A stretch of DNA of 64,000 nt from Planotetraspora mira. Lineage in GTDB: Bacteria > Actinomycetota > Actinomycetes > Streptosporangiales > Streptosporangiaceae. This document shows positions 1 through 64,000 of the stretch, piece by piece. Positions within the stretch are counted from its first letter, which is position 1. Each line of letters starts with the position of its first letter. The notes under the pieces are model-generated. The model was given only the letters and a program-made list of their open reading frames with translations, was not told where the DNA came from and searched no databases. The DNA lies in NCBI RefSeq assembly GCF_016863275.1, contig NZ_BOOO01000033.1:124001-188000 (forward strand), given 5' to 3'. Position numbers and translations under genes: made by a program.

Positions 1-2138
1 GGGTTGGTCCGCCAGCCCTGCTGAACGTGGAGTTGGCCGTCGTCCCTCCGCACGCAGCGCCGCAGATCCTGCCGCAGGGCGGTCGCGGCCAGGTCGAGCA
101 GGCGGCCGTCGCCCGTCCGCTCGTAGGCGTGCAGGAACATGAGAGCCGGTCCTGACGAGCCGTACATCAGGCCTGCGTGCGGGTGGACGCCCCCGCTGAT
201 CTCGGGCACGTCGTCCGGCCCGCCGAGCCGGTCGGCCACCGCCTCGGCCATCTGGAGGGCCCGCTCGCGGAACGCCGCCTCGCCGGTCACGTCGTGGAAG
301 TGGAGCAGGTTCAGCGCGATGCCGGCGATGCCGCGGTAGAGGCTCAGGTCGAGGCGCTCCCAGTCCTCCCCGGCGCAGACCTCGGCCACGTCGAGCGCGT
401 CCTCGCGGCGGCCGAGCGCCTCCAGCGTGTAGGCCACGCCGTGCAGCCCGCTGTAGAACCCGATGCCGGCCGCGGGGTCCTTGGCCCGTTCGGCCAGCCA
501 GTCCTCATGGTCGGGGAAGCGCCCGGCTCCCGTGACCGCCAGGGCGTGCAGCACGCCGGCCGCGCCGTTGGCGAGGCTGACGCCTCCGCCCGGCTCGAAC
601 TGCACGATGTCGCCGGGGAACAGCCGGTCGTCACGGCCGGGGGTCGCGCTCGCGAGGATCGCCCGGGTGATCGACTCCCTGATCGCCGGCCAGCTCTCCG
701 CCAGCATGCTCGCGGGCGGCCGGGGCGGCTCGTGGCCCACGATCGTCCGTACGGCTCCCGCGACCAGATCGGGAGACACCGGGAAGGTCTCGGTGACCAG
801 ACGGCCCAGATGGACGGCCTTCGGCCGGTGGAGGGGCAACATCATCGTGGCCATCGGGGCGAACATGCCGAGGTGCAGGCAGGCCAGCGCGTACTCGTCC
901 GCCTCCACACCCGCCCGCCCGGGCGGCGGGACGAAACCGGGGTTCGCCAGTGTGGGCCGTTTGCGATCGGCGGCCAGTGAGGAGACCTCGAAGTCGATGA
1001 GCACCACGCGCTCTCCGGCGACGAGGACGTTGAACGGGTGGAGGTCGCCGAACACCACACCCCGCTCGTGCAGGGCGGCCAGCGCCCGCCCCACCTCGCC
1101 GAGCATGCCGACCGCCCACGTGGTGTAGCCGGCGAGGACGTCGTCCCCGGTGTCCGCGCTGGTGAGGGGATGCTTCTGCGCGATGAGGCGGCTCAGGGTC
1201 GTCCCGTCCACATGCTCCTGGACGAGGAAGTGGTGCTCCCCGAGCGTGAAGTAGTCCCGCAGGGCGGGCACCTGCTCCAGCCCGGCCAGCCGTTCCATGA
1301 TCTCGGCCTCGTGGCGCAGGCGGGTGACCGCGTCCCGGCCGGCGGCGTCCAGCCCCGCGTGGGGACGCGCCTCCTTGAGCACCACCCGCTCGCCCGTGCG
1401 GACGTCGGTCCCGAGGTAGACCCCGCCGCCGTTGGAGAAGTGCAGCACGCTGTCCACCCGGTACGGCAGGCCCTCCATGGTGACGGAGTTCCTGGCTTCC
1501 AGATGCGGTTCGAGGAACCCGGGAAGGGTCACCCACGGGGGGAGGACGAAGGCGGGCCCGCGGACGTCGGGGACCAGCTCACCCTCGGGGGTCTCGATCG
1601 CGAGCACCCGCTCGCCGTTCTCCGTCACGCAGTACCGCTCCGCGAACCCGCCGTACCGCACGAACAGCGGGCCTGGGCCGTACCGCAGGTCGCTCAGGAT
1701 GTACGGCCCCGCCACGCCCTCGAGGATCCCCGCGAGCTCCTTGAGGACGAGCTCCAACTGGACCTCGTCGACCGGGTAGATCGTTACGAGCTTGCCGCTC
1801 GACTCGCGGCCGGCGTACTTCGAGTTCCGCATCATCATGACGCGCCGGCCGCGCAGGAACTTGAACGCCAGCCGATGGGTGACGCAGTAGTCCCACACCG
1901 CCGCGAGCACCTGCTCGGCCTGATCAAGACAAGAGGAGACGTGGATCTTCCACCCCTGCTGCGGCAGCCGGCCGCCGGCCGGTGCGTAGTGCGACCACGT
2001 GTCCGTCGCGACATGCGCCCAGCCGTCCGGAAGGGCGAGGCCGGTGACGGAGAAGTCCGGGTGCTCGGCGCGTTTCCGGTCGAGCGTGTCATAGAAGAAA
2101 GGATCCGCGAAGCAATAATTCTCATACGTGTTAATCAC
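1..2138 (-). CDS. lanKC: Class III lanthipeptide synthetase (LanKC), partial at left edge
   Basis: The reading frame opens with GTG at 2138, preceded by AAGGGG (2147-2152) at a good distance, and begins V-I-N-T-Y-E-N-Y-C-F-A-D-P, typical of class III synthetases. About 712 residues are visible. The N-terminal ~220 form the phosphoSer/Thr lyase region. A Ser/Thr kinase-like domain follows, with the ATP-binding Lys at K255 (VVLKE), the catalytic loop FGDLHPFN at D365 and the DFE metal motif at D382. From about residue 500 there is a LanC-like cyclase domain, which is cut by the window edge. Known role of the family: it phosphorylates, eliminates and cyclises Ser/Thr/Cys in a precursor peptide. 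No precursor gene is visible in 2139-2371, so precursor and exporter probably lie to the left. The start and the three domains are clear; the product is unknown. Confidence 0.9.
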   Translation of the reverse strand, partial: MINTYENYCFADPFFYDTLDRKRAEHPDFSVTGLALPDGWAHVATDTWSHYAPAGGRLPQQGWKIHVSSCLDQAEQVLAAVWDYCVTHRLAFKFLRGRRVMMMRNSKYAGRESSGKLVTIYPVDEVQLELVLKELAGILEGVAGPYILSDLRYGPGPLFVRYGGFAERYCVTENGERVLAIETPEGELVPDVRGPAFVLPPWVTLPGFLEPHLEARNSVTMEGLPYRVDSVLHFSNGGGVYLGTDVRTGERVVLKEARPHAGLDAAGRDAVTRLRHEAEIMERLAGLEQVPALRDYFTLGEHHFLVQEHVDGTTLSRLIAQKHPLTSADTGDDVLAGYTTWAVGMLGEVGRALAALHERGVVFGDLHPFNVLVAGERVVLIDFEVSSLAADRKRPTLANPGFVPPPGRAGVEADEYALACLHLGMFAPMATMMLPLHRPKAVHLGRLVTETFPVSPDLVAGAVRTIVGHEPPRPPASMLAESWPAIRESITRAILASATPGRDDRLFPGDIVQFEPGGGVSLANGAAGVLHALAVTGAGRFPDHEDWLAERAKDPAAGIGFYSGLHGVAYTLEALGRREDALDVAEVCAGEDWERLDLSLYRGIAGIALNLLHFHDVTGEAAFRERALQMAEAVADRLGGPDDVPEISGGVHPHAGLMYGSSGPALMFLHAYERTGDGRLLDLAATALRQDLRRCVRRDDGQLHVQQGWRTN

Positions 2139-2371
2139 AAGATGTCCCCTTAGGTCGAACACTTCAAAGAATTCCGGAATTAAGGGGGTGGGCCAAGTTA
2201 CGTGAGTCAACAGCTGTATAGGCGTACGTCATGTGGCCGACCGTGATTCAGGTCATGGGTGATCGCATGACGGATCCATGGACGGGTCGGGACGCGGACG
2301 CGGCGTCCTGGTGGATTCACAGGTGAGAGGCCTGACCGCATTCTGGGAGCGGCGGGGCGCCGACTGCTCCG

Positions 2372-3079
2372 CTAGCGGGAAGGGCGGCTGGGGAGCTCCG
2401 CCACCAGCCGGAACCAGCCGTCCAGGTCGAGGATCGTGCTGACCGTGCCGTCGAGCGCCGCCGCGCGGGTGCGCAGGCTGTCGATGCCGGTGCCGCCCTG
2501 CGGACGGGTCAGGGGTTCCACGCCGTCGTTGGCGACGGTGAGCGTGACGGAGCGTCCCGTGAGGCTCATCTCGATGAGGCAATGGCGTGCGTCGCTGTGC
2601 CGGAGCACGTTGGTCACGGCCTCACGGACCGTGACGGCGAAGACGGCGCTCGCCTCCGGGGTGAGGTCCACCTCCGCGAGTCGCAGCGTGCAGTCGACGC
2701 CGCGCGCCGTGAAGACGGCCCGGGCGTCGGCGATCTCCGACCAGAGGGAGATCTCCTGGTAGGAACGGGTGACGTTGCGGATGTCGGTCGCCGCCTGCCG
2801 TACGGACTCGATCACGTTGGCCAGTGCCGGCCGTACGGGGGAGTTCTCGTCGGCGAGGCGGTAGGCCAGCTCTCCCTGCAGCGAAGCCAGCCAGAGGCGG
2901 CTGCCGACCAGGTCGTGCACGTCCCGGCCGAGCTGCTCACGCGCCTCGGCCGCGGCCTTGCGCAGCGCCTCGGCGTCAGGCGGGCCCGGCCGTCGTGAAC
3001 GCCAGACGAGCACGGCGACGGCGGCGCACAGCAGGCAGACGGTCACGGCGGCGAGAGCGAGCATGGCGGAGCTGGGCAA
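2372..3079 (-). CDS. NarL-family sensor histidine kinase (orphan)
   Basis: 235 residues. One membrane segment lies at about residues 5-27, followed directly by a HisKA_3 dimerisation region with the phospho-acceptor motif GRDVHDLVGSRL. The HATPase domain shows the N box (REAVTNVLRHSDA) and a G box (GGTGIDSL). No extracellular sensor domain is present, so any signal must be sensed in or near the membrane. The start is TTG: GGAGG sits 8 nt upstream of it, while the in-frame ATG at 3064 lies 23 nt away from that site. No response regulator gene is adjacent on either side. The neighbouring lanthipeptide synthetase suggests, without proof, a role in controlling that cluster. Confidence 0.85.
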   Translation of the reverse strand: MPSSAMLALAAVTVCLLCAAVAVLVWRSRRPGPPDAEALRKAAAEAREQLGRDVHDLVGSRLWLASLQGELAYRLADENSPVRPALANVIESVRQAATDIRNVTRSYQEISLWSEIADARAVFTARGVDCTLRLAEVDLTPEASAVFAVTVREAVTNVLRHSDARHCLIEMSLTGRSVTLTVANDGVEPLTRPQGGTGIDSLRTRAAALDGTVSTILDLDGWFRLVAELPSRPSR

Positions 3080-3245
3080 GTGAAGATCCTCCAGTCATCC
3101 TCGCCAGAGGATCGGCCTCGCTCGGATGCACGATCAGATCATTGCATGAAAGGTCAATGAATATGGCGACTTAATGTGGAGTCGAATTGCGTTCTATTTG
3201 CGAATCGCCGGATGGATGCCGGAATCATCGCGATGTGCGTGAATG

Positions 3246-4343
3246 TTATCCGTGCTGCCCGCGCAACTCGGTGAGATCGCCGTCCGTCGCTGTCCGCAGC
3301 GCTCGTGCGCCCATCACGACGAGGGTCATCCCGCTCATCAAGAGCAGACCCAGTTGCACGCATCCGACGAGGTTGATGATCCCGGTGATGGAATCGGTCG
3401 CGCCCGGGTGCAGTATGGCCGTCCGGGCGAGCACGACGGGCACGGTCAGAATCGCCGCTGCCAGCGCCACCGGCGCGGACGACCGCCTGGACGTCCGGCG
3501 CCCGGCCACGCACCACACCGTCACGGTCGTCAGCGCCACGCAGGCGAGGCCGGGCATGTCGACCCACATCAATACCTGCATCAGGAGCCTCATCGGGACG
3601 GTTCCTGCCCTCGTCAGCGAGTCGAGCACACCGACGACCAGAGAGAGCAGGATGCCCACGGCTGCCGGAAGCGCGACCATGCCTAGAGCCCGCCCTCGAG
3701 ACAGGCGCGGCGGCGGCGCGTCGCGGTGGAATCCGATCATCAGCGCCAGCGCCGTCACCGCGGCCGGGAACAGGGTGCAGGCCCAGCGAACCGCGATCTC
3801 CCACCCGCCGACGCTCAGGGCGGGGGGGACCAGCACGTACGGCACGACCAGTGCGGCCACGGCCGCCGCCTTGGCCGTGAGAGGGCGGCCGAGGACGAGC
3901 GCACCGAGGCTCGCCGCCCACAGCAGGGGCGCCAGATCAGCCAGCACATGCCGGAGGCGCTCCGGCGAGCCGGGATCGCCGATTCCCATGGTGAGGCCGT
4001 CGGGCGGCCCCTCGGCGAGGATGCCGTACGTGTAAAGCGTCAAGGTGGCGGACAGGCAGCCGACCGTCGTCCAGAAGACGAGGCCGAGAACGGCGGCCCG
4101 GCGCACCGCCTCCCCCCAGAGGAACGACCTCGGCGGCTCACCCGGGCCGCCCAGCCGCAACCGCAGCGCGAGTGTCGCCACGCTGGCGATCTCCATCCAG
4201 CGTGGCCTCTGGTCGTCCATGCCGGCCTTCCCGCGCCGGGCGCCCTCGAGGAAGGCCGTGACCATCTCCTCCTCGCGCTCGGCCCGGTAGGCCGCGGGCA
4301 GCAGCCGCAACACCCACCGGTAGCGTTGCTCGAGGATGCTCAT
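3246..4343 (-). CDS. Multi-pass membrane protein with HAAS-like N-terminus, PadR partner
   Basis: 365 residues. The N-terminus (LEQRYRWVLRLLPAAYRAER) resembles the HAAS-type domain common in integral membrane proteins paired with PadR regulators. The remainder contains about eight hydrophobic segments. Its ATG overlaps the stop codon of the padR gene (4340-4343), so the two are translationally coupled. In many actinomycetes such pairs respond to envelope stress or drugs, but no substrate or activity can be read from the sequence. Its function is unknown. Confidence 0.75.
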   Translation of the reverse strand: MSILEQRYRWVLRLLPAAYRAEREEEMVTAFLEGARRGKAGMDDQRPRWMEIASVATLALRLRLGGPGEPPRSFLWGEAVRRAAVLGLVFWTTVGCLSATLTLYTYGILAEGPPDGLTMGIGDPGSPERLRHVLADLAPLLWAASLGALVLGRPLTAKAAAVAALVVPYVLVPPALSVGGWEIAVRWACTLFPAAVTALALMIGFHRDAPPPRLSRGRALGMVALPAAVGILLSLVVGVLDSLTRAGTVPMRLLMQVLMWVDMPGLACVALTTVTVWCVAGRRTSRRSSAPVALAAAILTVPVVLARTAILHPGATDSITGIINLVGCVQLGLLLMSGMTLVVMGARALRTATDGDLTELRGQHG

Positions 4344-4678
4344 GCCAGACCTTCCGCCCGCCTGAGCCGCAGCCGTTCGACCGCGCGCCGCGCGTTGCCG
4401 GCCAGCCGTACGGCCTCCTTCTCCAGGGCCTGCGCCCCTTCATCGGTGAGCCGGTAGTAGCGGCGCAGCCGTCCCTGCCGCACCTCCTCGTGGTCGGGCT
4501 CCACGAACGCATCGGCCGCGAGCCGGTCGAGCACGCCGTACAAGGTGCCGATCTTGAGCTGGACACGGCCGCTGGAGAGCCGCTCGACCTCCTGCGCGAT
4601 GCCGTAGCCGTGCCGCGGCTCGTCGGCCAGCGCGGTGAGGACGAGGAACGCGGGTTCCGTCATCGGCCGTGATGTCAT
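4340..4678 (-). CDS. PadR-family transcriptional regulator
   Basis: 112 residues. The winged helix typical of PadR covers most of the protein: LTALADEPRHGYGIAQEV, then a region ending GTLYGVLDRL, the family recognition helix, followed by RRYYRLTDEG in the wing and a short basic C-terminal helix. It is the first gene of a two-gene operon with the downstream membrane protein. The ATG at 4678 lies inside a near-palindromic operator (see 4672-4708), so it probably represses its own operon. Confidence 0.92.
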   Translation of the reverse strand: MTSRPMTEPAFLVLTALADEPRHGYGIAQEVERLSSGRVQLKIGTLYGVLDRLAADAFVEPDHEEVRQGRLRRYYRLTDEGAQALEKEAVRLAGNARRAVERLRLRRAEGLA

Positions 4679-4708
4679 GTAGCCAGGATATATCGGAAGA
4701 CATGATAT
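4672..4708. promoter_or_regulatory. Probable PadR operator
   Basis: Two arms, ATGTCATGT (4672-4680) and ACATGATAT (4700-4708), match as an inverted repeat at 8 of 9 positions. The perfect palindrome GATATATC (4687-4694) sits almost exactly at their centre. The left arm overlaps the padR start codon, so binding would block transcription or initiation. The site resembles the ATGT/ACAT pattern of PadR boxes. Confidence 0.6.
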
Positions 4709-4819
4709 TCAAGTCGAAGGGTAACTCCGCGGTCGTTGCGGCAGGCGAGGGGACAGCCACGAGAAACCCTGACCGCAGCGAACCCGGCAGTCCTCTGCGC
4801 CTTGGCGATGGCGACGGTC

Positions 4820-5845
4820 TCAGGCGAGTGCGCGGACCGCCGCGCTGAATAGAACGGGCAGACGCTGCGCCGCCGGGACGACCAGGCGTGCGGACCCCTG
4901 GTGGCGCCGAGCCGTCAGCAGGGCGGAGGTCAGCACCCGGTGGCGCAGGGACAGACGGCGCCAGGCCTGCTCGTAGCTTTCGGGCCGCCCGGCCCGCAGA
5001 CAGCTCACCAGAGCCTCCGACGACGACACCGCCAGCGAGAGACCCTCACCGGTGAGCGCGTCCACGTATCCGGCCGCGTCGCCGACCAGCAGCACGCGGC
5101 CGGCGACCCGGGACCGTACGCGCTGGAGGAGAGGGCCCGCCCCGCGGACCGGAGTCGCCGCCGGGCCGTCCAGCCGGGCCCGCAGATCGGGGAACTCCGC
5201 CAGGTGGTCGTCGTAGGCCCGGCGCCGGGAGCTCAGCACGGCCACGCCGACGAGGTCGTCGCTCACCGGGGTGACATAAGCCTCGCCTCCGGGCGCCCAG
5301 TGCACCTCCACGAAGTCCGTCCACGGCGCCGTCCGGTAGTGGCGGCGCAGGCCGTACCTCCGGAGCCGGGAAGGGCGCGGCTCCAGCCCGAGCATCGCCC
5401 GGATGGGGGAGTGCAGCCCGTCGGCGGCGACCAGCCACCTCGCCCGCAGGGGCCGGCCGCCCACGGACGCCAGCACGGAGCCGGTCTCCTGGCATACGCC
5501 GTCCACATGGCCGGAGACGACACGGACGCCGAGATCCTCCGCGCGGTCGGCGAGGGCCGCGTGCAGGACGGTCCGCCGCACGCCGATCCCGAGGCCGTCG
5601 CGGAAGGCCGCCTGCGCTCGATGAAATCCGTCGAGGTAGCGGATGCCCCGGAACGGCCTGCCGTCCATGAGCACGCCCATCGACCGGAGCGCGGCGGCCC
5701 CCGTCGGCATCAGTCCCTCGCCGCAGGCCTTGTCCACGGGACCCGCCCGCGGCTCCACCACGACCGCCTCCATCCCGGCCCGCGCGGCGTTGATCGCGGT
5801 CGCGAGCCCCGCCGGGCCACCGCCGGCGACGAGGACGTCGATCAC
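4820..5845 (-). CDS. FAD-dependent oxidoreductase, geranylgeranyl-reductase type (SrsC position)
   Basis: 341 residues. The Rossmann FAD-binding motif VAGGGPAG is at the N-terminus, followed by CGEGLMPTGAAAL, typical of geranylgeranyl reductase-like flavoproteins, and GDAAGYVDALTGEGLSLA near residue 275. GTG at 5845 is chosen because it starts the Rossmann strand and overlaps the stop of the upstream methyltransferase gene. In the Streptomyces srsABC phenolic-lipid operon the third gene encodes a flavoprotein that hydroxylates the resorcinol ring. The position here fits that role, but reduction of a prenyl side chain made with the nearby UbiA enzyme is an alternative. Confidence 0.85.
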   Translation of the reverse strand: MIDVLVAGGGPAGLATAINAARAGMEAVVVEPRAGPVDKACGEGLMPTGAAALRSMGVLMDGRPFRGIRYLDGFHRAQAAFRDGLGIGVRRTVLHAALADRAEDLGVRVVSGHVDGVCQETGSVLASVGGRPLRARWLVAADGLHSPIRAMLGLEPRPSRLRRYGLRRHYRTAPWTDFVEVHWAPGGEAYVTPVSDDLVGVAVLSSRRRAYDDHLAEFPDLRARLDGPAATPVRGAGPLLQRVRSRVAGRVLLVGDAAGYVDALTGEGLSLAVSSSEALVSCLRAGRPESYEQAWRRLSLRHRVLTSALLTARRHQGSARLVVPAAQRLPVLFSAAVRALA

Positions 5846-6402
5846 TCCGGCGTCCCTCTCCGCGGAGCGGAGCCCGTGGACGCGGCGGAGAGCTCGTCCA
5901 TGACGGATTCCTCGCACCGGATCCTGACGACCATCAGGACGGCGTTCAGCACGGTGAAGACGACCGCGGTCACCCATGCGGTGTGGACCAGCGGCAGCGC
6001 CGCCCCCTCGACCGCCACCGCCACATAGTTCGGATGGCGCAGCCACGGCAGGCTGTACGGCCCGCGGGTCACCAGGGGCAGGCCGGGCACGACGATGACC
6101 TCGGTGTTCCACTGGCGTCCGAGTGTGGTGATGCACCACCAGCGCAGGCCCTGCGCCGCGAGGACGAGGACGACCATGGGCCAGCCGAGCGCGGGGACGA
6201 AAGGCCTGCCTGCCAGCCACACCTCCAGCAGGCACCCGATCAGGAGCCCCGTGTGGAGGGCGACCATCCAGGGGTAGTGGCCGCGTCCGGCGACGACCCC
6301 GCCTCGGGCCAGGCTCCACCGCGCGTTGCGGCGGGCCACGACCAACTCCGCGAGGCGTTCAACCGCGACGAGGACGACGAGCAGTGCGTACCAGGGGGAC
6401 AC
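5842..6402 (-). CDS. Isoprenylcysteine carboxyl methyltransferase-like methyltransferase (SrsB-like)
   Basis: 186 residues, a small integral membrane methyltransferase with about four or five hydrophobic segments. The conserved ICMT/PEMT C-terminal region is visible: LGRQWNTEV, then GPYSLPWLRHPNYVAVAVEG, in which RHPNY is the family hallmark. GTG at 6402 has GGAGG nine bases upstream. The gene sits 17 bp behind the type III PKS and overlaps the FAD gene by 4 bp. SrsB-type enzymes methylate alkylresorcinol products of the adjacent PKS, and that is the most likely role. Confidence 0.85.
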   Translation of the reverse strand: MSPWYALLVVLVAVERLAELVVARRNARWSLARGGVVAGRGHYPWMVALHTGLLIGCLLEVWLAGRPFVPALGWPMVVLVLAAQGLRWWCITTLGRQWNTEVIVVPGLPLVTRGPYSLPWLRHPNYVAVAVEGAALPLVHTAWVTAVVFTVLNAVLMVVRIRCEESVMDELSAASTGSAPRRGTPE

Positions 6403-6419
6403 GTGCGGGAACCTCCGGG

Positions 6420-7475
6420 TTACCAGCGCAGGAGGACGAGTTCGGAACAGAAGCCGGGGCCCATCGCGATCAGCAGCCCGGGAGTGCCCGGTGGCGGCGG
6501 ACGGAGGGCGAGGGTGTCCCTGAGGACGTGGAGGACGGACGAGGAGGACAGGTTCCCGATCGCGTCCAGCGAGCGCCAGGTCATGTCGAGCGCGCCGCCC
6601 GGGAGTTCGAGCGCCTCTGCCACCGCGTCGAGGACCTTGGGTCCGCCGGGATGGCACACCCACGCCGTCATGTCGGGCGCGGCCAGCCCGTGGCCGCGCA
6701 GGAAGGCCTCCACGTCGCCTGCGAGGTAGGTCCGCACGACGTCGGGGACGCCGGCGTCCAGCACGACCTTGAAGCCGGAGTCGCGGACGTCCCAGCCCAT
6801 CACCCGGCCGGACTCCGGGTAGAGGCGGCTGCGGGTGTCCACGACCGTGGGACCCCGCCCCGCCGCCCGCTCGTCCCCGACGGCGACGACCGCCGCGGCG
6901 CCGTCCCCGAACAACGCGCTGGCGACCAGGTTGGCGACCGAGGCGTCCGCCCGCTGGAGCGTGAGCGAGCACAACTCCACCGAGAGCAGGACGGCCACGT
7001 GGCCGGGCCAGCCGCGCAGGTAGTCGTGCAGGCGGGCGATCCCCGCGGCGCCGGCCACGCAGCCCAGCCCGAAGACGGGCACCCGCTTCACGTCCGGACG
7101 CAGGCCGAGGCGGCTCACCAGCCTCGCGTCGACGGATGGGGCCGCGATGCCGGTCACCGAGGTGCACATGATCATGTCGACGTCGTCCGGGGTGAGGCCC
7201 GCCGCGTCGAGCGCGCCGGTGATGGCCTCGGCGCCGAGTTCGACGGCCGCCTCGATGAACAGATCGTTGGCCATGCCGAAGCCGTCGAGCTTGCCGTACT
7301 GGTCGAGCGGGAGAACGAGGTTGCGGTGTGAGACGCGGGCGCTGGTGTGGAGCCGGTCGAGCAGTCTCCGGTCGCCGCCCTGGGGCAGGCAGACCTTGGC
7401 GAAGACGTCGGTGATCTCTTCCTGGGGGTACCGGTTCGGGGGAAGGACTCCGTGGACAGCGGCGATTCGCGTCAT
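6420..7475 (-). CDS. Type III polyketide synthase, alkylresorcinol synthase-like
   Basis: 351 residues from ATG 7475, which follows GGGGGA at 8 nt. The chalcone synthase-type catalytic triad is intact: Cys139 in FGLGCVAGAAG, His275 in VCHPGGPKVL and Asn308 in IGNLSSSS. The C-terminal GPGFCSELVLLRW matches the family. The frame can be extended upstream to 7700, but that extension only translates the 53-bp repeats and is not credible. It is the first gene of a three-gene operon with the methyltransferase and flavoprotein, the srsABC arrangement. The likely product is a phenolic lipid in the envelope. Starter unit and chain length cannot be read from sequence. Confidence 0.92.
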   Translation of the reverse strand: MTRIAAVHGVLPPNRYPQEEITDVFAKVCLPQGGDRRLLDRLHTSARVSHRNLVLPLDQYGKLDGFGMANDLFIEAAVELGAEAITGALDAAGLTPDDVDMIMCTSVTGIAAPSVDARLVSRLGLRPDVKRVPVFGLGCVAGAAGIARLHDYLRGWPGHVAVLLSVELCSLTLQRADASVANLVASALFGDGAAAVVAVGDERAAGRGPTVVDTRSRLYPESGRVMGWDVRDSGFKVVLDAGVPDVVRTYLAGDVEAFLRGHGLAAPDMTAWVCHPGGPKVLDAVAEALELPGGALDMTWRSLDAIGNLSSSSVLHVLRDTLALRPPPPGTPGLLIAMGPGFCSELVLLRW

Positions 7476-7569
7476 ATTCACAATCCCCCGGGCTGGCGAA
7501 ACCTTCGGCATATCTCTTTTGCCCGCCAAGAGCGTCCCCATGCCGATCATTCCGGGGCACTGGATGGGG

Positions 7570-7793
7570 GTGATCATGCACAGGTTCGTGGTCATGCCCG
7601 GCGACCAGCCCATTCCCTGATCGTGATCATGCGCAGATTCGTGAATCCCCCCACGACCAGCCACGCCTCGGTGCGTGATCATGCACAGATTCGTGGTCAT
7701 GCCCGCTGACCAGCCGACTCTTAGTTCGTGATCATGCGCACTTTCGGTCGCGTAACGTCTGACCAGTGCGTACTCCGTTCGTGATCATGCACG
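7570..7793. repeat. 53-bp tandem repeat cluster 1 (TGATCA nodes)
   Basis: Five copies of the core GTGATCATGCRCR have their TGATCA palindromes at 7571, 7624, 7676, 7729 and 7782, giving spacings of 53, 52, 53 and 53 bp. The sequence between cores is semi-conserved: TTCG shortly after the core and GACCAG near the middle of each unit. The cluster fills most of the 370-bp gap between the PKS start (7475) and the UbiA stop (7846). The rest of that gap shows no gene. Confidence 0.9.
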
Positions 7794-7845
7794 CGCCGCC
7801 GCCACACCGTCAGTCGCCGTCAGACCGCCTCGCCGTCGGCCGTCG

Positions 7846-8697
7846 TCAGGCACCGACTCCGGTCCCGGACGCGAGAAGGAGGCCGACGTCGACGGCCGCG
7901 CACGCGATGGCCGCCGCGAAGGGGATCTTCGGCGACAGGCCGCCGAGGGCCGTCCCCGCAAGGCCGAACGCGGTCACCGCGGCCAGCCCGGCCCAGGCGA
8001 CGGCGCCGGGCGGCCCCGGAGGCGCGAACACGAGCAGCGCGGACGCGGCGAGCAGGGGCACCGGAATCAACGCGCGGACGCGGGACGCCCCCAGACGTTG
8101 TGGCCATCCGCGGACGCCGACGGCCACGTCCTGCCCGATGTCCGGCAGGACGTTCGCGAGATGCGCTCCGAGGCCGAGGGCGGCCGCCGCGACGACCACC
8201 CACCAGGCCGGCCACGGCCGTCCGGGGAGCCCGGTCACCACGAACACGGGCAGGCTGCCGAACCCCACGACGTACGGCGTCCAGGAGAAGAGCGTCGACT
8301 TCAGCCGCAGGTTGTAGGCCCACGCCCCCGCGACCGCGATGAGGTGGACTGCGCCCGCCAGCAGGCCGCAGGCGAACGAGAGTGGCACGCAGACGACGAG
8401 CGCGGAGAATGCGGACACGTACACCGTTCTCACGCCGACCTGGCCGCCGACGATGGGTTTCTCCGCACGGCCGGCGGCGATGTCGCGGCCCGCGTCGACG
8501 GCGTCGTTGCACCAGCCCACCGAGAGTTGGCCGGTGAGGATTGCCGCCGCCACGAGGACACTGTCTGTGACGTCGCGCCCGGCAGCGACCGCGAGCGCGG
8601 TGACCAGCGCGGTGACGGCCACGGTCGGCCCGGGGTGGCAGGCCTTCGCGAGCCCGCCCAGTGCCCCCACCCAGGAGCCACGCCCTACCGCCACCAC
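7846..8697 (-). CDS. UbiA-family prenyltransferase
   Basis: 283 residues, highly hydrophobic, about eight to nine membrane helices. The first Asp-rich motif is NDAVDAGRDIAAGRAEKP, the AYNLRLK motif is present, and the second Asp-rich motif is DIGQDVAVGVRG. The enzyme should transfer a prenyl chain from a prenyl diphosphate to an aromatic or other acceptor in the membrane. GTG at 8697 is the listed start; a 7-bp inverted repeat (8696-8714) overlaps it. It stands alone between two inverted repeat clusters, in the same direction as the phenolic-lipid operon. Prenylation of that product is a reasonable guess but unproven. Confidence 0.88.
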   Translation of the reverse strand: MVAVGRGSWVGALGGLAKACHPGPTVAVTALVTALAVAAGRDVTDSVLVAAAILTGQLSVGWCNDAVDAGRDIAAGRAEKPIVGGQVGVRTVYVSAFSALVVCVPLSFACGLLAGAVHLIAVAGAWAYNLRLKSTLFSWTPYVVGFGSLPVFVVTGLPGRPWPAWWVVVAAAALGLGAHLANVLPDIGQDVAVGVRGWPQRLGASRVRALIPVPLLAASALLVFAPPGPPGAVAWAGLAAVTAFGLAGTALGGLSPKIPFAAAIACAAVDVGLLLASGTGVGA

Positions 8698-8750
8698 CAG
8701 AGCGTAACTCTGGTCCCGATCACCGCCAGGCCGGTCGGCACGGCGGAATC

Positions 8751-8920
8751 TGCATGATCACGCAGCGCGTTCACCCTGGTCGTACGGCACGGCGGCGAAC
8801 TTGCGCATGATCACGAACGGAATACGCGCTGGTCAGACCATACGTGACCGAAAGTGTGCATGATCACGGCGGGAGGGTCGGCTGGTCGGCGGACATGATC
8901 ACGAACCTGTGCATGATCAC
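8751..8920. repeat. 53-bp tandem repeat cluster 2 (opposite orientation)
   Basis: TGATCA cores at 8755, 8808, 8861 and 8914 are exactly 53 bp apart; one extra core lies at 8896. Orientation is inverted relative to cluster 1. The 66-bp stretch 8802-8867, reverse complemented, matches 7728-7793 at 58 of 66 positions. The remaining parts of the gap 8698-9079 hold no gene. Confidence 0.9.
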
Positions 8921-9034
8921 GGCCAAGGGGACGGACGGTGATATGGGGGCTTCGATCTGTGTGGTGATCGTGACTTCTCTGTGATCTCCCCGGGTTTAGG
9001 GTCGGCGGAGCGCACAAGGTGATCTATTCGATTA

Positions 9035-9071
9035 TGTCGCGTCAGGGCCACGCGATCGTGTCGCGTCAGGG
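9035..9071 (+). repeat. Paired 13-bp direct repeat before the ABC operon
   Basis: TGTCGCGTCAGGG occurs at 9035-9047 and again at 9059-9071, exactly 24 bp apart, with the second copy running into the ribosome binding site of the first ABC gene. It could be a paired regulator site; no regulator gene is adjacent. Confidence 0.5.
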
Positions 9072-9079
9072 GGAGGCCG

Positions 9080-9718
9080 ATGTTGCCCCAGCCAGCCCTG
9101 TCCTGCCAGTCGCTCGCCTGCCGGGCCGGCGGCAGGGAAGTGGTGAAGGACATCTCACTGGAGATCATGCCCGGCGAGCGAGTCGCGATCATGGGACCCT
9201 CCGGCTCGGGGAAGACGACGCTGCTCACGACGCTCGGCGGGCTCATCCCGCCGGCCGCCGGCCGTGTCCTCGTCGGCTCGGTCCCCCTCGACGAGCAGCC
9301 GTCCCTGCGCAGGAACCTCACTCTGGTCTTCCAGTCGTACGGGCTCGTCTCGCTCCTTACGGCCGCGGAGAACGTGGAGGTCGCGCTGCGGGCCGCAGGC
9401 CGTACGCCACGGGACGCGATCGCGGAGACGGCCCAGGTCCTGGACCGCATGCGGCTCACCGCCTACGCGGACCACCTCATCGAGGAACTCTCCGGCGGGC
9501 AGCAGCAGCGTGTGGCGGTGGCCCGCGCCCTGGCCCTGGCTCCGAGCGTCATCCTCGCCGACGAGCCGACGGCCGAGCAGGACAAGGTCAACCGCGTTCT
9601 CGTCCTGGAGGCGCTGATGGCCGCGCCCGCCGCGCTCGTCGTCGCCACACATGACCCCGAGGTGGCCGATCGTTGCGACCGGGTCGTTGAGCTGCGGTCG
9701 ACGGCGGGTGTCCCATGA
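9080..9718 (+). CDS. ABC transporter ATP-binding protein (MacB/LolD type)
   Basis: 212 residues. Walker A is GPSGSGKTT, Q-loop VFQSYG, signature LSGGQQQRVA and Walker B VILADEPT. The D-loop reads AEQDKVN instead of the usual G/S-x-LD form, which is unusual. ATG 9080 follows a strong GGGGGAGG. The stop overlaps the next gene by ATGA (9715-9718). It is one of two different ATPases serving the large permease downstream. Substrate unknown; this type of exporter often moves peptides, lipids or drugs out of the membrane. Confidence 0.92.
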   Translation: MLPQPALSCQSLACRAGGREVVKDISLEIMPGERVAIMGPSGSGKTTLLTTLGGLIPPAAGRVLVGSVPLDEQPSLRRNLTLVFQSYGLVSLLTAAENVEVALRAAGRTPRDAIAETAQVLDRMRLTAYADHLIEELSGGQQQRVAVARALALAPSVILADEPTAEQDKVNRVLVLEALMAAPAALVVATHDPEVADRCDRVVELRSTAGVP

Positions 9719-10521
9719 CCCAGGCGGTGCGCTGCGACGGCGTCGTGCAGATCTACAAGACCAAGGAGATCGAGGTCGTGGCGCTGCGCGACATCGATCT
9801 GGTCATCGAAGAGGGGGAGAGCGTCGCGTTCCTCGGGCCGTCGGGCGCGGGCAAGTCGACGCTGCTCTGGCTGCTCGCCGGGCTGCTCCGGCCGAGTGCC
9901 GGACGGCTCTGGCTGGGCGGCACCGAGATCGGCAGGCTCGGGCCGCGTGCGCTGGACCGGCTCAGAGCCGCGCAGATCGGGGTGGTCCTGCAGAACCCGG
10001 CCCGCAACCTCATCCCGTACGCCTCGGCCGTGCAGAACGTGACCTTCGCCCAGCGTGCCGTCAGGCGGCGGGCCAGGCGGGCGGCGGGCGACCTGCTGGA
10101 CCGGGTCGGGCTGAACGGTGTCCGCGACAAGCCCGCCGGGCGCCTGTCCGGGGGAGAGCAGCAACGGCTGGCCGTCGCGGTCGCCCTGGCCAACCGCCCC
10201 CGGCTGCTGCTCGCCGACGAGCCGACGAGCCAGCTCGACATGGCCACCGGCCAGACGGTCATCGAGCTGATCAAAGAGCTCGGCACCACTTCTGTGGTCG
10301 TGACGCACGACCCGCGGGTCAGCGAGGCGACCAGCCGTACCGTCACGATCAGGGACGGGCGGATCGGCGCGGAGGGCAGGCACGGGGAGGACTTCGTGGT
10401 GGTCGGAAGGGAGGGCGCCGTCCAGTTGCCGCCCGAATATCACGAACTGCTGCCGCCCGGCTCCATGGCCCGCGTCGAGCCCCTGCCGGACGGCGTCGTC
10501 CTCAGGCGGGCCGAGTCATGA
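9715..10521 (+). CDS. ABC transporter ATP-binding protein (second ATPase)
   Basis: 268 residues. Walker A GPSGAGKST, signature LSGGEQQRLAV and Walker B LLLADEPTSQLD are all canonical. A C-terminal extension of about 50 residues follows the H-loop. It is translationally coupled on both sides through ATGA overlaps (9715-9718 and 10518-10521), so the three genes are one operon. This copy has a normal D-loop, whereas the first ATPase does not, so the two may form an asymmetric heterodimer. Confidence 0.93.
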   Translation: MTQAVRCDGVVQIYKTKEIEVVALRDIDLVIEEGESVAFLGPSGAGKSTLLWLLAGLLRPSAGRLWLGGTEIGRLGPRALDRLRAAQIGVVLQNPARNLIPYASAVQNVTFAQRAVRRRARRAAGDLLDRVGLNGVRDKPAGRLSGGEQQRLAVAVALANRPRLLLADEPTSQLDMATGQTVIELIKELGTTSVVVTHDPRVSEATSRTVTIRDGRIGAEGRHGEDFVVVGREGAVQLPPEYHELLPPGSMARVEPLPDGVVLRRAES

Positions 10522-13514
10522 TGCTCCGCGGGCTGTGGCGGCGGCGCTGGCTGTCGCTCATCGTGCTGATCATCGCGGTCGTCCCCGTGGTGGCCGGGTC
10601 GCTCGGCCCGATGTACACCGACGCGGCCCGCACCACGCTGATACGGGAGACGCTGGACAAGGCGATCCTCGACCACCGGGGCTGGCGGGTCACATCGGTG
10701 TCGGACGACGCGGGCGAGCTGGTGAAGGAGATCACGGCGCCGTTCCTCCTCCCGCCGATCAGGGGGGCGGAACTGCTCAGCCCCAACGACAAGGCCACCA
10801 AGACCTACCCGCTGATGTGGGTCGAGGGGCAGTGCGACCACGTGACCACTGTCGTGGGGCGGTGTCCGCGGGCGGCCAACGAGATCATGGTGAGCCGCGC
10901 GTCCGGATTCACGGTCGGCGACACGGTGAAGCTGAGCCTGCTGAGCGATCCCGGCGCCGAGAAACGGCGCCTGACGCCGCTGCGTGTGGTCGGCGTCTAC
11001 GAGACCGACGCCGCCGACCCGCTCTGGTACGGCCGGAGCCTGTTCCCGCAGACGGCCGGGGTCACAGAAGGCAACGGCGACCCCCTCCTCACCGCGCCGG
11101 AGACACAGGGGACGGTCGGTGTGAAGACCGGCGGCGACCGGATCGACGCGCTTGTCGGCGCCGCGTGGACCAGCACCGCCATTCTCTACATCGACCGGAA
11201 CAAGATCACAGGTGACGACGTCGCGTCGCTGGAATCCCTCCATGCCAGGTTGCGGGCCCTCGGGCGGACCGGCGAGACGACCACGGTCTTCGGCTACATG
11301 GACGAGACCCTGGAGGCGGTCCACCGCCGGGTCGACTCCCTGTCGGTGCCCACGACGCTCGTGACGGTCCAGCTCGTCGCCCTGGGCTGGCTCCTGCTGT
11401 TCCTCACCGTCCGCGACCTCGTCGCCGCCCGCGCGCAGGAGATCGCGCTGGCACGGCTGCGCGGCCTGTCGACGTTGCGCATCTGGGCTTTCGGCCTGTC
11501 GGAGCCGGCCTTCCTCCTCCTCGCGGCCCTGCCGATCGGGATCGCCGCGAGTTGGGCCGTGGTCTCCCGGATGGCCGCGACGCTTCTCCGTGACGACCTG
11601 GTCGTCACGGTCGACGGCTTCACCGTGCTGTGCGGTGTGGCCGCCGTCTTCGGCGGTCTTCTGGCCACGGCCCTGGCCGCCAGGCAGACGGTGACGCAGC
11701 CCGTCGTCGAGCAGTGGCGGCGCACCCCTCGTTCGCGCCGTCGCGCGTGGGTCGTCGACGCCGTGGTGCTCGCGATCACCGCCGTGGGGCTCGCGGAACT
11801 GCTCGCCGGAGACGTCATCACCGACGCGACCGGGCAACGCGCGAGCGCTCTCATCGCGCCGGGCCTGCTCGCGGTGGCACTCGCCCTGATCGCCAGAAGG
11901 CTCCTGCCGCTCGCCTGCCGCGCGCTGTTCCGGCTCACCCGGACCCACGGCGACATCGGGGCTTTCCTCGCCATGCGCCAGATCTCCCGCGGCTCCGCCA
12001 CGGCGAGCACCGTGATCGTGCTCGCCGCGGGACTCGGCCTCGCGGTCTTCGCCGTCGCGGCCTGGTCGGTGACCTCGCGCAACTACCAGGAGGTCGCGCG
12101 CGTCCACAACGGCGCCGAGACCGTGTTCGTCGTGCCCCGGAGCGACGTCGCAACGCTCAGGAAGATCTCGGCCGACGTTCCCGGCACGGCCCCGGTCATC
12201 GTGACGCCCGGCCCTCCCGCGATGCTCGCCACCGACCCCGCGCGGTTCGCCTCGGTCGCCCTGTGGCGTCCGTCGTACGCGGGGAACCGGCCGTTGAACG
12301 GGATGACGGCGAAACTCACCCCCCGGACGGCCGCGCCCCGCGTGCTCGTGGGCGGCGACCGCATCCGCGCCGAGGTCAGCACGCCGAAGATGCCCGACGG
12401 GTGGAGCGCCATTCTCTACGCCGATTTCCGGGTGACCGGTGAGACCAAACCCGCCATCATCCCCCTCGGCCGCCCCGACTCGCGGATCAAGGTTCACGAA
12501 TGGGGGTTGCCGCGGGGGTGCCGCGAGGCCGTTTGCGAGCTGCGCGGCCTGCGCCTGGAGGTGACGATGGCCGCGGGGGCGAGCCTCGAGGACGGCCCGA
12601 CCGGCAGCGTCGTCGTCAAGAAGCTCGAGGTGCGACAGGACGGCCGGTGGAGCACCGTCGACGCGGGACTCGCGGACACGAACAGATGGACGCCCGCCTT
12701 CGTCCCCAGGGGCGGCCTCCCGCTGTCGCTGGAATCGTTCGGCACCGGTGCCGTCAGACCCGACACCTTCCCCGACCCCCTGCCCGCGCTGTCGTCGGGA
12801 CCGGGCGCGGGCCAGAAACTGCCGGGCCTGGACGACGGCCACTTCTCGGGCTTCGAGTCCGTCGCCTCCGCGCAGGCCCTTCCCGGTCTGAACGCTCCCG
12901 GCGTCGTCGTCGACCTGGAGACCGCCGACCGGGTCGCCTACGGCTACTCGCCGCGTACGGAGTTCCAGATCTGGGCGGCCCCCGGCCGTGGGGACGAGGT
13001 GCGCGAGGCGCTGCGCAGAGGCAGCGTCCCCGTCCTCGCCACACGCACGACGGATGATCTCGTATCCGGTTACGTCACGCAGGGGCCCGGCCTGGCGCTG
13101 CTCCTGCTCATCGTGTCGGCGGGTGTCGCCGCGCTGCTCGCGCTCGGCCGGGCCGTCCTCGCCCTCCACACGGCGGCACGGCGGCGCACGTACGAGATGG
13201 CGGCCCTGGAGGCGGCGGGCGCCCGCGTGCGGCCCCTGCGGGTGGCACTGCTGCTGGAGCAGACGATCACGCTGTCCTGGGGCGCGTTGACCGGAGTTCT
13301 CGCCGGCCTGGTCGCGGCATGGGCCGCGCTGCCGCGCGTGCCCGAGTTCGCCGAGACTCCTGTGACGCCTCCGCTGGACTACTCGCTCGTGCCCGTGCCC
13401 GTCCTCCTCGTGGCGTGCGCCGTGCTCGCCTTGAGCATGATCGCCGCCGCCGTGACGTCGGAACTGCTGCTGCGCGGCGTCCGGGTCGACCAGCTTCGTG
13501 AGGCGCCCGCCTGA
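10518..13514 (+). CDS. FtsX/MacB-like ABC permease, large
   Basis: 998 residues. A first membrane helix lies at about residues 10-30. FtsX-type membrane bundles with [19 protein letters not shown] follow in the middle and [20 protein letters not shown] near the C-terminus, with large extracytoplasmic regions between (roughly 35-280 and 510-840). The start ATG 10518 overlaps the upstream stop. The duplicated FtsX core in one chain means a single polypeptide can supply both halves of the exporter. The substrate is not indicated by the sequence. Confidence 0.9.
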
Positions 13515-13548
13515 TCCTGCCGGCAGCGGTGCGTCACCTCTCGCCCGA

Positions 13549-13554
13549 TACGGT
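13549..13554 (+). promoter_or_regulatory. -10 box TACGGT, leaderless start of UPF0060 gene
   Basis: TACGGT ends 7 nt before GTG 13562, the spacing expected if transcription begins at the start codon. No ribosome binding site precedes that codon. Confidence 0.5.
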
Positions 13555-13561
13555 CGCAGTC

Positions 13562-13894
13562 GTGACAGTCGCTCGTTCGGTCCTGCTCTTCCTCCTGGCC
13601 GCTCTCGCCGAGATCGGCGGCGCATGGCTGGTCTGGCAGGGATGGCGGGAACATCGCGGCCTGTGGTGGATCGCCGCGGGGGTCGTGGCTCTCGGCGCGT
13701 ACGGCTTCGTCGCGACATTTCAGCCTGAGGCCAATTTCGGGCGGGTTCTGGCCGCCTACGGTGGCGTGTTCGTGGCCGGGTCGCTGGCATGGGGGGTCGT
13801 GGTGGACAGGTTCCGCCCCACCGTCTGGGACATCGTCGGGGCCGCCATCTGCCTGGCGGGGGTGGCCGTCATCATGTACGCCCCCCACAAGTGA
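13562..13894 (+). CDS. UPF0060 (YnfA-like) membrane protein
   Basis: 110 residues from GTG 13562, the normal length of the family; the upstream GTG at 13529 would add an unconserved tail. Four hydrophobic helices are visible. Family signatures include [20 protein letters not shown] and [19 protein letters not shown]. YnfA-type proteins are small membrane proteins linked to drug efflux in enterobacteria, but the function in actinomycetes is not established. A -10-like box 7 nt before the chosen start supports leaderless translation. Confidence 0.85.
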
Positions 13895-13950
13895 TCACGA
13901 TGGGATAGTTTGCCGGTGACCCTGGCGGTACGTCCCCCCTGGAGATCCCC

Positions 13951-14907
13951 ATGGCACGCTCGGCGCCCGACGTGACCGTCCCCGACCTCACGGGCAGGCG
14001 CGCGGTGATCACCGGTGCGAACAGCGGCCTCGGGCTCGGGCTGACCGGCCGCTTCGCCAGGGCGGGCGCGGAGGTCGTCCTGGCCGTCCGCGACCGCGGC
14101 AAGGGGGCCGCCGCGGTGGAGAAGGTCCGCGCGGAGGTGCCGGACGCGCGGCTGATCATCCGGCATCTCGACCTGGCCTCGCTCGACAGCGTGGCGGCCC
14201 TGGGCGCGGAACTGGTCGCCGAGGGCCATCCGATCGACTTCCTGATCAACAACGCCGGCGTCATGGCGCTGCCGAACCGGGCCGTGACCCGGGACGGGTT
14301 CGAGATGCAGTTCGGCGGCAACCACCTCGGACATTTCGCGCTCAGCGCCCATCTGCTGCCGCTGCTCCGGGCCGCGGCGGCGCCCCGGGTGACGACCGTC
14401 AGCAGCATCGCCGCGTGGTACGGCCGCCTGGACTTCGGCGACCTGCAGAGCGAGCGGTACGGGCCGCACCGTTCCTACGGAGGATCGAAGATCGCGAACC
14501 TGATGTTCGCCCGCGAACTCGACCGGCGGAGCAGGGAGGGAGGCTGGGGCATCCTCAGCAACGCCGCCCACCCCGGCGCGACGATCACCAACCTGCAGGT
14601 CACCGGTCCGACGCACGGTGGTGTCGCCGTGGCGCGGACGCGCCTGCTCTACGGCTTCCTGTACCGGATCCCGGGGATGTGGCAGGAGGTGCCCACCGGC
14701 ATCCTGCCGCTCCTCCACGCCGCCACCAGCCCCGACGCCAGAGGCGGCGCCTACTACGGCCCGGACGGTTTCGCCGGGCTCACCGGCGGCCCGGCCGAGG
14801 CGCGAGCGCCCAGGCGCGCGCTGAACGACGCGGACGCCGCCCGCCTGTGGGCCGTCTCGGAAGAGCTCACCGGAGTCGCCTACCCCGCGGTCGCACCGGC
14901 CGCCTGA
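13951..14907 (+). CDS. Short-chain dehydrogenase, retinol-dehydrogenase-like
   Basis: 318 residues. The cofactor motif TGANSGLG, the INNAG strand, the catalytic Ser in TVSSIA and YGGSK (Y-x3-K) are all present. Length and the C-terminal extension are typical of the oxidoreductase group annotated as WW-domain or retinol dehydrogenase-like SDRs. ATG 13951 follows GGAGATCCCC. Substrate unknown. It converges on the DUF2000 gene with a gap of 6 bp. Confidence 0.88.
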
Positions 14908-14913
14908 TGACGC

Positions 14914-15384
14914 TCACGCGAGCAGCGAGAGCCCGCGCACGATGCCGTCGATCCTCTTACGGGGACCGATGAGGCTGACCGCGCAGTAGTCCAACTCGGC
15001 GGCCGCGGACATCTGCTCGAGGTATCCGTCGTAGACACGGGTGCGCTGGGCCAGGCCCGCCATGTCGGCCACGAACACCTCCTCCGCGGCGGCCGCCCTG
15101 GTCCTGATCTCCACGATCTGGGACGACGACGCGGCGAGGATCGTGCAGCCCGCCCACGGAAGGCCGGGATGGAGATCTCCCGCCGCGTCCTTGGCGTCCG
15201 GGCCGAGCAGCCCGGGCACCCCGGCCCCGGTGGCCGCGGCCACGCAGACCGCGGCGTTGACGATCAGGCCCGCCGGCAACGCCTCGTCGACGACGACCAC
15301 CCATTTCAGCCGGGCCGAACGGGTCGGCTCTCCCGTCTGGATCTCCTCCGGCGCGTATCCGACCACCGGCATCCCGTCGTCCAC
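14914..15384 (-). CDS. DUF2000 family protein
   Basis: 156 residues. The pattern KWVVVVDEALPAGLIVNAA followed by a central GLPWAGCTIL and LDYCAVSLIGPRK matches the DUF2000 family. GTG 15384 has AAGGAG nine bases upstream. The gene diverges from an Lrp/AsnC regulator, and such pairs recur in bacteria, which suggests regulation by a small ligand. The biochemical function of the family is not known to me. Confidence 0.8.
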   Translation of the reverse strand: MDDGMPVVGYAPEEIQTGEPTRSARLKWVVVVDEALPAGLIVNAAVCVAAATGAGVPGLLGPDAKDAAGDLHPGLPWAGCTILAASSSQIVEIRTRAAAAEEVFVADMAGLAQRTRVYDGYLEQMSAAAELDYCAVSLIGPRKRIDGIVRGLSLLA

Positions 15385-15475
15385 TCGGCCTCACTCCTTA
15401 GCTGATGTACGGAACTCCGGCATCAGGCTAGGCATAAGTGCAGGAGATACCAACTGAGTCCTTACTTAATACGGA

Positions 15476-15481
15476 TAGGCT
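15476..15481 (+). promoter_or_regulatory. -10 box TAGGCT of the Lrp gene
   Basis: TAGGCT ends 6 nt before ATG 15488, with no ribosome binding site between, consistent with a leaderless transcript. Confidence 0.5.
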
Positions 15482-15487
15482 GGCGAT

Positions 15488-15967
15488 ATGGCTGAGCTGG
15501 ACGAACTTGATACGGCGATCCTGCGGGAACTGCAGCACGACGCACGGCGCACCAACCGCGACGTCGCCGCGGCCGTGGGGGTGTCGCCGACCACCGCGCT
15601 CGACCGGACGCGGGCCCTGCGCCAGCGGGGTGTCATCCGCGGAGCGACGCTCGACGTCGACCTCGCGGAGATCGGGCGTCCGGTCCAGGCGCTTATCGCC
15701 GTGCGGATCCGCCCGCCCTCGCGTCGCGTCATCGAGGCCTTCCGCAACTGGGTCAGCAGGCTGCCCGAGACGATCGGCGTCTTCGTGGTCTCGGGCACGG
15801 AGGACTTCCTGATCCACCTCGCCGTCCCCGACAACGACAGCCTGTACGCCTTCGTCATCGACAGGCTCACCGAACGGCCGGAGGTGGCGGACGTGCGCAC
15901 CAGCATCGTCTACGAGCACCTGCGCGTGCCCGCCGTCGCACCGGTACGGCCGGCCAGGCTCAGGTGA
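15488..15967 (+). CDS. Lrp/AsnC-family transcriptional regulator
   Basis: 159 residues. N-terminal HTH: LDELDTAILRELQHDARRTN, then DVAAAVGVSPTTALDRTRAL as the recognition segment. The C-terminal half is an Lrp/AsnC ligand-binding (RAM) domain with GVFVVSGTEDFLIHLAV. Divergent from the DUF2000 gene, which it probably controls. The last 8 bp overlap the convergent SDR gene. Confidence 0.92.
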   Translation: MAELDELDTAILRELQHDARRTNRDVAAAVGVSPTTALDRTRALRQRGVIRGATLDVDLAEIGRPVQALIAVRIRPPSRRVIEAFRNWVSRLPETIGVFVVSGTEDFLIHLAVPDNDSLYAFVIDRLTERPEVADVRTSIVYEHLRVPAVAPVRPARLR

Positions 15968-16844
15968 CGGCGGCGCCCGCGCGCTCGGCGACGATGTCGT
16001 CGGCGTCGGTGCCGTAGGCCAGCTCGCGCTGCGCGCGCAGCGCCGACAGCCTGTCCTGGAGCGCCGCCTCGATCGCCTCGTAGGCGTTGCCGCCGAGCGT
16101 GAGCCGCCGCGGCGCCGGAGTCGTGCCGGCCGAGTCGGCGACGGCCCTGGCGATCTTCCGGGGATCGCCGGCGACGGCCCTTCGGACGAACTCCGGATCG
16201 GCGTCGCCGCCCAGCATGCCGCGGATCCGGCCCACGATGCCTGTGGCGTACCCGTCGATCGGGTCGGCGACCGCGAGGTTGCGGTTGAACTCGGTCCGCG
16301 CGCCGCCCGGCTCGACGAGGGTGACCTCGATGCCGAACGGCGCGAGCTCGATGGCGACCGACTCGAAGAACCCCTCGACGCCGAACTTGGTCGCGTTGTA
16401 CACGCTCATGCCGGGATCGGGAACCTGCCCGCCCGAGCTGGACATCTGCACGATCCGCCCGCCGCCCTGCGCCCGCAGGTAAGGCGCCGCGGCCCGGGTG
16501 AGCTGGATCGCGCCGATCAGGTTGACCTCGATCTGACGGCGCAGGAGCTCGTCGGAGACCTCCTCGGCCGCGCCGAGCACGCCGAACCCGGCGTTGGAGA
16601 CGATCACATCGATCCGGCCGAACGCGGAGAACGCCTGGCCGACCACGCGGTGGATCGCGGAGGCGTCGGCCACGTCCAGGGGTGCCGTCCACAGGCGGTC
16701 GCCGTACTGGGCCATGAGCGGCGTCAGCGCGTCTTCGCGGCGGCTGGTCGCCGCGACGCGCTCGCCCCTGGCGAGCAGCAGCGTGGTGAGCTCGTATCCG
16801 AATCCCGACGCCGCGCCGGTGATGAACCAGGTCCTGGGTGTCAT
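15960..16844 (-). CDS. Short-chain dehydrogenase/reductase controlled by adjacent TetR
   Basis: 294 residues from ATG 16844, which follows GGAGGAG at 8 nt; the frame extends ten codons further up but without support. Motifs: TGAASGFG for the cofactor, NAGFGVLG, SSSGG and YNATK (Y-x3-K). Classical SDR with C-terminal extension. Its promoter region is shared with the divergent TetR gene and contains three tandem operators, so it is probably induced by a TetR ligand. Substrate unknown. Confidence 0.88.
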   Translation of the reverse strand: MTPRTWFITGAASGFGYELTTLLLARGERVAATSRREDALTPLMAQYGDRLWTAPLDVADASAIHRVVGQAFSAFGRIDVIVSNAGFGVLGAAEEVSDELLRRQIEVNLIGAIQLTRAAAPYLRAQGGGRIVQMSSSGGQVPDPGMSVYNATKFGVEGFFESVAIELAPFGIEVTLVEPGGARTEFNRNLAVADPIDGYATGIVGRIRGMLGGDADPEFVRRAVAGDPRKIARAVADSAGTTPAPRRLTLGGNAYEAIEAALQDRLSALRAQRELAYGTDADDIVAERAGAAVT

Positions 16845-16867
16845 GTTCGCGTCTCCTCCATCAAATG

Positions 16868-16917
16868 TAGTCACTGCCTAGAATCTAGTCAGTGTCTAGA
16901 AATGTAGTCAATGGCTA
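16868..16917. promoter_or_regulatory. Three tandem palindromic operators for the adjacent TetR regulator
   Basis: Three copies of the palindromic motif TAGNCANTGNCTA lie at 16868-16880 (TAGTCACTGCCTA), 16886-16898 (TAGTCAGTGTCTA) and 16905-16917 (TAGTCAATGGCTA), 18 and 19 bp apart. They occupy the whole space between the SDR and TetR starts, so binding would silence both genes. Confidence 0.8.
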
Positions 16918-16939
16918 GACGGGGAGTAGGTTGTCGGGC

Positions 16940-17539
16940 ATGGCAGAGGCGATCCCGCGTTACCACCACGGCAACCTGCGCGCCGAGCTGCTCGCCTCCG
17001 CCGAGCGGAAGCTCGAGACGACCGGGGTCCAGGGGTTGTCCCTGCGGGAGCTCGCCCGCGAGATCGGCGTGAGCCACGGCGCGCCCCGGCAGCACTTCCC
17101 CGACAAACAGGCGCTGCTGGACGCGCTGGCGGTCCTCGGATTCGATCGGCTCGGACGCGAGCTCGACGCGGCTCTCGGTGAGGCCGAAGGAGCCTTCGCC
17201 GACCGGTTGACCGTCTTCGCCCGCACCTATGTCCGGTTCGCTACCGCGCATCCTGCCCTCCTGGCGCTGATGTTCGCGCGCAAGGACCGTCCCGACGCCC
17301 CCGAACTCCTGGAGGCCAACGGCCGCGCGTTCGCGGCCCCCGTGGCGCTCATCGCCGGGGCCCAGGCCGCCGGGGAGATCGACAGTGACGATCCCGACCG
17401 GGTCGCGATGGCCCTGCTGGCCACCATCCAGGGCCTCGCCTCGATCATCACCGGCGGCATGATCGGTGACCGGCCCGTCGACGCGGTCGTGTCCGGCACG
17501 ATCGAGACCCTGCTGCGCGGTCTGCGGCCCGCCCGCTGA
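16940..17539 (+). CDS. TetR/AcrR-family regulator
   Basis: 199 residues from ATG 16940, with AGTAGG nine bases upstream; a TTG nine bases earlier is an alternative. N-terminal HTH: GLSLRELAREIGVSHGAPRQ followed by HFPDKQALLDAL. The C-terminal domain with ARTYVRFATAHPALLALMFA resembles the TetR_C group often annotated with a WHG-type domain. Divergent from the SDR gene and flanked by three matching operators, it should repress itself and the SDR. Confidence 0.9.
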   Translation: MAEAIPRYHHGNLRAELLASAERKLETTGVQGLSLRELAREIGVSHGAPRQHFPDKQALLDALAVLGFDRLGRELDAALGEAEGAFADRLTVFARTYVRFATAHPALLALMFARKDRPDAPELLEANGRAFAAPVALIAGAQAAGEIDSDDPDRVAMALLATIQGLASIITGGMIGDRPVDAVVSGTIETLLRGLRPAR

Positions 17540-17581
17540 AGGGCCCGCGCGGCGTGCGTCAGGGAGAGGTAGGGGTGCGCA

Positions 17582-17611
17582 AAGCCGCTGGTCGCAGCGT
17601 CGTGGCGGCTT
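17582..17611 (+). promoter_or_regulatory. Hairpin in the leader of the mop gene
   Basis: AAGCCGC (17582-17588) pairs perfectly with GCGGCTT (17605-17611) around a 16-nt loop, upstream of a strong terminator-like hairpin and the mop start. It could be part of a leader RNA that senses molybdate or cofactor; no match to a known riboswitch was recognised. Confidence 0.35.
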
Positions 17612-17642
17612 CTTGCCGATAGTGGCGTGGCTTAACGTCGGA

Positions 17643-17673
17643 AGGCCGCACCGGGTCGCCGGTGCGGCCTTTT
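17643..17673 (+). terminator. Rho-independent terminator or attenuator before mop
   Basis: A perfect 12-bp stem, AGGCCGCACCGG (17643-17654) with CCGGTGCGGCCT (17659-17670), a GTCG loop and a TTTT run at 17670-17673. It lies 104 bp after the TetR stop and only 26 bp before the mop ATG, so it either ends the TetR transcript or attenuates mop. Confidence 0.8.
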
Positions 17674-17698
17674 CGGTGTTGCGATCAAGGAGAGCGTC

Positions 17699-17908
17699 AT
17701 GCGTTTGAGCGCGCGGAACAAGATCCCCGCCCGGGTGACCGCCATAACCCATGGTGAGGCCACCGCGAACGTCGAACTGGACGCCGGGGGAGTGCGCCTG
17801 GTGGCCGCGATCACCGTGGAGGCCGCCAGGGAGCTCGGCCTGGCCCGGGGTGGTCAGGTGATCGCCATGGTCAAGGCCTCGGACGTGATCCTCGCGGTGG
17901 AGGACTGA
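17699..17908 (+). CDS. Molbindin (Mop-domain molybdenum-binding protein)
   Basis: 69 residues, one TOBE/Mop domain: LSARNKIPARVTAITHGEAT, then VRLVAAITVEAARELGL and VIAMVKASDVILAVED. Members of this family form hexamers that bind molybdate or tungstate in the cytoplasm and buffer or store it. AAGGAG sits before the ATG. The gene is followed by a regulator with the same domain and by modABC, which makes the molybdenum role secure. Confidence 0.9.
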   Translation: MRLSARNKIPARVTAITHGEATANVELDAGGVRLVAAITVEAARELGLARGGQVIAMVKASDVILAVED

Positions 17909-18089
17909 CCCGCGGCGGGTGGTGCGAGTCGCCTCCCGGGCCGCGCCACCCGTACGGTCGGTACGGACACGGGGAAGGACGGATCAGGGGACTCGTATCG
18001 CAGATGCAACGCTAACGACCTGATCACCCTTGCTCCTGCACGGACTTTTGACGATTGAATCTTGTATTTTCGAAGGTATGGTGACTGCC

Positions 18090-18491
18090 GTGACCACGTT
18101 CCGGATCAGCGAAGCCGCCGCGCTGCTCGGCGTCAGCGCCGACACCGTGCGGCGCTGGGTCGACGCGGGCCGTCTGCCCGCCCAGCGCGACGATCACGGC
18201 CACCGGATGGTGGCCGGCGCGGATCTGGCCTCGTTCGCCCGCTCCCAGATCGAGACGGAAGACGGCTCCGGGCTGTCGTCGGCGCGTAACCGCTTCCGCG
18301 GCATCGTGACCGAGGTGATCAGGGACGCCGTGATGGCCCAGGTGGAGATCGCCGCCGGGCCGTTCCGGGTGGTCTCGCTGATGAGCCGTCAGGCGGCCGA
18401 CGAGCTCGGCCTGGAGGTCGGGGCCGTGGCCATCGCCGTCATCAAGTCCACCAACGTCGTCGTGGAGATCCCCGACCACGCGCGTACATGA
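18090..18491 (+). CDS. HTH (excisionase-type) regulator fused to a Mop/TOBE domain
   Basis: About 133 residues from GTG 18090; ATG 18078 is an alternative that would add four codons. The first 50 residues form a MerR/excisionase-like helix-turn-helix (FRISEAAALLGVSADTVRRW). The last 70 form a molbindin domain (RNRFRGIVTEVI, then VVSLMSRQAADELGL and AVIKSTNVVVEIP). This is a compact molybdate-responsive regulator analogous in logic to ModE but with a different DNA-binding domain. Placed directly before modA with an 18-bp gap, it probably controls the transporter. Confidence 0.88.
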   Translation: MTTFRISEAAALLGVSADTVRRWVDAGRLPAQRDDHGHRMVAGADLASFARSQIETEDGSGLSSARNRFRGIVTEVIRDAVMAQVEIAAGPFRVVSLMSRQAADELGLEVGAVAIAVIKSTNVVVEIPDHART

Positions 18492-18508
18492 TCCATGAAG
18501 GAGTTCCC

Positions 18509-19315
18509 GTGCTCAGGCGTCTTTCCCGGTGGGCCGTCGCGGCCCCCGCCGCTTTAGCGCTCGTCGCGGGCCTGTCGGCCTGCGGATCCGACGATGCCGG
18601 CACCGCGGCGTCGGCCTCTCCCGCCGCCTCGTCCGCGGCGTCGTCGTCGGCGCTGACCGTGTTCGCGGCCGCCTCCCTCACCGAGACCTTCACCGAGCTG
18701 GGCAAGACCTTCGAGGCGGCCAACCCCGGCGTCAAGGTCACGTTCAACTTCGGATCGAGCGCCACGCTGGCGCAGCAGATCACGCAGGGCGCCCCCGCCG
18801 ACGTGTTCGCCGCGGCCAGCCCGGCCACGATGAAGACCGTCACCGACGCCTCCATGGCCGCCGCGCCGACCACGTTCGTGCGCAACAAGCTGGAGATCGC
18901 GGTGCCGCCGGACAACCCCGCCAAGGTCGACGAGTTGAAGGACCTGGCCGACTCCAAGGTCAAGGTGGCGCTGTGCGCCGAGCAGGTGCCGTGCGGCGCC
19001 GCGGCGATCAAGGCGCTGGACGCCGCGGGGCTGAAGGTCACCCCGGTCACCCTGGAGCAGGACGTCAAGGCCACGCTGACCAAGGTCGAGCTCGGTGAGG
19101 TCGACGCGGCGCTCGTCTACAAGACCGACGTGCTGTCCGCCGCCGGAAAGGTCACGGGCATCGACTTCCCCGAGGCCGACAAGGCGATCAACGACTACCC
19201 GATCGCGTCCCTGTCCAAGGCCCCCGCTCCCGACCTGGCCAAGAAGTTCGTCGACCTGGTGCTCTCGCAGCAGGGCAAGGACGTGCTGGTCAAGGCCGGG
19301 TTCGACGCCGCCTGA
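18509..19315 (+). CDS. modA: Molybdate ABC transporter substrate-binding lipoprotein ModA
   Basis: 268 residues from GTG 18509, which has AAGGAG five bases upstream. A lipoprotein signal ends LVAGLSAC, so the mature protein starts at that Cys and is anchored outside the membrane. The ModA fold is visible in LTVFAAASLTETFTELG, FNFGSSATLAQQI, GAPADVFAAAS and the late ALVYKTDV. It captures molybdate for ModBC. The two genes downstream complete the importer. Confidence 0.95.
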   Translation: MLRRLSRWAVAAPAALALVAGLSACGSDDAGTAASASPAASSAASSSALTVFAAASLTETFTELGKTFEAANPGVKVTFNFGSSATLAQQITQGAPADVFAAASPATMKTVTDASMAAAPTTFVRNKLEIAVPPDNPAKVDELKDLADSKVKVALCAEQVPCGAAAIKALDAAGLKVTPVTLEQDVKATLTKVELGEVDAALVYKTDVLSAAGKVTGIDFPEADKAINDYPIASLSKAPAPDLAKKFVDLVLSQQGKDVLVKAGFDAA

Positions 19316-19326
19316 CCTGAACTGAC

Positions 19327-20157
19327 GTGACACGACCGCTCCCGCACCGACCACGGAGCCCGCGCGAGAGACCCGGGGCCGGGCGCATCCCCTGGGTGCT
19401 CATGGTGCTCGCCGTCGCCGGCATGACCTTCCTGGTCCTGCCCCTCGCCGGGCTCCTGGTCCGGGCGCCGTGGTCGACGATGCCGGAGCGGCTGGCCGAG
19501 CCGCAGGTCCTGGAGGCCCTGCGGCTGTCCCTGGTCACGGCGACCATCGCCACGGCGGTCTGCCTGGTGCTGGGCGTGCCGCTCGCGTGGCTGCTGGCGC
19601 GCGTGCCCTTCCCCGGCAGGCGGCTGGTGCGTGCGCTGGTCACCATCCCCCTCGTGCTCCCGCCCGTGGTCGGCGGCGTGGCACTGCTGCTGGTGCTCGG
19701 CCGGCGCGGGCTGGTCGGCCAGTGGCTGGAGTCCACGTTCGGCTTCTCGCTTCCTTTCACGACCGCGGGGGTGGTGGTCGCCGAGGCGTTCGTCGCGATG
19801 CCCTTCCTGGTCATCAGCGTGGAGGGAGCACTGCGCGCGGCCGACCTGCGCTATGAGGAGGCCGCCGCCACACTGGGCGCCTCGCGGTGGATCGTCTTCC
19901 GGCGGGTCACCATGCCGCTCATCGCCCCGGGGATCGTGGCCGGCGCCGTGCTGTGCTGGGCGCGCGCTCTCGGGGAGTTCGGCGCCACGATCACCTTCGC
20001 GGGGAACTTCCCCGGCCGGACGCAGACGATGCCGCTCGCCGTCTATCTCGCGCTGGAGACCGAGCCGGACGCCGCGATCGTCCTCAGCCTGCTCCTGCTG
20101 GTCGTGTCGGTGGCGATCCTGGCAGGACTGCGCGATCGGTGGGTGACGAGCGCGTGA
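19327..20157 (+). CDS. modB: Molybdate ABC transporter permease ModB
   Basis: 276 residues, GTG start, about six membrane helices. The permease EAA loop is EEAAATLGASRWIVFRRVTMP and the C-terminal ARALGEFGATITFAG is typical of ModB/CysT-type permeases. It overlaps modC by GTGA (20154-20157). Works with ModA and ModC in molybdate uptake. Confidence 0.95.
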   Translation: MTRPLPHRPRSPRERPGAGRIPWVLMVLAVAGMTFLVLPLAGLLVRAPWSTMPERLAEPQVLEALRLSLVTATIATAVCLVLGVPLAWLLARVPFPGRRLVRALVTIPLVLPPVVGGVALLLVLGRRGLVGQWLESTFGFSLPFTTAGVVVAEAFVAMPFLVISVEGALRAADLRYEEAAATLGASRWIVFRRVTMPLIAPGIVAGAVLCWARALGEFGATITFAGNFPGRTQTMPLAVYLALETEPDAAIVLSLLLLVVSVAILAGLRDRWVTSA

Positions 20158-21221
20158 GCGGGCACGAGCCGGACCCCGGACACGGAGAGCCGCAGTTGCG
20201 GGCCCACCTGGTCGTCGAGCGTCCCCGGTTCCGCCTGGACATCGAACTGACCGCCGCCGCGGGACAGGTGATCGCGCTCCTCGGCCCGAACGGCGCGGGC
20301 AAGACGACGGCGCTGCGCGCGCTCGCCGGGCTCACCCCGCTCTCCGAGGGACACATCACCCTCGACGGTCGTCCCCTGCACTTGTTGCCGGTCGAGCGCC
20401 GCCCGATCGGCGTGGTCTTCCAGGACTACCTGCTCTTCCCGCATCTGTCCGCCCTCGACAACGTCGCCTTCGGCCCGCGTTGCCGGGGCGCGTCGAAGCA
20501 CGACGCCCGCCGTACGGCAGGCGCGTGGCTGGAGCGGGTCGACCTCATGGAACACGCCGCGGCCAAGCCCCGCCAGTTGTCCGGCGGGCAGGCGCAGCGG
20601 GTCGCCCTCGCGCGCGCACTGGCGGTCGAGCCACGGCTGCTGCTGCTGGACGAACCCCTGGCGGCCCTCGACGCCCACACCCGCCTGGAGATCCGGTCGA
20701 GACTCCGCCGCCATCTCGGCGACTTCGACGGCGCGACGATCCTGGTCACCCATGACCCCCTGGACGCGATGGTGCTGGCCGACCACCTCGTCGTCATCGA
20801 GAACGGCGGCGTGGTCCAGCAGGGCGCACCCGCGGAGGTGGCACGCCGGCCACGCACCGACTACGTCGCCCGCCTGGTCGGGCTCAACCTCTACCGGGGG
20901 GTGGCGGACGAGCAGCAGGTCACGGTCGGCGACGTGGTCTTCAGCGTCACCGAGCGGATGCACGGCCCGGTGTTCATCGCCTTCCCGCCCTCCGCCGTCG
21001 CGCTCTTCCGCACCCGCCCCGACGGGACGCCGCGCAACCTCTGGCAGGCCAGGATCGAGGGCATCGAGCGCCACGGCGACAACGTCCGCGTCCACCTGGA
21101 AGGGCCGATCGCGGTGGCCGCCGACATCACCCCCGCGGCCGTGGCCGACCTCGACCTGACCGCGGGGCAGGAGGTCTGGGCGGCGGTCAAGGCCACCGAG
21201 ACCCACGCCTATCCCGCCTGA
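20154..21221 (+). CDS. modC: Molybdate ABC transporter ATPase ModC
   Basis: 355 residues. Walker A GPNGAGKTT, signature LSGGQAQRVALARAL, Walker B LLLLDEPLAALD, H-loop VTHDPLDAM. A C-terminal Mop/TOBE domain (about 290-352) ends WAAVKATETHAYPA, which lets intracellular molybdate inhibit uptake. GTG 20154 overlaps the modB stop. It is convergent with a small molybdopterin-binding-domain gene. Confidence 0.93.
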   Translation: MSGHEPDPGHGEPQLRAHLVVERPRFRLDIELTAAAGQVIALLGPNGAGKTTALRALAGLTPLSEGHITLDGRPLHLLPVERRPIGVVFQDYLLFPHLSALDNVAFGPRCRGASKHDARRTAGAWLERVDLMEHAAAKPRQLSGGQAQRVALARALAVEPRLLLLDEPLAALDAHTRLEIRSRLRRHLGDFDGATILVTHDPLDAMVLADHLVVIENGGVVQQGAPAEVARRPRTDYVARLVGLNLYRGVADEQQVTVGDVVFSVTERMHGPVFIAFPPSAVALFRTRPDGTPRNLWQARIEGIERHGDNVRVHLEGPIAVAADITPAAVADLDLTAGQEVWAAVKATETHAYPA

Positions 21222-21257
21222 GCGGACACCCCGGGCGGCGCGGCCGGTGCCGACGGG

Positions 21258-21752
21258 TCAACTCTCCGCGCGGTCCCGGGTCCAGAGCAGATCGTCGGCG
21301 TTGACGCGCACCTCGACCACCTCGCTCACGTGCCGGCCTCCGCACCGGTCGCCGGGGACGACGAGATGCGGCCCGCGCTCGCCCAGGTCCCGCCCGTCCA
21401 TGTGCAGCCCGAGCACCGCCGGGACGTTGCCGAACTCGGGGTCGATCTCGCCCCAGGACAACACCGCCCGGTGGCCGTCACGCCCGAGGACCGACACGAG
21501 GAACCGCAGGCGGTCTTTGCGCTCGCGGGGATCGAAGTCCGGCTCGGCGGCCCGCAACACGTCCAGGAGCAACGGGCCCGCGAAACGATGCCGCCGGACT
21601 CCCGACGTGCGGCACAGGAAACCGACCTCCACGTCACGGCAGGGCAGGGCCCGCAGCGCGGCCACGCCGATCACGTGAGGAGCGCGCAGATCGCCGGCCA
21701 GCCGTACATGCCCGGCGAGAGCGCCGGACGCATCGATCGAAGCCGGCCGCAT
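21258..21752 (-). CDS. Lone molybdopterin-binding (sulfite-oxidase-type) domain protein
   Basis: 164 residues. The pattern VGFLCRTSGVRRHRFAGPLL followed by LLDVLRAAEPDF, RFLVSVLGRDGHRAVLSWGE and PHLVVPGDRCGGRHVSEVVE aligns with the oxidoreductase molybdopterin-binding fold, with a Cys where the Mo ligand normally sits. It lacks the usual second domain, signal peptide and membrane anchor. It may be a minimal soluble molybdoenzyme or a cofactor-binding accessory. The placement beside modABC supports a molybdenum link. Confidence 0.7.
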   Translation of the reverse strand: MRPASIDASGALAGHVRLAGDLRAPHVIGVAALRALPCRDVEVGFLCRTSGVRRHRFAGPLLLDVLRAAEPDFDPRERKDRLRFLVSVLGRDGHRAVLSWGEIDPEFGNVPAVLGLHMDGRDLGERGPHLVVPGDRCGGRHVSEVVEVRVNADDLLWTRDRAES

Positions 21753-21963
21753 ACCGCCCCCTCCTCGTACGGATGTCCGAGCGTCCCGATCCGGGGATCC
21801 GAACGGCCGGAGCCGCTCGGATAACCTGCCCGGCGGGTCAGATTCCTACACGCATCTTCCAAAATATCCGTCAAAATGGCATGTAGATGCGATGGAGAAC
21901 AGATATATCTCCTCGCATTCGCGCGACCCACAAAGGGGGATGCCGACGCGAACCCCTCCTGGC

Positions 21964-22707
21964 TTACGCGGAGGGGGACTGATCGGCGGCGAGCCGTCGC
22001 AGCCACTCGCGGAGCATCGTCACCTCGCCCGCGCTCAGCACGGCCGTGCCGTCATCGAGCGCGGCCGACAGTGCGACGGCCAGGGTCCTCACGGTCGGCG
22101 CGGCGCCCTTGTCCGGCGGCACGGAGGCGTCGACGACGAGCGCGCCGATGAGGGCCTCGCGGACCTGGTGAGAAGTGCCGAGGTCGGCATCGCCGTCCGG
22201 CCGCGCGATCAGGCTGAGCGTGACGCCGACATTGGCGGCCGCGATCTGGCGGGCGGCCTCCGCGGGAGTGACGCGGAGCCGGCCCTCTCGGGCCACCGCG
22301 GTGAGCAGGCCGAGCAACATGGCCTCAGCGCGAGAGGTCAGGGTGCAGGGGATTCCAGGCTCGATCCGGCCGTAGAGCAGGACGTAGAACGAGGGATGGT
22401 CCAGGCCGTATCTGACGTGGTCGTCCCAGCCCTGGCGGATGCGGGCGACCGGGTCGCCGCCGGTGTCGCCGTCCCCGGCGTCGCCGGGTGCGCCGGCCTG
22501 GACGTACTGGGTGAAGCCGTAGTTGACGACCGCGTCGAGCAGTCCCTGCTTGCTCCCGAAGTGGTGGTAGAGCGTGGGCGCCTGCACCCCGGCACGTTCG
22601 CAGATGGCCCGGGTGGAGACCGGCTTGCCCGGAGACTCGTGCAGGAGTTGCGCGGTGGCGAGCAGGAGCCGGTCCCGTGTCACGCTCGGCTTGGGACGGG
22701 AACTCAT
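21964..22707 (-). CDS. TetR/AcrR-family regulator
   Basis: 247 residues. HTH: TRDRLLLATAQLLHESPG, then VSTRAICERAGVQAPTLYHH and FGSKQGLLDAVV. The C-terminal ligand domain is long and unrecognised. Divergent from a small SnoaL-like gene with paired GCTACA/TGTAGT sites between them, so it probably represses both. Ligand unknown. Confidence 0.92.
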   Translation of the reverse strand: MSSRPKPSVTRDRLLLATAQLLHESPGKPVSTRAICERAGVQAPTLYHHFGSKQGLLDAVVNYGFTQYVQAGAPGDAGDGDTGGDPVARIRQGWDDHVRYGLDHPSFYVLLYGRIEPGIPCTLTSRAEAMLLGLLTAVAREGRLRVTPAEAARQIAAANVGVTLSLIARPDGDADLGTSHQVREALIGALVVDASVPPDKGAAPTVRTLAVALSAALDDGTAVLSAGEVTMLREWLRRLAADQSPSA

Positions 22708-22718
22708 GTAACGAATAT

Positions 22719-22753
22719 AGCGCTACAGATGCTACATTCCAGCTTGTAGTGCT
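22719..22753. promoter_or_regulatory. Candidate TetR operator
   Basis: AGCGCTACA (22719-22727) and TGTAGTGCT (22745-22753) form an inverted repeat matching at 8 of 9 positions. A further direct GCTACA copy lies at 22731-22736. The site sits 12 bp before the TetR start and in the promoter region of the divergent gene. Confidence 0.6.
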
Positions 22754-22815
22754 CGTATCAGTCGGTGACGCTCGCTGGAACCGGCCATGAGCAGGGACGA
22801 TCCAAGGAGCAGACC

Positions 22816-23148
22816 ATGTCATCACCCTCTCTGCCGGAACCCGTCGCCGCGTACCTGCGTGCCAAGCGCGCCCACGACAGCAAGGGGTTGGTGGCCACGC
22901 TCACCGAGGACGCGGTGATCACCGACGATGGAAACCGCTACCAGGGAGCGGACGCCATCCGGGCGTGGAACGACGAGGCGAGCAAGAAGGTCCGGGCGAC
23001 CTACGACGTCAAAGAGGTGAGGGAGGCCGACGGCCGGACGCTGGTCTCCGTCGAGGTCGGGGGAGACTTCCCCGGCAGCCCGGTCGTGCTGGGGTTCGAG
23101 TTCACCGTCGACGGCGACAAGATCTCCGCGCTGACCATCGCCCCGTGA
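22816..23148 (+). CDS. SnoaL/NTF2-like domain protein
   Basis: 110 residues from ATG 22816 with AAGGAG at 22804-22809. The cone-shaped NTF2 fold is suggested by VAAYLRAKRAHDSKGLVATL, VITDDGNRYQGADAIRAWND and the C-terminal GFEFTVDGDKISALTIAP. Such proteins act as small isomerases or hydrolases or simply bind ligands, and substrate cannot be read here. Controlled by the divergent TetR gene. Confidence 0.8.
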   Translation: MSSPSLPEPVAAYLRAKRAHDSKGLVATLTEDAVITDDGNRYQGADAIRAWNDEASKKVRATYDVKEVREADGRTLVSVEVGGDFPGSPVVLGFEFTVDGDKISALTIAP

Positions 23149-23227
23149 GCGCCCAGGGGCACCGCAGACGCGAGAGCGCCCTGCCGCCATCGCGACAGGG
23201 CGCTCCCTCATCTCATCTCGCGGGTGA

Positions 23228-24382
23228 TCAGCCCTTGTAGTTGAACACCTGGTGGAGGGTGTGCCGGATCTCGACCAGGTCCTTCTGGTCCTCCATCACG
23301 CGGTCGATCGGCTTGTAGGCCTCCGGGTGCTCGTCGACCAGGGCGGCGGCCCGGCCGGCGTTCCATGTGCGGCCGCGCATCGCCTCCGTCAGCGACGTCG
23401 CCGACAGTTCGCGCTTGGCCCGGCCGCGCGACATCCTCCGCCCCGCGCCGTGCGAGCACGAGTTGTACGACGCCGCGTTGCCGCGGCCGCGCACGATGTA
23501 CGACTGCGTCCCCATCGAGCCGGGGATGACGCCCTCGTCGCCGGTGTCGGCCTTGATGGCTCCCTTACGGGTGATCCACAGCCGCCTGCCCTCGTGCTCC
23601 TCCTGCTGGGTGAAGTTGTGGTGGCAGTTGATCGTGCGCACGCGCGCGCCCTTGCCGGCGACCTGGAAGAGCGCGTTGCTCAGCACCCTGTCCATCCGGG
23701 CACGCGAGGCCATGGCATAGCGCTGCGACCAGAGCATGTCCTCGATGTAGGCGGTGAACTCGGGCGTGCTCTGCACCAGGTACGCGAGGTCCGGGTCCTC
23801 CAGCCCGATGGCCTGGCGCTTCATCGACTTCTTGGCGTCGATGATGTGCCGGGTGGCGAGTTGGTTGCCGATTCCGCGCGAGCCTGAGTGCAGCACCGTC
23901 CACACCCGGTCGCGTTCGTCGAGGCAGACCTCGACGAAGTGGTTGCCGGAGCCGAGCGTGCCGAACTGGACCGACACGGTCTTCTCCTGCTTGGGCGTGA
24001 GGTCGCTGTGCGGACGGCCCAGGTCGTCCAGCGCGCGATCCACGGCGCGGTCCTCGTGGCCCTTCCCGACTCCGGCGGGGATCCGCCGCTCCACCAGCGG
24101 CATCAGCGCGTCGAGCGTCTCCGGCAGGTCGGCGGCCGTCAGCGTCGTCTCCGTCGCGATCATCCCGCAACCGATGTCGACGCCCACGGCGGCCGGGATG
24201 ATCGCTCCCTCGGTGGGGATCACGGATCCGACCGTCGCCCCGATGCCGATGTGCGCGTCGGGCATGAGCGCGACGTGGCCCGAGACGAAGGGGAGCCGTG
24301 CGGTGCGCGCGGCCTGCTGGATGGCGCCCTCGTCGATCTCGCTGGCCCACGACAGGAGGTTCGGGGCGACCTCGCTAGGCAT
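23228..24382 (-). CDS. rtcB: RtcB-type RNA ligase
   Basis: 384 residues from ATG 24382, with GAGGAGA directly upstream. Hallmarks: GVDIGCGMIA with the metal-binding Cys, GTLGSGNHFVEV, LHSGSRGIGNQLATRH, NCHHNFTQQEEHEG and NSCSHGAGRRMSR, which holds the His that accepts GMP. RtcB joins RNA 2',3'-cyclic phosphate and 5'-OH ends and repairs cleaved RNA. The gene is alone; no RtcA or RtcR partner is next to it. Confidence 0.95.
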   Translation of the reverse strand: MPSEVAPNLLSWASEIDEGAIQQAARTARLPFVSGHVALMPDAHIGIGATVGSVIPTEGAIIPAAVGVDIGCGMIATETTLTAADLPETLDALMPLVERRIPAGVGKGHEDRAVDRALDDLGRPHSDLTPKQEKTVSVQFGTLGSGNHFVEVCLDERDRVWTVLHSGSRGIGNQLATRHIIDAKKSMKRQAIGLEDPDLAYLVQSTPEFTAYIEDMLWSQRYAMASRARMDRVLSNALFQVAGKGARVRTINCHHNFTQQEEHEGRRLWITRKGAIKADTGDEGVIPGSMGTQSYIVRGRGNAASYNSCSHGAGRRMSRGRAKRELSATSLTEAMRGRTWNAGRAAALVDEHPEAYKPIDRVMEDQKDLVEIRHTLHQVFNYKG

Positions 24383-24635
24383 GATGATCTCCTCTGTTCG
24401 TGATCCAGTTTGCCCACGCCGCAGGTGAGATCCCACTGGTTTTCCGGCGGGCCGGGGATGCCGGGGTTCGCGGGAAGGGCCCGGATGGCGCGATTCCGCC
24501 CACCGCCGCCGGATACTCTGGTTGATACGGTGACACCCGGTGGTTCACCGGAACAAAGAGTGATCACGCCGGGTTGTCGCCAGGAAGACCCCAGGCCTTT
24601 AGGCTTGGATCTTCTCTCGCCATGGAGGTCCCCTC

Positions 24636-25625
24636 GTGCTGGTTGACTCTTTCGGTCGGATGGCGACTGATCTTCGGGTCTCGCTGACCGACAGGTGCAA
24701 CCTGCGGTGCACGTACTGCATGCCGCCCGAAGGCCTCGACTGGCTGCCGAAGCCCGAGCTCCTCACCGCAGATGAGATCATCAGGCTCGTCGGCATCGGC
24801 GTGGAACGTCTCGGCATCACCGAGGTCCGCTTCACCGGCGGCGAGCCGCTCCTGCGGCGGGAGCTGGTGGAGATCGTCACCGCGACCGCCGCCTTCGGCC
24901 CGCGACCCCAGATCTCGCTCACGACCAACGGCATCGGCCTGGCGCGTCTCGCCGGGCCGCTCGCCGAGGCCGGGCTCGACCGCGTCAACGTCTCCCTCGA
25001 CACCCTCGACGCCGCAACGTTCGTACGGCTCTCGCATCGCGACCGCCTCCCTGACGTCCTCGCCGGGCTCGCCGCGGCCGACCGAGTGGGACTCAGGCCG
25101 GTCAAGGTCAACACGGTGCTGATGCGTGGTGTCAACGAGGACGAGGCGGTGCCGTTGCTGCGTTACTGCCTCGACAAGGGGTACGAACTGCGCTTCATCG
25201 AGCAGATGCCACTCGACGCCCAGCACGGCTGGCAGCGCGAGAACATGATCACCGCTGACGAGATCCTCGGCCGTCTCAACGGAGCCTTCGAGCTGACGGA
25301 GGACGACCCGGGCGAGCGCGGCAGCGCCCCCGCCGAGTTGTTCCTGGTCGACGGCGGACCCCAGCGAGTGGGCGTGATCGGCTCGGTCACCCGGCCGTTC
25401 TGCGGCGCCTGCGACCGCGTCCGGATCACCGCCGACGGCCAGGTGCGCAACTGCCTGTTCGCCACCGAGGAGTCGGATCTGCGCGCAGCCCTGCGCGGCG
25501 GCGCCACCGACGACGATCTGGCGGAGCGATGGATGGCCGCCGTCCGCGGGAAGAAGGCCGGCCACGGCATCGACGACCCGGCCTTCCTGCAGCCGGCCCG
25601 GCCCATGTCCGCCATCGGCGGCTGA
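24636..25625 (+). CDS. moaA: GTP 3',8-cyclase MoaA
   Basis: 329 residues, GTG start with GGAGG upstream. The radical-SAM cluster motif CNLRCTYCMP is near residue 21, FTGGEPLLR near 68, and a second Fe-S cluster in FCGACDRVRITADGQVRNCL toward the C-terminus. The C-terminal GG is preserved. It performs the first step of molybdenum cofactor synthesis from GTP. Followed 15 bp later by mobA. Confidence 0.96.
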   Translation: MLVDSFGRMATDLRVSLTDRCNLRCTYCMPPEGLDWLPKPELLTADEIIRLVGIGVERLGITEVRFTGGEPLLRRELVEIVTATAAFGPRPQISLTTNGIGLARLAGPLAEAGLDRVNVSLDTLDAATFVRLSHRDRLPDVLAGLAAADRVGLRPVKVNTVLMRGVNEDEAVPLLRYCLDKGYELRFIEQMPLDAQHGWQRENMITADEILGRLNGAFELTEDDPGERGSAPAELFLVDGGPQRVGVIGSVTRPFCGACDRVRITADGQVRNCLFATEESDLRAALRGGATDDDLAERWMAAVRGKKAGHGIDDPAFLQPARPMSAIGG

Positions 25626-25640
25626 CGCGGCCGGCGAGCC

Positions 25641-26294
25641 ATGATGAGCACGACGCCGGAGGGCGGCCCGGGCATCCGAGGCGGCGTCACGCCGTACGAC
25701 GCCGTCATCCTGGCAGGCGGACGGGCCGAGCGCCTGGGCGGGCTGGACAAGCCCGGCGCCCTCGTCGGCGGGCGGCCGCTGATCGAACGCGTGGCGTCGG
25801 CCGTCGCCGAGGCCACCCGGCTGATCGTGGTCGGCCCACCGCGCGACCTCGCAAACGAGCCGCTGCGGACGGCCGGAGCGGTCTTCACCAGTGAGGACCC
25901 TCCCGGGGGCGGCCCGGTCCCCGCGCTGCGTGCCGGGCTCGCGCAGGTGCATGCACCTTGGCTGGCTTTGCTCGCCGCCGACCTGCCCTTCCTCGCCGCG
26001 CACCACATCGCGGCGCTGTTGCGGGCCGCGCGTGCGGGGGAGACCACCGCTGCCGCGGGCGCCGTGCTCGTCGACGACGACGGCAGGGAGCAGTGGCTCA
26101 CCGGCGTGTGGCGGACGGAGGCTCTCGCGGACGCGCTGGACGGGTATCGGGGCCGGTCGTTGTACCGGTTGCTGGGCCCGCTCGAACCGGTGCGCGTCGA
26201 GCTCCCGGCGCCCGGCGACGGTCGCGCGCCGTGGTTCGACTGCGACACGATGGACGACCTCGGCGCCGCGCGCGAGCGGGCACGCGGTGCCTAG
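25641..26294 (+). CDS. mobA: Molybdenum cofactor guanylyltransferase MobA
   Basis: 217 residues. The nucleotidyltransferase motif VILAGGRAERLGGLDKPGAL is at residues 22-41, with ADLPFLAAHH for metal binding and WFDCDTMDDL at the end. It attaches GMP to the molybdenum cofactor, which implies bis-MGD enzymes elsewhere in the genome. Part of a moaA-mobA-DUF6457 run. Confidence 0.93.
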   Translation: MMSTTPEGGPGIRGGVTPYDAVILAGGRAERLGGLDKPGALVGGRPLIERVASAVAEATRLIVVGPPRDLANEPLRTAGAVFTSEDPPGGGPVPALRAGLAQVHAPWLALLAADLPFLAAHHIAALLRAARAGETTAAAGAVLVDDDGREQWLTGVWRTEALADALDGYRGRSLYRLLGPLEPVRVELPAPGDGRAPWFDCDTMDDLGAARERARGA

Positions 26295-26399
26295 GGGAAA
26301 CAGGGCCTGGACACCACGGTCCCTGCGACGCGTCGCAGGAAACGGTGTACCTGGAACGCCGCAACGGTTACGACGAACAGTCACCAGCGAGGAGTGCGC

Positions 26400-26657
26400 A
26401 TGAACGTGCTTGAGGAGTGGACCGCGCTTGTCTGCCGGGAACTCGGCATCGACCCGGCCCGGGTGGACAGGGACGCCGTGCTCGACCTGACGAGAGATGT
26501 GGCCCACGGTGTCGCGCGGCCGGCCGCGCCGCTCACCGCCTATTTGGTCGGGCTCGCGCAGGGTGCGGGGACCGCGCCGGACGACGCCGTCGAGAGGTTG
26601 TCAAGCCTTGCGCGTGACTGGGAGAAGACGGCTGCGGAAACACCCGGCGACGCGTAG
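26400..26657 (+). CDS. DUF6457 family protein
   Basis: 85 residues from ATG 26400 with GAGGAG upstream. The pattern LEEWTALVCRELGI followed by VLDLTRDVAHGVARPAAPLT and YLVGLAQG matches the small family commonly encoded after mobA in actinomycetes. Probable helper of molybdenum cofactor maturation, judged from position only; the activity is unknown. Confidence 0.82.
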   Translation: MNVLEEWTALVCRELGIDPARVDRDAVLDLTRDVAHGVARPAAPLTAYLVGLAQGAGTAPDDAVERLSSLARDWEKTAAETPGDA

Positions 26658-26699
26658 CTGACGCGAATGAAAAGCAGGCACGAAACGGCCTGAACATAG

Positions 26700-26814
26700 A
26701 AAGGGCGACGCCGGGTGGTTACGGGGGCAAACCACCCGGCGTCGCTTTCATCGGCGTTCCGACGGGGGCCCGGAACGCCGGCACCAGCGCTCCGACGGGG
26801 GACCAGAGCGCTTG
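26700..26814 (-). ncRNA. 6C-like small RNA (three hairpins with CCCCC loops)
   Basis: Read on the minus strand, three consecutive hairpins carry C-rich loops: 26786-26812 (7-bp stem, loop with CCCCCG), 26752-26780 (9-bp stem, loop with CCCCCG) and 26705-26745 (16-bp stem, loop GCCCCCG), the last followed by a T-rich stretch. This is the architecture of the actinomycete 6C RNA, though the loops have five Cs here, not six. A -10/-35 pair at 26821-26852 places the start at about 26814, just before the first hairpin. Confidence 0.6.
26705..26749 (-). terminator. Terminator hairpin, 16-bp stem
   Basis: GCGACGCCGGGTGGTT (26705-26720) pairs perfectly with 26730-26745. Outside the stem, the flanking AAAG and CTTT make it usable in both directions, so it can end the DUF6457 transcript and the small RNA. 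Confidence 0.85.
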
Positions 26815-26820
26815 GTTATG

Positions 26821-26852
26821 ACTCTACACCTCTGACCCATGGGTTACGTCAA
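26821..26852 (-). promoter_or_regulatory. Candidate promoter of the 6C-like RNA
   Basis: On the minus strand, TTGACG (26852 to 26847) and TAGAGT (26826 to 26821) are 20 bp apart, slightly longer than ideal. The predicted start is within a few bases of the first hairpin. Confidence 0.45.
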
Positions 26853-26859
26853 GACTTTG

Positions 26860-27180
26860 TCACGACCCGATCTCGCGTCGATGCCGTGGTATCTCGTTTT
26901 GGTTAGATTCCGTCATGTCCGAGGGTGAAATGACGTCCTGACCTCGTTGATTGGCCCCGACAACGGCAAGGTATGGCAAAAGGACCGCGCCCGCCACGAG
27001 GATCGCCTTCACCGGCCACGGAGCCGGTACGGCGACGGCCAGGATGAGGCAGATGAGACGGATGCCCATCTTGATCAGATAGCTGATCTCGCGGCGCTTG
27101 ATGTCGTCCGACAGGGAGGGCTGGGCGTCCGTCACGCTGTGCACGACAGGGGCGCCTCTGAGCCTGCGCCAAGGGTTCAC
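26860..27180 (-). CDS. DUF3099 family membrane protein
   Basis: 106 residues from GTG 27180. The family core VTDAQPSLSDDIKRREISYL is followed by two closely spaced membrane helices (MGIRLICLILAVAVP and VKAILVAGAVLLPYLAVVGA). DUF3099 is widespread in actinobacteria and of unknown function. The small RNA promoter lies directly behind its stop. Confidence 0.85.
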   Translation of the reverse strand: MNPWRRLRGAPVVHSVTDAQPSLSDDIKRREISYLIKMGIRLICLILAVAVPAPWPVKAILVAGAVLLPYLAVVGANQRGQDVISPSDMTESNQNEIPRHRREIGS

Positions 27181-27265
27181 GTTTCCACGGTAGACCCAGC
27201 CGGGCGCGGGTGCGTGGGCGCCTTGGCGATACGATCGCGCCCACACGAGAGGCGAGGAGCGCACG

Positions 27266-27481
27266 ATGACGGACCGTACGTACCGGGTGACAGAGATCGT
27301 CGGAACCTCGGCGGAGAGCGTCGACCAGGCCATCCGCAACGGCGTCCGCCGGGCCTCCCAGACGCTCCGTCACCTCGACTGGTTCGAGGTTACGGAGGTG
27401 CGGGGGCAGATCGAGGACGGCGAGGTCGCCCACTTCCAGGTCGGCATGAAGGTCGGCTTCCGCCTGGAGGACGCCGGGTAG
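27266..27481 (+). CDS. Dodecin family protein
   Basis: 71 residues, typical length. TYRVTEIVGTSAESVDQAIR, then the Trp of LDWFEVTEVRGQI, which stacks on flavin in known dodecins, and a C-terminal HFQVGMKVGFRL. Dodecins form 12-mers that store or buffer FMN or riboflavin-type flavins in the cytoplasm. GAGGAG precedes the ATG. Divergent from DUF3099. Confidence 0.93.
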   Translation: MTDRTYRVTEIVGTSAESVDQAIRNGVRRASQTLRHLDWFEVTEVRGQIEDGEVAHFQVGMKVGFRLEDAG

Positions 27482-27515
27482 GCGCGGCCGAGGTCGTCCC
27501 GGCCGCGCCGCGCCG

Positions 27516-28883
27516 TCAGTTCGCCTGGCTCACCGTCGACATGTTGAAGTCCGGCACGCGCACCGCCGGCATCACCGTGCGGGTGAAGTAGTCGTTCCAT
27601 TCGCGGGGCAGGGTCTGCGCGCTCGCACCCACCTCGGTCACGCGTCCCAGCAGGTCGACCGGCGACTCGTTGAACCGGAAGTTGTTGACCTCGCCGACGA
27701 CCTCCCCGTTCTCCACCAGGTAGACGCCGTCCCTGGTCAGACCGGTCAGCAGCAGGGTCTGGGGATCGACCTCGCGGATGTACCACAGGCACGTGAGCAG
27801 CAGTCCGCGCTCGGTGGAGGCGATCATCTCCTCCAGCGAGCGGCCGCCGTCGGGGCCCGTCATGATGAGGTTGTCGATCTGCGGGGTGGCGGCCAGGCCG
27901 GTCAGCTCGGCCGAGTGCCGGGTCTGGAGCAGGTTCCGCAGCGTGCCGTCCGCGATCCAGTCCGTCGCGCCCAGACGCATGCCGTTGTCGAAGACCGACT
28001 GCTCGCGGCTGGAGGCGTGCGCGATCTGGAACGGCGAGCACTCGATGCCCGGATACGCCGGGTCGCTGTAGAGCCGCACCGGCAGCGGCGACAGCCGCTC
28101 GCCGACGCGGGTGCCGCCGCCGGTCTTGGAGAAGACCGTCCGGCCGTCGGCCGCGTCGCGCGCGCCCGCCGTCCAGTACAGATAGATCATCAGGTCGGCC
28201 ACCGCCGTCGGCGGCAGGATCGTCTCGTAGCGTCCCGCCTCGAGGTCGACGCGCCGCTTGGACCATTCGAGCCGCTGCGCCAGCGTGGCGTCGAGCGCCG
28301 CCACGTCGACGTCGGTGAAGTCGCGCGTGGCCACTCCCGTCCACGCCGACCTCGACATGTCCGTGGACTTGGCGTTGAGCTCGAGCCGTCCCGTCGGCTG
28401 GTCGTGCCGAAGCCGCAGGCCGGTCGACGAGCCCACGAACGTGGACGTCAGGATGTGCTCGGCGAAGCCGTACAGCCTCCGGCCGGACGCCTCCGCGGCC
28501 GCGAACGACTCGCCGAGCGCCGGTGCGAAGTCGCGGAAGACCTCGATGGACGTCGGCTCGACCTCGCGGTCCCAGCCGTCCAGGGAGGTGCCCTCCACCA
28601 GCGGGCGCGCGTCGTCCGACGGCCGCGCGTCCCTGGCGGCGGCGTCCGCCGCGGCGACCACGCCGGCGAGCTGGTCCGGCCGTACGGCGGCGCGGGACAC
28701 GACGCCCACACCCTGCCCGACGACGGAGATGACGGTCAGCTGCGAGGACCGGGCGACCCCGTTGGTCGTCAGGGTGTTGCCCGCGAAGCGCAGGTTGGCG
28801 GTGGACCCCTCGTCCACGATCACGATGCAGTCGTCGGCCTCGCTCAGCGCGAGCGCCCGCTCGACCGTCTCCTGTGGCGTCAT
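27516..28883 (-). CDS. tldE: TldE/PmbA-type metalloprotease subunit
   Basis: 455 residues, paired with tldD through a TGATG overlap at 28881-28885. The C-terminal YLVENGEVVGEVNNFRFNES and FNMSTVS patterns are typical of the PmbA/TldE subunit, which lacks the zinc HExxxH site. In the TldD/TldE heterodimer it cuts unfolded or modified peptides and helps mature some RiPPs and antitoxins. Its target here is unknown. Confidence 0.92.
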   Translation of the reverse strand: MTPQETVERALALSEADDCIVIVDEGSTANLRFAGNTLTTNGVARSSQLTVISVVGQGVGVVSRAAVRPDQLAGVVAAADAAARDARPSDDARPLVEGTSLDGWDREVEPTSIEVFRDFAPALGESFAAAEASGRRLYGFAEHILTSTFVGSSTGLRLRHDQPTGRLELNAKSTDMSRSAWTGVATRDFTDVDVAALDATLAQRLEWSKRRVDLEAGRYETILPPTAVADLMIYLYWTAGARDAADGRTVFSKTGGGTRVGERLSPLPVRLYSDPAYPGIECSPFQIAHASSREQSVFDNGMRLGATDWIADGTLRNLLQTRHSAELTGLAATPQIDNLIMTGPDGGRSLEEMIASTERGLLLTCLWYIREVDPQTLLLTGLTRDGVYLVENGEVVGEVNNFRFNESPVDLLGRVTEVGASAQTLPREWNDYFTRTVMPAVRVPDFNMSTVSQAN

Positions 28884-30376
28884 CACTTTCCACCTTCCTG
28901 GACGGTGTTGAGGATCCGCACCCCGCGGAACAGGGCCGACGGCGCGCCGTGGCTGACCGGCGCCACCTGCCCCGGCTGGCCCTTGCCGCAGTTGAAGGCG
29001 CCGCCGAGCACGTAGGTGCCCGGGCCGCCCACGGCCTCCATCGACCGCCAGAAGTCCGTCGTCGTCGCCTGGTAGGCGACGTCGCGGAGCTGCCCGGCCA
29101 GCCGCCCGTTCTCGATCTTGTAGAACCGCTGGCCCGTGAACTGGAAGTTGTACCGCTGCATGTCGATCGACCAGCTCTTGTCGCCCAGGACGTAGATGCC
29201 CCGCTCGACCCGCGAGATGAGCTCGTCGGTGGAGGGCCCGTCCTCGGCCGGCCGCAGCGACACGTTCGCCATCCGCTGGATCGGGACGTGGCCGGGGGAG
29301 TCGGCGAAAGCGCACCCGTTGGAACGGCCGAAGCCCTTCATCAGGGCCATGCGCCGGTCGAGCTGGTAGCCGACGAGCGTGCCGTCCTTGACGATGTCGA
29401 ACGACTGGCCCGCGACGCCCTCGTCGTCCCACCCGACGGTGGCCAGGCCGTGCTCCTGCGTACGGTCACCGGTGATGTTCATGACCGGCGAGCCGTAGTG
29501 CAGGCTGCCCAGCTTGTCGAAGGTGGCGAACGAGGTCCCGGCGTAGGCCGCCTCGTAACCGAGGGCCCGGTCGAGCTCGGTCGCGTGCCCGATGGACTCG
29601 TGGATCGTCAGCCACAGGTTCGAGGGGTGGACGACCAGGTCGTAGGCGCCCGGGTCCACCGACGGCGCCTTGAGCTTCTCGGCCAGCAGGTCGGGCAGCT
29701 CCGCCAGCTCCGCGGGGAAGTCCCAGCCGGTGCCCGTGAGGTACTCATACCCCCGGCCGACCGGAGGCGCGAGCGTCCGCATGTCGTCGAACCGGTCGCC
29801 GTCGGTCTTCATCGCGGTCAGCGCCGGGTGGACCCGGACGCGCTGCTGCGTGGTCACGGTGCCCGCGGTGTCGGCGTAGAACTTCTGCTCCTTGACCTGC
29901 ATGAGCGAGGCCGACACGTGGTCGACCGCGCCCAGCATGCCCGAGGACCACTCGCTCAGCAGGGCGACCTTGTCACGGAGCGGCACGTCGAAGGGGTCGA
30001 CGTCGTAGGCCGACACCCAGGTGACGTCGGAGTAGGCCGGTTCGGGAGACAGCTCGATAGGCTCCCTGTTGATCGGCGCGCTCACGGCGGCCACCCGGAC
30101 GGCCTCCTCGGCGGCACGCGCGGCGGCTTCGGGCGTCAGCTCGATTCCCGACGCGAACCCCCAGGTCCCGTCCTTGATCACTCGTACGGCGAAGCCGAGG
30201 TCGTCGGCGTCGATGGAGCCCTCGAGGTTGGCGTCGAAAAGGCGGAGAGTCTCGGCGCGGACCCGTTCCAGTCGGAAGGCCGCGTGCTCGACTCCCAGGT
30301 CACGGGCGCGCTGGAGGGCCGCGTCCGCCAGACGCCGAAGCGGCAGGGCGAGAAAATCGGGATCGATCTGGCGCAT
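28883..30376 (-). CDS. tldD: TldD metalloprotease subunit
   Basis: 497 residues from ATG 30376, which has AGGA eight bases upstream; GTG 30382 is too close to it. The zinc-binding HESIGHATELD motif (HExxxH) is intact, and the C-terminal GGAFNCGKGQPGQVAPVSHG region matches TldD. It forms the active half of the TldD/TldE protease. The lanthipeptide synthetase 27 kb away makes a role in RiPP processing possible but unsupported. Confidence 0.94.
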   Translation of the reverse strand: MRQIDPDFLALPLRRLADAALQRARDLGVEHAAFRLERVRAETLRLFDANLEGSIDADDLGFAVRVIKDGTWGFASGIELTPEAAARAAEEAVRVAAVSAPINREPIELSPEPAYSDVTWVSAYDVDPFDVPLRDKVALLSEWSSGMLGAVDHVSASLMQVKEQKFYADTAGTVTTQQRVRVHPALTAMKTDGDRFDDMRTLAPPVGRGYEYLTGTGWDFPAELAELPDLLAEKLKAPSVDPGAYDLVVHPSNLWLTIHESIGHATELDRALGYEAAYAGTSFATFDKLGSLHYGSPVMNITGDRTQEHGLATVGWDDEGVAGQSFDIVKDGTLVGYQLDRRMALMKGFGRSNGCAFADSPGHVPIQRMANVSLRPAEDGPSTDELISRVERGIYVLGDKSWSIDMQRYNFQFTGQRFYKIENGRLAGQLRDVAYQATTTDFWRSMEAVGGPGTYVLGGAFNCGKGQPGQVAPVSHGAPSALFRGVRILNTVQEGGK

Positions 30377-30390
30377 GTCCACGATCCTAA

Positions 30391-31158
<768 letters not shown>

Positions 31159-31217
31159 GCGACACGCACGGCCCCCGCCGCGCGCCCGCCGGAACGACGA
31201 GAGACTGGAGCTGAACA

Positions 31218-31982
31218 ATGGGTTTGCTGGATGGTAAGAGACTGCTGGTCACCGGCGTCCTCACCGACTCCTCCATCGCCTTCAACGTGGCGAGGCTGGC
31301 CCAGGAGGAGGGCGCCCAGGTCGTGCTGACGGGCTTCGGCCGCCTCAGCCTCGTCGAGCGCATCGCCAAGCGCCTTCCCGAGCCGCCCCCGGTCATCGAG
31401 CTGGACGTCCAGAACACCGAGCATCTGGACACCCTGGCCGACCGCGTCGGTGCGCACGTCGACGGGCTCGACGGAGTCGTGCACTCCATCGGCTTCGCCC
31501 CGCAGACCTGCCTCGGCGGGAACTTCCTCAACACCTCGTGGGAGGACGTCTCCACGGCCCTGCACGTCTCGACGTTCTCGTTCAAGTCGCTCGCCGTCGC
31601 GTGCCTGCCGCTGATGAAGGAGGGCGGCGCCGTCGTCGGGCTCGACTTCGACGCGACCAAGGCCTGGCCGGTCTACGACTGGATGGGCGTGGCCAAGGCC
31701 GGCCTGGAGTCCGCCTCGCGCTATCTGGCACGTGACCTCGGCAGGCACGGCATCAGGGTCAACCTCGTCGCCGCGGGGCCGCTGCGCACGATGGCCGCCA
31801 AGAGCATCCCCGGCTTCCAGGAGTTCGAGGAGAGCTGGCCCGCCAAGGCCCCGCTCGGCTGGGACCTCGCCGACACCGCGCCGGCCGCCAAGGCGTGCCT
31901 CGCGCTGCTGTCCGACTGGTTCCCCGCCACCACCGGCGAGATCGTCCACGTCGACGGCGGCGTGCACGCGATGGGCGCCTGA
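31218..31982 (+). CDS. fabI: Enoyl-ACP reductase FabI/InhA
   Basis: 254 residues. GLLDGKRLLVTGVLTDSSIA at the N-terminus, and the catalytic Tyr153 and Lys160 in YDWMGVAK (Y-x6-K), which sets FabI apart from ordinary SDRs. It performs the last reduction in fatty-acid elongation. Second gene of the fabG-fabI operon; GGAG precedes the ATG. Confidence 0.95.
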   Translation: MGLLDGKRLLVTGVLTDSSIAFNVARLAQEEGAQVVLTGFGRLSLVERIAKRLPEPPPVIELDVQNTEHLDTLADRVGAHVDGLDGVVHSIGFAPQTCLGGNFLNTSWEDVSTALHVSTFSFKSLAVACLPLMKEGGAVVGLDFDATKAWPVYDWMGVAKAGLESASRYLARDLGRHGIRVNLVAAGPLRTMAAKSIPGFQEFEESWPAKAPLGWDLADTAPAAKACLALLSDWFPATTGEIVHVDGGVHAMGA

Positions 31983-31988
31983 CCGGCG

Positions 31989-33011
31989 TCAGGTCGCCGG
32001 CGGGATCTCGCCCGAGCCTCGCGTGATCAGCTCCACCGGCACGGTGACCGTCCGCACCTCGGTCGCCGGGTCGGCGATGCGGGCACGGAGCATGTCGATC
32101 GCCGTGCTGCCGATCGCGTCGGTGTCCTGGGCGACCACGGTCAGGTCCGGCCGCAGCAGGGTGGCGAGCTCGGAGTCGTCGAAGCCGATCAGAGCCACGT
32201 CCACCGCGTCCGCACCGAGGTGACGGAGCACTTCGACGCTGAGCTGCGCGTTGCCCGTGACGATCGCCGTCGCGGGCGCGGCGCCGCTGAGCGCCGCGCG
32301 GACGGCCTCGCGGATGCGCCCGCTCTCGACCTGGCCCGTGTGGAGCATCGTGTCGAGTGGGCCGCCGTGCGCGGCGACGCACCCCCGGAAGGCCATCGCC
32401 CGCTCGCGGGCCGTGTAGATCCGCTCGTCGTCGCCGATGTACGCGATGCGGTCGTGGCCGTGCCGTACGAGATGGCGGTAGGCCTTCTCGATGCCGGACC
32501 TGTTGTCGGACAGCACGCAGTCGACGTCGAGACCGAGCACGGGACGGTCGACGGCGACCAGTGAGAGGCCGGCCGCCAACTCGGGCACGAGATAGCCGTG
32601 GTCGTCGCCGATGGGTTCGAGCACGATGCCGTCGAACCGGCGGCGGCACATGGACTCGACCACATGCCGCTCGAGGTTCTCGTCGTCCTCCGTCGAGGCC
32701 GCCAGCACCATCAGGTCCGCCGCCCTGGCCGCACGCTCGACGGCCCGCAGGACCGGGTTGACGTGGGAGAGCTGCCGCACGGCCGCGCCGAGTGTTCCGG
32801 TGACGCCCAGGCGCAGATGACGGGCCCGCTCGTCGGGCCGATAACCGAGGTCGGCGATGGCCGCCCGGACCCGTTGGACGAGCTCGGGGCCCACGGTGGA
32901 ATCCTGGTTGACGACGCGTGAGACGGTCCGCAGCGCCACGCCGGCCTCCCGGGCGACGTCCACCATGGTCGGTCTCCGGTTGCGGCGTCCGCCGCTCACC
33001 TTTCCCCCCAT
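31989..33011 (-). CDS. LacI-family transcriptional regulator
   Basis: About 340 residues from ATG 33011; GTG 32999, preceded by GGGGGG, is an alternative start. The HTH reads PTMVDVAREAGVALRTVSRV followed by VNQDSTVG, and the hinge YRPDERARHLRLG is typical. The rest is a periplasmic-binding-type sugar domain. It diverges from the sugar ABC operon, which carries the palindrome GATAACGTTATC in its promoter, so it is most likely the repressor of that operon. Confidence 0.93.
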   Translation of the reverse strand: MGGKVSGGRRNRRPTMVDVAREAGVALRTVSRVVNQDSTVGPELVQRVRAAIADLGYRPDERARHLRLGVTGTLGAAVRQLSHVNPVLRAVERAARAADLMVLAASTEDDENLERHVVESMCRRRFDGIVLEPIGDDHGYLVPELAAGLSLVAVDRPVLGLDVDCVLSDNRSGIEKAYRHLVRHGHDRIAYIGDDERIYTARERAMAFRGCVAAHGGPLDTMLHTGQVESGRIREAVRAALSGAAPATAIVTGNAQLSVEVLRHLGADAVDVALIGFDDSELATLLRPDLTVVAQDTDAIGSTAIDMLRARIADPATEVRTVTVPVELITRGSGEIPPAT

Positions 33012-33128
33012 GAGCTCATCATCTGCATGATCGCCACTATCGGCCATTCCGGAAGGATTACGACTGTCGTGACCAAGTTGTTGCAAGCCTCGCTCTTTGA
33101 AACCTCTGAGTAACACTCTACCTTTCGA

Positions 33129-33140
33129 GATAACGTTATC
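33129..33140. promoter_or_regulatory. LacI-type operator GATAACGTTATC
   Basis: A perfect 12-bp palindrome with a central CG, the classic geometry of LacI/GalR operators. It is 48 bp before the start of the sugar-binding protein gene. Confidence 0.75.
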
Positions 33141-33187
33141 CCATCATGGCTTCGGGGAGCCCCTAACTGGCAAGGGAGGTCTGTGCT

Positions 33188-34474
33188 GTGCGCAGATCGA
33201 TAGTATTTTGCCTGGTCACAACGCTTGCTGTGGCCGGATGTGGAGTCGGTGAGAAGCCGGCGGCGACGCCGGCGTCCGGTGGGAAGGTCGAGCTGTCCTT
33301 CCTGGTCTTCGAGACGCCCAACCTGAACGCGGCCTTCTGGGACGCGGCCATCGCGCGGGCCTCGGCCAAGGTTCCGGGCGTGACCATCAAGAAGCTCGTG
33401 ACGCCCAACGTCGACCGCACCGGCTACGCCAAGCAGTTGGACGCATCGGGCCATCTCCCCGACATCCTGCAGTCGGTCAACCCGGCGGGCTTCGCCGAGG
33501 CCGGCAAGCTCGCCGCCTTCACCGATGCCGAGCTGACGAACTTCATCGCCCCCAAGGCGGGCGCGGTCGACGGCAAGATCTACCAGTTGCCGTACAACAC
33601 GCAGGTCATCCCGGTGGTCTACTACAACAAGGACGCTTTCGCGAAGGCGGGCATCACCGAGACGCCGAAGACCTACAAGGACCTCCTCGATGTGAGCGCG
33701 AAGCTCAAGGCGAAGAACATCACGCCGTTCGTCGTGGGCGGCGGCGGCGCGGACACCTGGGCCGACATGTATCCGCTGACCGGGACCGTCGCCACCGACG
33801 TCTACGCCAAGACGCCCGACTTCCTGACGCAGCGCAAGGACGGCAAGGTCAAGTTCGCCGACGCCGACTTCACCAAGGCCGCGCAGAAGGTCGCCGACCT
33901 GGCCAAGCAGGGCTACATCGACCCGGCGGGGCTGAGCCGCTCCTACGCCGACACCGAGCAGGCCTTCCGCGACGGCAAGGGCGCCATGTACCCGATGGGT
34001 TCCTGGTTCGCGACCTCGGCCGACAACAACAAGCCGGGCTTCGAGATCGGCGCCTTCCCCTGGCCGTCCGACGACGGCACGCCGGTCACCCCCACCTTCA
34101 CCGGCGGCGGCACCTCGGTCAGCGCCTCGGCCCCGAACGTGGACCTCGCCAAGAAGTGGGCGCTCGCGTTCGACGAGGACAAGGAGAACAACGACGCCTT
34201 CGTCAAGCTCGACGGCTCCATCCCGGCGATCAAGGGATACACCCCGCCGACGGACATGGGTCCCGTCTACCAGGCGACCGTCGCCATCTACCAGCAGGGC
34301 ATGAAGGACAACTCCATCGTCAACGCCTTCTCGCAGGAGACCGGTGACGGATCGTTGCCCCCCGGCCTCGCCGACAAGTCCGCCCTGGGCGTCCAGGACC
34401 TGATCACCGGCAAGAAGTCGGCCGGAGATTTCGCGTCCTACCTTGACGACCAGTGGGCCAAGGCGACCCAGTAG
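33188..34474 (+). CDS. Sugar ABC transporter substrate-binding lipoprotein
   Basis: 428 residues, GTG start following GGGAGG. Lipobox LAVAGC at residues 13-18. The extracellular solute-binding (family 1, oligosaccharide) fold shows in YQLPYNTQVIPVVYYNKDAF, FRDGKGAMYPMGSWF and GSIPAIKGYTPP. It should capture an oligosaccharide released by the glycoside hydrolases of the same operon and pass it to the two permeases. No ATPase is present in the operon; a shared MsiK-type ATPase elsewhere is likely. Confidence 0.93.
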   Translation: MRRSIVFCLVTTLAVAGCGVGEKPAATPASGGKVELSFLVFETPNLNAAFWDAAIARASAKVPGVTIKKLVTPNVDRTGYAKQLDASGHLPDILQSVNPAGFAEAGKLAAFTDAELTNFIAPKAGAVDGKIYQLPYNTQVIPVVYYNKDAFAKAGITETPKTYKDLLDVSAKLKAKNITPFVVGGGGADTWADMYPLTGTVATDVYAKTPDFLTQRKDGKVKFADADFTKAAQKVADLAKQGYIDPAGLSRSYADTEQAFRDGKGAMYPMGSWFATSADNNKPGFEIGAFPWPSDDGTPVTPTFTGGGTSVSASAPNVDLAKKWALAFDEDKENNDAFVKLDGSIPAIKGYTPPTDMGPVYQATVAIYQQGMKDNSIVNAFSQETGDGSLPPGLADKSALGVQDLITGKKSAGDFASYLDDQWAKATQ

Positions 34475-34491
34475 GACCAGGCTCGCGTCTC

Positions 34492-35484
34492 ATGACAGAA
34501 ATTCAGCACGGCACGCGCGGCGAGGTCGACCCCGCCGCGCCCCGTCAATCACCCTCACACGGCGGCCCCCGGCAGAGGAGCGCCGCCACCCGGCGGCGCG
34601 CCTCCGCCCGCATCGGGCCCAAGCTCGGCCGGTTCGGCCTGTTCGCCCTGCCGGGGCTCGTGGCGTACGTGGTGTTCGTCCTGATCCCGATCGGCATGAC
34701 GGGCTACTACAGCTTCACCAACCGCAACCCCTTCAACCCGCCGACCAAATGGGTGGGGCTGCGCAACTACGGGGACCTGGTCGGCGATCAGGAGTTCCGC
34801 CAGGCCCTGGTGAACACGGTGATCATCGCGGTGATCGTCACGGTGTTCGCCAACGTCGGCGGCCTGCTCATCGCCATGCTGCTCGACCGGCCGACCAAGC
34901 TCTACGTGGCGCTGCGCGGCGTCTTCTTCACGCCCGTGGTGCTCAGCGCGGTCGTGATCAGCGTCATCTGGCAGGCGGTGCTCACCGACGACGGCCTGCT
35001 GAACTCCCTGCTGCGCGGCCTCGGCGTCGACCATCCCCCCGGATGGCTGTCCGATCCCGACCTCGCCCTCTACTCGATCGCGTGGATCATCACCTGGCAG
35101 ATGCTCGGCTTCTGCGTCGTGGTCTACCTGGCCGGGCTCCAGGGCGTCCCGCGCGAACTGCAGGAGGCCGCGTCGATCGACGGAGCCGGGCGGCTGGCGC
35201 GTTTCCGCAACGTCACGTGGCCCATGCTGGCCCCGGCTCTGACGATCAACACGGTGATGCTCCTGATCACGGGGTTCAAGGCGTACGACCAGATCCAGGT
35301 CATCACCAACGGCGGGCCCGGCACCGGCACGACCAGCACCATGGCCTTCCAGGTCGTGCAGACCGCCTTCAACGGCAACCACATCGGCTACTCCTCGGCG
35401 ATGGCGGCGGTGATGCTCGTGCTGGTCGCGACCGTCTCGGTGATCGTCTTGAGGCTGCTGCAGCGACGCGAGGTGACGCAGTGA
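34492..35484 (+). CDS. Sugar ABC transporter permease (MalF type)
   Basis: 330 residues from ATG 34492, a rather long basic N-terminus, then six membrane helices. The EAA loop is VPRELQEAASIDGAGRLARF. ITNGGPGTGTTSTM near the end is typical of this family. Overlaps the second permease by TGATG. Partner of the lipoprotein and MalG-type permease. Confidence 0.92.
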   Translation: MTEIQHGTRGEVDPAAPRQSPSHGGPRQRSAATRRRASARIGPKLGRFGLFALPGLVAYVVFVLIPIGMTGYYSFTNRNPFNPPTKWVGLRNYGDLVGDQEFRQALVNTVIIAVIVTVFANVGGLLIAMLLDRPTKLYVALRGVFFTPVVLSAVVISVIWQAVLTDDGLLNSLLRGLGVDHPPGWLSDPDLALYSIAWIITWQMLGFCVVVYLAGLQGVPRELQEAASIDGAGRLARFRNVTWPMLAPALTINTVMLLITGFKAYDQIQVITNGGPGTGTTSTMAFQVVQTAFNGNHIGYSSAMAAVMLVLVATVSVIVLRLLQRREVTQ

Positions 35485-36314
35485 TGGACGACCGTACGCA
35501 TTCGTGGCTGCGGCCCCTGGTGGCGGTGTTCGTCGGGGCGGTGTTCTTCCTGCCGCTCTACCTCGTGGTCGTCAACGTGTTCAAGCCGGGGGCCGACATC
35601 GTGCCGCACCCGGCCGCCCTGCCCCTGCCGCCGACCCTGGACAACATCGGCGCGGTCCTGTCGAGACCCGACAACCTCTTCACGTTCGGCCTGATCAACA
35701 GCATCGCGGTGACCGCGCTGTCGATCACCATCCTGACGGTGTTGTCGGCCATGCTCGGCCACTACCTCGCCAGGTCGAAGCGCGTGCTCGCCAAGGTCGC
35801 CATGGTGACGCTGCTGTGCGGGCTGATGATCCCGGTGCCGGTGATCCTCGAGCCGATCACCGGCGTGCTGAAGACCCTGGGCCTGATGACCTCCCTGCAG
35901 GGCCTCGTCCTGGTCAACGTCGGCTACTACGTGCCGTTCGGCGTCCTGCTGTTCATGGGGTTCGTCAGGTCCGTACCGCTGGAACTGGAGGAGGCCGCCG
36001 AACTCGACGGCGCGAGCAAGCTGCGTGTGTTCTGGCAGGTGGTCTTCCCGCTCCTGCGGCCGGCCTCGGCAAGCGTGCTGATCTTCCTCGGCGTGTGGAT
36101 CTGGAACGACTTCCTGACCCCGCTCATCCTCCTCGGGCCCGACAGCGGCACCACCGTGACCGTCGGCGTCTACCGGGCGATCGGCCAGCACCAGTCGGAC
36201 TTCGGCGCGGTGTTCGCCTTCATGTTCCTCGCCACGCTGCCGATCCTCGTCTTCTACCTCGCCCTGCAGAAGAACTTCGTGAAGGGCCTGACCGGAGGCG
36301 CAGTCAAGGGATAG
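35484..36314 (+). CDS. Sugar ABC transporter permease (MalG type)
   Basis: 276 residues, six membrane helices. EAA loop VPLELEEAAELDGASKLRVF, C-terminal helix LPILVFYLALQKNFVKGLTG. ATG 35484 shares one base with the stop of the upstream permease. GTG 35481 is an in-frame alternative. Confidence 0.92.
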   Translation: MDDRTHSWLRPLVAVFVGAVFFLPLYLVVVNVFKPGADIVPHPAALPLPPTLDNIGAVLSRPDNLFTFGLINSIAVTALSITILTVLSAMLGHYLARSKRVLAKVAMVTLLCGLMIPVPVILEPITGVLKTLGLMTSLQGLVLVNVGYYVPFGVLLFMGFVRSVPLELEEAAELDGASKLRVFWQVVFPLLRPASASVLIFLGVWIWNDFLTPLILLGPDSGTTVTVGVYRAIGQHQSDFGAVFAFMFLATLPILVFYLALQKNFVKGLTGGAVKG

Positions 36315-36378
36315 CAGCCGCTCTCCCCGTCGCCGTTCCCCCCTTCCCCCTCGTTCTCCACTCGAGCAAAGGCCCTTC

Positions 36379-39300
36379 ATGCTGACGATCGACGCCGTCG
36401 AGTCCACCGAGCTCTTCGTCGGTCCCGACGACGCCCCCCGCCAGGTCCTGCGCGTGCGGACCTCGGCGATGTCGCCCGCCGAGACCATCGACGTGACCGT
36501 CTCCGGCGGCGCGGCAGGCACCCTCTCGGGTGTGCCGGGCACGGGGACGCACGAGATCCCCGTGACCACCGCCGCGGCTCCGGGAAGCGTCGTGGAGATC
36601 ACGGTGGAGGCGTCGGGCGGGGACGGCACGGCGTCGGCGTCGAGCACGTTGACCGTCGCGGAGCCCGGCTGGACGGTCTTCCTGGTCTCCCACTTCCACT
36701 ACGACCCGGTCTGGTGGAACACCCAGGCCGGGTACGCCAGCGAGTGGGACGCGCTGCCGGACGCCCAGGGCGTGCGGATGAGCTTCCAGTTCACCGCCTT
36801 CCAGCTCATCGACGCGCACCTTGAGCTGGCCAGGCGCGACGCCGACTACCGGTTCGTGCTCGCGGAGGTCGACTACCTCAAGCCCTACTGGGACGCCTTC
36901 CCGGAGAACCGCGAGATCCTGCGCAGGCTGGTCGCCGAGGGCCGCCTGGAGATCATGGGCGGCACCTACAACGAGCCGAACACCAACCTCACCGGCGCGG
37001 AGACCACGATCCGCAACGCGGTCTACGGCGTCGGGTTCCAGCGCGACATCCTGGGCGGGGAACCGGCCACCGCCTGGCAGCTCGACGCGTTCGGGCACGA
37101 CCCGCAGTTCCCCGGCCTGATGGCCGACGCCGGCCTGACCTCCAGCGCGTGGGCGCGCGGCCCCTTCCACCAGTGGGGGCCCTCGCTGGAGATGGGCACC
37201 TACGACACCCCGCACGGCGACCCGTCCGGGATGCAGTTCCGCAGCGAGTTCGAGTGGATCTCGCCGAGCGGGCGCGGGCTGCTCACCAACTTCATGGCCG
37301 CCCACTACAGCGCCGGCTGGTCGATGGACTCGGCGCAGACGCTCGCCGACGCCGAGGAGTCGGTCTACGGGCTGTTCCTGCGGTTGAAGAAGGTGGCGGC
37401 GACGCGGAACGTGCTGGTCCCCGTCGGCACCGACTACAGCCCGCCCAACAAGTGGCTGACCGAGATCCACCGCGACTGGAACTCCCGCTACACCTGGCCA
37501 CGCGTCCTGTGCGCGCTGCCCCGCGACTTCTTCGGAGCCGTCTCCGCCGAGCTCGCAGCCACCGGCGCCCGGCTGTCGCCGCAGACACGGGACATGAACC
37601 CGGTCTACACCGGCAAGGACGTCTCCTACATCGACACCAAGCAGGCCCAGCGCGCCGCGGAGAACGAGCTGCTCGACGCGGAGAAGTTCGCCGCGCTGGC
37701 CTGTCTGACGGGCGACGCGGCCTATCCCGAGGCCGCACTCGACAAGGCCTGGCGGCAGCTCGTGTACGGCGCGCACCACGACGCGATCACCGGGACCGAG
37801 TCCGACCAGGTCTACCTCGATCTGCTGGCCGGCTGGCGGGAGGCGTTCGACCTGGCCAGGCAGGTGCACGACGCCGCGTTGCGGCATCTCGCCGCACGCG
37901 TCGACACCCGCTCCGGGGCGGGGGACCGCTCCGTCGTCGTGTTCAACGCCATGGCCTGGCCGCGCAGCGACGTCGTCCGTGTCACCGTCCCCGGCCCGTT
38001 CCACGGCCTGACCGACGAGGACGGCGCCGCCGTGCCCGTCGTCGTCGAGCACGCGGACGCCACGGGAACCGAGCTGGTGTTCCTCGCGGACGTGCCCTCG
38101 GTGGGATACCGCACGTATCACCTCGCGGGCCCGGATTCCGGAGACGCCGCGGCCTGGCGACCGCTCGCCGAGCCGGTCATCGCCAACGAGCACCACCGCC
38201 TGGCGGTCGACCCCGAGCGCGGCGGAGCCGTACGGAGCCTGGTCGACCTGGCGACCGGCCACGAGCTCATCACACCCGGCGAGGTGGGCAACGAGATCGT
38301 CGTCTACGACGAGTACACCGAGCATCCCGTCTTCCGCGAGGGGCCCTGGCACCTGGTGCCCACGGGGGTGTCGGCCGGATCGGCGTCCGCGCCGGCCCGG
38401 TCCGTCGTCGCCGAGCGCTCGGCTCTGGGTGAGCGCGTCACGGTCACGGGCTCGATCGGCACGCTCGGCTACACCCAGGTGATCACCTTGTGGCGCGGGG
38501 TCGACCGGGTCGACTGCAGCACCCACCTCGACGGCTTCGACGGCGAGGACAAGCTGGTACGGCTGCGCTGGCCGTCCCTCGTGGAGGGCGCGCGACCGGT
38601 CTCCGAGGTCGGCCACGCGGTCGTCGGACGCTCGTTCGCCCATCCCGACGTCGACGCCGCCCTGCACCCCTGGACGCTCGACAACCCGGCCTACCAGTGG
38701 TTCGGCCTGAGCTCCATGGCCAGGGTCGTGCTGCGTCCCGGTGACGGCGGCCCGGTCAGGTCGCACGCCATCGGGGTCGCCGAGATCGTGGTGCCGCGCG
38801 AGAGCGACGCCGCCGACCTGGGACGCGACCTCGCCGTCCGGCTCGCCCAGTCGGGTGTGACCGCGACCTGCACACACGCGGAGGGCAACAGGTACGGCCT
38901 GCTGTCGTTCGACTCCAACCTCCCGGACGCCCGGATCGTGGTGGGCGGACCCGCGGACAACGAGTTCACCGCCGCCGTCCTGGCGGCCGCGGACCCCCGC
39001 TATGCCCGGGAACTGGAGCGCGCCCTCGCGGCCGGCGGCCGGGCACTGCTCTGGATCCCCGCCGCCAGGTCGGCCGGCGAGACCTTCCACCCCGAGGCTG
39101 ACCTGCGGGAGCCCGGCGACCTGCCGGTCCTGGTGGTCGCGTCGGTGGGCGACGTCAGGGAGGCTGTCGCGGACCTGGTCGCCGACCTCGCCGACAGCAT
39201 GATCGAGGTGACGCAGCCGTCCGAGCTGTGGGGTGAGGAGGATCTCGACCACCGGACCGTCGCCGTGCTCAACCGGGGCGTGCCCGGCTTCGCCGTCGAC

Positions 39301-40656
39301 ACGCGGGGGCGCCTGCACCTGTCGCTCATGCGATCGTGCACCGGGTGGCCCTCCGGCGTGTGGATCGACCCCCCGAGGCGGACCGCCCCGGACGGGAGCG
39401 GCTTCCAGCTCCAGCACTGGAGCCACACCTTCGACTATGCCTTCGCGTCCGGCGCGGGAGACTGGCGGGACGCGGGCATCGTGGCCCGGGCGCACGACTT
39501 CAACCACCCGCTGCGCGCCGTCGTCGAGGAGCCCCACGACGGCCGCCTGCCGTCCTCGGCCGCACTGCTGACCGTCGAGCCGCGAGGCGGAGCCGTCCTG
39601 GCGGCGTTCAAGGCCGCGGGGAACCCGACCGCGCACGGCAGGGCACGGCCGGCCGATCCGCGCGAGGGACTCACCGCCCGCCTGTACGAACCCCACGGGC
39701 GCGACGCGACGTTCACCCTCGGCTCGCACGTGCCGTTCGTGGAGGCCGCGCTCGCCGACGTCCTGGAGGTCGAGACCGGCGAGGCCAAGACCCGCGACGG
39801 CGTCCTCCACGCCGACATCGGCCCCAGCCAGGTCGCGACATACGTGTTACGCACCCGGTCCGGCGATTCCGCCGAGCCTGCCGAGCACACGGCGGCGGAC
39901 GGACCCGTGGAGCCTCTGGGCCTGGTGGCCGAGCCCGCCCAGCCCGTCTTCTCCCGCTTCTGGCTGCACAACCGGGGGTCGGCTCCGCTCGGATACCAGC
40001 CGATGAGCGTCCACGTCCGCACCGCCGACGATCTCCCGGTCGACGGCGCCGCGCGGCTGCGTGTGACGCTCGCCAGCGACCTGACCGACGCCGCGGCCGA
40101 GGGCGAGGTGTCCGTCGTGGTCCCCGAAGGCTGGGACGCGTCCCCTCGGGACCGGCCCGTACGGCTGGCCCCGGGCGGCTGGACGGAGTTCGACGTCACC
40201 CTCACCCCGCCGCCGGACGCGGGATCCGGGCCGTGGCCCGTCGCGGTCCGGCTCGTTCACGGCGGTCAGGCGCACGAGGACGTCGTCTTCGTCGACGGGC
40301 ACGGCCGCCCCGCGCGAGGGGGCGACGCCGGCCTGCTCGCGGTCGAGGTGCCGGAGGAGGGCTTGGAGCTCGCGCCGGGCGGGCAGGGCTCCTGGACCGT
40401 GCGGCTGCGCAACCTCGCCGGCTTCGACATCCGGGGAGAGGCCCAGGTGATCAGCCCCTGGGGGTCGTGGGACCTCGTCGGGCCGGCCGTCCACTCGATC
40501 TCCGTGCCCGCGGGGGCGACCGGAGAGCTCGAGATCGAGGTCGGCGTGCCTCTGGGAGCCCGTCCCGGCACGTGGTGGGTCCTGGTGAAGTGCATGTGGT
40601 TCGGCCGGGTGTCGTACTCGCCCGCCGTGCCGTTGCGGGTGAGGAGCGACGGATGA
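36379..40656 (+). CDS. Alpha-mannosidase, glycoside hydrolase family 38
   Basis: 1425 residues, unusually long for GH38. A beta-rich N-terminal region of about 95 residues precedes the catalytic domain, which begins SHFHYDPVWWNTQ with zinc ligands H107 and D109. The probable nucleophile is D236 in AWQLDAFGHDPQF, and HHDAITGTESDQ near residue 465 carries the further zinc ligand. The long C-terminal part holds several beta-sandwich modules ending in an NPCBM- or invasin-like region. No signal peptide, so it should work in the cytoplasm on imported manno-oligosaccharides. Operon with the ABC importer. Confidence 0.93.
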   Translation: MLTIDAVESTELFVGPDDAPRQVLRVRTSAMSPAETIDVTVSGGAAGTLSGVPGTGTHEIPVTTAAAPGSVVEITVEASGGDGTASASSTLTVAEPGWTVFLVSHFHYDPVWWNTQAGYASEWDALPDAQGVRMSFQFTAFQLIDAHLELARRDADYRFVLAEVDYLKPYWDAFPENREILRRLVAEGRLEIMGGTYNEPNTNLTGAETTIRNAVYGVGFQRDILGGEPATAWQLDAFGHDPQFPGLMADAGLTSSAWARGPFHQWGPSLEMGTYDTPHGDPSGMQFRSEFEWISPSGRGLLTNFMAAHYSAGWSMDSAQTLADAEESVYGLFLRLKKVAATRNVLVPVGTDYSPPNKWLTEIHRDWNSRYTWPRVLCALPRDFFGAVSAELAATGARLSPQTRDMNPVYTGKDVSYIDTKQAQRAAENELLDAEKFAALACLTGDAAYPEAALDKAWRQLVYGAHHDAITGTESDQVYLDLLAGWREAFDLARQVHDAALRHLAARVDTRSGAGDRSVVVFNAMAWPRSDVVRVTVPGPFHGLTDEDGAAVPVVVEHADATGTELVFLADVPSVGYRTYHLAGPDSGDAAAWRPLAEPVIANEHHRLAVDPERGGAVRSLVDLATGHELITPGEVGNEIVVYDEYTEHPVFREGPWHLVPTGVSAGSASAPARSVVAERSALGERVTVTGSIGTLGYTQVITLWRGVDRVDCSTHLDGFDGEDKLVRLRWPSLVEGARPVSEVGHAVVGRSFAHPDVDAALHPWTLDNPAYQWFGLSSMARVVLRPGDGGPVRSHAIGVAEIVVPRESDAADLGRDLAVRLAQSGVTATCTHAEGNRYGLLSFDSNLPDARIVVGGPADNEFTAAVLAAADPRYARELERALAAGGRALLWIPAARSAGETFHPEADLREPGDLPVLVVASVGDVREAVADLVADLADSMIEVTQPSELWGEEDLDHRTVAVLNRGVPGFAVDTRGRLHLSLMRSCTGWPSGVWIDPPRRTAPDGSGFQLQHWSHTFDYAFASGAGDWRDAGIVARAHDFNHPLRAVVEEPHDGRLPSSAALLTVEPRGGAVLAAFKAAGNPTAHGRARPADPREGLTARLYEPHGRDATFTLGSHVPFVEAALADVLEVETGEAKTRDGVLHADIGPSQVATYVLRTRSGDSAEPAEHTAADGPVEPLGLVAEPAQPVFSRFWLHNRGSAPLGYQPMSVHVRTADDLPVDGAARLRVTLASDLTDAAAEGEVSVVVPEGWDASPRDRPVRLAPGGWTEFDVTLTPPPDAGSGPWPVAVRLVHGGQAHEDVVFVDGHGRPARGGDAGLLAVEVPEEGLELAPGGQGSWTVRLRNLAGFDIRGEAQVISPWGSWDLVGPAVHSISVPAGATGELEIEVGVPLGARPGTWWVLVKCMWFGRVSYSPAVPLRVRSDG

Positions 40657-41393
40657 TCGCCGCGGTCGTGGCGGGCACGCCCATCACCGTCGAGGAGGTC
40701 GAGCGCCGCGTGCTGCGGCTGCGCGGCGGGCGGCGCGGCGACCTGCTGCCGGCCGACGGCACGACGGAGGGGCGCCAACTGCGCCGCTGGGTGACGCAGG
40801 TCATGGTCGCCGAGCGGGTCGTCGCGGACGAGGCCGCCCGGCGCGGAGTCGTGGCCACGGCGGAGCCGCCCCTGCCGCTGGACGCCGTCGCCAGGCTCGA
40901 ACTCGGCAGCGTCACCGCGGCCGTCCTGTCGGAGGACCCGCTCGCGCAGGCGCTCTACCGCGACATGACGGCGGACGTCACGGTCCCCGAGGCGGACGTG
41001 CTCCGCTACTACACCGCCAACCAGGACAGGTACCGGACCAGGGCCGCCCGGCTGGTCACCCACTGGCGGGACGGCCGGCCGGTCAACGGCGGCCGATGGT
41101 ACGCCGTGTCGCCGGGCGAACTGCCCGAACCGGCCGGCCATGCGGTCTTCTCCGCGCCCGAGGGCTCCCGCGTGGGCCCGATCGACGGTCACGTCTTCAC
41201 CGTCGGCCCGCTCCAGGGCCGTGAGATCAGCTTCGAAAAGGTGGCCCCGGCCATCAGGGCGTCGTTGCTCGCCGCGCGGCGGCGGCGGCACTTCGCCCTG
41301 TGGGCCGACGTCACCTGTGCCCGGGCGCTCCTCATGCCCGGTTTCGAACACCCCGGGGATATCGGCCACCCGGACCACACCCACCGCCACTGA
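40653..41393 (+). CDS. Parvulin/SurA-like protein of unknown function
   Basis: 246 residues from ATG 40653, overlapping the mannosidase stop by ATGA. The N-terminal IAAVVAGTPITVEEVERRVL and the middle VPEADVLRYYTANQDRY resemble SurA/parvulin-type chaperones. A short C-terminal region (FSAPEGSRVGPIDGHVFTVG) resembles a parvulin PPIase segment. No signal peptide is apparent. Its position between two glycoside hydrolase genes suggests a folding helper for one of them, but this is inferred. Confidence 0.6.
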   Translation: MIAAVVAGTPITVEEVERRVLRLRGGRRGDLLPADGTTEGRQLRRWVTQVMVAERVVADEAARRGVVATAEPPLPLDAVARLELGSVTAAVLSEDPLAQALYRDMTADVTVPEADVLRYYTANQDRYRTRAARLVTHWRDGRPVNGGRWYAVSPGELPEPAGHAVFSAPEGSRVGPIDGHVFTVGPLQGREISFEKVAPAIRASLLAARRRRHFALWADVTCARALLMPGFEHPGDIGHPDHTHRH

Positions 41394-41405
41394 GAGGCCC
41401 CCCGC

Positions 41406-44180
41406 ATGAGAAGACCGCGAAGAGCAGTCTTAGCCGCAGCTCTCACCGCCGCCCTCACCACCACCTTCCTGACCGCGGAACCGGCCGGGGCGGCGACTCC
41501 CACCCCCGACCAGCAGTGGACCCAGGTCCAGCAACTCGTCGGCGCGATCAAGGGCCGCTGGACCGACCAGGCCTACACCAACGCGGTCAGCCGCTCCATG
41601 CCCGACACCGCGCTGCTCGGCAACGGCGACGTCGGCGTCACGTCCGGCGGAGGAGACGGCTACAAGACCTTCTACATCTCCAAGGGCGACTTCTGGACCG
41701 GCAACCCGAGCCCGTCCTTCGTCGCGCTCGGCGCGGTGACGATCACCCCGGCGTCCGGCACAGGCGGCGGCTCCGGCAACCTCGCGCTCGGCGCGACGGC
41801 GACCGCGTCGAGCTCCCACCCGTCCTTCCCCCCGGCCAGGGCGGTCAACGGCGGGTGGGCGTCCGGCTACGAGGGCTGGGTGTCCGACATCGGCAAGCCG
41901 CAGACCCTCACGCTCGACCTCGGCACGGCCAAGACGTTCAACCGGTACGTCCTGCGGCACGACGCCGCGGCCCGCCCGGCGGAGACGGCCAACAACACCA
42001 AGAACTGGACCCTCCAGGTCAGCACCGACAACTCGACCTGGTCCACCGTCGACACCGTCACCAACAACAGCGCGAACGTCACCGACCGGACCTTCGCCTC
42101 ACAGACCGTGCGCTACGTGCGCCTGAACATCACCGAGCCGACCCAGGGCACCACGGCGGACTCGATCAACAACCCCCGCGGCCGCATCGGCCAGTTCGAG
42201 CTCTACAACGGAAGCGGCACCTCCACCCCCTCGGGACCGTTCACCGAGGAGCAGAACATCCTCAAGGGCGACGTCGAGACGTCGATGACGATCGGCGGCA
42301 CTCCCGTCTCGATGACGACCTGGACCGGCGCGACCGACAACCTCGTCGTCACGCGCATCAGGTCGCTCGGCTCCTCGACCGTGCGGCTGAAGGTGCAGAC
42401 CTCGACCGGTTCGCCCGACGCGCGTTCCGGCTTCACGAGCACCTCGGGCGTCTCCGGCAACACCGTCTGGGCCACCCGCCAGACAGCCTCCGGATCGAAG
42501 TGGGTCTCCCGGGCGTCCCTCGCCACCCGCGTCGTCGGCGGCAGCCTCGTGGGCGCGCCCACGGCGAGCGGCGCGGCGGGCACGTTCACCTTCGACCTGC
42601 CCGCGGGCCAGACGGTGAACATCGTGACCGGCGTCGCCGGAGGCGGCCCCAACCCCGCCGACCCCGCCCCCGCCGCGCGCTCGCTGGCCGACGCCCAGAG
42701 CGCCGGCTCGCTCGACGGCCTCTACAACGGGCACGTCGACTGGTGGAAGCAGTACTGGCTCAAGTCCTACGTCGACCTCGACGACGACACCCTTGAGCGC
42801 TTCTACTACGGCTCGCTCTACCTGCTCGGCTCGGCCAGCAGGCCGGGCAAGACCGCGCCTGGCCTGTACGGCATCTGGGCGACGAGCGACTTCCCGCAGT
42901 TCAACGGGGACATGCACCTCAACTACAACTGGATGGCCAACTTCTACGGCACGTACTCCAGCAACCGGCCCGAGCTCGCCCTGCCGTACTTCGACCTGGT
43001 GACGGCCTACCTGCCGGAGGCCAGGCGCAGGGCCCAGCAGGACCTCACCCGGGTCAAGTCCGACTACATCAGCAGGCGTTTCCCGAGCGGCGGCATGCCG
43101 AACGGCGTGCTCTTCCCGGTCGGCATCGCCCCGTTCGGCGCCACCGCCGACGACAACTACCACCAGCAGGTCGTGAACTCGCTGTTCACCGCGACGCAGT
43201 ACATCTCCTACTACGACTACACCCAGGACCGGGCGTTCCTGCAGAACACGGCGTACCCCTTCATGAAGGAGGTCGCCGCGTTCTTCCAGAACTACCTGGA
43301 GTTCGACTCGGCCGCCCAGCGGTACGTGTTGTGGTCGGGACCGCACGAGGGCACCTGGGGGAAGAACTCCAGCCCCGACGTCGGCCTGCTCAAGCATCTG
43401 CTGACCTCGGTGATCAACGCCAGCGTCGAGCTCAACGTCGACTCCGGCCCCCGCGCGACCTGGCAGAACATCCTGTCCAAGCTCCCGGCCACGCCGAAGA
43501 CCACCTACAACGGCCAGACGGTCTACGCGCTCGCCGACCCCGGCACGATCACCGGCGGCGACACCCGCGACATCCACCCGGGCGACAACACCGTCAACCT
43601 GGAGTTCATCCACCCGGGTGAGGTGCTCGGCATCAACGGGCCCGCCGCCGACAGGCAGACCGCCATCACCACGCTCGACGTCATGAACTCCTGGGGCCAG
43701 GACAACAGCTTCCCCAAGGTGTTCACCCAGGCCGCCCGGGTCGGCTACCCCGCGCAGAGCCTCATCGACAAGCTGAAGGCCCAGATCAACGGCAAGATGG
43801 CCGCCAACCTGCGCATCAGGGACCCGTTCCACGGACTGGAGAAGACCGGGGCGATCGAGGCGATCGACGACATGCTGCTGCAGACCGACGGCGGCGTCAC
43901 GCGGGTCTTCCCCGTCTGGCCGTCGGCGAAGAACGCCTCCTTCGTCAAGCTCCGTGACAAGGGCGGCATGCTCGTCTCGAGCGCGCGCAGCGGGGGACAG
44001 GTGGGCTACGTCGACATCACCAGCCTCGCCGGCAAGGCCGTACGTCTCCAGAACCCCTGGCCGGGACGCACGGTCAGGGTCGCCAGGGCCGACGGATCCA
44101 CGGTCGCCTTCACCGTGAGCAACGACCAGATCAACTTCCCGACCCAGTCGGGGACGACCTACACCGTCACGGCGGCCTGA
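41406..44180 (+). CDS. Secreted GH95-like glycosidase with inserted F5/8C (CBM32-like) domain
   Basis: 924 residues. A Sec signal ends near AEPAGA. The N-terminal part reads as a GH95-like beta domain; at about residues 122-268 an F5/8 type C (discoidin) module is inserted (NLALGATATASSSHPSFPPA and VRYVRLNITEPTQG). The (alpha/alpha)6 barrel carries LYGIWATSDFPQFNGDMHLN and YNWMANFY, matching the conserved core of GH95 fucosidases and galactosidases. Substrate is uncertain: alpha-L-fucose or alpha-L-galactose are family precedents. It would act outside the cell and feed the importer. Confidence 0.75.
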   Translation: MRRPRRAVLAAALTAALTTTFLTAEPAGAATPTPDQQWTQVQQLVGAIKGRWTDQAYTNAVSRSMPDTALLGNGDVGVTSGGGDGYKTFYISKGDFWTGNPSPSFVALGAVTITPASGTGGGSGNLALGATATASSSHPSFPPARAVNGGWASGYEGWVSDIGKPQTLTLDLGTAKTFNRYVLRHDAAARPAETANNTKNWTLQVSTDNSTWSTVDTVTNNSANVTDRTFASQTVRYVRLNITEPTQGTTADSINNPRGRIGQFELYNGSGTSTPSGPFTEEQNILKGDVETSMTIGGTPVSMTTWTGATDNLVVTRIRSLGSSTVRLKVQTSTGSPDARSGFTSTSGVSGNTVWATRQTASGSKWVSRASLATRVVGGSLVGAPTASGAAGTFTFDLPAGQTVNIVTGVAGGGPNPADPAPAARSLADAQSAGSLDGLYNGHVDWWKQYWLKSYVDLDDDTLERFYYGSLYLLGSASRPGKTAPGLYGIWATSDFPQFNGDMHLNYNWMANFYGTYSSNRPELALPYFDLVTAYLPEARRRAQQDLTRVKSDYISRRFPSGGMPNGVLFPVGIAPFGATADDNYHQQVVNSLFTATQYISYYDYTQDRAFLQNTAYPFMKEVAAFFQNYLEFDSAAQRYVLWSGPHEGTWGKNSSPDVGLLKHLLTSVINASVELNVDSGPRATWQNILSKLPATPKTTYNGQTVYALADPGTITGGDTRDIHPGDNTVNLEFIHPGEVLGINGPAADRQTAITTLDVMNSWGQDNSFPKVFTQAARVGYPAQSLIDKLKAQINGKMAANLRIRDPFHGLEKTGAIEAIDDMLLQTDGGVTRVFPVWPSAKNASFVKLRDKGGMLVSSARSGGQVGYVDITSLAGKAVRLQNPWPGRTVRVARADGSTVAFTVSNDQINFPTQSGTTYTVTAA

Positions 44181-44215
44181 CCTACAGGGTTTCCGCGAAG
44201 ACCGGAGACCGGACC

Positions 44216-44249
44216 CCCGGCCGAGGAAGGTGATGCCTCCTCGGCCGGG
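44216..44249 (+). terminator. Hairpin after the glycan operon
   Basis: CCCGGCCGAGGA (44216-44227) pairs perfectly with TCCTCGGCCGGG (44238-44249) around a 10-nt loop. No clear T run follows, so termination strength is uncertain. It separates the operon from the convergent surface protein gene. Confidence 0.55.
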
Positions 44250-44289
44250 CCCTCACCCGGAGTCTCGCCGCCGCGCCGCCGAGTGGCGC

Positions 44290-45249
44290 TCAGGCGAGAC
44301 GATGACGACCTGCCGTCCGCGCGGCGCGGACCCCTCCCTCGAGCGGGATCGACTCGCGCTGCTCCATCCGGGCGCGCCGCGCCGACACCACGCGCGTGGC
44401 CAGCACCGCCGACAGGAGCAGCGCCGCCGTCAACGCGGTCCCCGCCGCGTCGTACGGCTGAGCCGGACGCACCGGATCGGACTTCAGCCTGCCGGTCAGC
44501 CCGGGGATCTCGCGGCCGGGCCAGAGCAGGGGGATGGCGCTGTCCTCGTCGAGGTTCACACGCGGGTCCGGCGCCGGCACCACGTCCTTGCCGCCCGCCG
44601 GGGTGTACCGGGGCAACTCGACCGTACGGGTCGGCTCGGTTGGGAGCGTTCCCGCGGGAGTCCGCGCCGGTGGTTTGGGCGCCGGCTTCGGCTTCTTGGG
44701 CGTCTTCGCCGGAGGCGGCGCCGCCTGCCCCTCGCAGTCCCCGCCGAGGCCGAGCAATGTGATGCACGGGACCGGAGTCGGCCCCGTCCCGCCGTCGGAA
44801 CCACCGGAACCGGAACCGCCGGAACCGGAACCGCCGGAACCGGAACCGCCTGAGCCGCCGGAGCCCCCGGTCAGCGGGTCCGTGACCTTGTTGACCGCGC
44901 CGCCCACCACGTCGACGGCGGACTCGACGGTGTCGTCCACCGCACCCCCGACGCCGCTGACGGTGCCGCCGACCCCGTCCGTCACGCCGCCGACCACGTC
45001 GTCGACGCCACCGGTCACCGGTGACGTCACTCCGCCCGTCACCCCGTCGACCACGTCCGTCACCCCGTCGACCGTGTCGCCCACGCCACCGAGGATCGAG
45101 CACAGGCCGCCCGTCACCGAGGAGACCAGGCCACCTCCCGTGCAGTCCATCGCCTGTGCCGGTTGGGCCGCCACCAAGGGAATTGCGCTAGCGAGAGCGA
45201 ACGCCAATGCCCCGGCAGAGATCGCGGAGGCATTACGTGCGATCCCCAT
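44290..45249 (-). CDS. Secreted Gly/Ser-rich surface protein
   Basis: 319 residues. A signal peptide ends near AQPAQA. It is followed by a Val/Gly-rich repeat region with recurring GGV-D-V-GVT segments, then a GSGGSGSGGSGSGG linker at about 130-155. A Pro/Lys-rich stretch follows, then a C-terminal membrane helix (LTAALLLSAVLATRVV) with a basic tail. Such a layout fits a wall-spanning or surface-anchored protein. No known domain or sortase motif was recognised. GGAAGGGG precedes the ATG. Unknown function. Confidence 0.75.
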   Translation of the reverse strand: MGIARNASAISAGALAFALASAIPLVAAQPAQAMDCTGGGLVSSVTGGLCSILGGVGDTVDGVTDVVDGVTGGVTSPVTGGVDDVVGGVTDGVGGTVSGVGGAVDDTVESAVDVVGGAVNKVTDPLTGGSGGSGGSGSGGSGSGGSGSGGSDGGTGPTPVPCITLLGLGGDCEGQAAPPPAKTPKKPKPAPKPPARTPAGTLPTEPTRTVELPRYTPAGGKDVVPAPDPRVNLDEDSAIPLLWPGREIPGLTGRLKSDPVRPAQPYDAAGTALTAALLLSAVLATRVVSARRARMEQRESIPLEGGVRAARTAGRHRLA

Positions 45250-45373
45250 CTGTCCCCTTCCGTCACGTTAACTTCGTTCCCCGCTACTCTTGCTACTCTT
45301 CGCCGGAGCACCAAGTTATGCAGCAGCAAGTTGCGATTCGGTATCGATGCGTGATACGTGAGGTCGACTCTCG

Positions 45374-45778
45374 TTTTTATTGCCGCGCCTCCGGCGCGGC
45401 GGGTTCGGGGCCGCCGTGCTTGTCTGCCTCGCCTCCGGCTCGGCGGGTTCGGGGCGCCTTAGAGGCCGGGTCTTCCCTCGTCACGTCCTCGCTCGTTCCT
45501 CGCTGCGGGCGTTCCTCAGTCCAGATCCCGGCCGCGCCCCTCACACTCCACATCGCTCATGCGCTGACCTCGACTTCCACAGCCGTTCTAGGCCCTCATG
45601 GTCATGGTGAGGGGCGCGGCGGTGCCTGGACTGAGGAGCGAGTGGGGAGCGAGGGACGAGCGACCCCGAGCGACGAGGGAAGGCTCCGCCTCTAAGGCGC
45701 CCCGAACCCGCGCGAGCGGAGCGAGCGCAATCAAACACGGCGCCCCGAACCCGCCGAGCCGGAGGCGAGGCAATTTAA
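45374..45778. repeat. ~400-bp imperfect palindromic intergenic element
   Basis: Left arm about 45374-45545, right arm about 45610-45778, inverted to each other. The ends mirror each other as TTTTATTGCC and GGCAATTTAA. A 34-bp block at 45425-45458, starting TGCCTCGCCTCCGG, occurs inverted and identical at 45738-45771. Four copies of a GGGTTCGGGGC-containing motif appear in all. No open frame or transposase is present. The right end contains the stop codon of the aldo/keto reductase gene. The rest of the gap 45250-45373 shows a GCTACTCTT direct repeat and nothing else. Confidence 0.8.
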
Positions 45779-46710
45779 GCCGACACGTCGTCGAGGGCTT
45801 CGCGGATCTCGCGGGGGAGGGACAGGCTCTCGGCCTCGAGCACGCCGAGCAGTTGGGCGTGGGTCCGGGCGCCGACGATGGCCGAAGACACGCCTGGCCG
45901 GTCACGGACCCAGGCGAGGGCGACGGCGAGAGGGGAGACGCCCAGGCCCTCGGCGGCGGTGGTCACCGACTCGACGATGCTGCGGCAGCGCTCGTCGAGA
46001 TAGGGCCGGACGAACTCGGCGAAGTGCGGGGTCGCGGCCCGGGAGTCGGCGGGGATCCCGGTGCGGTACTTCCCGGTGAGCACACCGCGCCCGAGCGGCG
46101 ACCAGGCCAGCACGCCCGCGCCGACGTGGTCGGCCGCAGGCAGCACCTCCACCTCCGCGTCGCGGGCCAGGAGGGAGTACTCGACCTGCGCGCCCACGAG
46201 AGGGGCGCGGGACTCACCCGACTGCTGCCGGACCGCGGCCGCCGCGAGTTGCCATCCGGTGTAGTTGCACACCCCGGCGTATGCCGTACGGCCGGTGGAG
46301 ACCGCGAGGTCGACGGCGGCGAGCGTCTCCTCCAGCGGGATGCGCGGGTCGAAGGCGTGCATCTGCCACAGATCCACCTCGTCGAGGCCCAGCCGGGCGA
46401 GCGAGGCGTCGAGCGCCCGGATGAGATGGCGGCGGGAGCCGTTCGTGCCGCCGTCGGGGGTCAGGACCGCCTTGGTCGCGATCACCAGGTCGTCGCGCGG
46501 GACCACGTCCCGGATCAGCCGGCCGATCAGCCGCTCGGCGTCGCCCCCGCCGTAGACGTCGGCGGTGTCGATCAGTGTGCCGCCGGCGTCGGCGAACGCG
46601 GTGATCTGGGCCGTGGCCTCCTCGGCCGACGTGTCGCGGGCCCAGGTCATCGTGCCGAGACCGATGCGGGACACCGTCAGACCGCTGCGCCCGACAAATC
46701 GCTGATCCAT
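45775..46710 (-). CDS. Aldo/keto reductase
   Basis: 311 residues. The TIM-barrel AKR signatures are visible: GTLIDTADVYGGGDAERLIG with catalytic D and Y, VIATKAVL with the Lys, and WSPLGRGVLTGKYRTG. C-terminal SSAIVGARTHAQLLGVLEA binds NADPH. Substrate unknown. It shares a short intergenic region with the divergent uppP, and its stop lies in the end of the palindromic element. Confidence 0.92.
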   Translation of the reverse strand: MDQRFVGRSGLTVSRIGLGTMTWARDTSAEEATAQITAFADAGGTLIDTADVYGGGDAERLIGRLIRDVVPRDDLVIATKAVLTPDGGTNGSRRHLIRALDASLARLGLDEVDLWQMHAFDPRIPLEETLAAVDLAVSTGRTAYAGVCNYTGWQLAAAAVRQQSGESRAPLVGAQVEYSLLARDAEVEVLPAADHVGAGVLAWSPLGRGVLTGKYRTGIPADSRAATPHFAEFVRPYLDERCRSIVESVTTAAEGLGVSPLAVALAWVRDRPGVSSAIVGARTHAQLLGVLEAESLSLPREIREALDDVSA

Positions 46711-46730
46711 TGCCGGGTAAGAGTAGCCGA

Positions 46731-46736
46731 TAGGGT
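46731..46736 (+). promoter_or_regulatory. -10 box TAGGGT of uppP
   Basis: TAGGGT ends 9 nt before ATG 46746; no ribosome binding site intervenes. Confidence 0.45.
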
Positions 46737-46745
46737 GTCCAGACC

Positions 46746-47564
46746 ATGGACGTACTTCAGGCCACCGTTCTCGGCATCGTCCAGGGGCTCACCGAGTTCC
46801 TGCCGATCTCGAGCTCAGCGCACTTGCTCATCGTTCCGAAGCTCGCCGGATGGACCGACCCGGGAGCCGCGTTCACCGCGGTGATCCAGCTCGGCACCAT
46901 GCTGGCAGTGGTGATCTACTTCTGGCGCGACATCATCCGGATCTTCACGACCTGGTTGCGCAGCCTGTGGACGCCTGAGCTGCGACAGGACCTCGATGCG
47001 AGGATGGGCTGGTACATCGGCCTGGGCACGATCCCGATCGGCGCGGCGGGGCTGATCTTCAAGGACGCGATCGAGGGCCCGGCGCGCAACTTGTGGCTGA
47101 ACGCGGCCATGCTCATCGTCTTCGGCCTTCTCCTTCTGTTCGCCGACCAGTACGGCCGCAAGAAGAAGGAGGTCGCCGACCTCAACATGCGCGACGGCCT
47201 CATCATCGGGGCCTGGCAGATGCTCCCGCTGATCCCGGGCGCCTCGCGCTCCGGTTCGACGATGACCGGCGCCATGTTCCTCGGATACACGCGGGAGGCC
47301 GCGGCCCGCTACTCCTTCCTCCTGTCGATCCCCGCGGTGATCCTCTCCGGGCTGTTCGAGCTTCGCGACATCGGCGACGGCGGGGGAGTGCCCCTGGTCC
47401 CCACGCTGATCGCCACCGTCGTCTCCTTCATCGTGGGATACGCCTCGATCGCGTGGCTCCTGCGCTACGTCGCGAAGCACTCGACGAACATCTTCGTCAT
47501 CTACCGGGTCTTCGCCGGGACCTTCCTGCTCACCCTGCTCGGGCTGGGCGTGATCTCGTCATGA
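46746..47564 (+). CDS. uppP: Undecaprenyl-diphosphatase UppP (BacA)
   Basis: 272 residues, about eight helices. The family motifs are intact: GIVQGLTEFLPISSSAHL near the N-terminus and LIPGASRSGSTMTGAMFLG in the middle. It recycles undecaprenyl pyrophosphate for wall synthesis and confers bacitracin tolerance. Overlaps the phosphatase gene by ATGA. Confidence 0.96.
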   Translation: MDVLQATVLGIVQGLTEFLPISSSAHLLIVPKLAGWTDPGAAFTAVIQLGTMLAVVIYFWRDIIRIFTTWLRSLWTPELRQDLDARMGWYIGLGTIPIGAAGLIFKDAIEGPARNLWLNAAMLIVFGLLLLFADQYGRKKKEVADLNMRDGLIIGAWQMLPLIPGASRSGSTMTGAMFLGYTREAAARYSFLLSIPAVILSGLFELRDIGDGGGVPLVPTLIATVVSFIVGYASIAWLLRYVAKHSTNIFVIYRVFAGTFLLTLLGLGVISS

Positions 47565-48262
47565 CGACCGTCCTGCTCGTACGGCACGGCCTCACGGCCA
47601 TGACCGGGCCCGTGCTGGCCGGGTGGACCCCCGGGGTCCACCTGAACGAGCGCGGGCGTGAGCAGGCCGAGGCCCTCGGCCGGCGGTTGGCGCCCCTGGA
47701 ACTCGACGCCATCGTCTCCAGCCCGCTGGAGCGTTGCCAGGAGACGGCCGCCGCGGTCGCCCAGGGCCGCGCCGTGCCGGTGCAGACCGACGACAGGTTC
47801 GGCGAGTGCGGCTACGGCGAGTGGACCGGCAGGCCGCTGAAGGAGTTGGCGAAGGAGCCGCTGTGGCGGGTCGTGCAGGCCCACCCCAGCGCGGCCGTCT
47901 TCCCAGGCGGTGAGGCCCTCGCGGACACCCAGAGCCGGGCGGTGCGTGCCGTACGGGAATGGAACGAGCGGCTGGGCGAGAAGGCGACCTACCTCGTCTG
48001 CAGCCACGGCGACGTGATCAAGGCGATCGTGGCCGACGCCCTCGGGCTCCATCTCGACCAGTTCCAGCGGATCACCGCGGACCCGGTGTCGCTCACCGTG
48101 ATCCGCTACACCTCGTTGCGTCCCTTCCTGCTCAGATCAAACGACGTCGGGGGAGACGTCGCCGATCTGATGCCTCGCGAAGAGGTTGCGGAGGAGTCAG
48201 ACGGGGGAGAAAACCCCACCGGGAGTGATGCCGCTGTCGGCGGTGGACCAGGGACGACATAG
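47561..48262 (+). CDS. Histidine phosphatase family protein
   Basis: 233 residues. The phosphohistidine motif is LVRHGLTAM, followed by SSPLERCQETA, ECGYGEWTGR and LVCSHGDVIKAI. It matches the phosphoglycerate mutase-like phosphatase commonly encoded with DUF3090 and mshC. The substrate is unknown. The C-terminal ~30 residues are acidic and Gly-rich. Confidence 0.92.
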   Translation: MTTVLLVRHGLTAMTGPVLAGWTPGVHLNERGREQAEALGRRLAPLELDAIVSSPLERCQETAAAVAQGRAVPVQTDDRFGECGYGEWTGRPLKELAKEPLWRVVQAHPSAAVFPGGEALADTQSRAVRAVREWNERLGEKATYLVCSHGDVIKAIVADALGLHLDQFQRITADPVSLTVIRYTSLRPFLLRSNDVGGDVADLMPREEVAEESDGGENPTGSDAAVGGGPGTT

Positions 48263-48265
48263 GGT
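48260..48265 (+). promoter_or_regulatory. -10 box TAGGGT of the DUF3090 gene
   Basis: TAGGGT ends 6 nt before ATG 48272, inside the end of the preceding gene. A leaderless internal start is possible. Confidence 0.4.
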
Positions 48266-48271
48266 CGGGCT

Positions 48272-48850
48272 ATGCCGGTCTTCGACTATGATCCGCCTGA
48301 CAGGTTCGTGGCCGGTGCCGTCGGGCAACCGGGAGCACGCGCCTTCTTTCTGCAGGCCCGAGGTCAGGGCAGGGTCACGACCGTGGCGCTCGAGAAATTC
48401 CAGGTAGCCGTGCTCGCCGATCGGCTGGACGAGCTGCTCGACGAGGTGCTGCGCCGCAGCGGCGGCCGCGCCCCGGTGCCGGCCATGGCCCCCGCCGACC
48501 TGACCGACGAGGCGCCGCTCGACCTCCCCATCGACGAGGACTTCCGGGTGGGCACCATGGCGCTCGCCTGGGATCCCGACACCTCGCAGGTCGTGATCGA
48601 GGCCCAGGAGGCCACCGAGGGCGACGAGGACGACGAGCCGTTCGTCGTGGAGGTCGACGACGACCGGCCGGAGCCCGCCATCCTCAGGGTCCGGATCAGT
48701 CCCGCGGCCGCCCGCGCGTTCAGTCGCCGCGCCCTCGACGTGGTGGCGGCGGGCCGGCCCCCCTGTCCGTTGTGCGGCCAGCCCCTGGATCCCGACGGTC
48801 ACATCTGCGTGCGCCTCAACGGTCACCACCCCGGGGGGCTGTCGGTGTGA
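48272..48850 (+). CDS. DUF3090 family protein
   Basis: 192 residues. FDYDPPDRFVAGAVGQPGAR at the start, and a C-terminal zinc-binding CPLCGQPLDPDGHIC. This actinobacterial family is almost always found with mshC and the SCO1664-type gene, as here. Role unknown, possibly a scaffold or metal-dependent factor of this conserved cluster. Confidence 0.93.
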   Translation: MPVFDYDPPDRFVAGAVGQPGARAFFLQARGQGRVTTVALEKFQVAVLADRLDELLDEVLRRSGGRAPVPAMAPADLTDEAPLDLPIDEDFRVGTMALAWDPDTSQVVIEAQEATEGDEDDEPFVVEVDDDRPEPAILRVRISPAAARAFSRRALDVVAAGRPPCPLCGQPLDPDGHICVRLNGHHPGGLSV

Positions 48851-48896
48851 GCGAGCTGACGAACAGGGCCGAAGCGGCGGCCGGGCAGGGAACCGG

Positions 48897-49658
48897 ATGA
48901 CGGCTGAGGGCGAGCCGACCCCCGGCGGTGTCGACGGGTCCGGGCTGGACGACGAGGCCGCCATGCGGCTGCTGCGCGACGGCAAGCTGGACGTGGCCGG
49001 CAGGCTGGTCGAGGCCACGAACATGACGTTGTACTGCTCCATCCGCCATGGCGGGCAGGTGGCCGCGTGCGTCTACAAGCCGGTGCGCGGTGAGCGCCCG
49101 CTCTGGGACTTCCCCGACGGCACCCTGGCGGCGCGCGAGGTGGCCGCCTACGAGGTGGCGGCGGCCACCGGCTGGCGGATCGTCCCGCCGACGGTCTACC
49201 GCGACGGCCCCTTCGGCCCCGGCATGGTGCAGTTGTGGATCGACACCGATCCGGAGACCGACCTGCTGGCCCTGGTCCGCAGCCGCCACCCGGGGCTGCG
49301 CCGGATGGCGGTCTTCGACGCGGTGGTCAACAACGCCGACCGCAAGGGCGGCCACCTGCTGCCGTTGGAGGACGGCCACGTCTACGGCGTCGACCACGGC
49401 GTGTGCTTCTCGGCCGACGACAAGCTGCGCACGGTCTTATGGCAGTGGCGTGGCAAGCAGTTGTCCCGCGACGCGGTGACCATGCTGACCGGCCTGGAGC
49501 GCGACCTGGAGCGCGGACGGCTGGGCAGGCGGCTGCGCGAACTGCTCACACCCGCCGAGGTGGAGGCCACCTGGGAGCGGGTGAGGCGGTTGATCCAGAC
49601 CGGGATCCATCCATATCCGTCAGAGGACTGGCCGGCGATCCCGTGGCCGCCGATCTAG
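48897..49658 (+). CDS. SCO1664 family protein (PI3K/PI4K-like fold)
   Basis: 253 residues. CVYKPVRGERPLWDFPDGTL holds the ATP-binding Lys; FDAVVNNADRKGGHLLPLED and HVYGVDHGVCFSADDKLRTV resemble the catalytic and metal loops of PI3/4-kinase-like proteins. Reaction unknown. Follows DUF3090 and precedes NRDE and mshC. Confidence 0.9.
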   Translation: MTAEGEPTPGGVDGSGLDDEAAMRLLRDGKLDVAGRLVEATNMTLYCSIRHGGQVAACVYKPVRGERPLWDFPDGTLAAREVAAYEVAAATGWRIVPPTVYRDGPFGPGMVQLWIDTDPETDLLALVRSRHPGLRRMAVFDAVVNNADRKGGHLLPLEDGHVYGVDHGVCFSADDKLRTVLWQWRGKQLSRDAVTMLTGLERDLERGRLGRRLRELLTPAEVEATWERVRRLIQTGIHPYPSEDWPAIPWPPI

Positions 49659-49725
49659 TACTTGCGCGAAAAGCTCTGATTGTGCACTCTGCAGGAGTCT
49701 CTACCGATTCTGGAGGGAACGCACG

Positions 49726-50475
49726 TTGTGTACGGTCATCGTGAGTGTGGAGCCGGAAGCCGAGGTTCCCGTGCTCCTCGTCGGGGTGCGTGACGAGTTC
49801 GTCACACGGCCGTGGTTGTCTCCCGACCGGCACTGGCCGGATCATCCGGGACTGGTCGGCGGCCGGGACCTCCAGGCGGGCGGCACCTGGCTGGCGGCCG
49901 ACCCCGCTGCCCGGAGGGTCGGAGTGCTCCTCAACGGGCATGGGCTCCCCGCGCCGCAGGAGGTCCGCCGCACGCGGGGTGACCTGCCGCTCCAGGCGGC
50001 CGAGGCGGGCGAACTCCCGCCGATCGATCTCGTCCGCTACGACCCCTTCCATCTCGTGGTCGCCGGTCTGGACGGCGTGCGGCTGTGGAGCTGGAACGGT
50101 GAGCGGCTCGCCGAGGACAAGCTCCCTCAGGGCGTGCACATGCTGGTCAACAGCGGCTGGGAACGCGGCGACGACCATCCGCGGGTCGCGGCCTTCCGGC
50201 CCGCCTTCGCGTTCGCGCAGCGCCCGCGCTGGCTGAACGGCGGTTCGCCCGAGCGGTTCTGGGGAGAGTGGCTCGATCTGGCGTCGGGAGCGGGGCTGGC
50301 CGCCGACGACCCCAGGGCGCTGATCTTCCGGCACCGGATGGAGGACGGGCGGGTGTTCGCGAGCCTGTCGGTCAGCCTCGTCGCCCTGGCCGAAGACGGC
50401 CTGCGCTTCGACTTCTGGCCCACGCCGGGAGATCCCTCGTCGTGGTATCGGGTGGAATCGGGTGATCCCGCCTGA
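49726..50475 (+). CDS. NRDE family protein (TANGO2-like)
   Basis: 249 residues. N-terminal [20 protein letters not shown]; the second-position Cys is the feature of NRDE proteins. [20 protein letters not shown] and VGVLLNGHG also match. TANGO2-type proteins are linked to heme or lipid handling in eukaryotes; the bacterial role is unclear. It lies between the SCO1664-type gene and mshC. Confidence 0.85.
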
Positions 50476-50497
50476 GCCGAGCCCACGGTCACGCGGA

Positions 50498-50503
50498 TAG
50501 GCT
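50498..50503 (+). promoter_or_regulatory. -10 box TAGGCT of mshC
   Basis: TAGGCT ends 7 nt before ATG 50511, the same geometry as metH, suggesting a leaderless transcript. Confidence 0.55.
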
Positions 50504-50510
50504 GCACAAC

Positions 50511-51722
50511 ATGCGATCGTGGTCTGCGCCGAACATCCCCAAATTGCCCGGTTCGGGCGTTCCGCTCCGTCTGTACGACACCGCCGCCCGCGACGTGCGC
50601 GAGACGAGGCCGTCGGGACAGGCGCGGATGTACGTCTGCGGCATCACGCCGTACGACGCCACCCATCTGGGGCATGCCAACACCTACCTGGCCTTCGACC
50701 TGGTCAATCGGGCCTGGCGGGACGCCGGCCACGAGGTCCACTACACGCAGAACGCCACAGACGTGGACGATCCCCTGCTCGAGCGTGCCCAGGCGACCGG
50801 CGTCGACTGGCAGGACCTGGCCGAGCGCGAGATCGACCTGTTCCGCTCCGACATGGAGGCCCTGCGCATCCTGCCGCCCCGGGAGTACGTCGGGGTGACC
50901 GAGGTCGTCGACGAGATCGCCTCCCTCGTGGGCAGGCTCACCGAGCGGGGCGCGACCTACCGGGTCGACGACGACGTCTACTTCTCCGTGGCCGCCGCGC
51001 CCAAGTTCGGGGCCGTGTCGGGCTACTCGGAGGAGCAGATGCTGGAGCTGTTCCGCGAGCGCGGCGGCGACCCCGACCGGCCGGGCAAGCGCCATCCGCT
51101 CGACTGGCTCCTCTGGAGGGCCGAACGGCCCGGCGAGCCGTCCTGGCCGGCGCCTTTCGGCCCCGGCCGTCCCGGCTGGCACGTGGAGTGCACGGCCATC
51201 GCCCTGCGGAACCTCGGCAGCGGGTTCGACGTGGCGGGCGGCGGTTCCGACCTGATCTTCCCGCACCACGAGATGGGCTCCTGCGAGGGACACGTGGCCA
51301 CCGGCGAGTGGCCGTTCGCCCGTGCCTACGTGCACGCGGGCATGGTCGCGCTCGACGGCGAGAAGATGTCGAAGTCCAGGGGCAACCTCGTCTTCGTGTC
51401 CAAGCTCCGCCCGGTGGCCGATCCCATGGCCGTACGGCTGGCGCTGCTGGCCCACCACTACCGGTCCGACTGGGAGTGGACGCCGCAACAGCTTGCCGTG
51501 GCCGAGGAACGTCTCGCCCGGTGGAGGGCGGCGGTCGGCCGCGCGTCCGGCCCGGACGGCCTGGCGGTGCTGGCCGGGGTCAGGGAGCGGATCGCCGACG
51601 ACCTCGACGCTCCGGGCGCCCTCGCCCTCATCGACGAGTGGGCCGCCGCGGATGGCGATGACACGACGGCCCCCGCCCTGGTGCGGGACGTCGCCGACGC
51701 CCTGCTCGGCATCGAGCTCTGA
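50511..51722 (+). CDS. mshC: Cysteine:glucosaminyl-inositol ligase MshC
   Basis: 403 residues. [14 protein letters not shown] is the MshC-specific start. [20 protein letters not shown] contains the HLGH adenylate site, the zinc ligands include Cys in CGITPYD and WHVECTA, and KMSKS is present as [10 protein letters not shown]. It attaches cysteine to GlcN-Ins in mycothiol synthesis, an actinomycete-specific pathway. Last gene of the conserved uppP-to-mshC block. Confidence 0.97.
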
Positions 51723-51729
51723 GCGCCTC

Positions 51730-52602
51730 TCAGGACGGCCGGCCGGCCCTCCGCGGGTGATCGCGCGGGCCGACCCCCGGACCGTGGTGGTAGGTCCTGA
51801 GCGGCCTTTCCAGATGCGCCTCTCCCGATATGAGGAGGCCCGGAACGGCGAGCAGGGCCGGGTCCTGCGAGGCGGGGTCGGGCAGGGCGAGGCGCGCGTC
51901 GTCCGACCGGTCCGACCCGCCGAGCTTGCGGGCGACGTCCTCGCGGAGCTGGGGGAGATGGGCGTAGAGACGGTCACCGGGACATGAGGTGGCGTTGAGG
52001 TCCCGGTGACCGATGATCGCCTTGAGGGGGTCGAGCCGGTACACGCCGCAGAGCCAGGCCAGCAGGCTCGTCAGGGAGGCGAGCTGCGACTCGGTGGGCA
52101 GGTCGCTCATGTACGTCCCCTCGGTCTCGATGCCGAGGGTGTGGCGGTTGTGGTCGGCGGCCTGGGCGCCCATGACGTGCTTGTGCTCCTGGATGGCGGG
52201 CAGCGTCCGGTTGCGGCCCTCCATGATCTGGCCGCCCCGGCCGACGGTGAACTGCTCGCCGATGTCCGCCCAGTCGTTGTGGTGCATGTGGTAGCGCTGG
52301 ATGGCCCGCGACAACCGGAACGCGGCGTCCAGGCTCTGGTCGCTCGAGTTGGCCGTGGCCGTGTGATGGATGACGAGCCGGTCGGGGGTCCGGTCGAGGA
52401 TCACCGCCTTGGTCTTGGGGGGCGCCGCGTGCCACTCACTGCGCGTGTAGATGCGCGGACGGGTCGCGGGGTCGCCGGCGAACGCCTGAGCCGACGTCCC
52501 GAGCAGGACCCCGCCCGCCAGCCCGGTTCCCGCCAGCAGGAACGCGCGGCGGGTGACGGGCGTCTCGCGCAGCCTCGCGCCGACCTGTGAGAACGCGGGC
52601 AT
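51730..52602 (-). CDS. N-acetylmuramoyl-L-alanine amidase (PGRP/amidase_2), Tat-exported
   Basis: 290 residues. A twin-arginine signal (VTRRAFLLAGTGLAGG) ends near AQAFA. The amidase zinc ligands are in VIHHTATANSSDQ and GHRDLNATSCPGD; HTLGIETEGTYM also fits the family. It cuts the stem peptide from muramic acid in the wall. GGGAGG precedes the ATG. Convergent with mshC, separated by 7 bp. Confidence 0.93.
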   Translation of the reverse strand: MPAFSQVGARLRETPVTRRAFLLAGTGLAGGVLLGTSAQAFAGDPATRPRIYTRSEWHAAPPKTKAVILDRTPDRLVIHHTATANSSDQSLDAAFRLSRAIQRYHMHHNDWADIGEQFTVGRGGQIMEGRNRTLPAIQEHKHVMGAQAADHNRHTLGIETEGTYMSDLPTESQLASLTSLLAWLCGVYRLDPLKAIIGHRDLNATSCPGDRLYAHLPQLREDVARKLGGSDRSDDARLALPDPASQDPALLAVPGLLISGEAHLERPLRTYHHGPGVGPRDHPRRAGRPS

Positions 52603-52845
52603 GACCCTCCCAAGTGAGCGGTGGACTTCGGGGGTCCACGGTCCGTCGGGAGGTTGCGTCGATATCCCCGGCCTCTGGGCCTGCTATTCCTCCTCACCGG
52701 AAACCGGTCCTTTGTCAACCGATATGTCCCAGGAATATTGCCAAAGGCGAATACCTTGTCGTCCTGATCGGACGCTGAATATCCGGAATGGCCACTCGTG
52801 TACATTAAGCATGGCCATTGTCCGGTAATGGCATTCTCGGCCGGA

Positions 52846-53322
52846 TCAGGGAATGGCGGCCAGGAACCGCCGCTGGTCCTCATCGGGCAGGGCGTCGATG
52901 AACAGCACCCCGTCCAGATGGTCGGCCTCGTGCTGCAGGACTCTGGCCAGCAGTCCGATCGCCCTCACCGTGATCGGCTTGCCGTACATGTTCCTGCCGC
53001 GGACGACCACGGAGAACGATCGGGCCCTCGGCCACCACATGCCCGGCGCGGACAGGCACGCCTCGTCCGCGACGATCACGCGATCCGAGGGTTCGAGACG
53101 CGGATTGACGATGTGACCCGCCTTGCCGTCCAGGTCGAAGGCGAGCACCCGCAGGGGGACTCCGATCTGAGGGGCGGCGAGCCCGGCGCGTCCCGGGCCG
53201 GCTCGCATGGTGGCGGTGAGTGACCGGACGAGGTCCCTGAGGGATCGGTCGAATACGGTGACGGGTTCGGCTACGCTCCGTAGCACTGGATCGGCGAACA
53301 TACGGATCTGACGGACAGTCAT
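52846..53322 (-). CDS. def: Peptide deformylase
   Basis: 158 residues from ATG 53322, with GGGGAG upstream. Motif I GLAAPQIGVPLR and motif III QHEADHLDGVL with the HExxH zinc site are intact. Motif II reads EACLSAPG, an Ala where most enzymes have Gly (EGCLS). It removes formyl from nascent N-termini. Orphan copy; a canonical second copy near fmt is likely elsewhere. Confidence 0.93.
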   Translation of the reverse strand: MTVRQIRMFADPVLRSVAEPVTVFDRSLRDLVRSLTATMRAGPGRAGLAAPQIGVPLRVLAFDLDGKAGHIVNPRLEPSDRVIVADEACLSAPGMWWPRARSFSVVVRGRNMYGKPITVRAIGLLARVLQHEADHLDGVLFIDALPDEDQRRFLAAIP

Positions 53323-53573
53323 GCACGCTCCCCGCGGCGACGACGACACCACAACGAAAGTCCCCAGTTTGGCGTTGTACCAACCTTTGTTAAGTCCGTA
53401 TTGCATGGGTGATAGGTACATTTCATCGGCCGGGCGAATACGCGACAGGGGTCCCGTGAATCGTCACGGAGAGTCAACGCGCGTAACTCGTCTCTCACGG
53501 CTTCATGATCGCATCCGTGCTCACATCCGGCCGTCCGTGCAAGTGAGCGCCGTCAGCTGCTTGTAGCACAGCG

Positions 53574-53600
53574 GTAACAGCGGGGACCCAGCCGCGAAAC
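53574..53600 (+). promoter_or_regulatory. Candidate GlnR box upstream of nnaR
   Basis: GTAAC (53574-53578), GACCC (53585-53589) and GAAAC (53596-53600) are spaced exactly 11 bp apart, the pattern of GlnR sites (GTNAC-n6-GNAAC). It lies within the 494-bp gap 53323-53816, which otherwise holds only the remnant at 53623. Confidence 0.55.
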
Positions 53601-53622
53601 CGCCTGAAAGCACCATCGGACC

Positions 53623-53820
53623 ATGCCGGTCTCACTTTCCCCTCCGTGGCCTGTGATGCCACGCGATCACCTGAGAACGGACGCCGCGCCTGGCACGCGG
53701 GGTCACGCGCACGGGACCGGCCTCCCTCATCACAGGCGCCTGTGCGGAGACCCCGCCGGCGCCGCCCCGGCCTGTCCCATCCGCGTCAACGACGAAACCG
53801 TGGAGGTGAGCGTGGCATGA
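53623..53820 (+). pseudogene. Possible remnant of NirD (nitrite reductase small subunit C-terminus)
   Basis: The short frame ends HHRRLCGDPAGAAPACPIRV followed by NDETVEVSVA, which resembles the C-terminus of Rieske-type NirD proteins. The two Cys and two His of a Rieske centre are not all present, and the first half is unrecognisable. Its stop overlaps the nnaR ATG (ATGA), the coupling expected of a real upstream gene. It may be a decayed nirD or a coincidental frame. Confidence 0.3.
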
Positions 53821-54980
53821 CCGCGCTTCTGGACGATCCTCTGGTCACACCCGAGACGGCGCCCGACGCGCTGGCCGGGTTCACCATCGGCGTGACCGCG
53901 ACCCGGCGTCGCGAGGAGTTCTCCGCGTTGCTGGAACGCCGCGGCGCACGGGTCTACCAGGCGCCGGCGATCCGGCTGGTGCCGGTGGCCGAGGACGCCG
54001 GACTGCTCGCCGCCACCCGGGCCTGCCTGGACGCGCCGATCGACTACGTGGTGATCACCACGGGCGCCGGCTTCCGCGGCTGGATGGCGGCGGTCGAAGG
54101 ATGGGGACTCGCCCCCGACGTCGCACTCCATTTCGAGGCCGCCCGGCTGCTCCCGCGAGGCCCGAAGGCCCTCGGCGCGGTCCGCGCGGCCGGGCTGACC
54201 GACTTCTGGACGCCGGCGACGGAGTCCTGCGAGGAGATGAAGGACTACCTCCTCGCCCGGGACCTCCGCGGCCGGCGCATCGCCGTACAACTGCACGGTG
54301 AACCGCTGACCGGGTTCGTCGCCGCGCTGCGTGAGGCCGGCGCGGAGGTCATCGAGGTGCCCGTCTACCGGTGGCTGCCCTACCGGGACACCTCGCCGCT
54401 GCGCCGCCTGGTGCACCAGGCCATCACCGGCTCGGTCGACGCGGTGGCGTTCACGAGTGCGCCCGCGGTGATCGCAATGCTGAACGCCGCCCGTGCCGAC
54501 GGCCTGGAGGAGCCGCTGCTCGCCGCGTTCAACACGCACGTCGTGGCGGCCTGCGTCGGCTCGGTGACCTCCGCTCCGCTGGAGGCCCGTGGCGTCCGAG
54601 TCGTCCGGCCGGACCGGCCCAGGCTCGGCGCGCTGGCGCGCACACTGGCCCGTCACCTGCCCGCGAGCAGCGTCACGCGGATCGTCGCGGGCGGCCACGA
54701 TCTGGAGATCCGCGGGCACGCGGTGGTCGTCGACGGCGAGCTCAAGCCGCTGCCGCCTGCTCCGATGGCCGTGCTCAAGCGGCTCGCCGAACGGCCGGGC
54801 CACGTCGTCGCGCGCGCCGAACTGCGCGTGGTCCTCCCCGGTGGCCCGTCCCGCGACTCGGCCGAGCACGCGGTCGAGATGGCGATCACCCGCCTGCGCC
54901 GGGCCCTCGGCCCCTCCGGCATCGTGGAGACCGTGGTCAAGCGGGGCTACCGCCTGGCCGTCGGGCGGGACGAACGATGA
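53817..54980 (+). CDS. nnaR: Uroporphyrinogen-III synthase-like regulator NnaR
   Basis: 387 residues from ATG 53817. The N-terminal 250 residues form a HemD-like domain (FTIGVTATRRREEFSALLER and YVVITTGAGFRGW). The C-terminal 90 form an OmpR/PhoB winged helix (RPGHVVARAELRVVL, then AITRLRRALGPSGIVETVVK and RGYRLAV). This fusion matches NnaR, a co-activator of GlnR in nitrate and nitrite assimilation. Overlaps a CbiX-like chelatase gene by ATGA, fitting siroheme supply for nitrite reductase. Confidence 0.88.
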   Translation: MTALLDDPLVTPETAPDALAGFTIGVTATRRREEFSALLERRGARVYQAPAIRLVPVAEDAGLLAATRACLDAPIDYVVITTGAGFRGWMAAVEGWGLAPDVALHFEAARLLPRGPKALGAVRAAGLTDFWTPATESCEEMKDYLLARDLRGRRIAVQLHGEPLTGFVAALREAGAEVIEVPVYRWLPYRDTSPLRRLVHQAITGSVDAVAFTSAPAVIAMLNAARADGLEEPLLAAFNTHVVAACVGSVTSAPLEARGVRVVRPDRPRLGALARTLARHLPASSVTRIVAGGHDLEIRGHAVVVDGELKPLPPAPMAVLKRLAERPGHVVARAELRVVLPGGPSRDSAEHAVEMAITRLRRALGPSGIVETVVKRGYRLAVGRDER

Positions 54981-55754
54981 CGGCCACCCTCGTCCTGGCT
55001 GCGCACGGGGCCCGCAGCGAGGAGTGGGAGTCCGTCATGGGCGCTCTCGCGGGGCGGGTCCGCCGGGCCCGCCCGGGGCGCCGGGTGGAGGTCGGCTTCC
55101 TGGAGCTCAGCTCACCCGCTCTCACCGATGTGCTGGCCGCGGCGCCGGGGCCCGTGGTGGTCGTCCCGCTGCTGCTCGCCGGGGGTTACCACGTGCACAT
55201 CGACCTGCCGGCGGTGGTCGCGCGCACCCGCCCGGACGCGCGGGTCACCCGACAACTCGGGCCGCACCCGCTGCTGACCGCGGTCCTCGCCAGACGGCTC
55301 GTGTCCGCCGGTCTGCGGTCGTGCGACGCCGTCATCCTCGGGGCGGCGGGCTCGTCGGACCCGGCCGCGCTCGAGGACGTCCGGGCCGCGGCCCGGCTCC
55401 TGTCCGTACGGCTCTCGCGCCCGGTGACGGCAGCCTTCGCCTCGGCGGGAAGCCCCTCGGTGGCGCAGGCGCTGGGCCGGATCAGGTCGGGACCCGCGCC
55501 CCCGGGTGGTGATCGCGTCCTACCTGCTCGCTCCCGGGCTCTTCCACGAACGACTGGTCGCCTCGGGGGCCGACATGGTCAGCGTCCCCCTCGGCGCCGA
55601 CGACGACGTGGCCGCGCTCGTCTGGAGGAGGTTCGACGAGGCCGTGGCCGCGGGATGGAGGACGGCAGCCGCGATGTCATCGGGCCGGCCGATCCAGGCG
55701 CGGTCGGTGCCGAGCCTGTCCCTGACAGCGGGTCTCCCGCCGTCTGTCTCTTAG
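54977..55754 (+). pseudogene. cbiX: CbiX/SirB-like sirohydrochlorin chelatase, frameshifted
   Basis: The first frame from ATG 54977 encodes LVLAAHGARSEEWESVMGAL and PLLLAGGYHVHIDLPAVVAR, typical chelatase motifs with metal-binding His. At a run of five Cs (55499-55503) the frame must change: the continuation VIASYLLAPGLFHERL lies in the next frame and runs to the stop at 55754. Removing one C would restore a ~258-residue protein. It is either a true single-base lesion or a sequencing error in the homopolymer. Confidence 0.8.
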
Positions 55755-55776
55755 CCGTGTCCGGCCGTCCTGGTCA

Positions 55777-55841
55777 CCGGTTTCCCGAGCCGGTTTCCCG
55801 AGCCGGTTCCCTGAGCACGTTCCCCGAGCCGTTTTTCCAGC
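55777..55841. repeat. 13-bp tandem repeat (CCGGTTTCCCGAG)n
   Basis: Two perfect copies (55777-55789 and 55790-55802), then two diverged copies (55803-55815, 55816-55828) and a partial fifth. It sits between the frameshifted chelatase and the stop of the PAC2 gene. Confidence 0.85.
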
Positions 55842-55860
55842 GGGGTTCCCGCCGGTTTTC

Positions 55861-56715
55861 CTAGCCGTCGGTGCCGCGGTCGCGGCGGCGCAGGTACCGC
55901 TCGAACTCGGCCGCGATGGCGTCGCCGCTGGCCTCGGGGAGGTCGGCGGCGTCCTTGCGCTCCTCGAGCTCCTTGACGTACTCCGCGACCTCGCTGTCCT
56001 GGGACGCCAGCTCGTCGACCCCGTGCTCCCAGGCGCGGGCCTCCTCGGCCAGCTCGCCGTACGGCATGGGGATGTCGAGCATGTCCTCGATCCGGCGCAG
56101 CAGCGCCAGGGTGGCCTTCGGGTTGGGCGGCTGGGCCACGTAGTGAGGGATCGACGCCCACAGCGACATGGCCTGCAGCCCGGCCGAGCCCAGCGAGTGC
56201 TGGAGCACGCCGACGATGCCGGTGGGCCCCTCGTACTTGGTCATCTCCAGGTTGAGCGCCCGGGCGAGCCCGGGATCGCTCACGGACCCCACGATCGGGA
56301 CCGGGCGGGTGTGCGGCGAGTCGTTGAGCAGCGCGCCCAGCATGATCGCCAGGTCCACGCCGAGGTCGTGGCAGAGCCCGACGATCTCGGCGCAGAACGA
56401 GCGCCAGCGCATGTTGGGCTCGATGCCCCGCAGGAGCACCACGTCGCGCTTGGCGCCCGGGGGACGGGCGAGCAGCAGGCGGGTGGTCGGCCAGATGATG
56501 GACCGGGTGAGGCCCTCACCGAGCTCCACGATCGGCCGCGTCACCTGGAAGTCGTAGTAGTCCTCCGGGTCCAGCTCGACGAGCGGGGTCGCCTTCCACA
56601 TCGCCTCGAGGTGTGCGATGACGCCGCTGGACGCCTCACCGGCGTCGTTCCACCCCTCGAACGCGGCGATGAGCACCGGGTCGACGAGCTCAGGGAGCCC
56701 TTCGAACTCGATCAC
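55861..56715 (-). CDS. PAC2 family protein (proteasome-assembly-chaperone fold)
   Basis: 284 residues from GTG 56715, with GGGAGG six bases upstream. VLIAAFEGWNDAGEASSGVI is the PAC2 signature, followed by VVLLRGIEPNMRWRSFCAEI and GALLNDSPHTRPVPIVGSVS. Conserved next to mshC or metH in actinomycetes. The molecular role of bacterial PAC2 proteins is not established. Divergent from metH. Confidence 0.93.
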   Translation of the reverse strand: MIEFEGLPELVDPVLIAAFEGWNDAGEASSGVIAHLEAMWKATPLVELDPEDYYDFQVTRPIVELGEGLTRSIIWPTTRLLLARPPGAKRDVVLLRGIEPNMRWRSFCAEIVGLCHDLGVDLAIMLGALLNDSPHTRPVPIVGSVSDPGLARALNLEMTKYEGPTGIVGVLQHSLGSAGLQAMSLWASIPHYVAQPPNPKATLALLRRIEDMLDIPMPYGELAEEARAWEHGVDELASQDSEVAEYVKELEERKDAADLPEASGDAIAAEFERYLRRRDRGTDG

Positions 56716-56885
56716 GCGCCGCCTCCCTAACTGGGCCACTGATTTATCGTTCAACCCAAGACTATTCGGTGAGGGTACCCGGGCGTCACCCACGAACATC
56801 ACCGGGCCTTCGTTGTGCCCGGAAACACGGGGGAGGCGACCCCTCCAAGGGAGATCATGTGGAATATGTCGTGACACCCAGCCGA

Positions 56886-56891
56886 TAGGCT
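56886..56891 (+). promoter_or_regulatory. -10 box TAGGCT of metH
   Basis: TAGGCT within GATAGGCT ends 7 nt before ATG 56899, with no ribosome binding site, so metH is probably leaderless. Confidence 0.55.
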
Positions 56892-56898
56892 TTGTCCC

Positions 56899-59800
56899 AT
56901 GACCAGCAGACCGTCCTTCCGCGAAGCGCTGTCCGAGCGAGTCTTGGTCGCCGACGGGGCGATGGGGACGATGCTGCAGTCCTACGACCCCACTTTGGAC
57001 GACTTCCAGGGCCACGAGGGCTGCAACGACGTGCTCAACGTGAGCCGTCCCGACATCGTCAGGGCCGTCCACGACGCGTATCTCGCGGTGGGCGTCGACT
57101 GTGTCGAGACCAACACGTTCAACGCCAACCAGGCGGCCCTCGGCGAGTACGGCATCTCCGACCGGATCTTCGAGCTCTCCGAGGCGGGCGCGCGGCTGGC
57201 CCGCGAGCAGGCCGACACGTGGTCGACCGCCGAACACCCCCGGTTCGTCCTCGGCTCCATGGGGCCGGGCACCAAGCTCCCCACCCTGGGGCACCTGCCG
57301 TACCTGACGCTGCGCGACGCCTACGGCGAGAACGCCGCGGGCCTGATCGCGGGCGGGGCGGACGCCCTGATCATCGAGACGTGCCAGGACCTGCTGCAGC
57401 TCAAGGCGGCCGTCGTCGGCGCGAAGCGGGCCGTCGAGGCCTCCGGCCGCGATGTGCCGATCATCACACAGGTCACCATCGAGACCAACGGCGCGATGTT
57501 GCTGGGCTCCGAGATCGGCGCGGCGCTGACCGTGATCGAGCCGCTCGGCGTCGACCTGATCGGCCTCAACTGCGCCACCGGGCCGGCCGAGATGAGCGAG
57601 CACCTGCGCTACCTCGCCAAGCACGCGCGGGTTCCGCTGTCGTGCATGCCGAACGCGGGACTTCCCCAGCTCACCTCCGACGGGGCCTATTACCCCCTCA
57701 CGCCCGACGAGTTGGCCGACGCGCACGAGAACTTCACCCGCGACTACGGCCTCGCACTGATCGGCGGCTGCTGCGGCACAACGCCCGAGCACCTGCGCAA
57801 GGTCGTCGAGCGCAACTCGGGCAAGGCCCGTGCCGTACGGCGGCCTCGCCCCGAAGCGGGGGCGGCCTCGCTCTACCAGCACGTCCCCTTCCGCCAGGAC
57901 ACCTCTTACCTCGCCATCGGCGAGCGGACCAACGCCAACGGCTCCAAGGCGTTCCGTGAGGCGATGCTCGCCGGCAACTACGAGGAGTGCGTCGAGATCG
58001 CGAGGGCGCAGGCCCGCGACGGCGCGCACATGCTCGACCTGTGCGTCGACTACGTCGGCCGCGACGGCGTGACGGACATGAAGGAGCTGGCGTTCCGCTT
58101 CGCCACCGCCTCGACGCTGCCGATCGTGATCGACTCGACCGAACCCCCGGTCATCGAGGCCGGGCTGGAGATGCTCGGCGGCCGCGCGGTCGTCAACTCG
58201 GTCAACTACGAGGACGGCGACGGCCCCGACTCCCGCTTCACCAAGGTGATGCGGCTGGTCAAGGAGCACGGCGCCGCCGTGGTCGCGTTGACCATCGACG
58301 AGGAGGGGCAGGCCCGCACCGCCGAGTGGAAGGTGCGCGTCGCCACCCGCATCATCGAGGACCTGGTCACGAACTGGGGGATGCAGGTCGCCGACATCAT
58401 CGTCGACTGCCTCACCTTCCCCATCGCCACGGGCCAGGAGGAGACCCGGCGCGACGGCATCGAGACCATCGAGGCGATCCGCGAGCTCAAGCGGCGCTAT
58501 CCGACGGTGCAGACCACGCTCGGCCTCTCGAACGTGTCCTTCGGCCTCAACCCGGCCGCGCGGATCGTGCTGAACTCGGTCTTCCTCAACGAGTGCGTCA
58601 ACGCCGGGCTCGACTCGGCCATCGTGCACGCCTCCAAGATCCTTCCTACGGCCCGGATCCCCGACGAGCACCGTCAGGTGGCGCTCGACCTGGTCTACGA
58701 CCGCCGCCGGGAGGGTTACGACCCCCTGCAGCGGTTCATGGAGCTGTTCGAAGGGGTGGACGCGGCCGCTCTGAAGGCCGACAAGGCGGCGGAGCTCCTC
58801 GGGCTGCCGCTGTGGGAGCGGCTCAAGCGGCGCATCATCGACGGGGAGAAGAAGGGGCTGGAGGGCGACCTCGACGAGGCGCTGACCCAGCGGCCCGCCC
58901 TGGAGATCATCAACGACGTGCTGCTCGACGGCATGAAGACCGTCGGTGAGCTGTTCGGCTCCGGCCAGATGCAGTTGCCGTTCGTCCTCCAGTCGGCCGA
59001 GGTCATGAAGAACGCGGTCGCTCAGCTCGAGCCGCACATGGACCGCGTCGACGGCGCCACCAAGGGCCGGATCGTGCTCGCCACGGTCAAGGGCGACGTG
59101 CACGACATCGGCAAGAACCTCGTGGACATCATCCTGTCCAACAACGGCTACGAGGTCGTGAACCTCGGCATCAAGCAGCCGGTGTCGGCCATTCTCGAGG
59201 CGGCGGACGACGAGAAGGCCGACGTGATCGGCATGTCCGGACTTCTCGTGAAATCGACGGTCATCATGAAGGAGAACCTCGAGGAGATGAACTCCCGGGG
59301 CATCGCGGACAAGTATCCGGTTCTCCTGGGTGGCGCCGCCCTGACCAGGGCGTACGTGGAGCAGGACCTCGCCGACCTCTACCAGGGAGAGGTCAGGTAC
59401 GCCAGGGACGCGTTCGAGGGGCTGCGGCTGATGGACGCCTTCATGGCGGTCAAGCGCGGCGTGGAGGGCGCGGAGCTTCCCGCGCTGCGTGAGCGCCGGG
59501 TGAAGACCGGGGCGGTCCTCACCCGGACCGCCGTCGAGGACCTGCCGTCCCGCTCCGACGTCGCGGCCGACAACCCCCTGCCCAAGCCGCCGTTCCTCGG
59601 CGACCGGGTGGTCAAGGGCATCCCGCTGGCCGACTACGCGGCCTTCCTGGACGAACGGGCCACGTTCATGGGCCAGTGGGGGCTCAAGGGGTCCCGCGGC
59701 GGCGACGGGGTCTCCTACGAGGAACTCGTGGAGACCGAGGGGCGGCCGAGGCTCCGCATGTGGCTGGAGCGGCTGCAGACGGAGAACCTGCTCGAGGCCG

Positions 59801-60363
59801 CCGTCGTGTACGGGTACTTCCCGTGCGTCAGCGAGGGCGACAACCTGATCATCCTCGACGAGGCCGGGAACGAGCGCACCCGGTTCACCTTCCCGCGTCA
59901 GCGGCGCGACCGGCACCTGTGCCTGTCGGACTTCTTCCGGTCCCGCGACTCCGGAGAGGTCGACGTCATCGCCTTCCAGGTGGCGACCATGGGCAACCGG
60001 ATCAGCGAGGCCGCGGCGGAGCTGTTCGCGAAGGACGCCTACCGCGACTACCTGGAGCTCCATGGCCTGTCGGTGCAGCTCACCGAGGCCCTCGCGGAGT
60101 ACTGGCACGCCAGGGTGCGGTCCGAGCTGGGCATCGGCGGTGACGAGTCCCTCTCCGACATGCTCAAGGTGAACATCGCGGGCTGCCGGTACTCCTTCGG
60201 GTACCCGGCGTGCCCGAATCTGGAGGACCAGGTTCAGCTCATGGAGCTGCTCGATCCCTCGCGCATCGGCGTCACCCTGTCGGAGGAGTTCCAGCTCCAC
60301 CCCGAGCAGGCCACGTCGGCGCTGATCACTCATCACCCCGAGGCGAAGTACTTCAACGTCTAG
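56899..60363 (+). CDS. metH: Cobalamin-dependent methionine synthase MetH
   Basis: 1154 residues with all four modules in order: homocysteine domain (zinc Cys225 in GLNCATG and Cys291-Cys292 in GGCCGTTPEHL), folate domain (VDYVGRDGVTDM), cobalamin domain with His735 in DVHDIGKN as the lower B12 ligand, and a C-terminal AdoMet activation domain ending YSFGYPACPNLEDQ. It transfers the methyl of methyltetrahydrofolate to homocysteine. The start ATG follows a -10 box at 7 nt. Confidence 0.97.
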   Translation: MTSRPSFREALSERVLVADGAMGTMLQSYDPTLDDFQGHEGCNDVLNVSRPDIVRAVHDAYLAVGVDCVETNTFNANQAALGEYGISDRIFELSEAGARLAREQADTWSTAEHPRFVLGSMGPGTKLPTLGHLPYLTLRDAYGENAAGLIAGGADALIIETCQDLLQLKAAVVGAKRAVEASGRDVPIITQVTIETNGAMLLGSEIGAALTVIEPLGVDLIGLNCATGPAEMSEHLRYLAKHARVPLSCMPNAGLPQLTSDGAYYPLTPDELADAHENFTRDYGLALIGGCCGTTPEHLRKVVERNSGKARAVRRPRPEAGAASLYQHVPFRQDTSYLAIGERTNANGSKAFREAMLAGNYEECVEIARAQARDGAHMLDLCVDYVGRDGVTDMKELAFRFATASTLPIVIDSTEPPVIEAGLEMLGGRAVVNSVNYEDGDGPDSRFTKVMRLVKEHGAAVVALTIDEEGQARTAEWKVRVATRIIEDLVTNWGMQVADIIVDCLTFPIATGQEETRRDGIETIEAIRELKRRYPTVQTTLGLSNVSFGLNPAARIVLNSVFLNECVNAGLDSAIVHASKILPTARIPDEHRQVALDLVYDRRREGYDPLQRFMELFEGVDAAALKADKAAELLGLPLWERLKRRIIDGEKKGLEGDLDEALTQRPALEIINDVLLDGMKTVGELFGSGQMQLPFVLQSAEVMKNAVAQLEPHMDRVDGATKGRIVLATVKGDVHDIGKNLVDIILSNNGYEVVNLGIKQPVSAILEAADDEKADVIGMSGLLVKSTVIMKENLEEMNSRGIADKYPVLLGGAALTRAYVEQDLADLYQGEVRYARDAFEGLRLMDAFMAVKRGVEGAELPALRERRVKTGAVLTRTAVEDLPSRSDVAADNPLPKPPFLGDRVVKGIPLADYAAFLDERATFMGQWGLKGSRGGDGVSYEELVETEGRPRLRMWLERLQTENLLEAAVVYGYFPCVSEGDNLIILDEAGNERTRFTFPRQRRDRHLCLSDFFRSRDSGEVDVIAFQVATMGNRISEAAAELFAKDAYRDYLELHGLSVQLTEALAEYWHARVRSELGIGGDESLSDMLKVNIAGCRYSFGYPACPNLEDQVQLMELLDPSRIGVTLSEEFQLHPEQATSALITHHPEAKYFNV

Positions 60364-60385
60364 CTTTCGGGCTTTCACGGAATGC

Positions 60386-60420
60386 GAGCCGGGGCGGCGG
60401 TGTTGACGCCTCCCCGGCTC
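60386..60420 (+). terminator. Hairpin after metH
   Basis: GAGCCGGGG (60386-60394) pairs with CCCCGGCTC (60412-60420), 9 bp with a 17-nt loop. No T run follows. Confidence 0.5.
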
Positions 60421-60527
60421 CGGGCCGTCCTCCTCCCGGCTCCCCGGGGTGAGGAAGGCTTCGGGTGGACCTCTACCATGTTGGTCCCCCCTCTTAACGG
60501 AGGCGCTCAGCCGGGGGAAGGGGTCAC

Positions 60528-61169
60528 GTGGACGCTGTGCTGTTCGACATGGACGGACTGCTCGTCGACACCGAACGAGTGTGGTTCGAGGTCGAAGAGG
60601 AGGTCATCGGCCGCCTCGGCGGAACGTGGGGGCCGGAACACCAGGAGCAGCTGGTCGGAGGGTCCTGGGAGCGGACCGTCGCCTACATGCTGGCGCTGAC
60701 ACGGACCGACGTCGATCCGGCCATCGTGGGGGAGTGGCTGATCGAGGGCATGGAGAGCCGCCTGTCCACCGGCGTCGTCCTCATGCCGGGGGCACTCGAC
60801 CTCCTGCGCAGTCTCGGGGACCACGGGATCCGCGCGGGGCTGGTCACCTCCTCGCTGCGGGTGATCGCCGACGCCGTCCTGAAGAGCGTCGGCCGGGAGT
60901 ACTTCGAGGTGATCGTGACGGCGGACGACGTCGCGCGGACCAAGCCCGACCCCGAGCCCTACCTGACCGCCGCGACGCTGCTCGCGGTGGATCCGGCGCG
61001 CTGCGTCGTCCTGGAGGACTCGCCGAACGGCGTCGCCTCGGCGACCGCGGCCGGCTGCCGGGTCGTGGCGGTGCCGAGCGTGCTGCCGATCACGCCCGCG
61101 GCCGGGCGGCTCGTCATGCCCTCGCTCCTGGACGTGAACGTCGACCTGCTGCGGTCGCACGTTCTTTGA
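60528..61169 (+). CDS. HAD-superfamily phosphatase (beta-phosphoglucomutase-like)
   Basis: 213 residues. Motif I DMDGLLVDTE with the nucleophile Asp, motif II VTSSL, motif III Lys in RTKPDPEPYL and motif IV VLEDSPNGVASA. Class I cap. GGGGGAAGGGG is upstream of the GTG. Substrate is not specified by sequence; sugar phosphates are common for the group. Follows metH as in many actinomycetes. Confidence 0.92.
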   Translation: MDAVLFDMDGLLVDTERVWFEVEEEVIGRLGGTWGPEHQEQLVGGSWERTVAYMLALTRTDVDPAIVGEWLIEGMESRLSTGVVLMPGALDLLRSLGDHGIRAGLVTSSLRVIADAVLKSVGREYFEVIVTADDVARTKPDPEPYLTAATLLAVDPARCVVLEDSPNGVASATAAGCRVVAVPSVLPITPAAGRLVMPSLLDVNVDLLRSHVL

Positions 61170-61215
61170 TCGCGGGAGCCGTACGCGCTGGTTGAGGCGG
61201 TGTGCCGCCCGGGCC

Positions 61216-61396
61216 GTGCATGATCATGAACGGTGTTCGTGCTGGTCAAGTGGTGTGCGGCCGAAAGTGCGCATGATCACGGCTGGCGTTCGCGCTGGTG
61301 AGACGGCGTGTCGCCGAATGTGTGCATGATCACGGCGGGGGGTTAAGCGGGGCGGGTGGGGTGGGGTGGGGATTCCGCGAAGGTGTGCATGATCAC
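61216..61396. repeat. 53-bp tandem repeat cluster 3
   Basis: TGATCA cores at 61221, 61274, 61327 and 61390: spacings 53, 53 and 63 bp. Units carry the same GCTGGTSAGA and CCGAAAGTG blocks as cluster 2. The gap 61170-61471 contains no gene beyond these repeats. Confidence 0.88.
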
Positions 61397-61471
61397 CACC
61401 ACGCGGAGGGGCGGGTCGCGTGCCAGGATGGAGGGGTGCCGGATGTCCAGGCCGTGACTTAGGGGATCGCC

Positions 61472-61951
61472 ATGACCTTCGACCAGATCGCCTGGTTGCC
61501 GCTCAGCGCCGGGCTCACCGCGGTGGGGATCGCGCTCAGCTACCTCGCCTTCCGTCGCAGGGGGCTCCAGGCGGGCCTGCGGGCCACCGCCTGGTCGCTG
61601 CTTCCCCTGGCGGCCTACCTGACCGGGGCGCTCAGGACGGTGTGGAACATCGGCTCCGCCGTCGTCGGCTTCGTCACGGGCCTGGTCTTCTCGCCGATGG
61701 TCTGGGCGGGCGTCGTCGTCACCGGACTGTCGGTTCTGCTCTTCTTCGTCTCGGGCGGCCTGCGCGGCCGGGCCCTGTCCCGGGCCCGTGCCACGGGTCC
61801 CGCCGATCCGGAGGCGCCCACGAAGGCGGAGACGCCGCGGAAGCCGGGCAAGGCGGCCGACCCGCGACCCGTCGAACGGGCCGCCAAGCCCGCCCCCGCC
61901 GACGATTTCTCCGACATCGAGGACATCCTCAAGCGGCGTGGGATCAGCTGA
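61472..61951 (+). CDS. Small membrane protein with conserved C-terminal tail
   Basis: 159 residues. Three or four hydrophobic segments in the first 95, then a charged, Pro/Lys/Ala-rich cytoplasmic tail ending DDFSDIEDILKRRGIS. AGGGGA precedes the ATG. No known domain was recognised. It is not in an operon with its neighbours. Confidence 0.7.
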   Translation: MTFDQIAWLPLSAGLTAVGIALSYLAFRRRGLQAGLRATAWSLLPLAAYLTGALRTVWNIGSAVVGFVTGLVFSPMVWAGVVVTGLSVLLFFVSGGLRGRALSRARATGPADPEAPTKAETPRKPGKAADPRPVERAAKPAPADDFSDIEDILKRRGIS

Positions 61952-62268
61952 AAATCTCACATGTCGGGACCTGGATCAGTCTCCGGTTCTATGTCACGGA
62001 TCTGCGACACAACCGAAACGAGACCCCGACAATCCTTTCAAGATCAACACGAATGAGTTTCGCATGAATCACAGTTGAGCCACAGGGGCCGTCTGGGTTC
62101 TGGTCACTGCAGCTCAGCGCATACATTGTGCGTTCCAGAGGCACCACACACACGGGCCTCACGGACAATGTCGTCTGCGATCCAGGGAGTCCCGACACCC
62201 ATGGCCGCGCGTAGCAAGGTCATTAAGGAAGTCAGCACCTTGGTCATGGAACCGTGCAAGGAGGGTCT
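61952..62268. other. Intergenic region before the oligopeptide transporter
   Basis: 317 bp without a credible gene. It is clearly richer in A and T than its surroundings, especially 61950-62060, as expected of a promoter region. CAAGGAGGG directly precedes ATG 62269. No clear operator was found. Confidence 0.5.
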
Positions 62269-63264
62269 ATGACCGCGCCGCTGGACGTGCCCGGATCCGA
62301 TTTCGAGGCCACGCCGGAGGCTGTCCTCGCGGGACAGGGTGACGTCAAGGCCATCCAGGGCCGTTCACTCGGTCAGATCGCCTGGATGCGCCTCAAGCGC
62401 GACAAGGTGGCCCTCGCGGGCGGACTGGTCGTGATCTTCTTGATCCTGGTGGCGATATTCGCGCCACTGATCGCCGGGGCCTTCGGCCAGGACCCCACCC
62501 AGTTCAACTCCGACCTCATCGACCCGTCCACGCTGGTGCCCAAGGGCGGCACCGGCATCGGCGCCGACCACCTCTTCGGGGTCGAGCCCGTCAACGGCCG
62601 GGACATCTTCAGCCGCGTCGTCTACGGCGCGCGCATCTCGCTGCTGATCGCCTTCCTCGCCACGTTGCTGTCGGTGGTCATCGGGACCCTGCTCGGCGTC
62701 ACGGCCGGATACTTCGGCGGCATCGTCGACTCGATCATCAGCAAGGCCATGGACGTCTTCCTGGCGTTCCCCATCCTGGTCTTCGCCATCGCCCTGGCGG
62801 GTGTCGTCCCCGACTCGGCCTTCGGCCTCACCGGCGACACCCTGCGCGTCTCGCTCCTGATCTTCATCATCGGCTTCTTCAGCTGGCCGTACATCGGGCG
62901 CATCATCCGCGGGCAGACGTTGTCGCTGCGCGAGCGGGAGTTCGTCGACGCGGCGCGGAGCCTCGGGGCGCGCGGGCCGTACATCATCTTCCGCGAGATG
63001 CTGCCCAACCTGATCGCGCCGATCCTGATCTACGCGACGCTGCTGATCCCGACCAACGTGATCTTCGAGGCGTCGCTGTCGTTCCTCGGCGTCGGAGTGC
63101 GGCCGCCCACCCCCACGTGGGGCGGCATGTTGGCGGACGCGGTCCGGTTCTACACGGTTCCGCACTTCATGTTCTTCCCCGGCATGGCGATCTTCATCAC
63201 CGTCCTGGCGTTCAACCTGTTCGGCGATGGCCTGAGGGATGCCCTCGATCCGAAGGCTCGATGA
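62269..63264 (+). CDS. Oligopeptide ABC transporter permease (DppC/OppC type)
   Basis: 331 residues from ATG 62269 after GGAGGG. An N-terminal cytoplasmic segment is followed by a helix at about 48-70, an extracytoplasmic loop and five further helices. The EAA loop is DAARSLGARGPYIIFREMLP and SLSFLGVGVRPPTPTWGGML is the DppC hallmark. It imports peptides or related compounds with the binding protein that follows. The partner permease and ATPases lie beyond the window. Confidence 0.93.
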   Translation: MTAPLDVPGSDFEATPEAVLAGQGDVKAIQGRSLGQIAWMRLKRDKVALAGGLVVIFLILVAIFAPLIAGAFGQDPTQFNSDLIDPSTLVPKGGTGIGADHLFGVEPVNGRDIFSRVVYGARISLLIAFLATLLSVVIGTLLGVTAGYFGGIVDSIISKAMDVFLAFPILVFAIALAGVVPDSAFGLTGDTLRVSLLIFIIGFFSWPYIGRIIRGQTLSLREREFVDAARSLGARGPYIIFREMLPNLIAPILIYATLLIPTNVIFEASLSFLGVGVRPPTPTWGGMLADAVRFYTVPHFMFFPGMAIFITVLAFNLFGDGLRDALDPKAR

Positions 63265-63318
63265 AATCCCTCGAATTCCCGTAATTCCCCCCGGCACTAC
63301 CAACCAAGGGATCCGTAG

Positions 63319-64000
63319 ATGCAGAAAACAACGAGACTGGGCGTGGCCGCGCTGAGCGCGGTCCTCGCTCTCGGGCTCGCCGCCTGTGGAGGCGGTTCGA
63401 CCACGACCCCGACCTCCAGCGGGGCGCCGGCGGCCGCCGGATCGACGGGCGAGTTCAACGGCGCCCTCACCGCGGTGGTCAACCCCTCGGACAAGAAGGG
63501 GGGCATCCTCAAGCTTGCGAACGCGGGTGACTGGGACTCCCTCGACCCGGGCGACACCTATTACGGCTACTCCTGGAACTTCATCCGGCTCTACGGCCGC
63601 TCGCTGGTGATGTTCAAGTCCGCGCCGGGCAAGACGGGCAACGAGCTCACGCCCGACCTGGCCGAGGGCCTGGGCACGCCGAGCGACGACGCCAAGACCT
63701 GGACCTACAAGCTCAAGGCGGGCATCAAGTTCGAGGACGGCACCCCCGTCACGTCCAAGGACGTGAAGTACGGCGTGGAGCGCTCGTTCGACAAGGAGGT
63801 GTTCCCCGACGGGTACACCTACTTCAACGACTTCCTGAACTGGCCCAAGGACTACAAGGGCGCCTACAAGTCGAAGGACGTCAACACCGACAGCGCCATT
63901 GAGACGCCGGACGACCAGACGATCGTCTTCCACCTCAAGCAGCCGCTGAGCAACTTCGACTACTTCGCCCAGCTTCCCGCCACCATCCCGGTCCCCAAGG
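63319..64000 (+). CDS. Oligopeptide ABC transporter substrate-binding lipoprotein, partial at right edge
   Basis: ATG 63319 follows AAGGGATCC. Lipobox LGLAAC near residue 22, then a Thr/Ser/Gly-rich linker of ~25 residues. Family 5 features follow: GGILKLANAGDWDSLDPGDT, ELTPDLAEGL, FEDGTPVTSKDVKYGVERSF and TIVFHLKQPL. The first 227 residues are visible; the protein should run to about 550. Confidence 0.93.
   Translation, partial: MQKTTRLGVAALSAVLALGLAACGGGSTTTPTSSGAPAAAGSTGEFNGALTAVVNPSDKKGGILKLANAGDWDSLDPGDTYYGYSWNFIRLYGRSLVMFKSAPGKTGNELTPDLAEGLGTPSDDAKTWTYKLKAGIKFEDGTPVTSKDVKYGVERSFDKEVFPDGYTYFNDFLNWPKDYKGAYKSKDVNTDSAIETPDDQTIVFHLKQPLSNFDYFAQLPATIPVPK

Follow-up and report, generated by a model that had tools for sequence, protein, structure and literature searches.

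Dispersed repeats in bacteria are usually taken as mobile debris or as hairpins. In mycobacteria, MIRU/VNTR loci are tandem repeats scattered between genes; their units measure tens of bp, in some cases about 53 bp. DNA uptake sequences, namely DUS of Neisseria and USS of Haemophilus, are words of ~10-12 bp that are found in very many copies, with inverted pairs near gene ends. The dispersed short sites of the MatP/matS, SlmA and ParB/parS systems each serve one DNA-binding protein and stand singly or in loose clusters. REP, BIME and REPIN sequences, together with the RAYT (TnpA-REP) transposase, are described in outline as many short, intergenic and lineage-specific repeats (PMC3116915, PMC3733652). 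The repeat analysed here is carried by Planotetraspora mira, whose genus is introduced as having five described species (PMC11431748). The window, by which we mean the whole analysed stretch of 64,000 nucleotides, contains three arrays of it. The arrays and the genes beside array 3 are as follows.

7569..7799, minus strand: array 1, five A boxes at 7569, 7622, 7674, 7727 and 7780; left arm of a pair
8743..8921, plus strand: array 2, four A boxes at 8743, 8796, 8849 and 8902; right arm of the same pair
60528..61169, plus strand: HAD-family hydrolase, upstream neighbour of array 3
61167..61192, plus strand: degenerate innermost unit of array 3, TGATCgCGG...GCGCTGGT, overlapping the HAD stop codon; 81% match to 61274-61299
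61209..61397, plus strand: array 3, four 20-bp A boxes at 61209, 61262, 61315 and 61378
61241..61248, plus strand: box B of unit 1 of array 3, GCTGGTCA, 23 bp after the core start, which is the standard offset
61294, plus strand: box B of unit 2 of array 3; that of unit 3 is degenerate, near 61347
61472..61951, plus strand: 159-aa protein with hydrophobic stretches and without a Pfam match, downstream neighbour of array 3

In aligned units, box A (CGAAyCTGTGCATGATCACG) and a weaker box B (GCaGGTCr) stand out, and the rest is near background. Box B begins 23 bp after the start of the core and resembles an A box one base shorter; the similar words of the two boxes are offset by 21 bp. The core of array 3, GCATGATCA, starts at 61218, 61271, 61324 and 61387, with spacings of 53, 53 and 63 bp, and the four copies in register (61191-61227, 61244-61280, 61297-61333 and 61360-61396) have the same start-to-start distances. 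A period of 53 was called by TRF at both 61218-61334 and 7570-7737. The sequence-only reading of this DNA, which had described a four-copy cluster with these spacings and other arrays 52 kb away, was accurate on both points: arrays 1 and 2 form outward arms on either side of a single intact UbiA gene, 52 kb from array 3. The outward arrangement around UbiA (7569-8921) is also kept in P. silvatica. As in MIRU/VNTR, the repeats are dispersed, intergenic and tandem, with units of tens of bp, and their copy number varies, here between species. Unlike MIRU/VNTR, the units are only 70-76% alike and not near-identical, nothing but the period and the two boxes is conserved, and the pairs of arms point outward. 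A CRISPR array was also considered and rejected: box B recurs within the intervals at one fixed offset, the boxes vary and the arms are paired outward.

The 159-aa protein encoded downstream of array 3 is probably membrane-bound. Its gene is conserved in Streptosporangiaceae, with orthologues from 97% (P. silvatica) down to 73% (P. thailandica) identical, and these orthologues mark the array 3 locus in other species. Upstream of this gene, GTGCCAGGATGGA at 61418-61440 is kept across the orthologous upstream regions of Streptosporangiaceae, array present or absent, and is probably the -10 region of the gene's promoter. On the other side of the locus, in P. thailandica, the first core (GCATGATCA) includes the TGA stop of the HAD gene, and similar overlaps with stop codons recur genome-wide.

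A dispersed family had been thought likely from the window, and hundreds of copies were indeed found in the P. mira genome. With up to one mismatch allowed, the window has 43 occurrences of GCATGATCA where 8.3 would be expected, a count reached by none of 100 shuffles. The 9.0-Mb genome contains 684 exact copies of TGCATGATCACG, while the reversed pattern is found 0 times, and it contains 661 direct pairs of GCATGATCA lying 51-55 bp apart. In 0.86 Mb of sampled sequence, 192 A boxes fall into 28 elements (~32 per Mb), and 126 of the 139 same-strand neighbours less than 130 bp apart are spaced by exactly 53 bp. Extrapolated to the genome, this amounts to about 290-300 intergenic elements and ~2000 boxes, the per-genome figures being either pattern counts or extrapolations from the 0.86 Mb. 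Exact TGCATGATCACG 12-mers number 242 to 940 in congeners, 0-6 in most other genera and 71 in one genome outside the genus, G028. An Rfam search gave no match, nine matches in viral contigs were all unrelated, and a search of the open-access literature, including 13 papers that mention the genus Planotetraspora, did not find such repeats. The dispersed short sites recall those of matS, SlmA and parS, with the protein putative here, but they differ from these in their extrapolated number of ~2000 and in their rigid arrays. No described repeat family was found to share all of the traits compared.

The commonest spacing of A boxes is by far 53 bp, and most arms have 3-5 units. Neighbouring box pairs in 1.26 Mb point in the same direction in 177 cases, outward in 19 and inward in 0; about half of the elements are bipolar, i.e., pairs of outward-pointing arms, and about half are single arms. 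All three arrays of the window are directed at gene starts, as promoter-linked sites might be. This reading was rejected: across the genome, the direction of the arms goes by the centre of the element itself, and gene 3' ends are the preferred location. Outer edges of elements lie at gene 3' ends in 62% of cases versus 42% expected, an enrichment that pools related species, so that its p-values are optimistic. The outermost box is a median of ~14 bp from the gene 3' end, and is often 0-30 bp from the stop codon or contains it.

Such positions would suit bidirectional transcription terminators, whether these work through RNA hairpins or through protein roadblocks that follow C-rich, Rho-friendly 3' ends. 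The ~20 bases immediately beyond the outermost box are C-rich and G-poor when read into the element, and the C-G skew of the 20 nt before the element is 0.41 against 0.09 at element-free convergent ends. Bipolar elements would fold into long hairpins (z -10 to -29), related elements of Microbispora lie mostly between convergent genes, and the dyads of other genera are true hairpins. However, gene-start sides display the C-rich skew as well (0.33), the window's own arrays are directed at gene starts, and single arms, which make up about half of the elements, lack RNA structure (z about 0 to -2, with two exceptions). Furthermore, the inner positions of Planotetraspora element centres pair at chance rate only, and single arms turn their outer edge to a gene 3' end as often as their inner edge. 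Function as an RNA hairpin was rejected on the grounds that single arms do not fold, and we consider terminators of either kind quite unlikely.

The 63-bp spacing in array 3 had been read as six helical turns of 10.5 bp, by which phasing would be kept despite a change in length. The orthologous interval in P. silvatica is 54 bp, contrary to this claim, so that the 63-bp interval owes its length to a 9-bp indel within a G-rich tract; it is peculiar to the P. mira lineage. At the same locus the spacings are 53, 53 and 54 in P. silvatica and four times 53 in P. thailandica, and P. phitsanulokensis has one of 51. Spacings other than 53 were searched in five genomes at 19-49 and 54-84 bp, with distances transcribed by hand. 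They are mostly 54, with a scatter over 19-48 that peaks at 35, whereas 62-63 and 42 are rare; relative to multiples of 10.5 bp, their mean phase is 81 degrees (Rayleigh p about 0.1). Peaks at such multiples are absent in the five species, an outcome that the sequence-only reading had itself named as speaking against its proposal, and 10.5-bp helical phasing was rejected. The data agree with one fixed length, 53 (+/-1), and not with any multiple of the turn. Of the proposed selection on rotational position, one part survives, in that the interval length is conserved between species, but what is kept is 53 bp itself and not whole turns. The offsets from box A to box B (21 bp) and from one box A to the next (53 bp), ~2 and 5 turns, are compatible with binding on the same face of DNA and are not a proof of it.

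Comparison between species separates the boxes from the DNA around them. Between P. mira and P. silvatica, whose genes are ~97.5% identical, mismatch in the core GCATGATCAC is 1.5%, whereas divergence reaches 15.5% between boxes; the figures for convergent intergenic DNA and for four-fold sites are 11.5% and 6.4%. The core rate might be biased if boxes were picked in a single species, but boxes defined in the other species gave 1.5% again. Against P. kaengkrachanensis, the core of P. mira differs by 3.0-9.5% versus 26% in convergent DNA. The length between boxes changed between species in 7/57, 9/64, 4/46 and 2/38 intervals, versus 33/104, 28/72, 49/75 and 49/67 control windows, respectively; as the boxes themselves served to anchor the alignments, the apparent indel rate is possibly somewhat lowered. 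Since the core is nearly unchanged and the interval length is kept, both the core word and the 53-bp length are under purifying selection. A conserved site at a conserved spacing, both selected, is what a cooperative protein-binding array would display. The label 'hypervariable spacers' was dropped, as a first comparison with all intergenic DNA overstated the contrast; the inter-box rate is ~1.3-1.5x that of convergent intergenic DNA. Transitions make up 67% of inter-box substitutions between P. mira and P. silvatica, compared with 55-59% in ordinary intergenic DNA and 40% at four-fold sites.

Whole units have been gained or lost between P. mira and P. silvatica, leaving a gap of exactly 53 bp, as would be seen if the arrays were functionless tandem repeats born of slippage. 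This explanation is scarcely credible, given that units of one array differ widely outside the boxes and that the core and the interval length are under selection. Single arrays are dispensable, because copy number varies much between species and the array at the array 3 locus is almost lost in P. kaengkrachanensis.

The words themselves differ by lineage: GAACCTGT is found in most species, GAACTTCT in P. thailandica and GCGACAAACT in Microbispora. In P. thailandica the box is CGAACTTCTGCATGATCACG, with a genome-wide shift of the flank from CCTGT to CTTCT that was also found at the two shared loci examined. Such a change would be expected under a shift in the specificity of the putative protein; homogenisation or spread of copies also fits. 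Alternatively, the cores would have been kept by molecular drive, i.e., biased uptake or gene conversion without local function. The brevity of the word, its hundreds of copies between genes, the variants specific to each genus and the concerted change in P. thailandica agree with this, and the very many copies and the inverted pairs by gene ends are reminiscent of DUS/USS. Uptake, however, needs neither a fixed 53-bp lattice nor a second box, DUS/USS are not known to form arms of 3-5 sites, and the inter-box DNA is not homogenised; we hold molecular drive to be very improbable.

Beyond Planotetraspora, the A+B+53 unit is found in G105 (Planotetraspora sp. A-T 1434 at NCBI; a separate, sister genus in GTDB), which has 535 direct pairs and the same B box, and in some Microbispora, with different flanking words. 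In four Microbispora genomes (G111, G115, G117 and G120) the elements are ~236 bp long, with boxes at 0, 53, 106, 121, 174 and 227 and an outer box TGCGACAAACTaCAAGATCACG. Their length is nearly fixed (235-238 bp), they mostly fill gaps between convergent genes, and they end in a 22-bp terminal inverted repeat, where Planotetraspora elements have outward boxes only. In other genera the core occurs in inverted pairs only, for which reason the core dyad is probably older than the arrays. G028 has 49 such pairs with a spacer nearly fixed at 29 bp; the triplet inside one half, of ATT or CGC type, tends not to match that inside the other, so that perfect palindromes are under-represented. Elsewhere, 1-2 core dyads per genome lie just behind conserved genes as true hairpins with paired inner positions. 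For example, a hairpin with a perfect stem and the ends GTGATCATGC/GCATGATCAC lies 5-30 bp behind a 98-aa gene in genus g82 and G077 (~14 genomes), and the same hairpin lies behind a murQ-like gene in 5 genomes.

These comparisons bear on whether the arrays are miniature mobile elements of MITE or REPIN type, whose arms would be transposon ends with subterminal transposase sites, spread by a transposase supplied in trans and now mostly immobile. Outward repeated sites at both ends resemble ends of the Tn7/Mu type, and the near-fixed length of Microbispora elements and their terminal inverted repeat, a MITE trait, point the same way, as does their patchy copy number: among 15 Microbispora genomes there are 27-125 terminal boxes in four, 1 in one and 0 in ten. 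As with REP/BIME/REPIN, hundreds of lineage-specific intergenic copies are found, often at gene 3' ends and in inverted arrangements, and the core dyads of related genera are REPIN-like. On the other hand, target-site duplication was not seen, and Microbispora elements are not near-identical copies but have only ~64% mean identity. The elements are stably shared between species, 11 of 12 orthologous intergenic regions of P. mira and P. kaengkrachanensis retaining the element, with no new insertion among 272 such regions in the latter; the pattern of recent copies and presence-absence differences between close relatives that marks REP/REPIN was not found. Also unlike REP/REPIN, these are 53-bp lattices of direct repeats in outward arms and not small palindromes, the inter-box DNA diverges freely, and neither single arms nor Planotetraspora centres form palindromic hairpins of 20-40 bp. 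The cores, moreover, are still selected long after insertion. The Y1 (HUH) transposase PF01797 is absent from P. mira, P. phitsanulokensis, P. kaengkrachanensis, P. silvatica and G028, and active REPIN/RAYT transposition in P. mira was rejected accordingly; PF01797 was found in P. thailandica (G001, as fragments) and G078. Among the congeners, Y1 matches are confined to P. thailandica, the richest in copies, and every one of them is partial or broken. Two purine-catabolism genes are flanked by outward arms 2.7 kb apart in three Microbispora genomes. An autonomous element inside this span was rejected, as it carries host metabolic genes only and no transposase. A mobile origin of this kind is, in our view, unlikely.

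In the reading we favour, to which we give about an even chance, the units of an array would be consecutive sites for a single sequence-specific DNA-binding protein that the host requires, and the role would be architectural, insulating or that of a boundary. Mobile elements and terminators keep appreciable weight as rivals, and the dispensability of single arrays counts against this reading, as does the finding that single arms have no consistent orientation relative to transcription. Site and spacing are conserved, DNA between them drifts freely and single arms have no RNA fold, which argues for a protein on double-stranded DNA. The regularity of units at 53 bp suggests contact between adjacent protein units, and a part in insulation, in chromosome architecture or in helping termination is suggested by the outward symmetry together with the position at gene ends. 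We infer the protein, its filaments and any effect on transcription or chromosome folding, and the process would run as follows. Box A would be the strong site for a putative host protein and box B, 21 bp (two turns) away, a weaker related half-site. The 53-bp repeat would place adjacent protein units on one face of the DNA, where they could touch, and contacts between them would build, on each arm, a nucleoprotein filament 3-5 units long. Where two arms head away from a centre, they would often form a symmetric complex in the gaps beside gene 3' ends. Such arrays would act architecturally, as an insulator or boundary between adjacent genes, and would possibly aid the stop of transcription.

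A wider version, which we hold to be rather doubtful, is that Streptosporangiaceae possess an undescribed system in which a dedicated protein on ~300 lattices of 53 bp, bipolar or single (~2000 sites), partitions the chromosome into gene neighbourhoods, with its specificity co-evolving by lineage. In place of mobile debris or hairpins, there is here a rigid 53-bp lattice and a 10-bp core that is strongly selected at hundreds of sites, with the DNA between them drifting. This points to a multi-site protein complex along the chromosome, whose binding protein may co-evolve with hundreds of sites between species. The existence of genome-wide boundary or filament sites in bacteria would thereby become directly testable.
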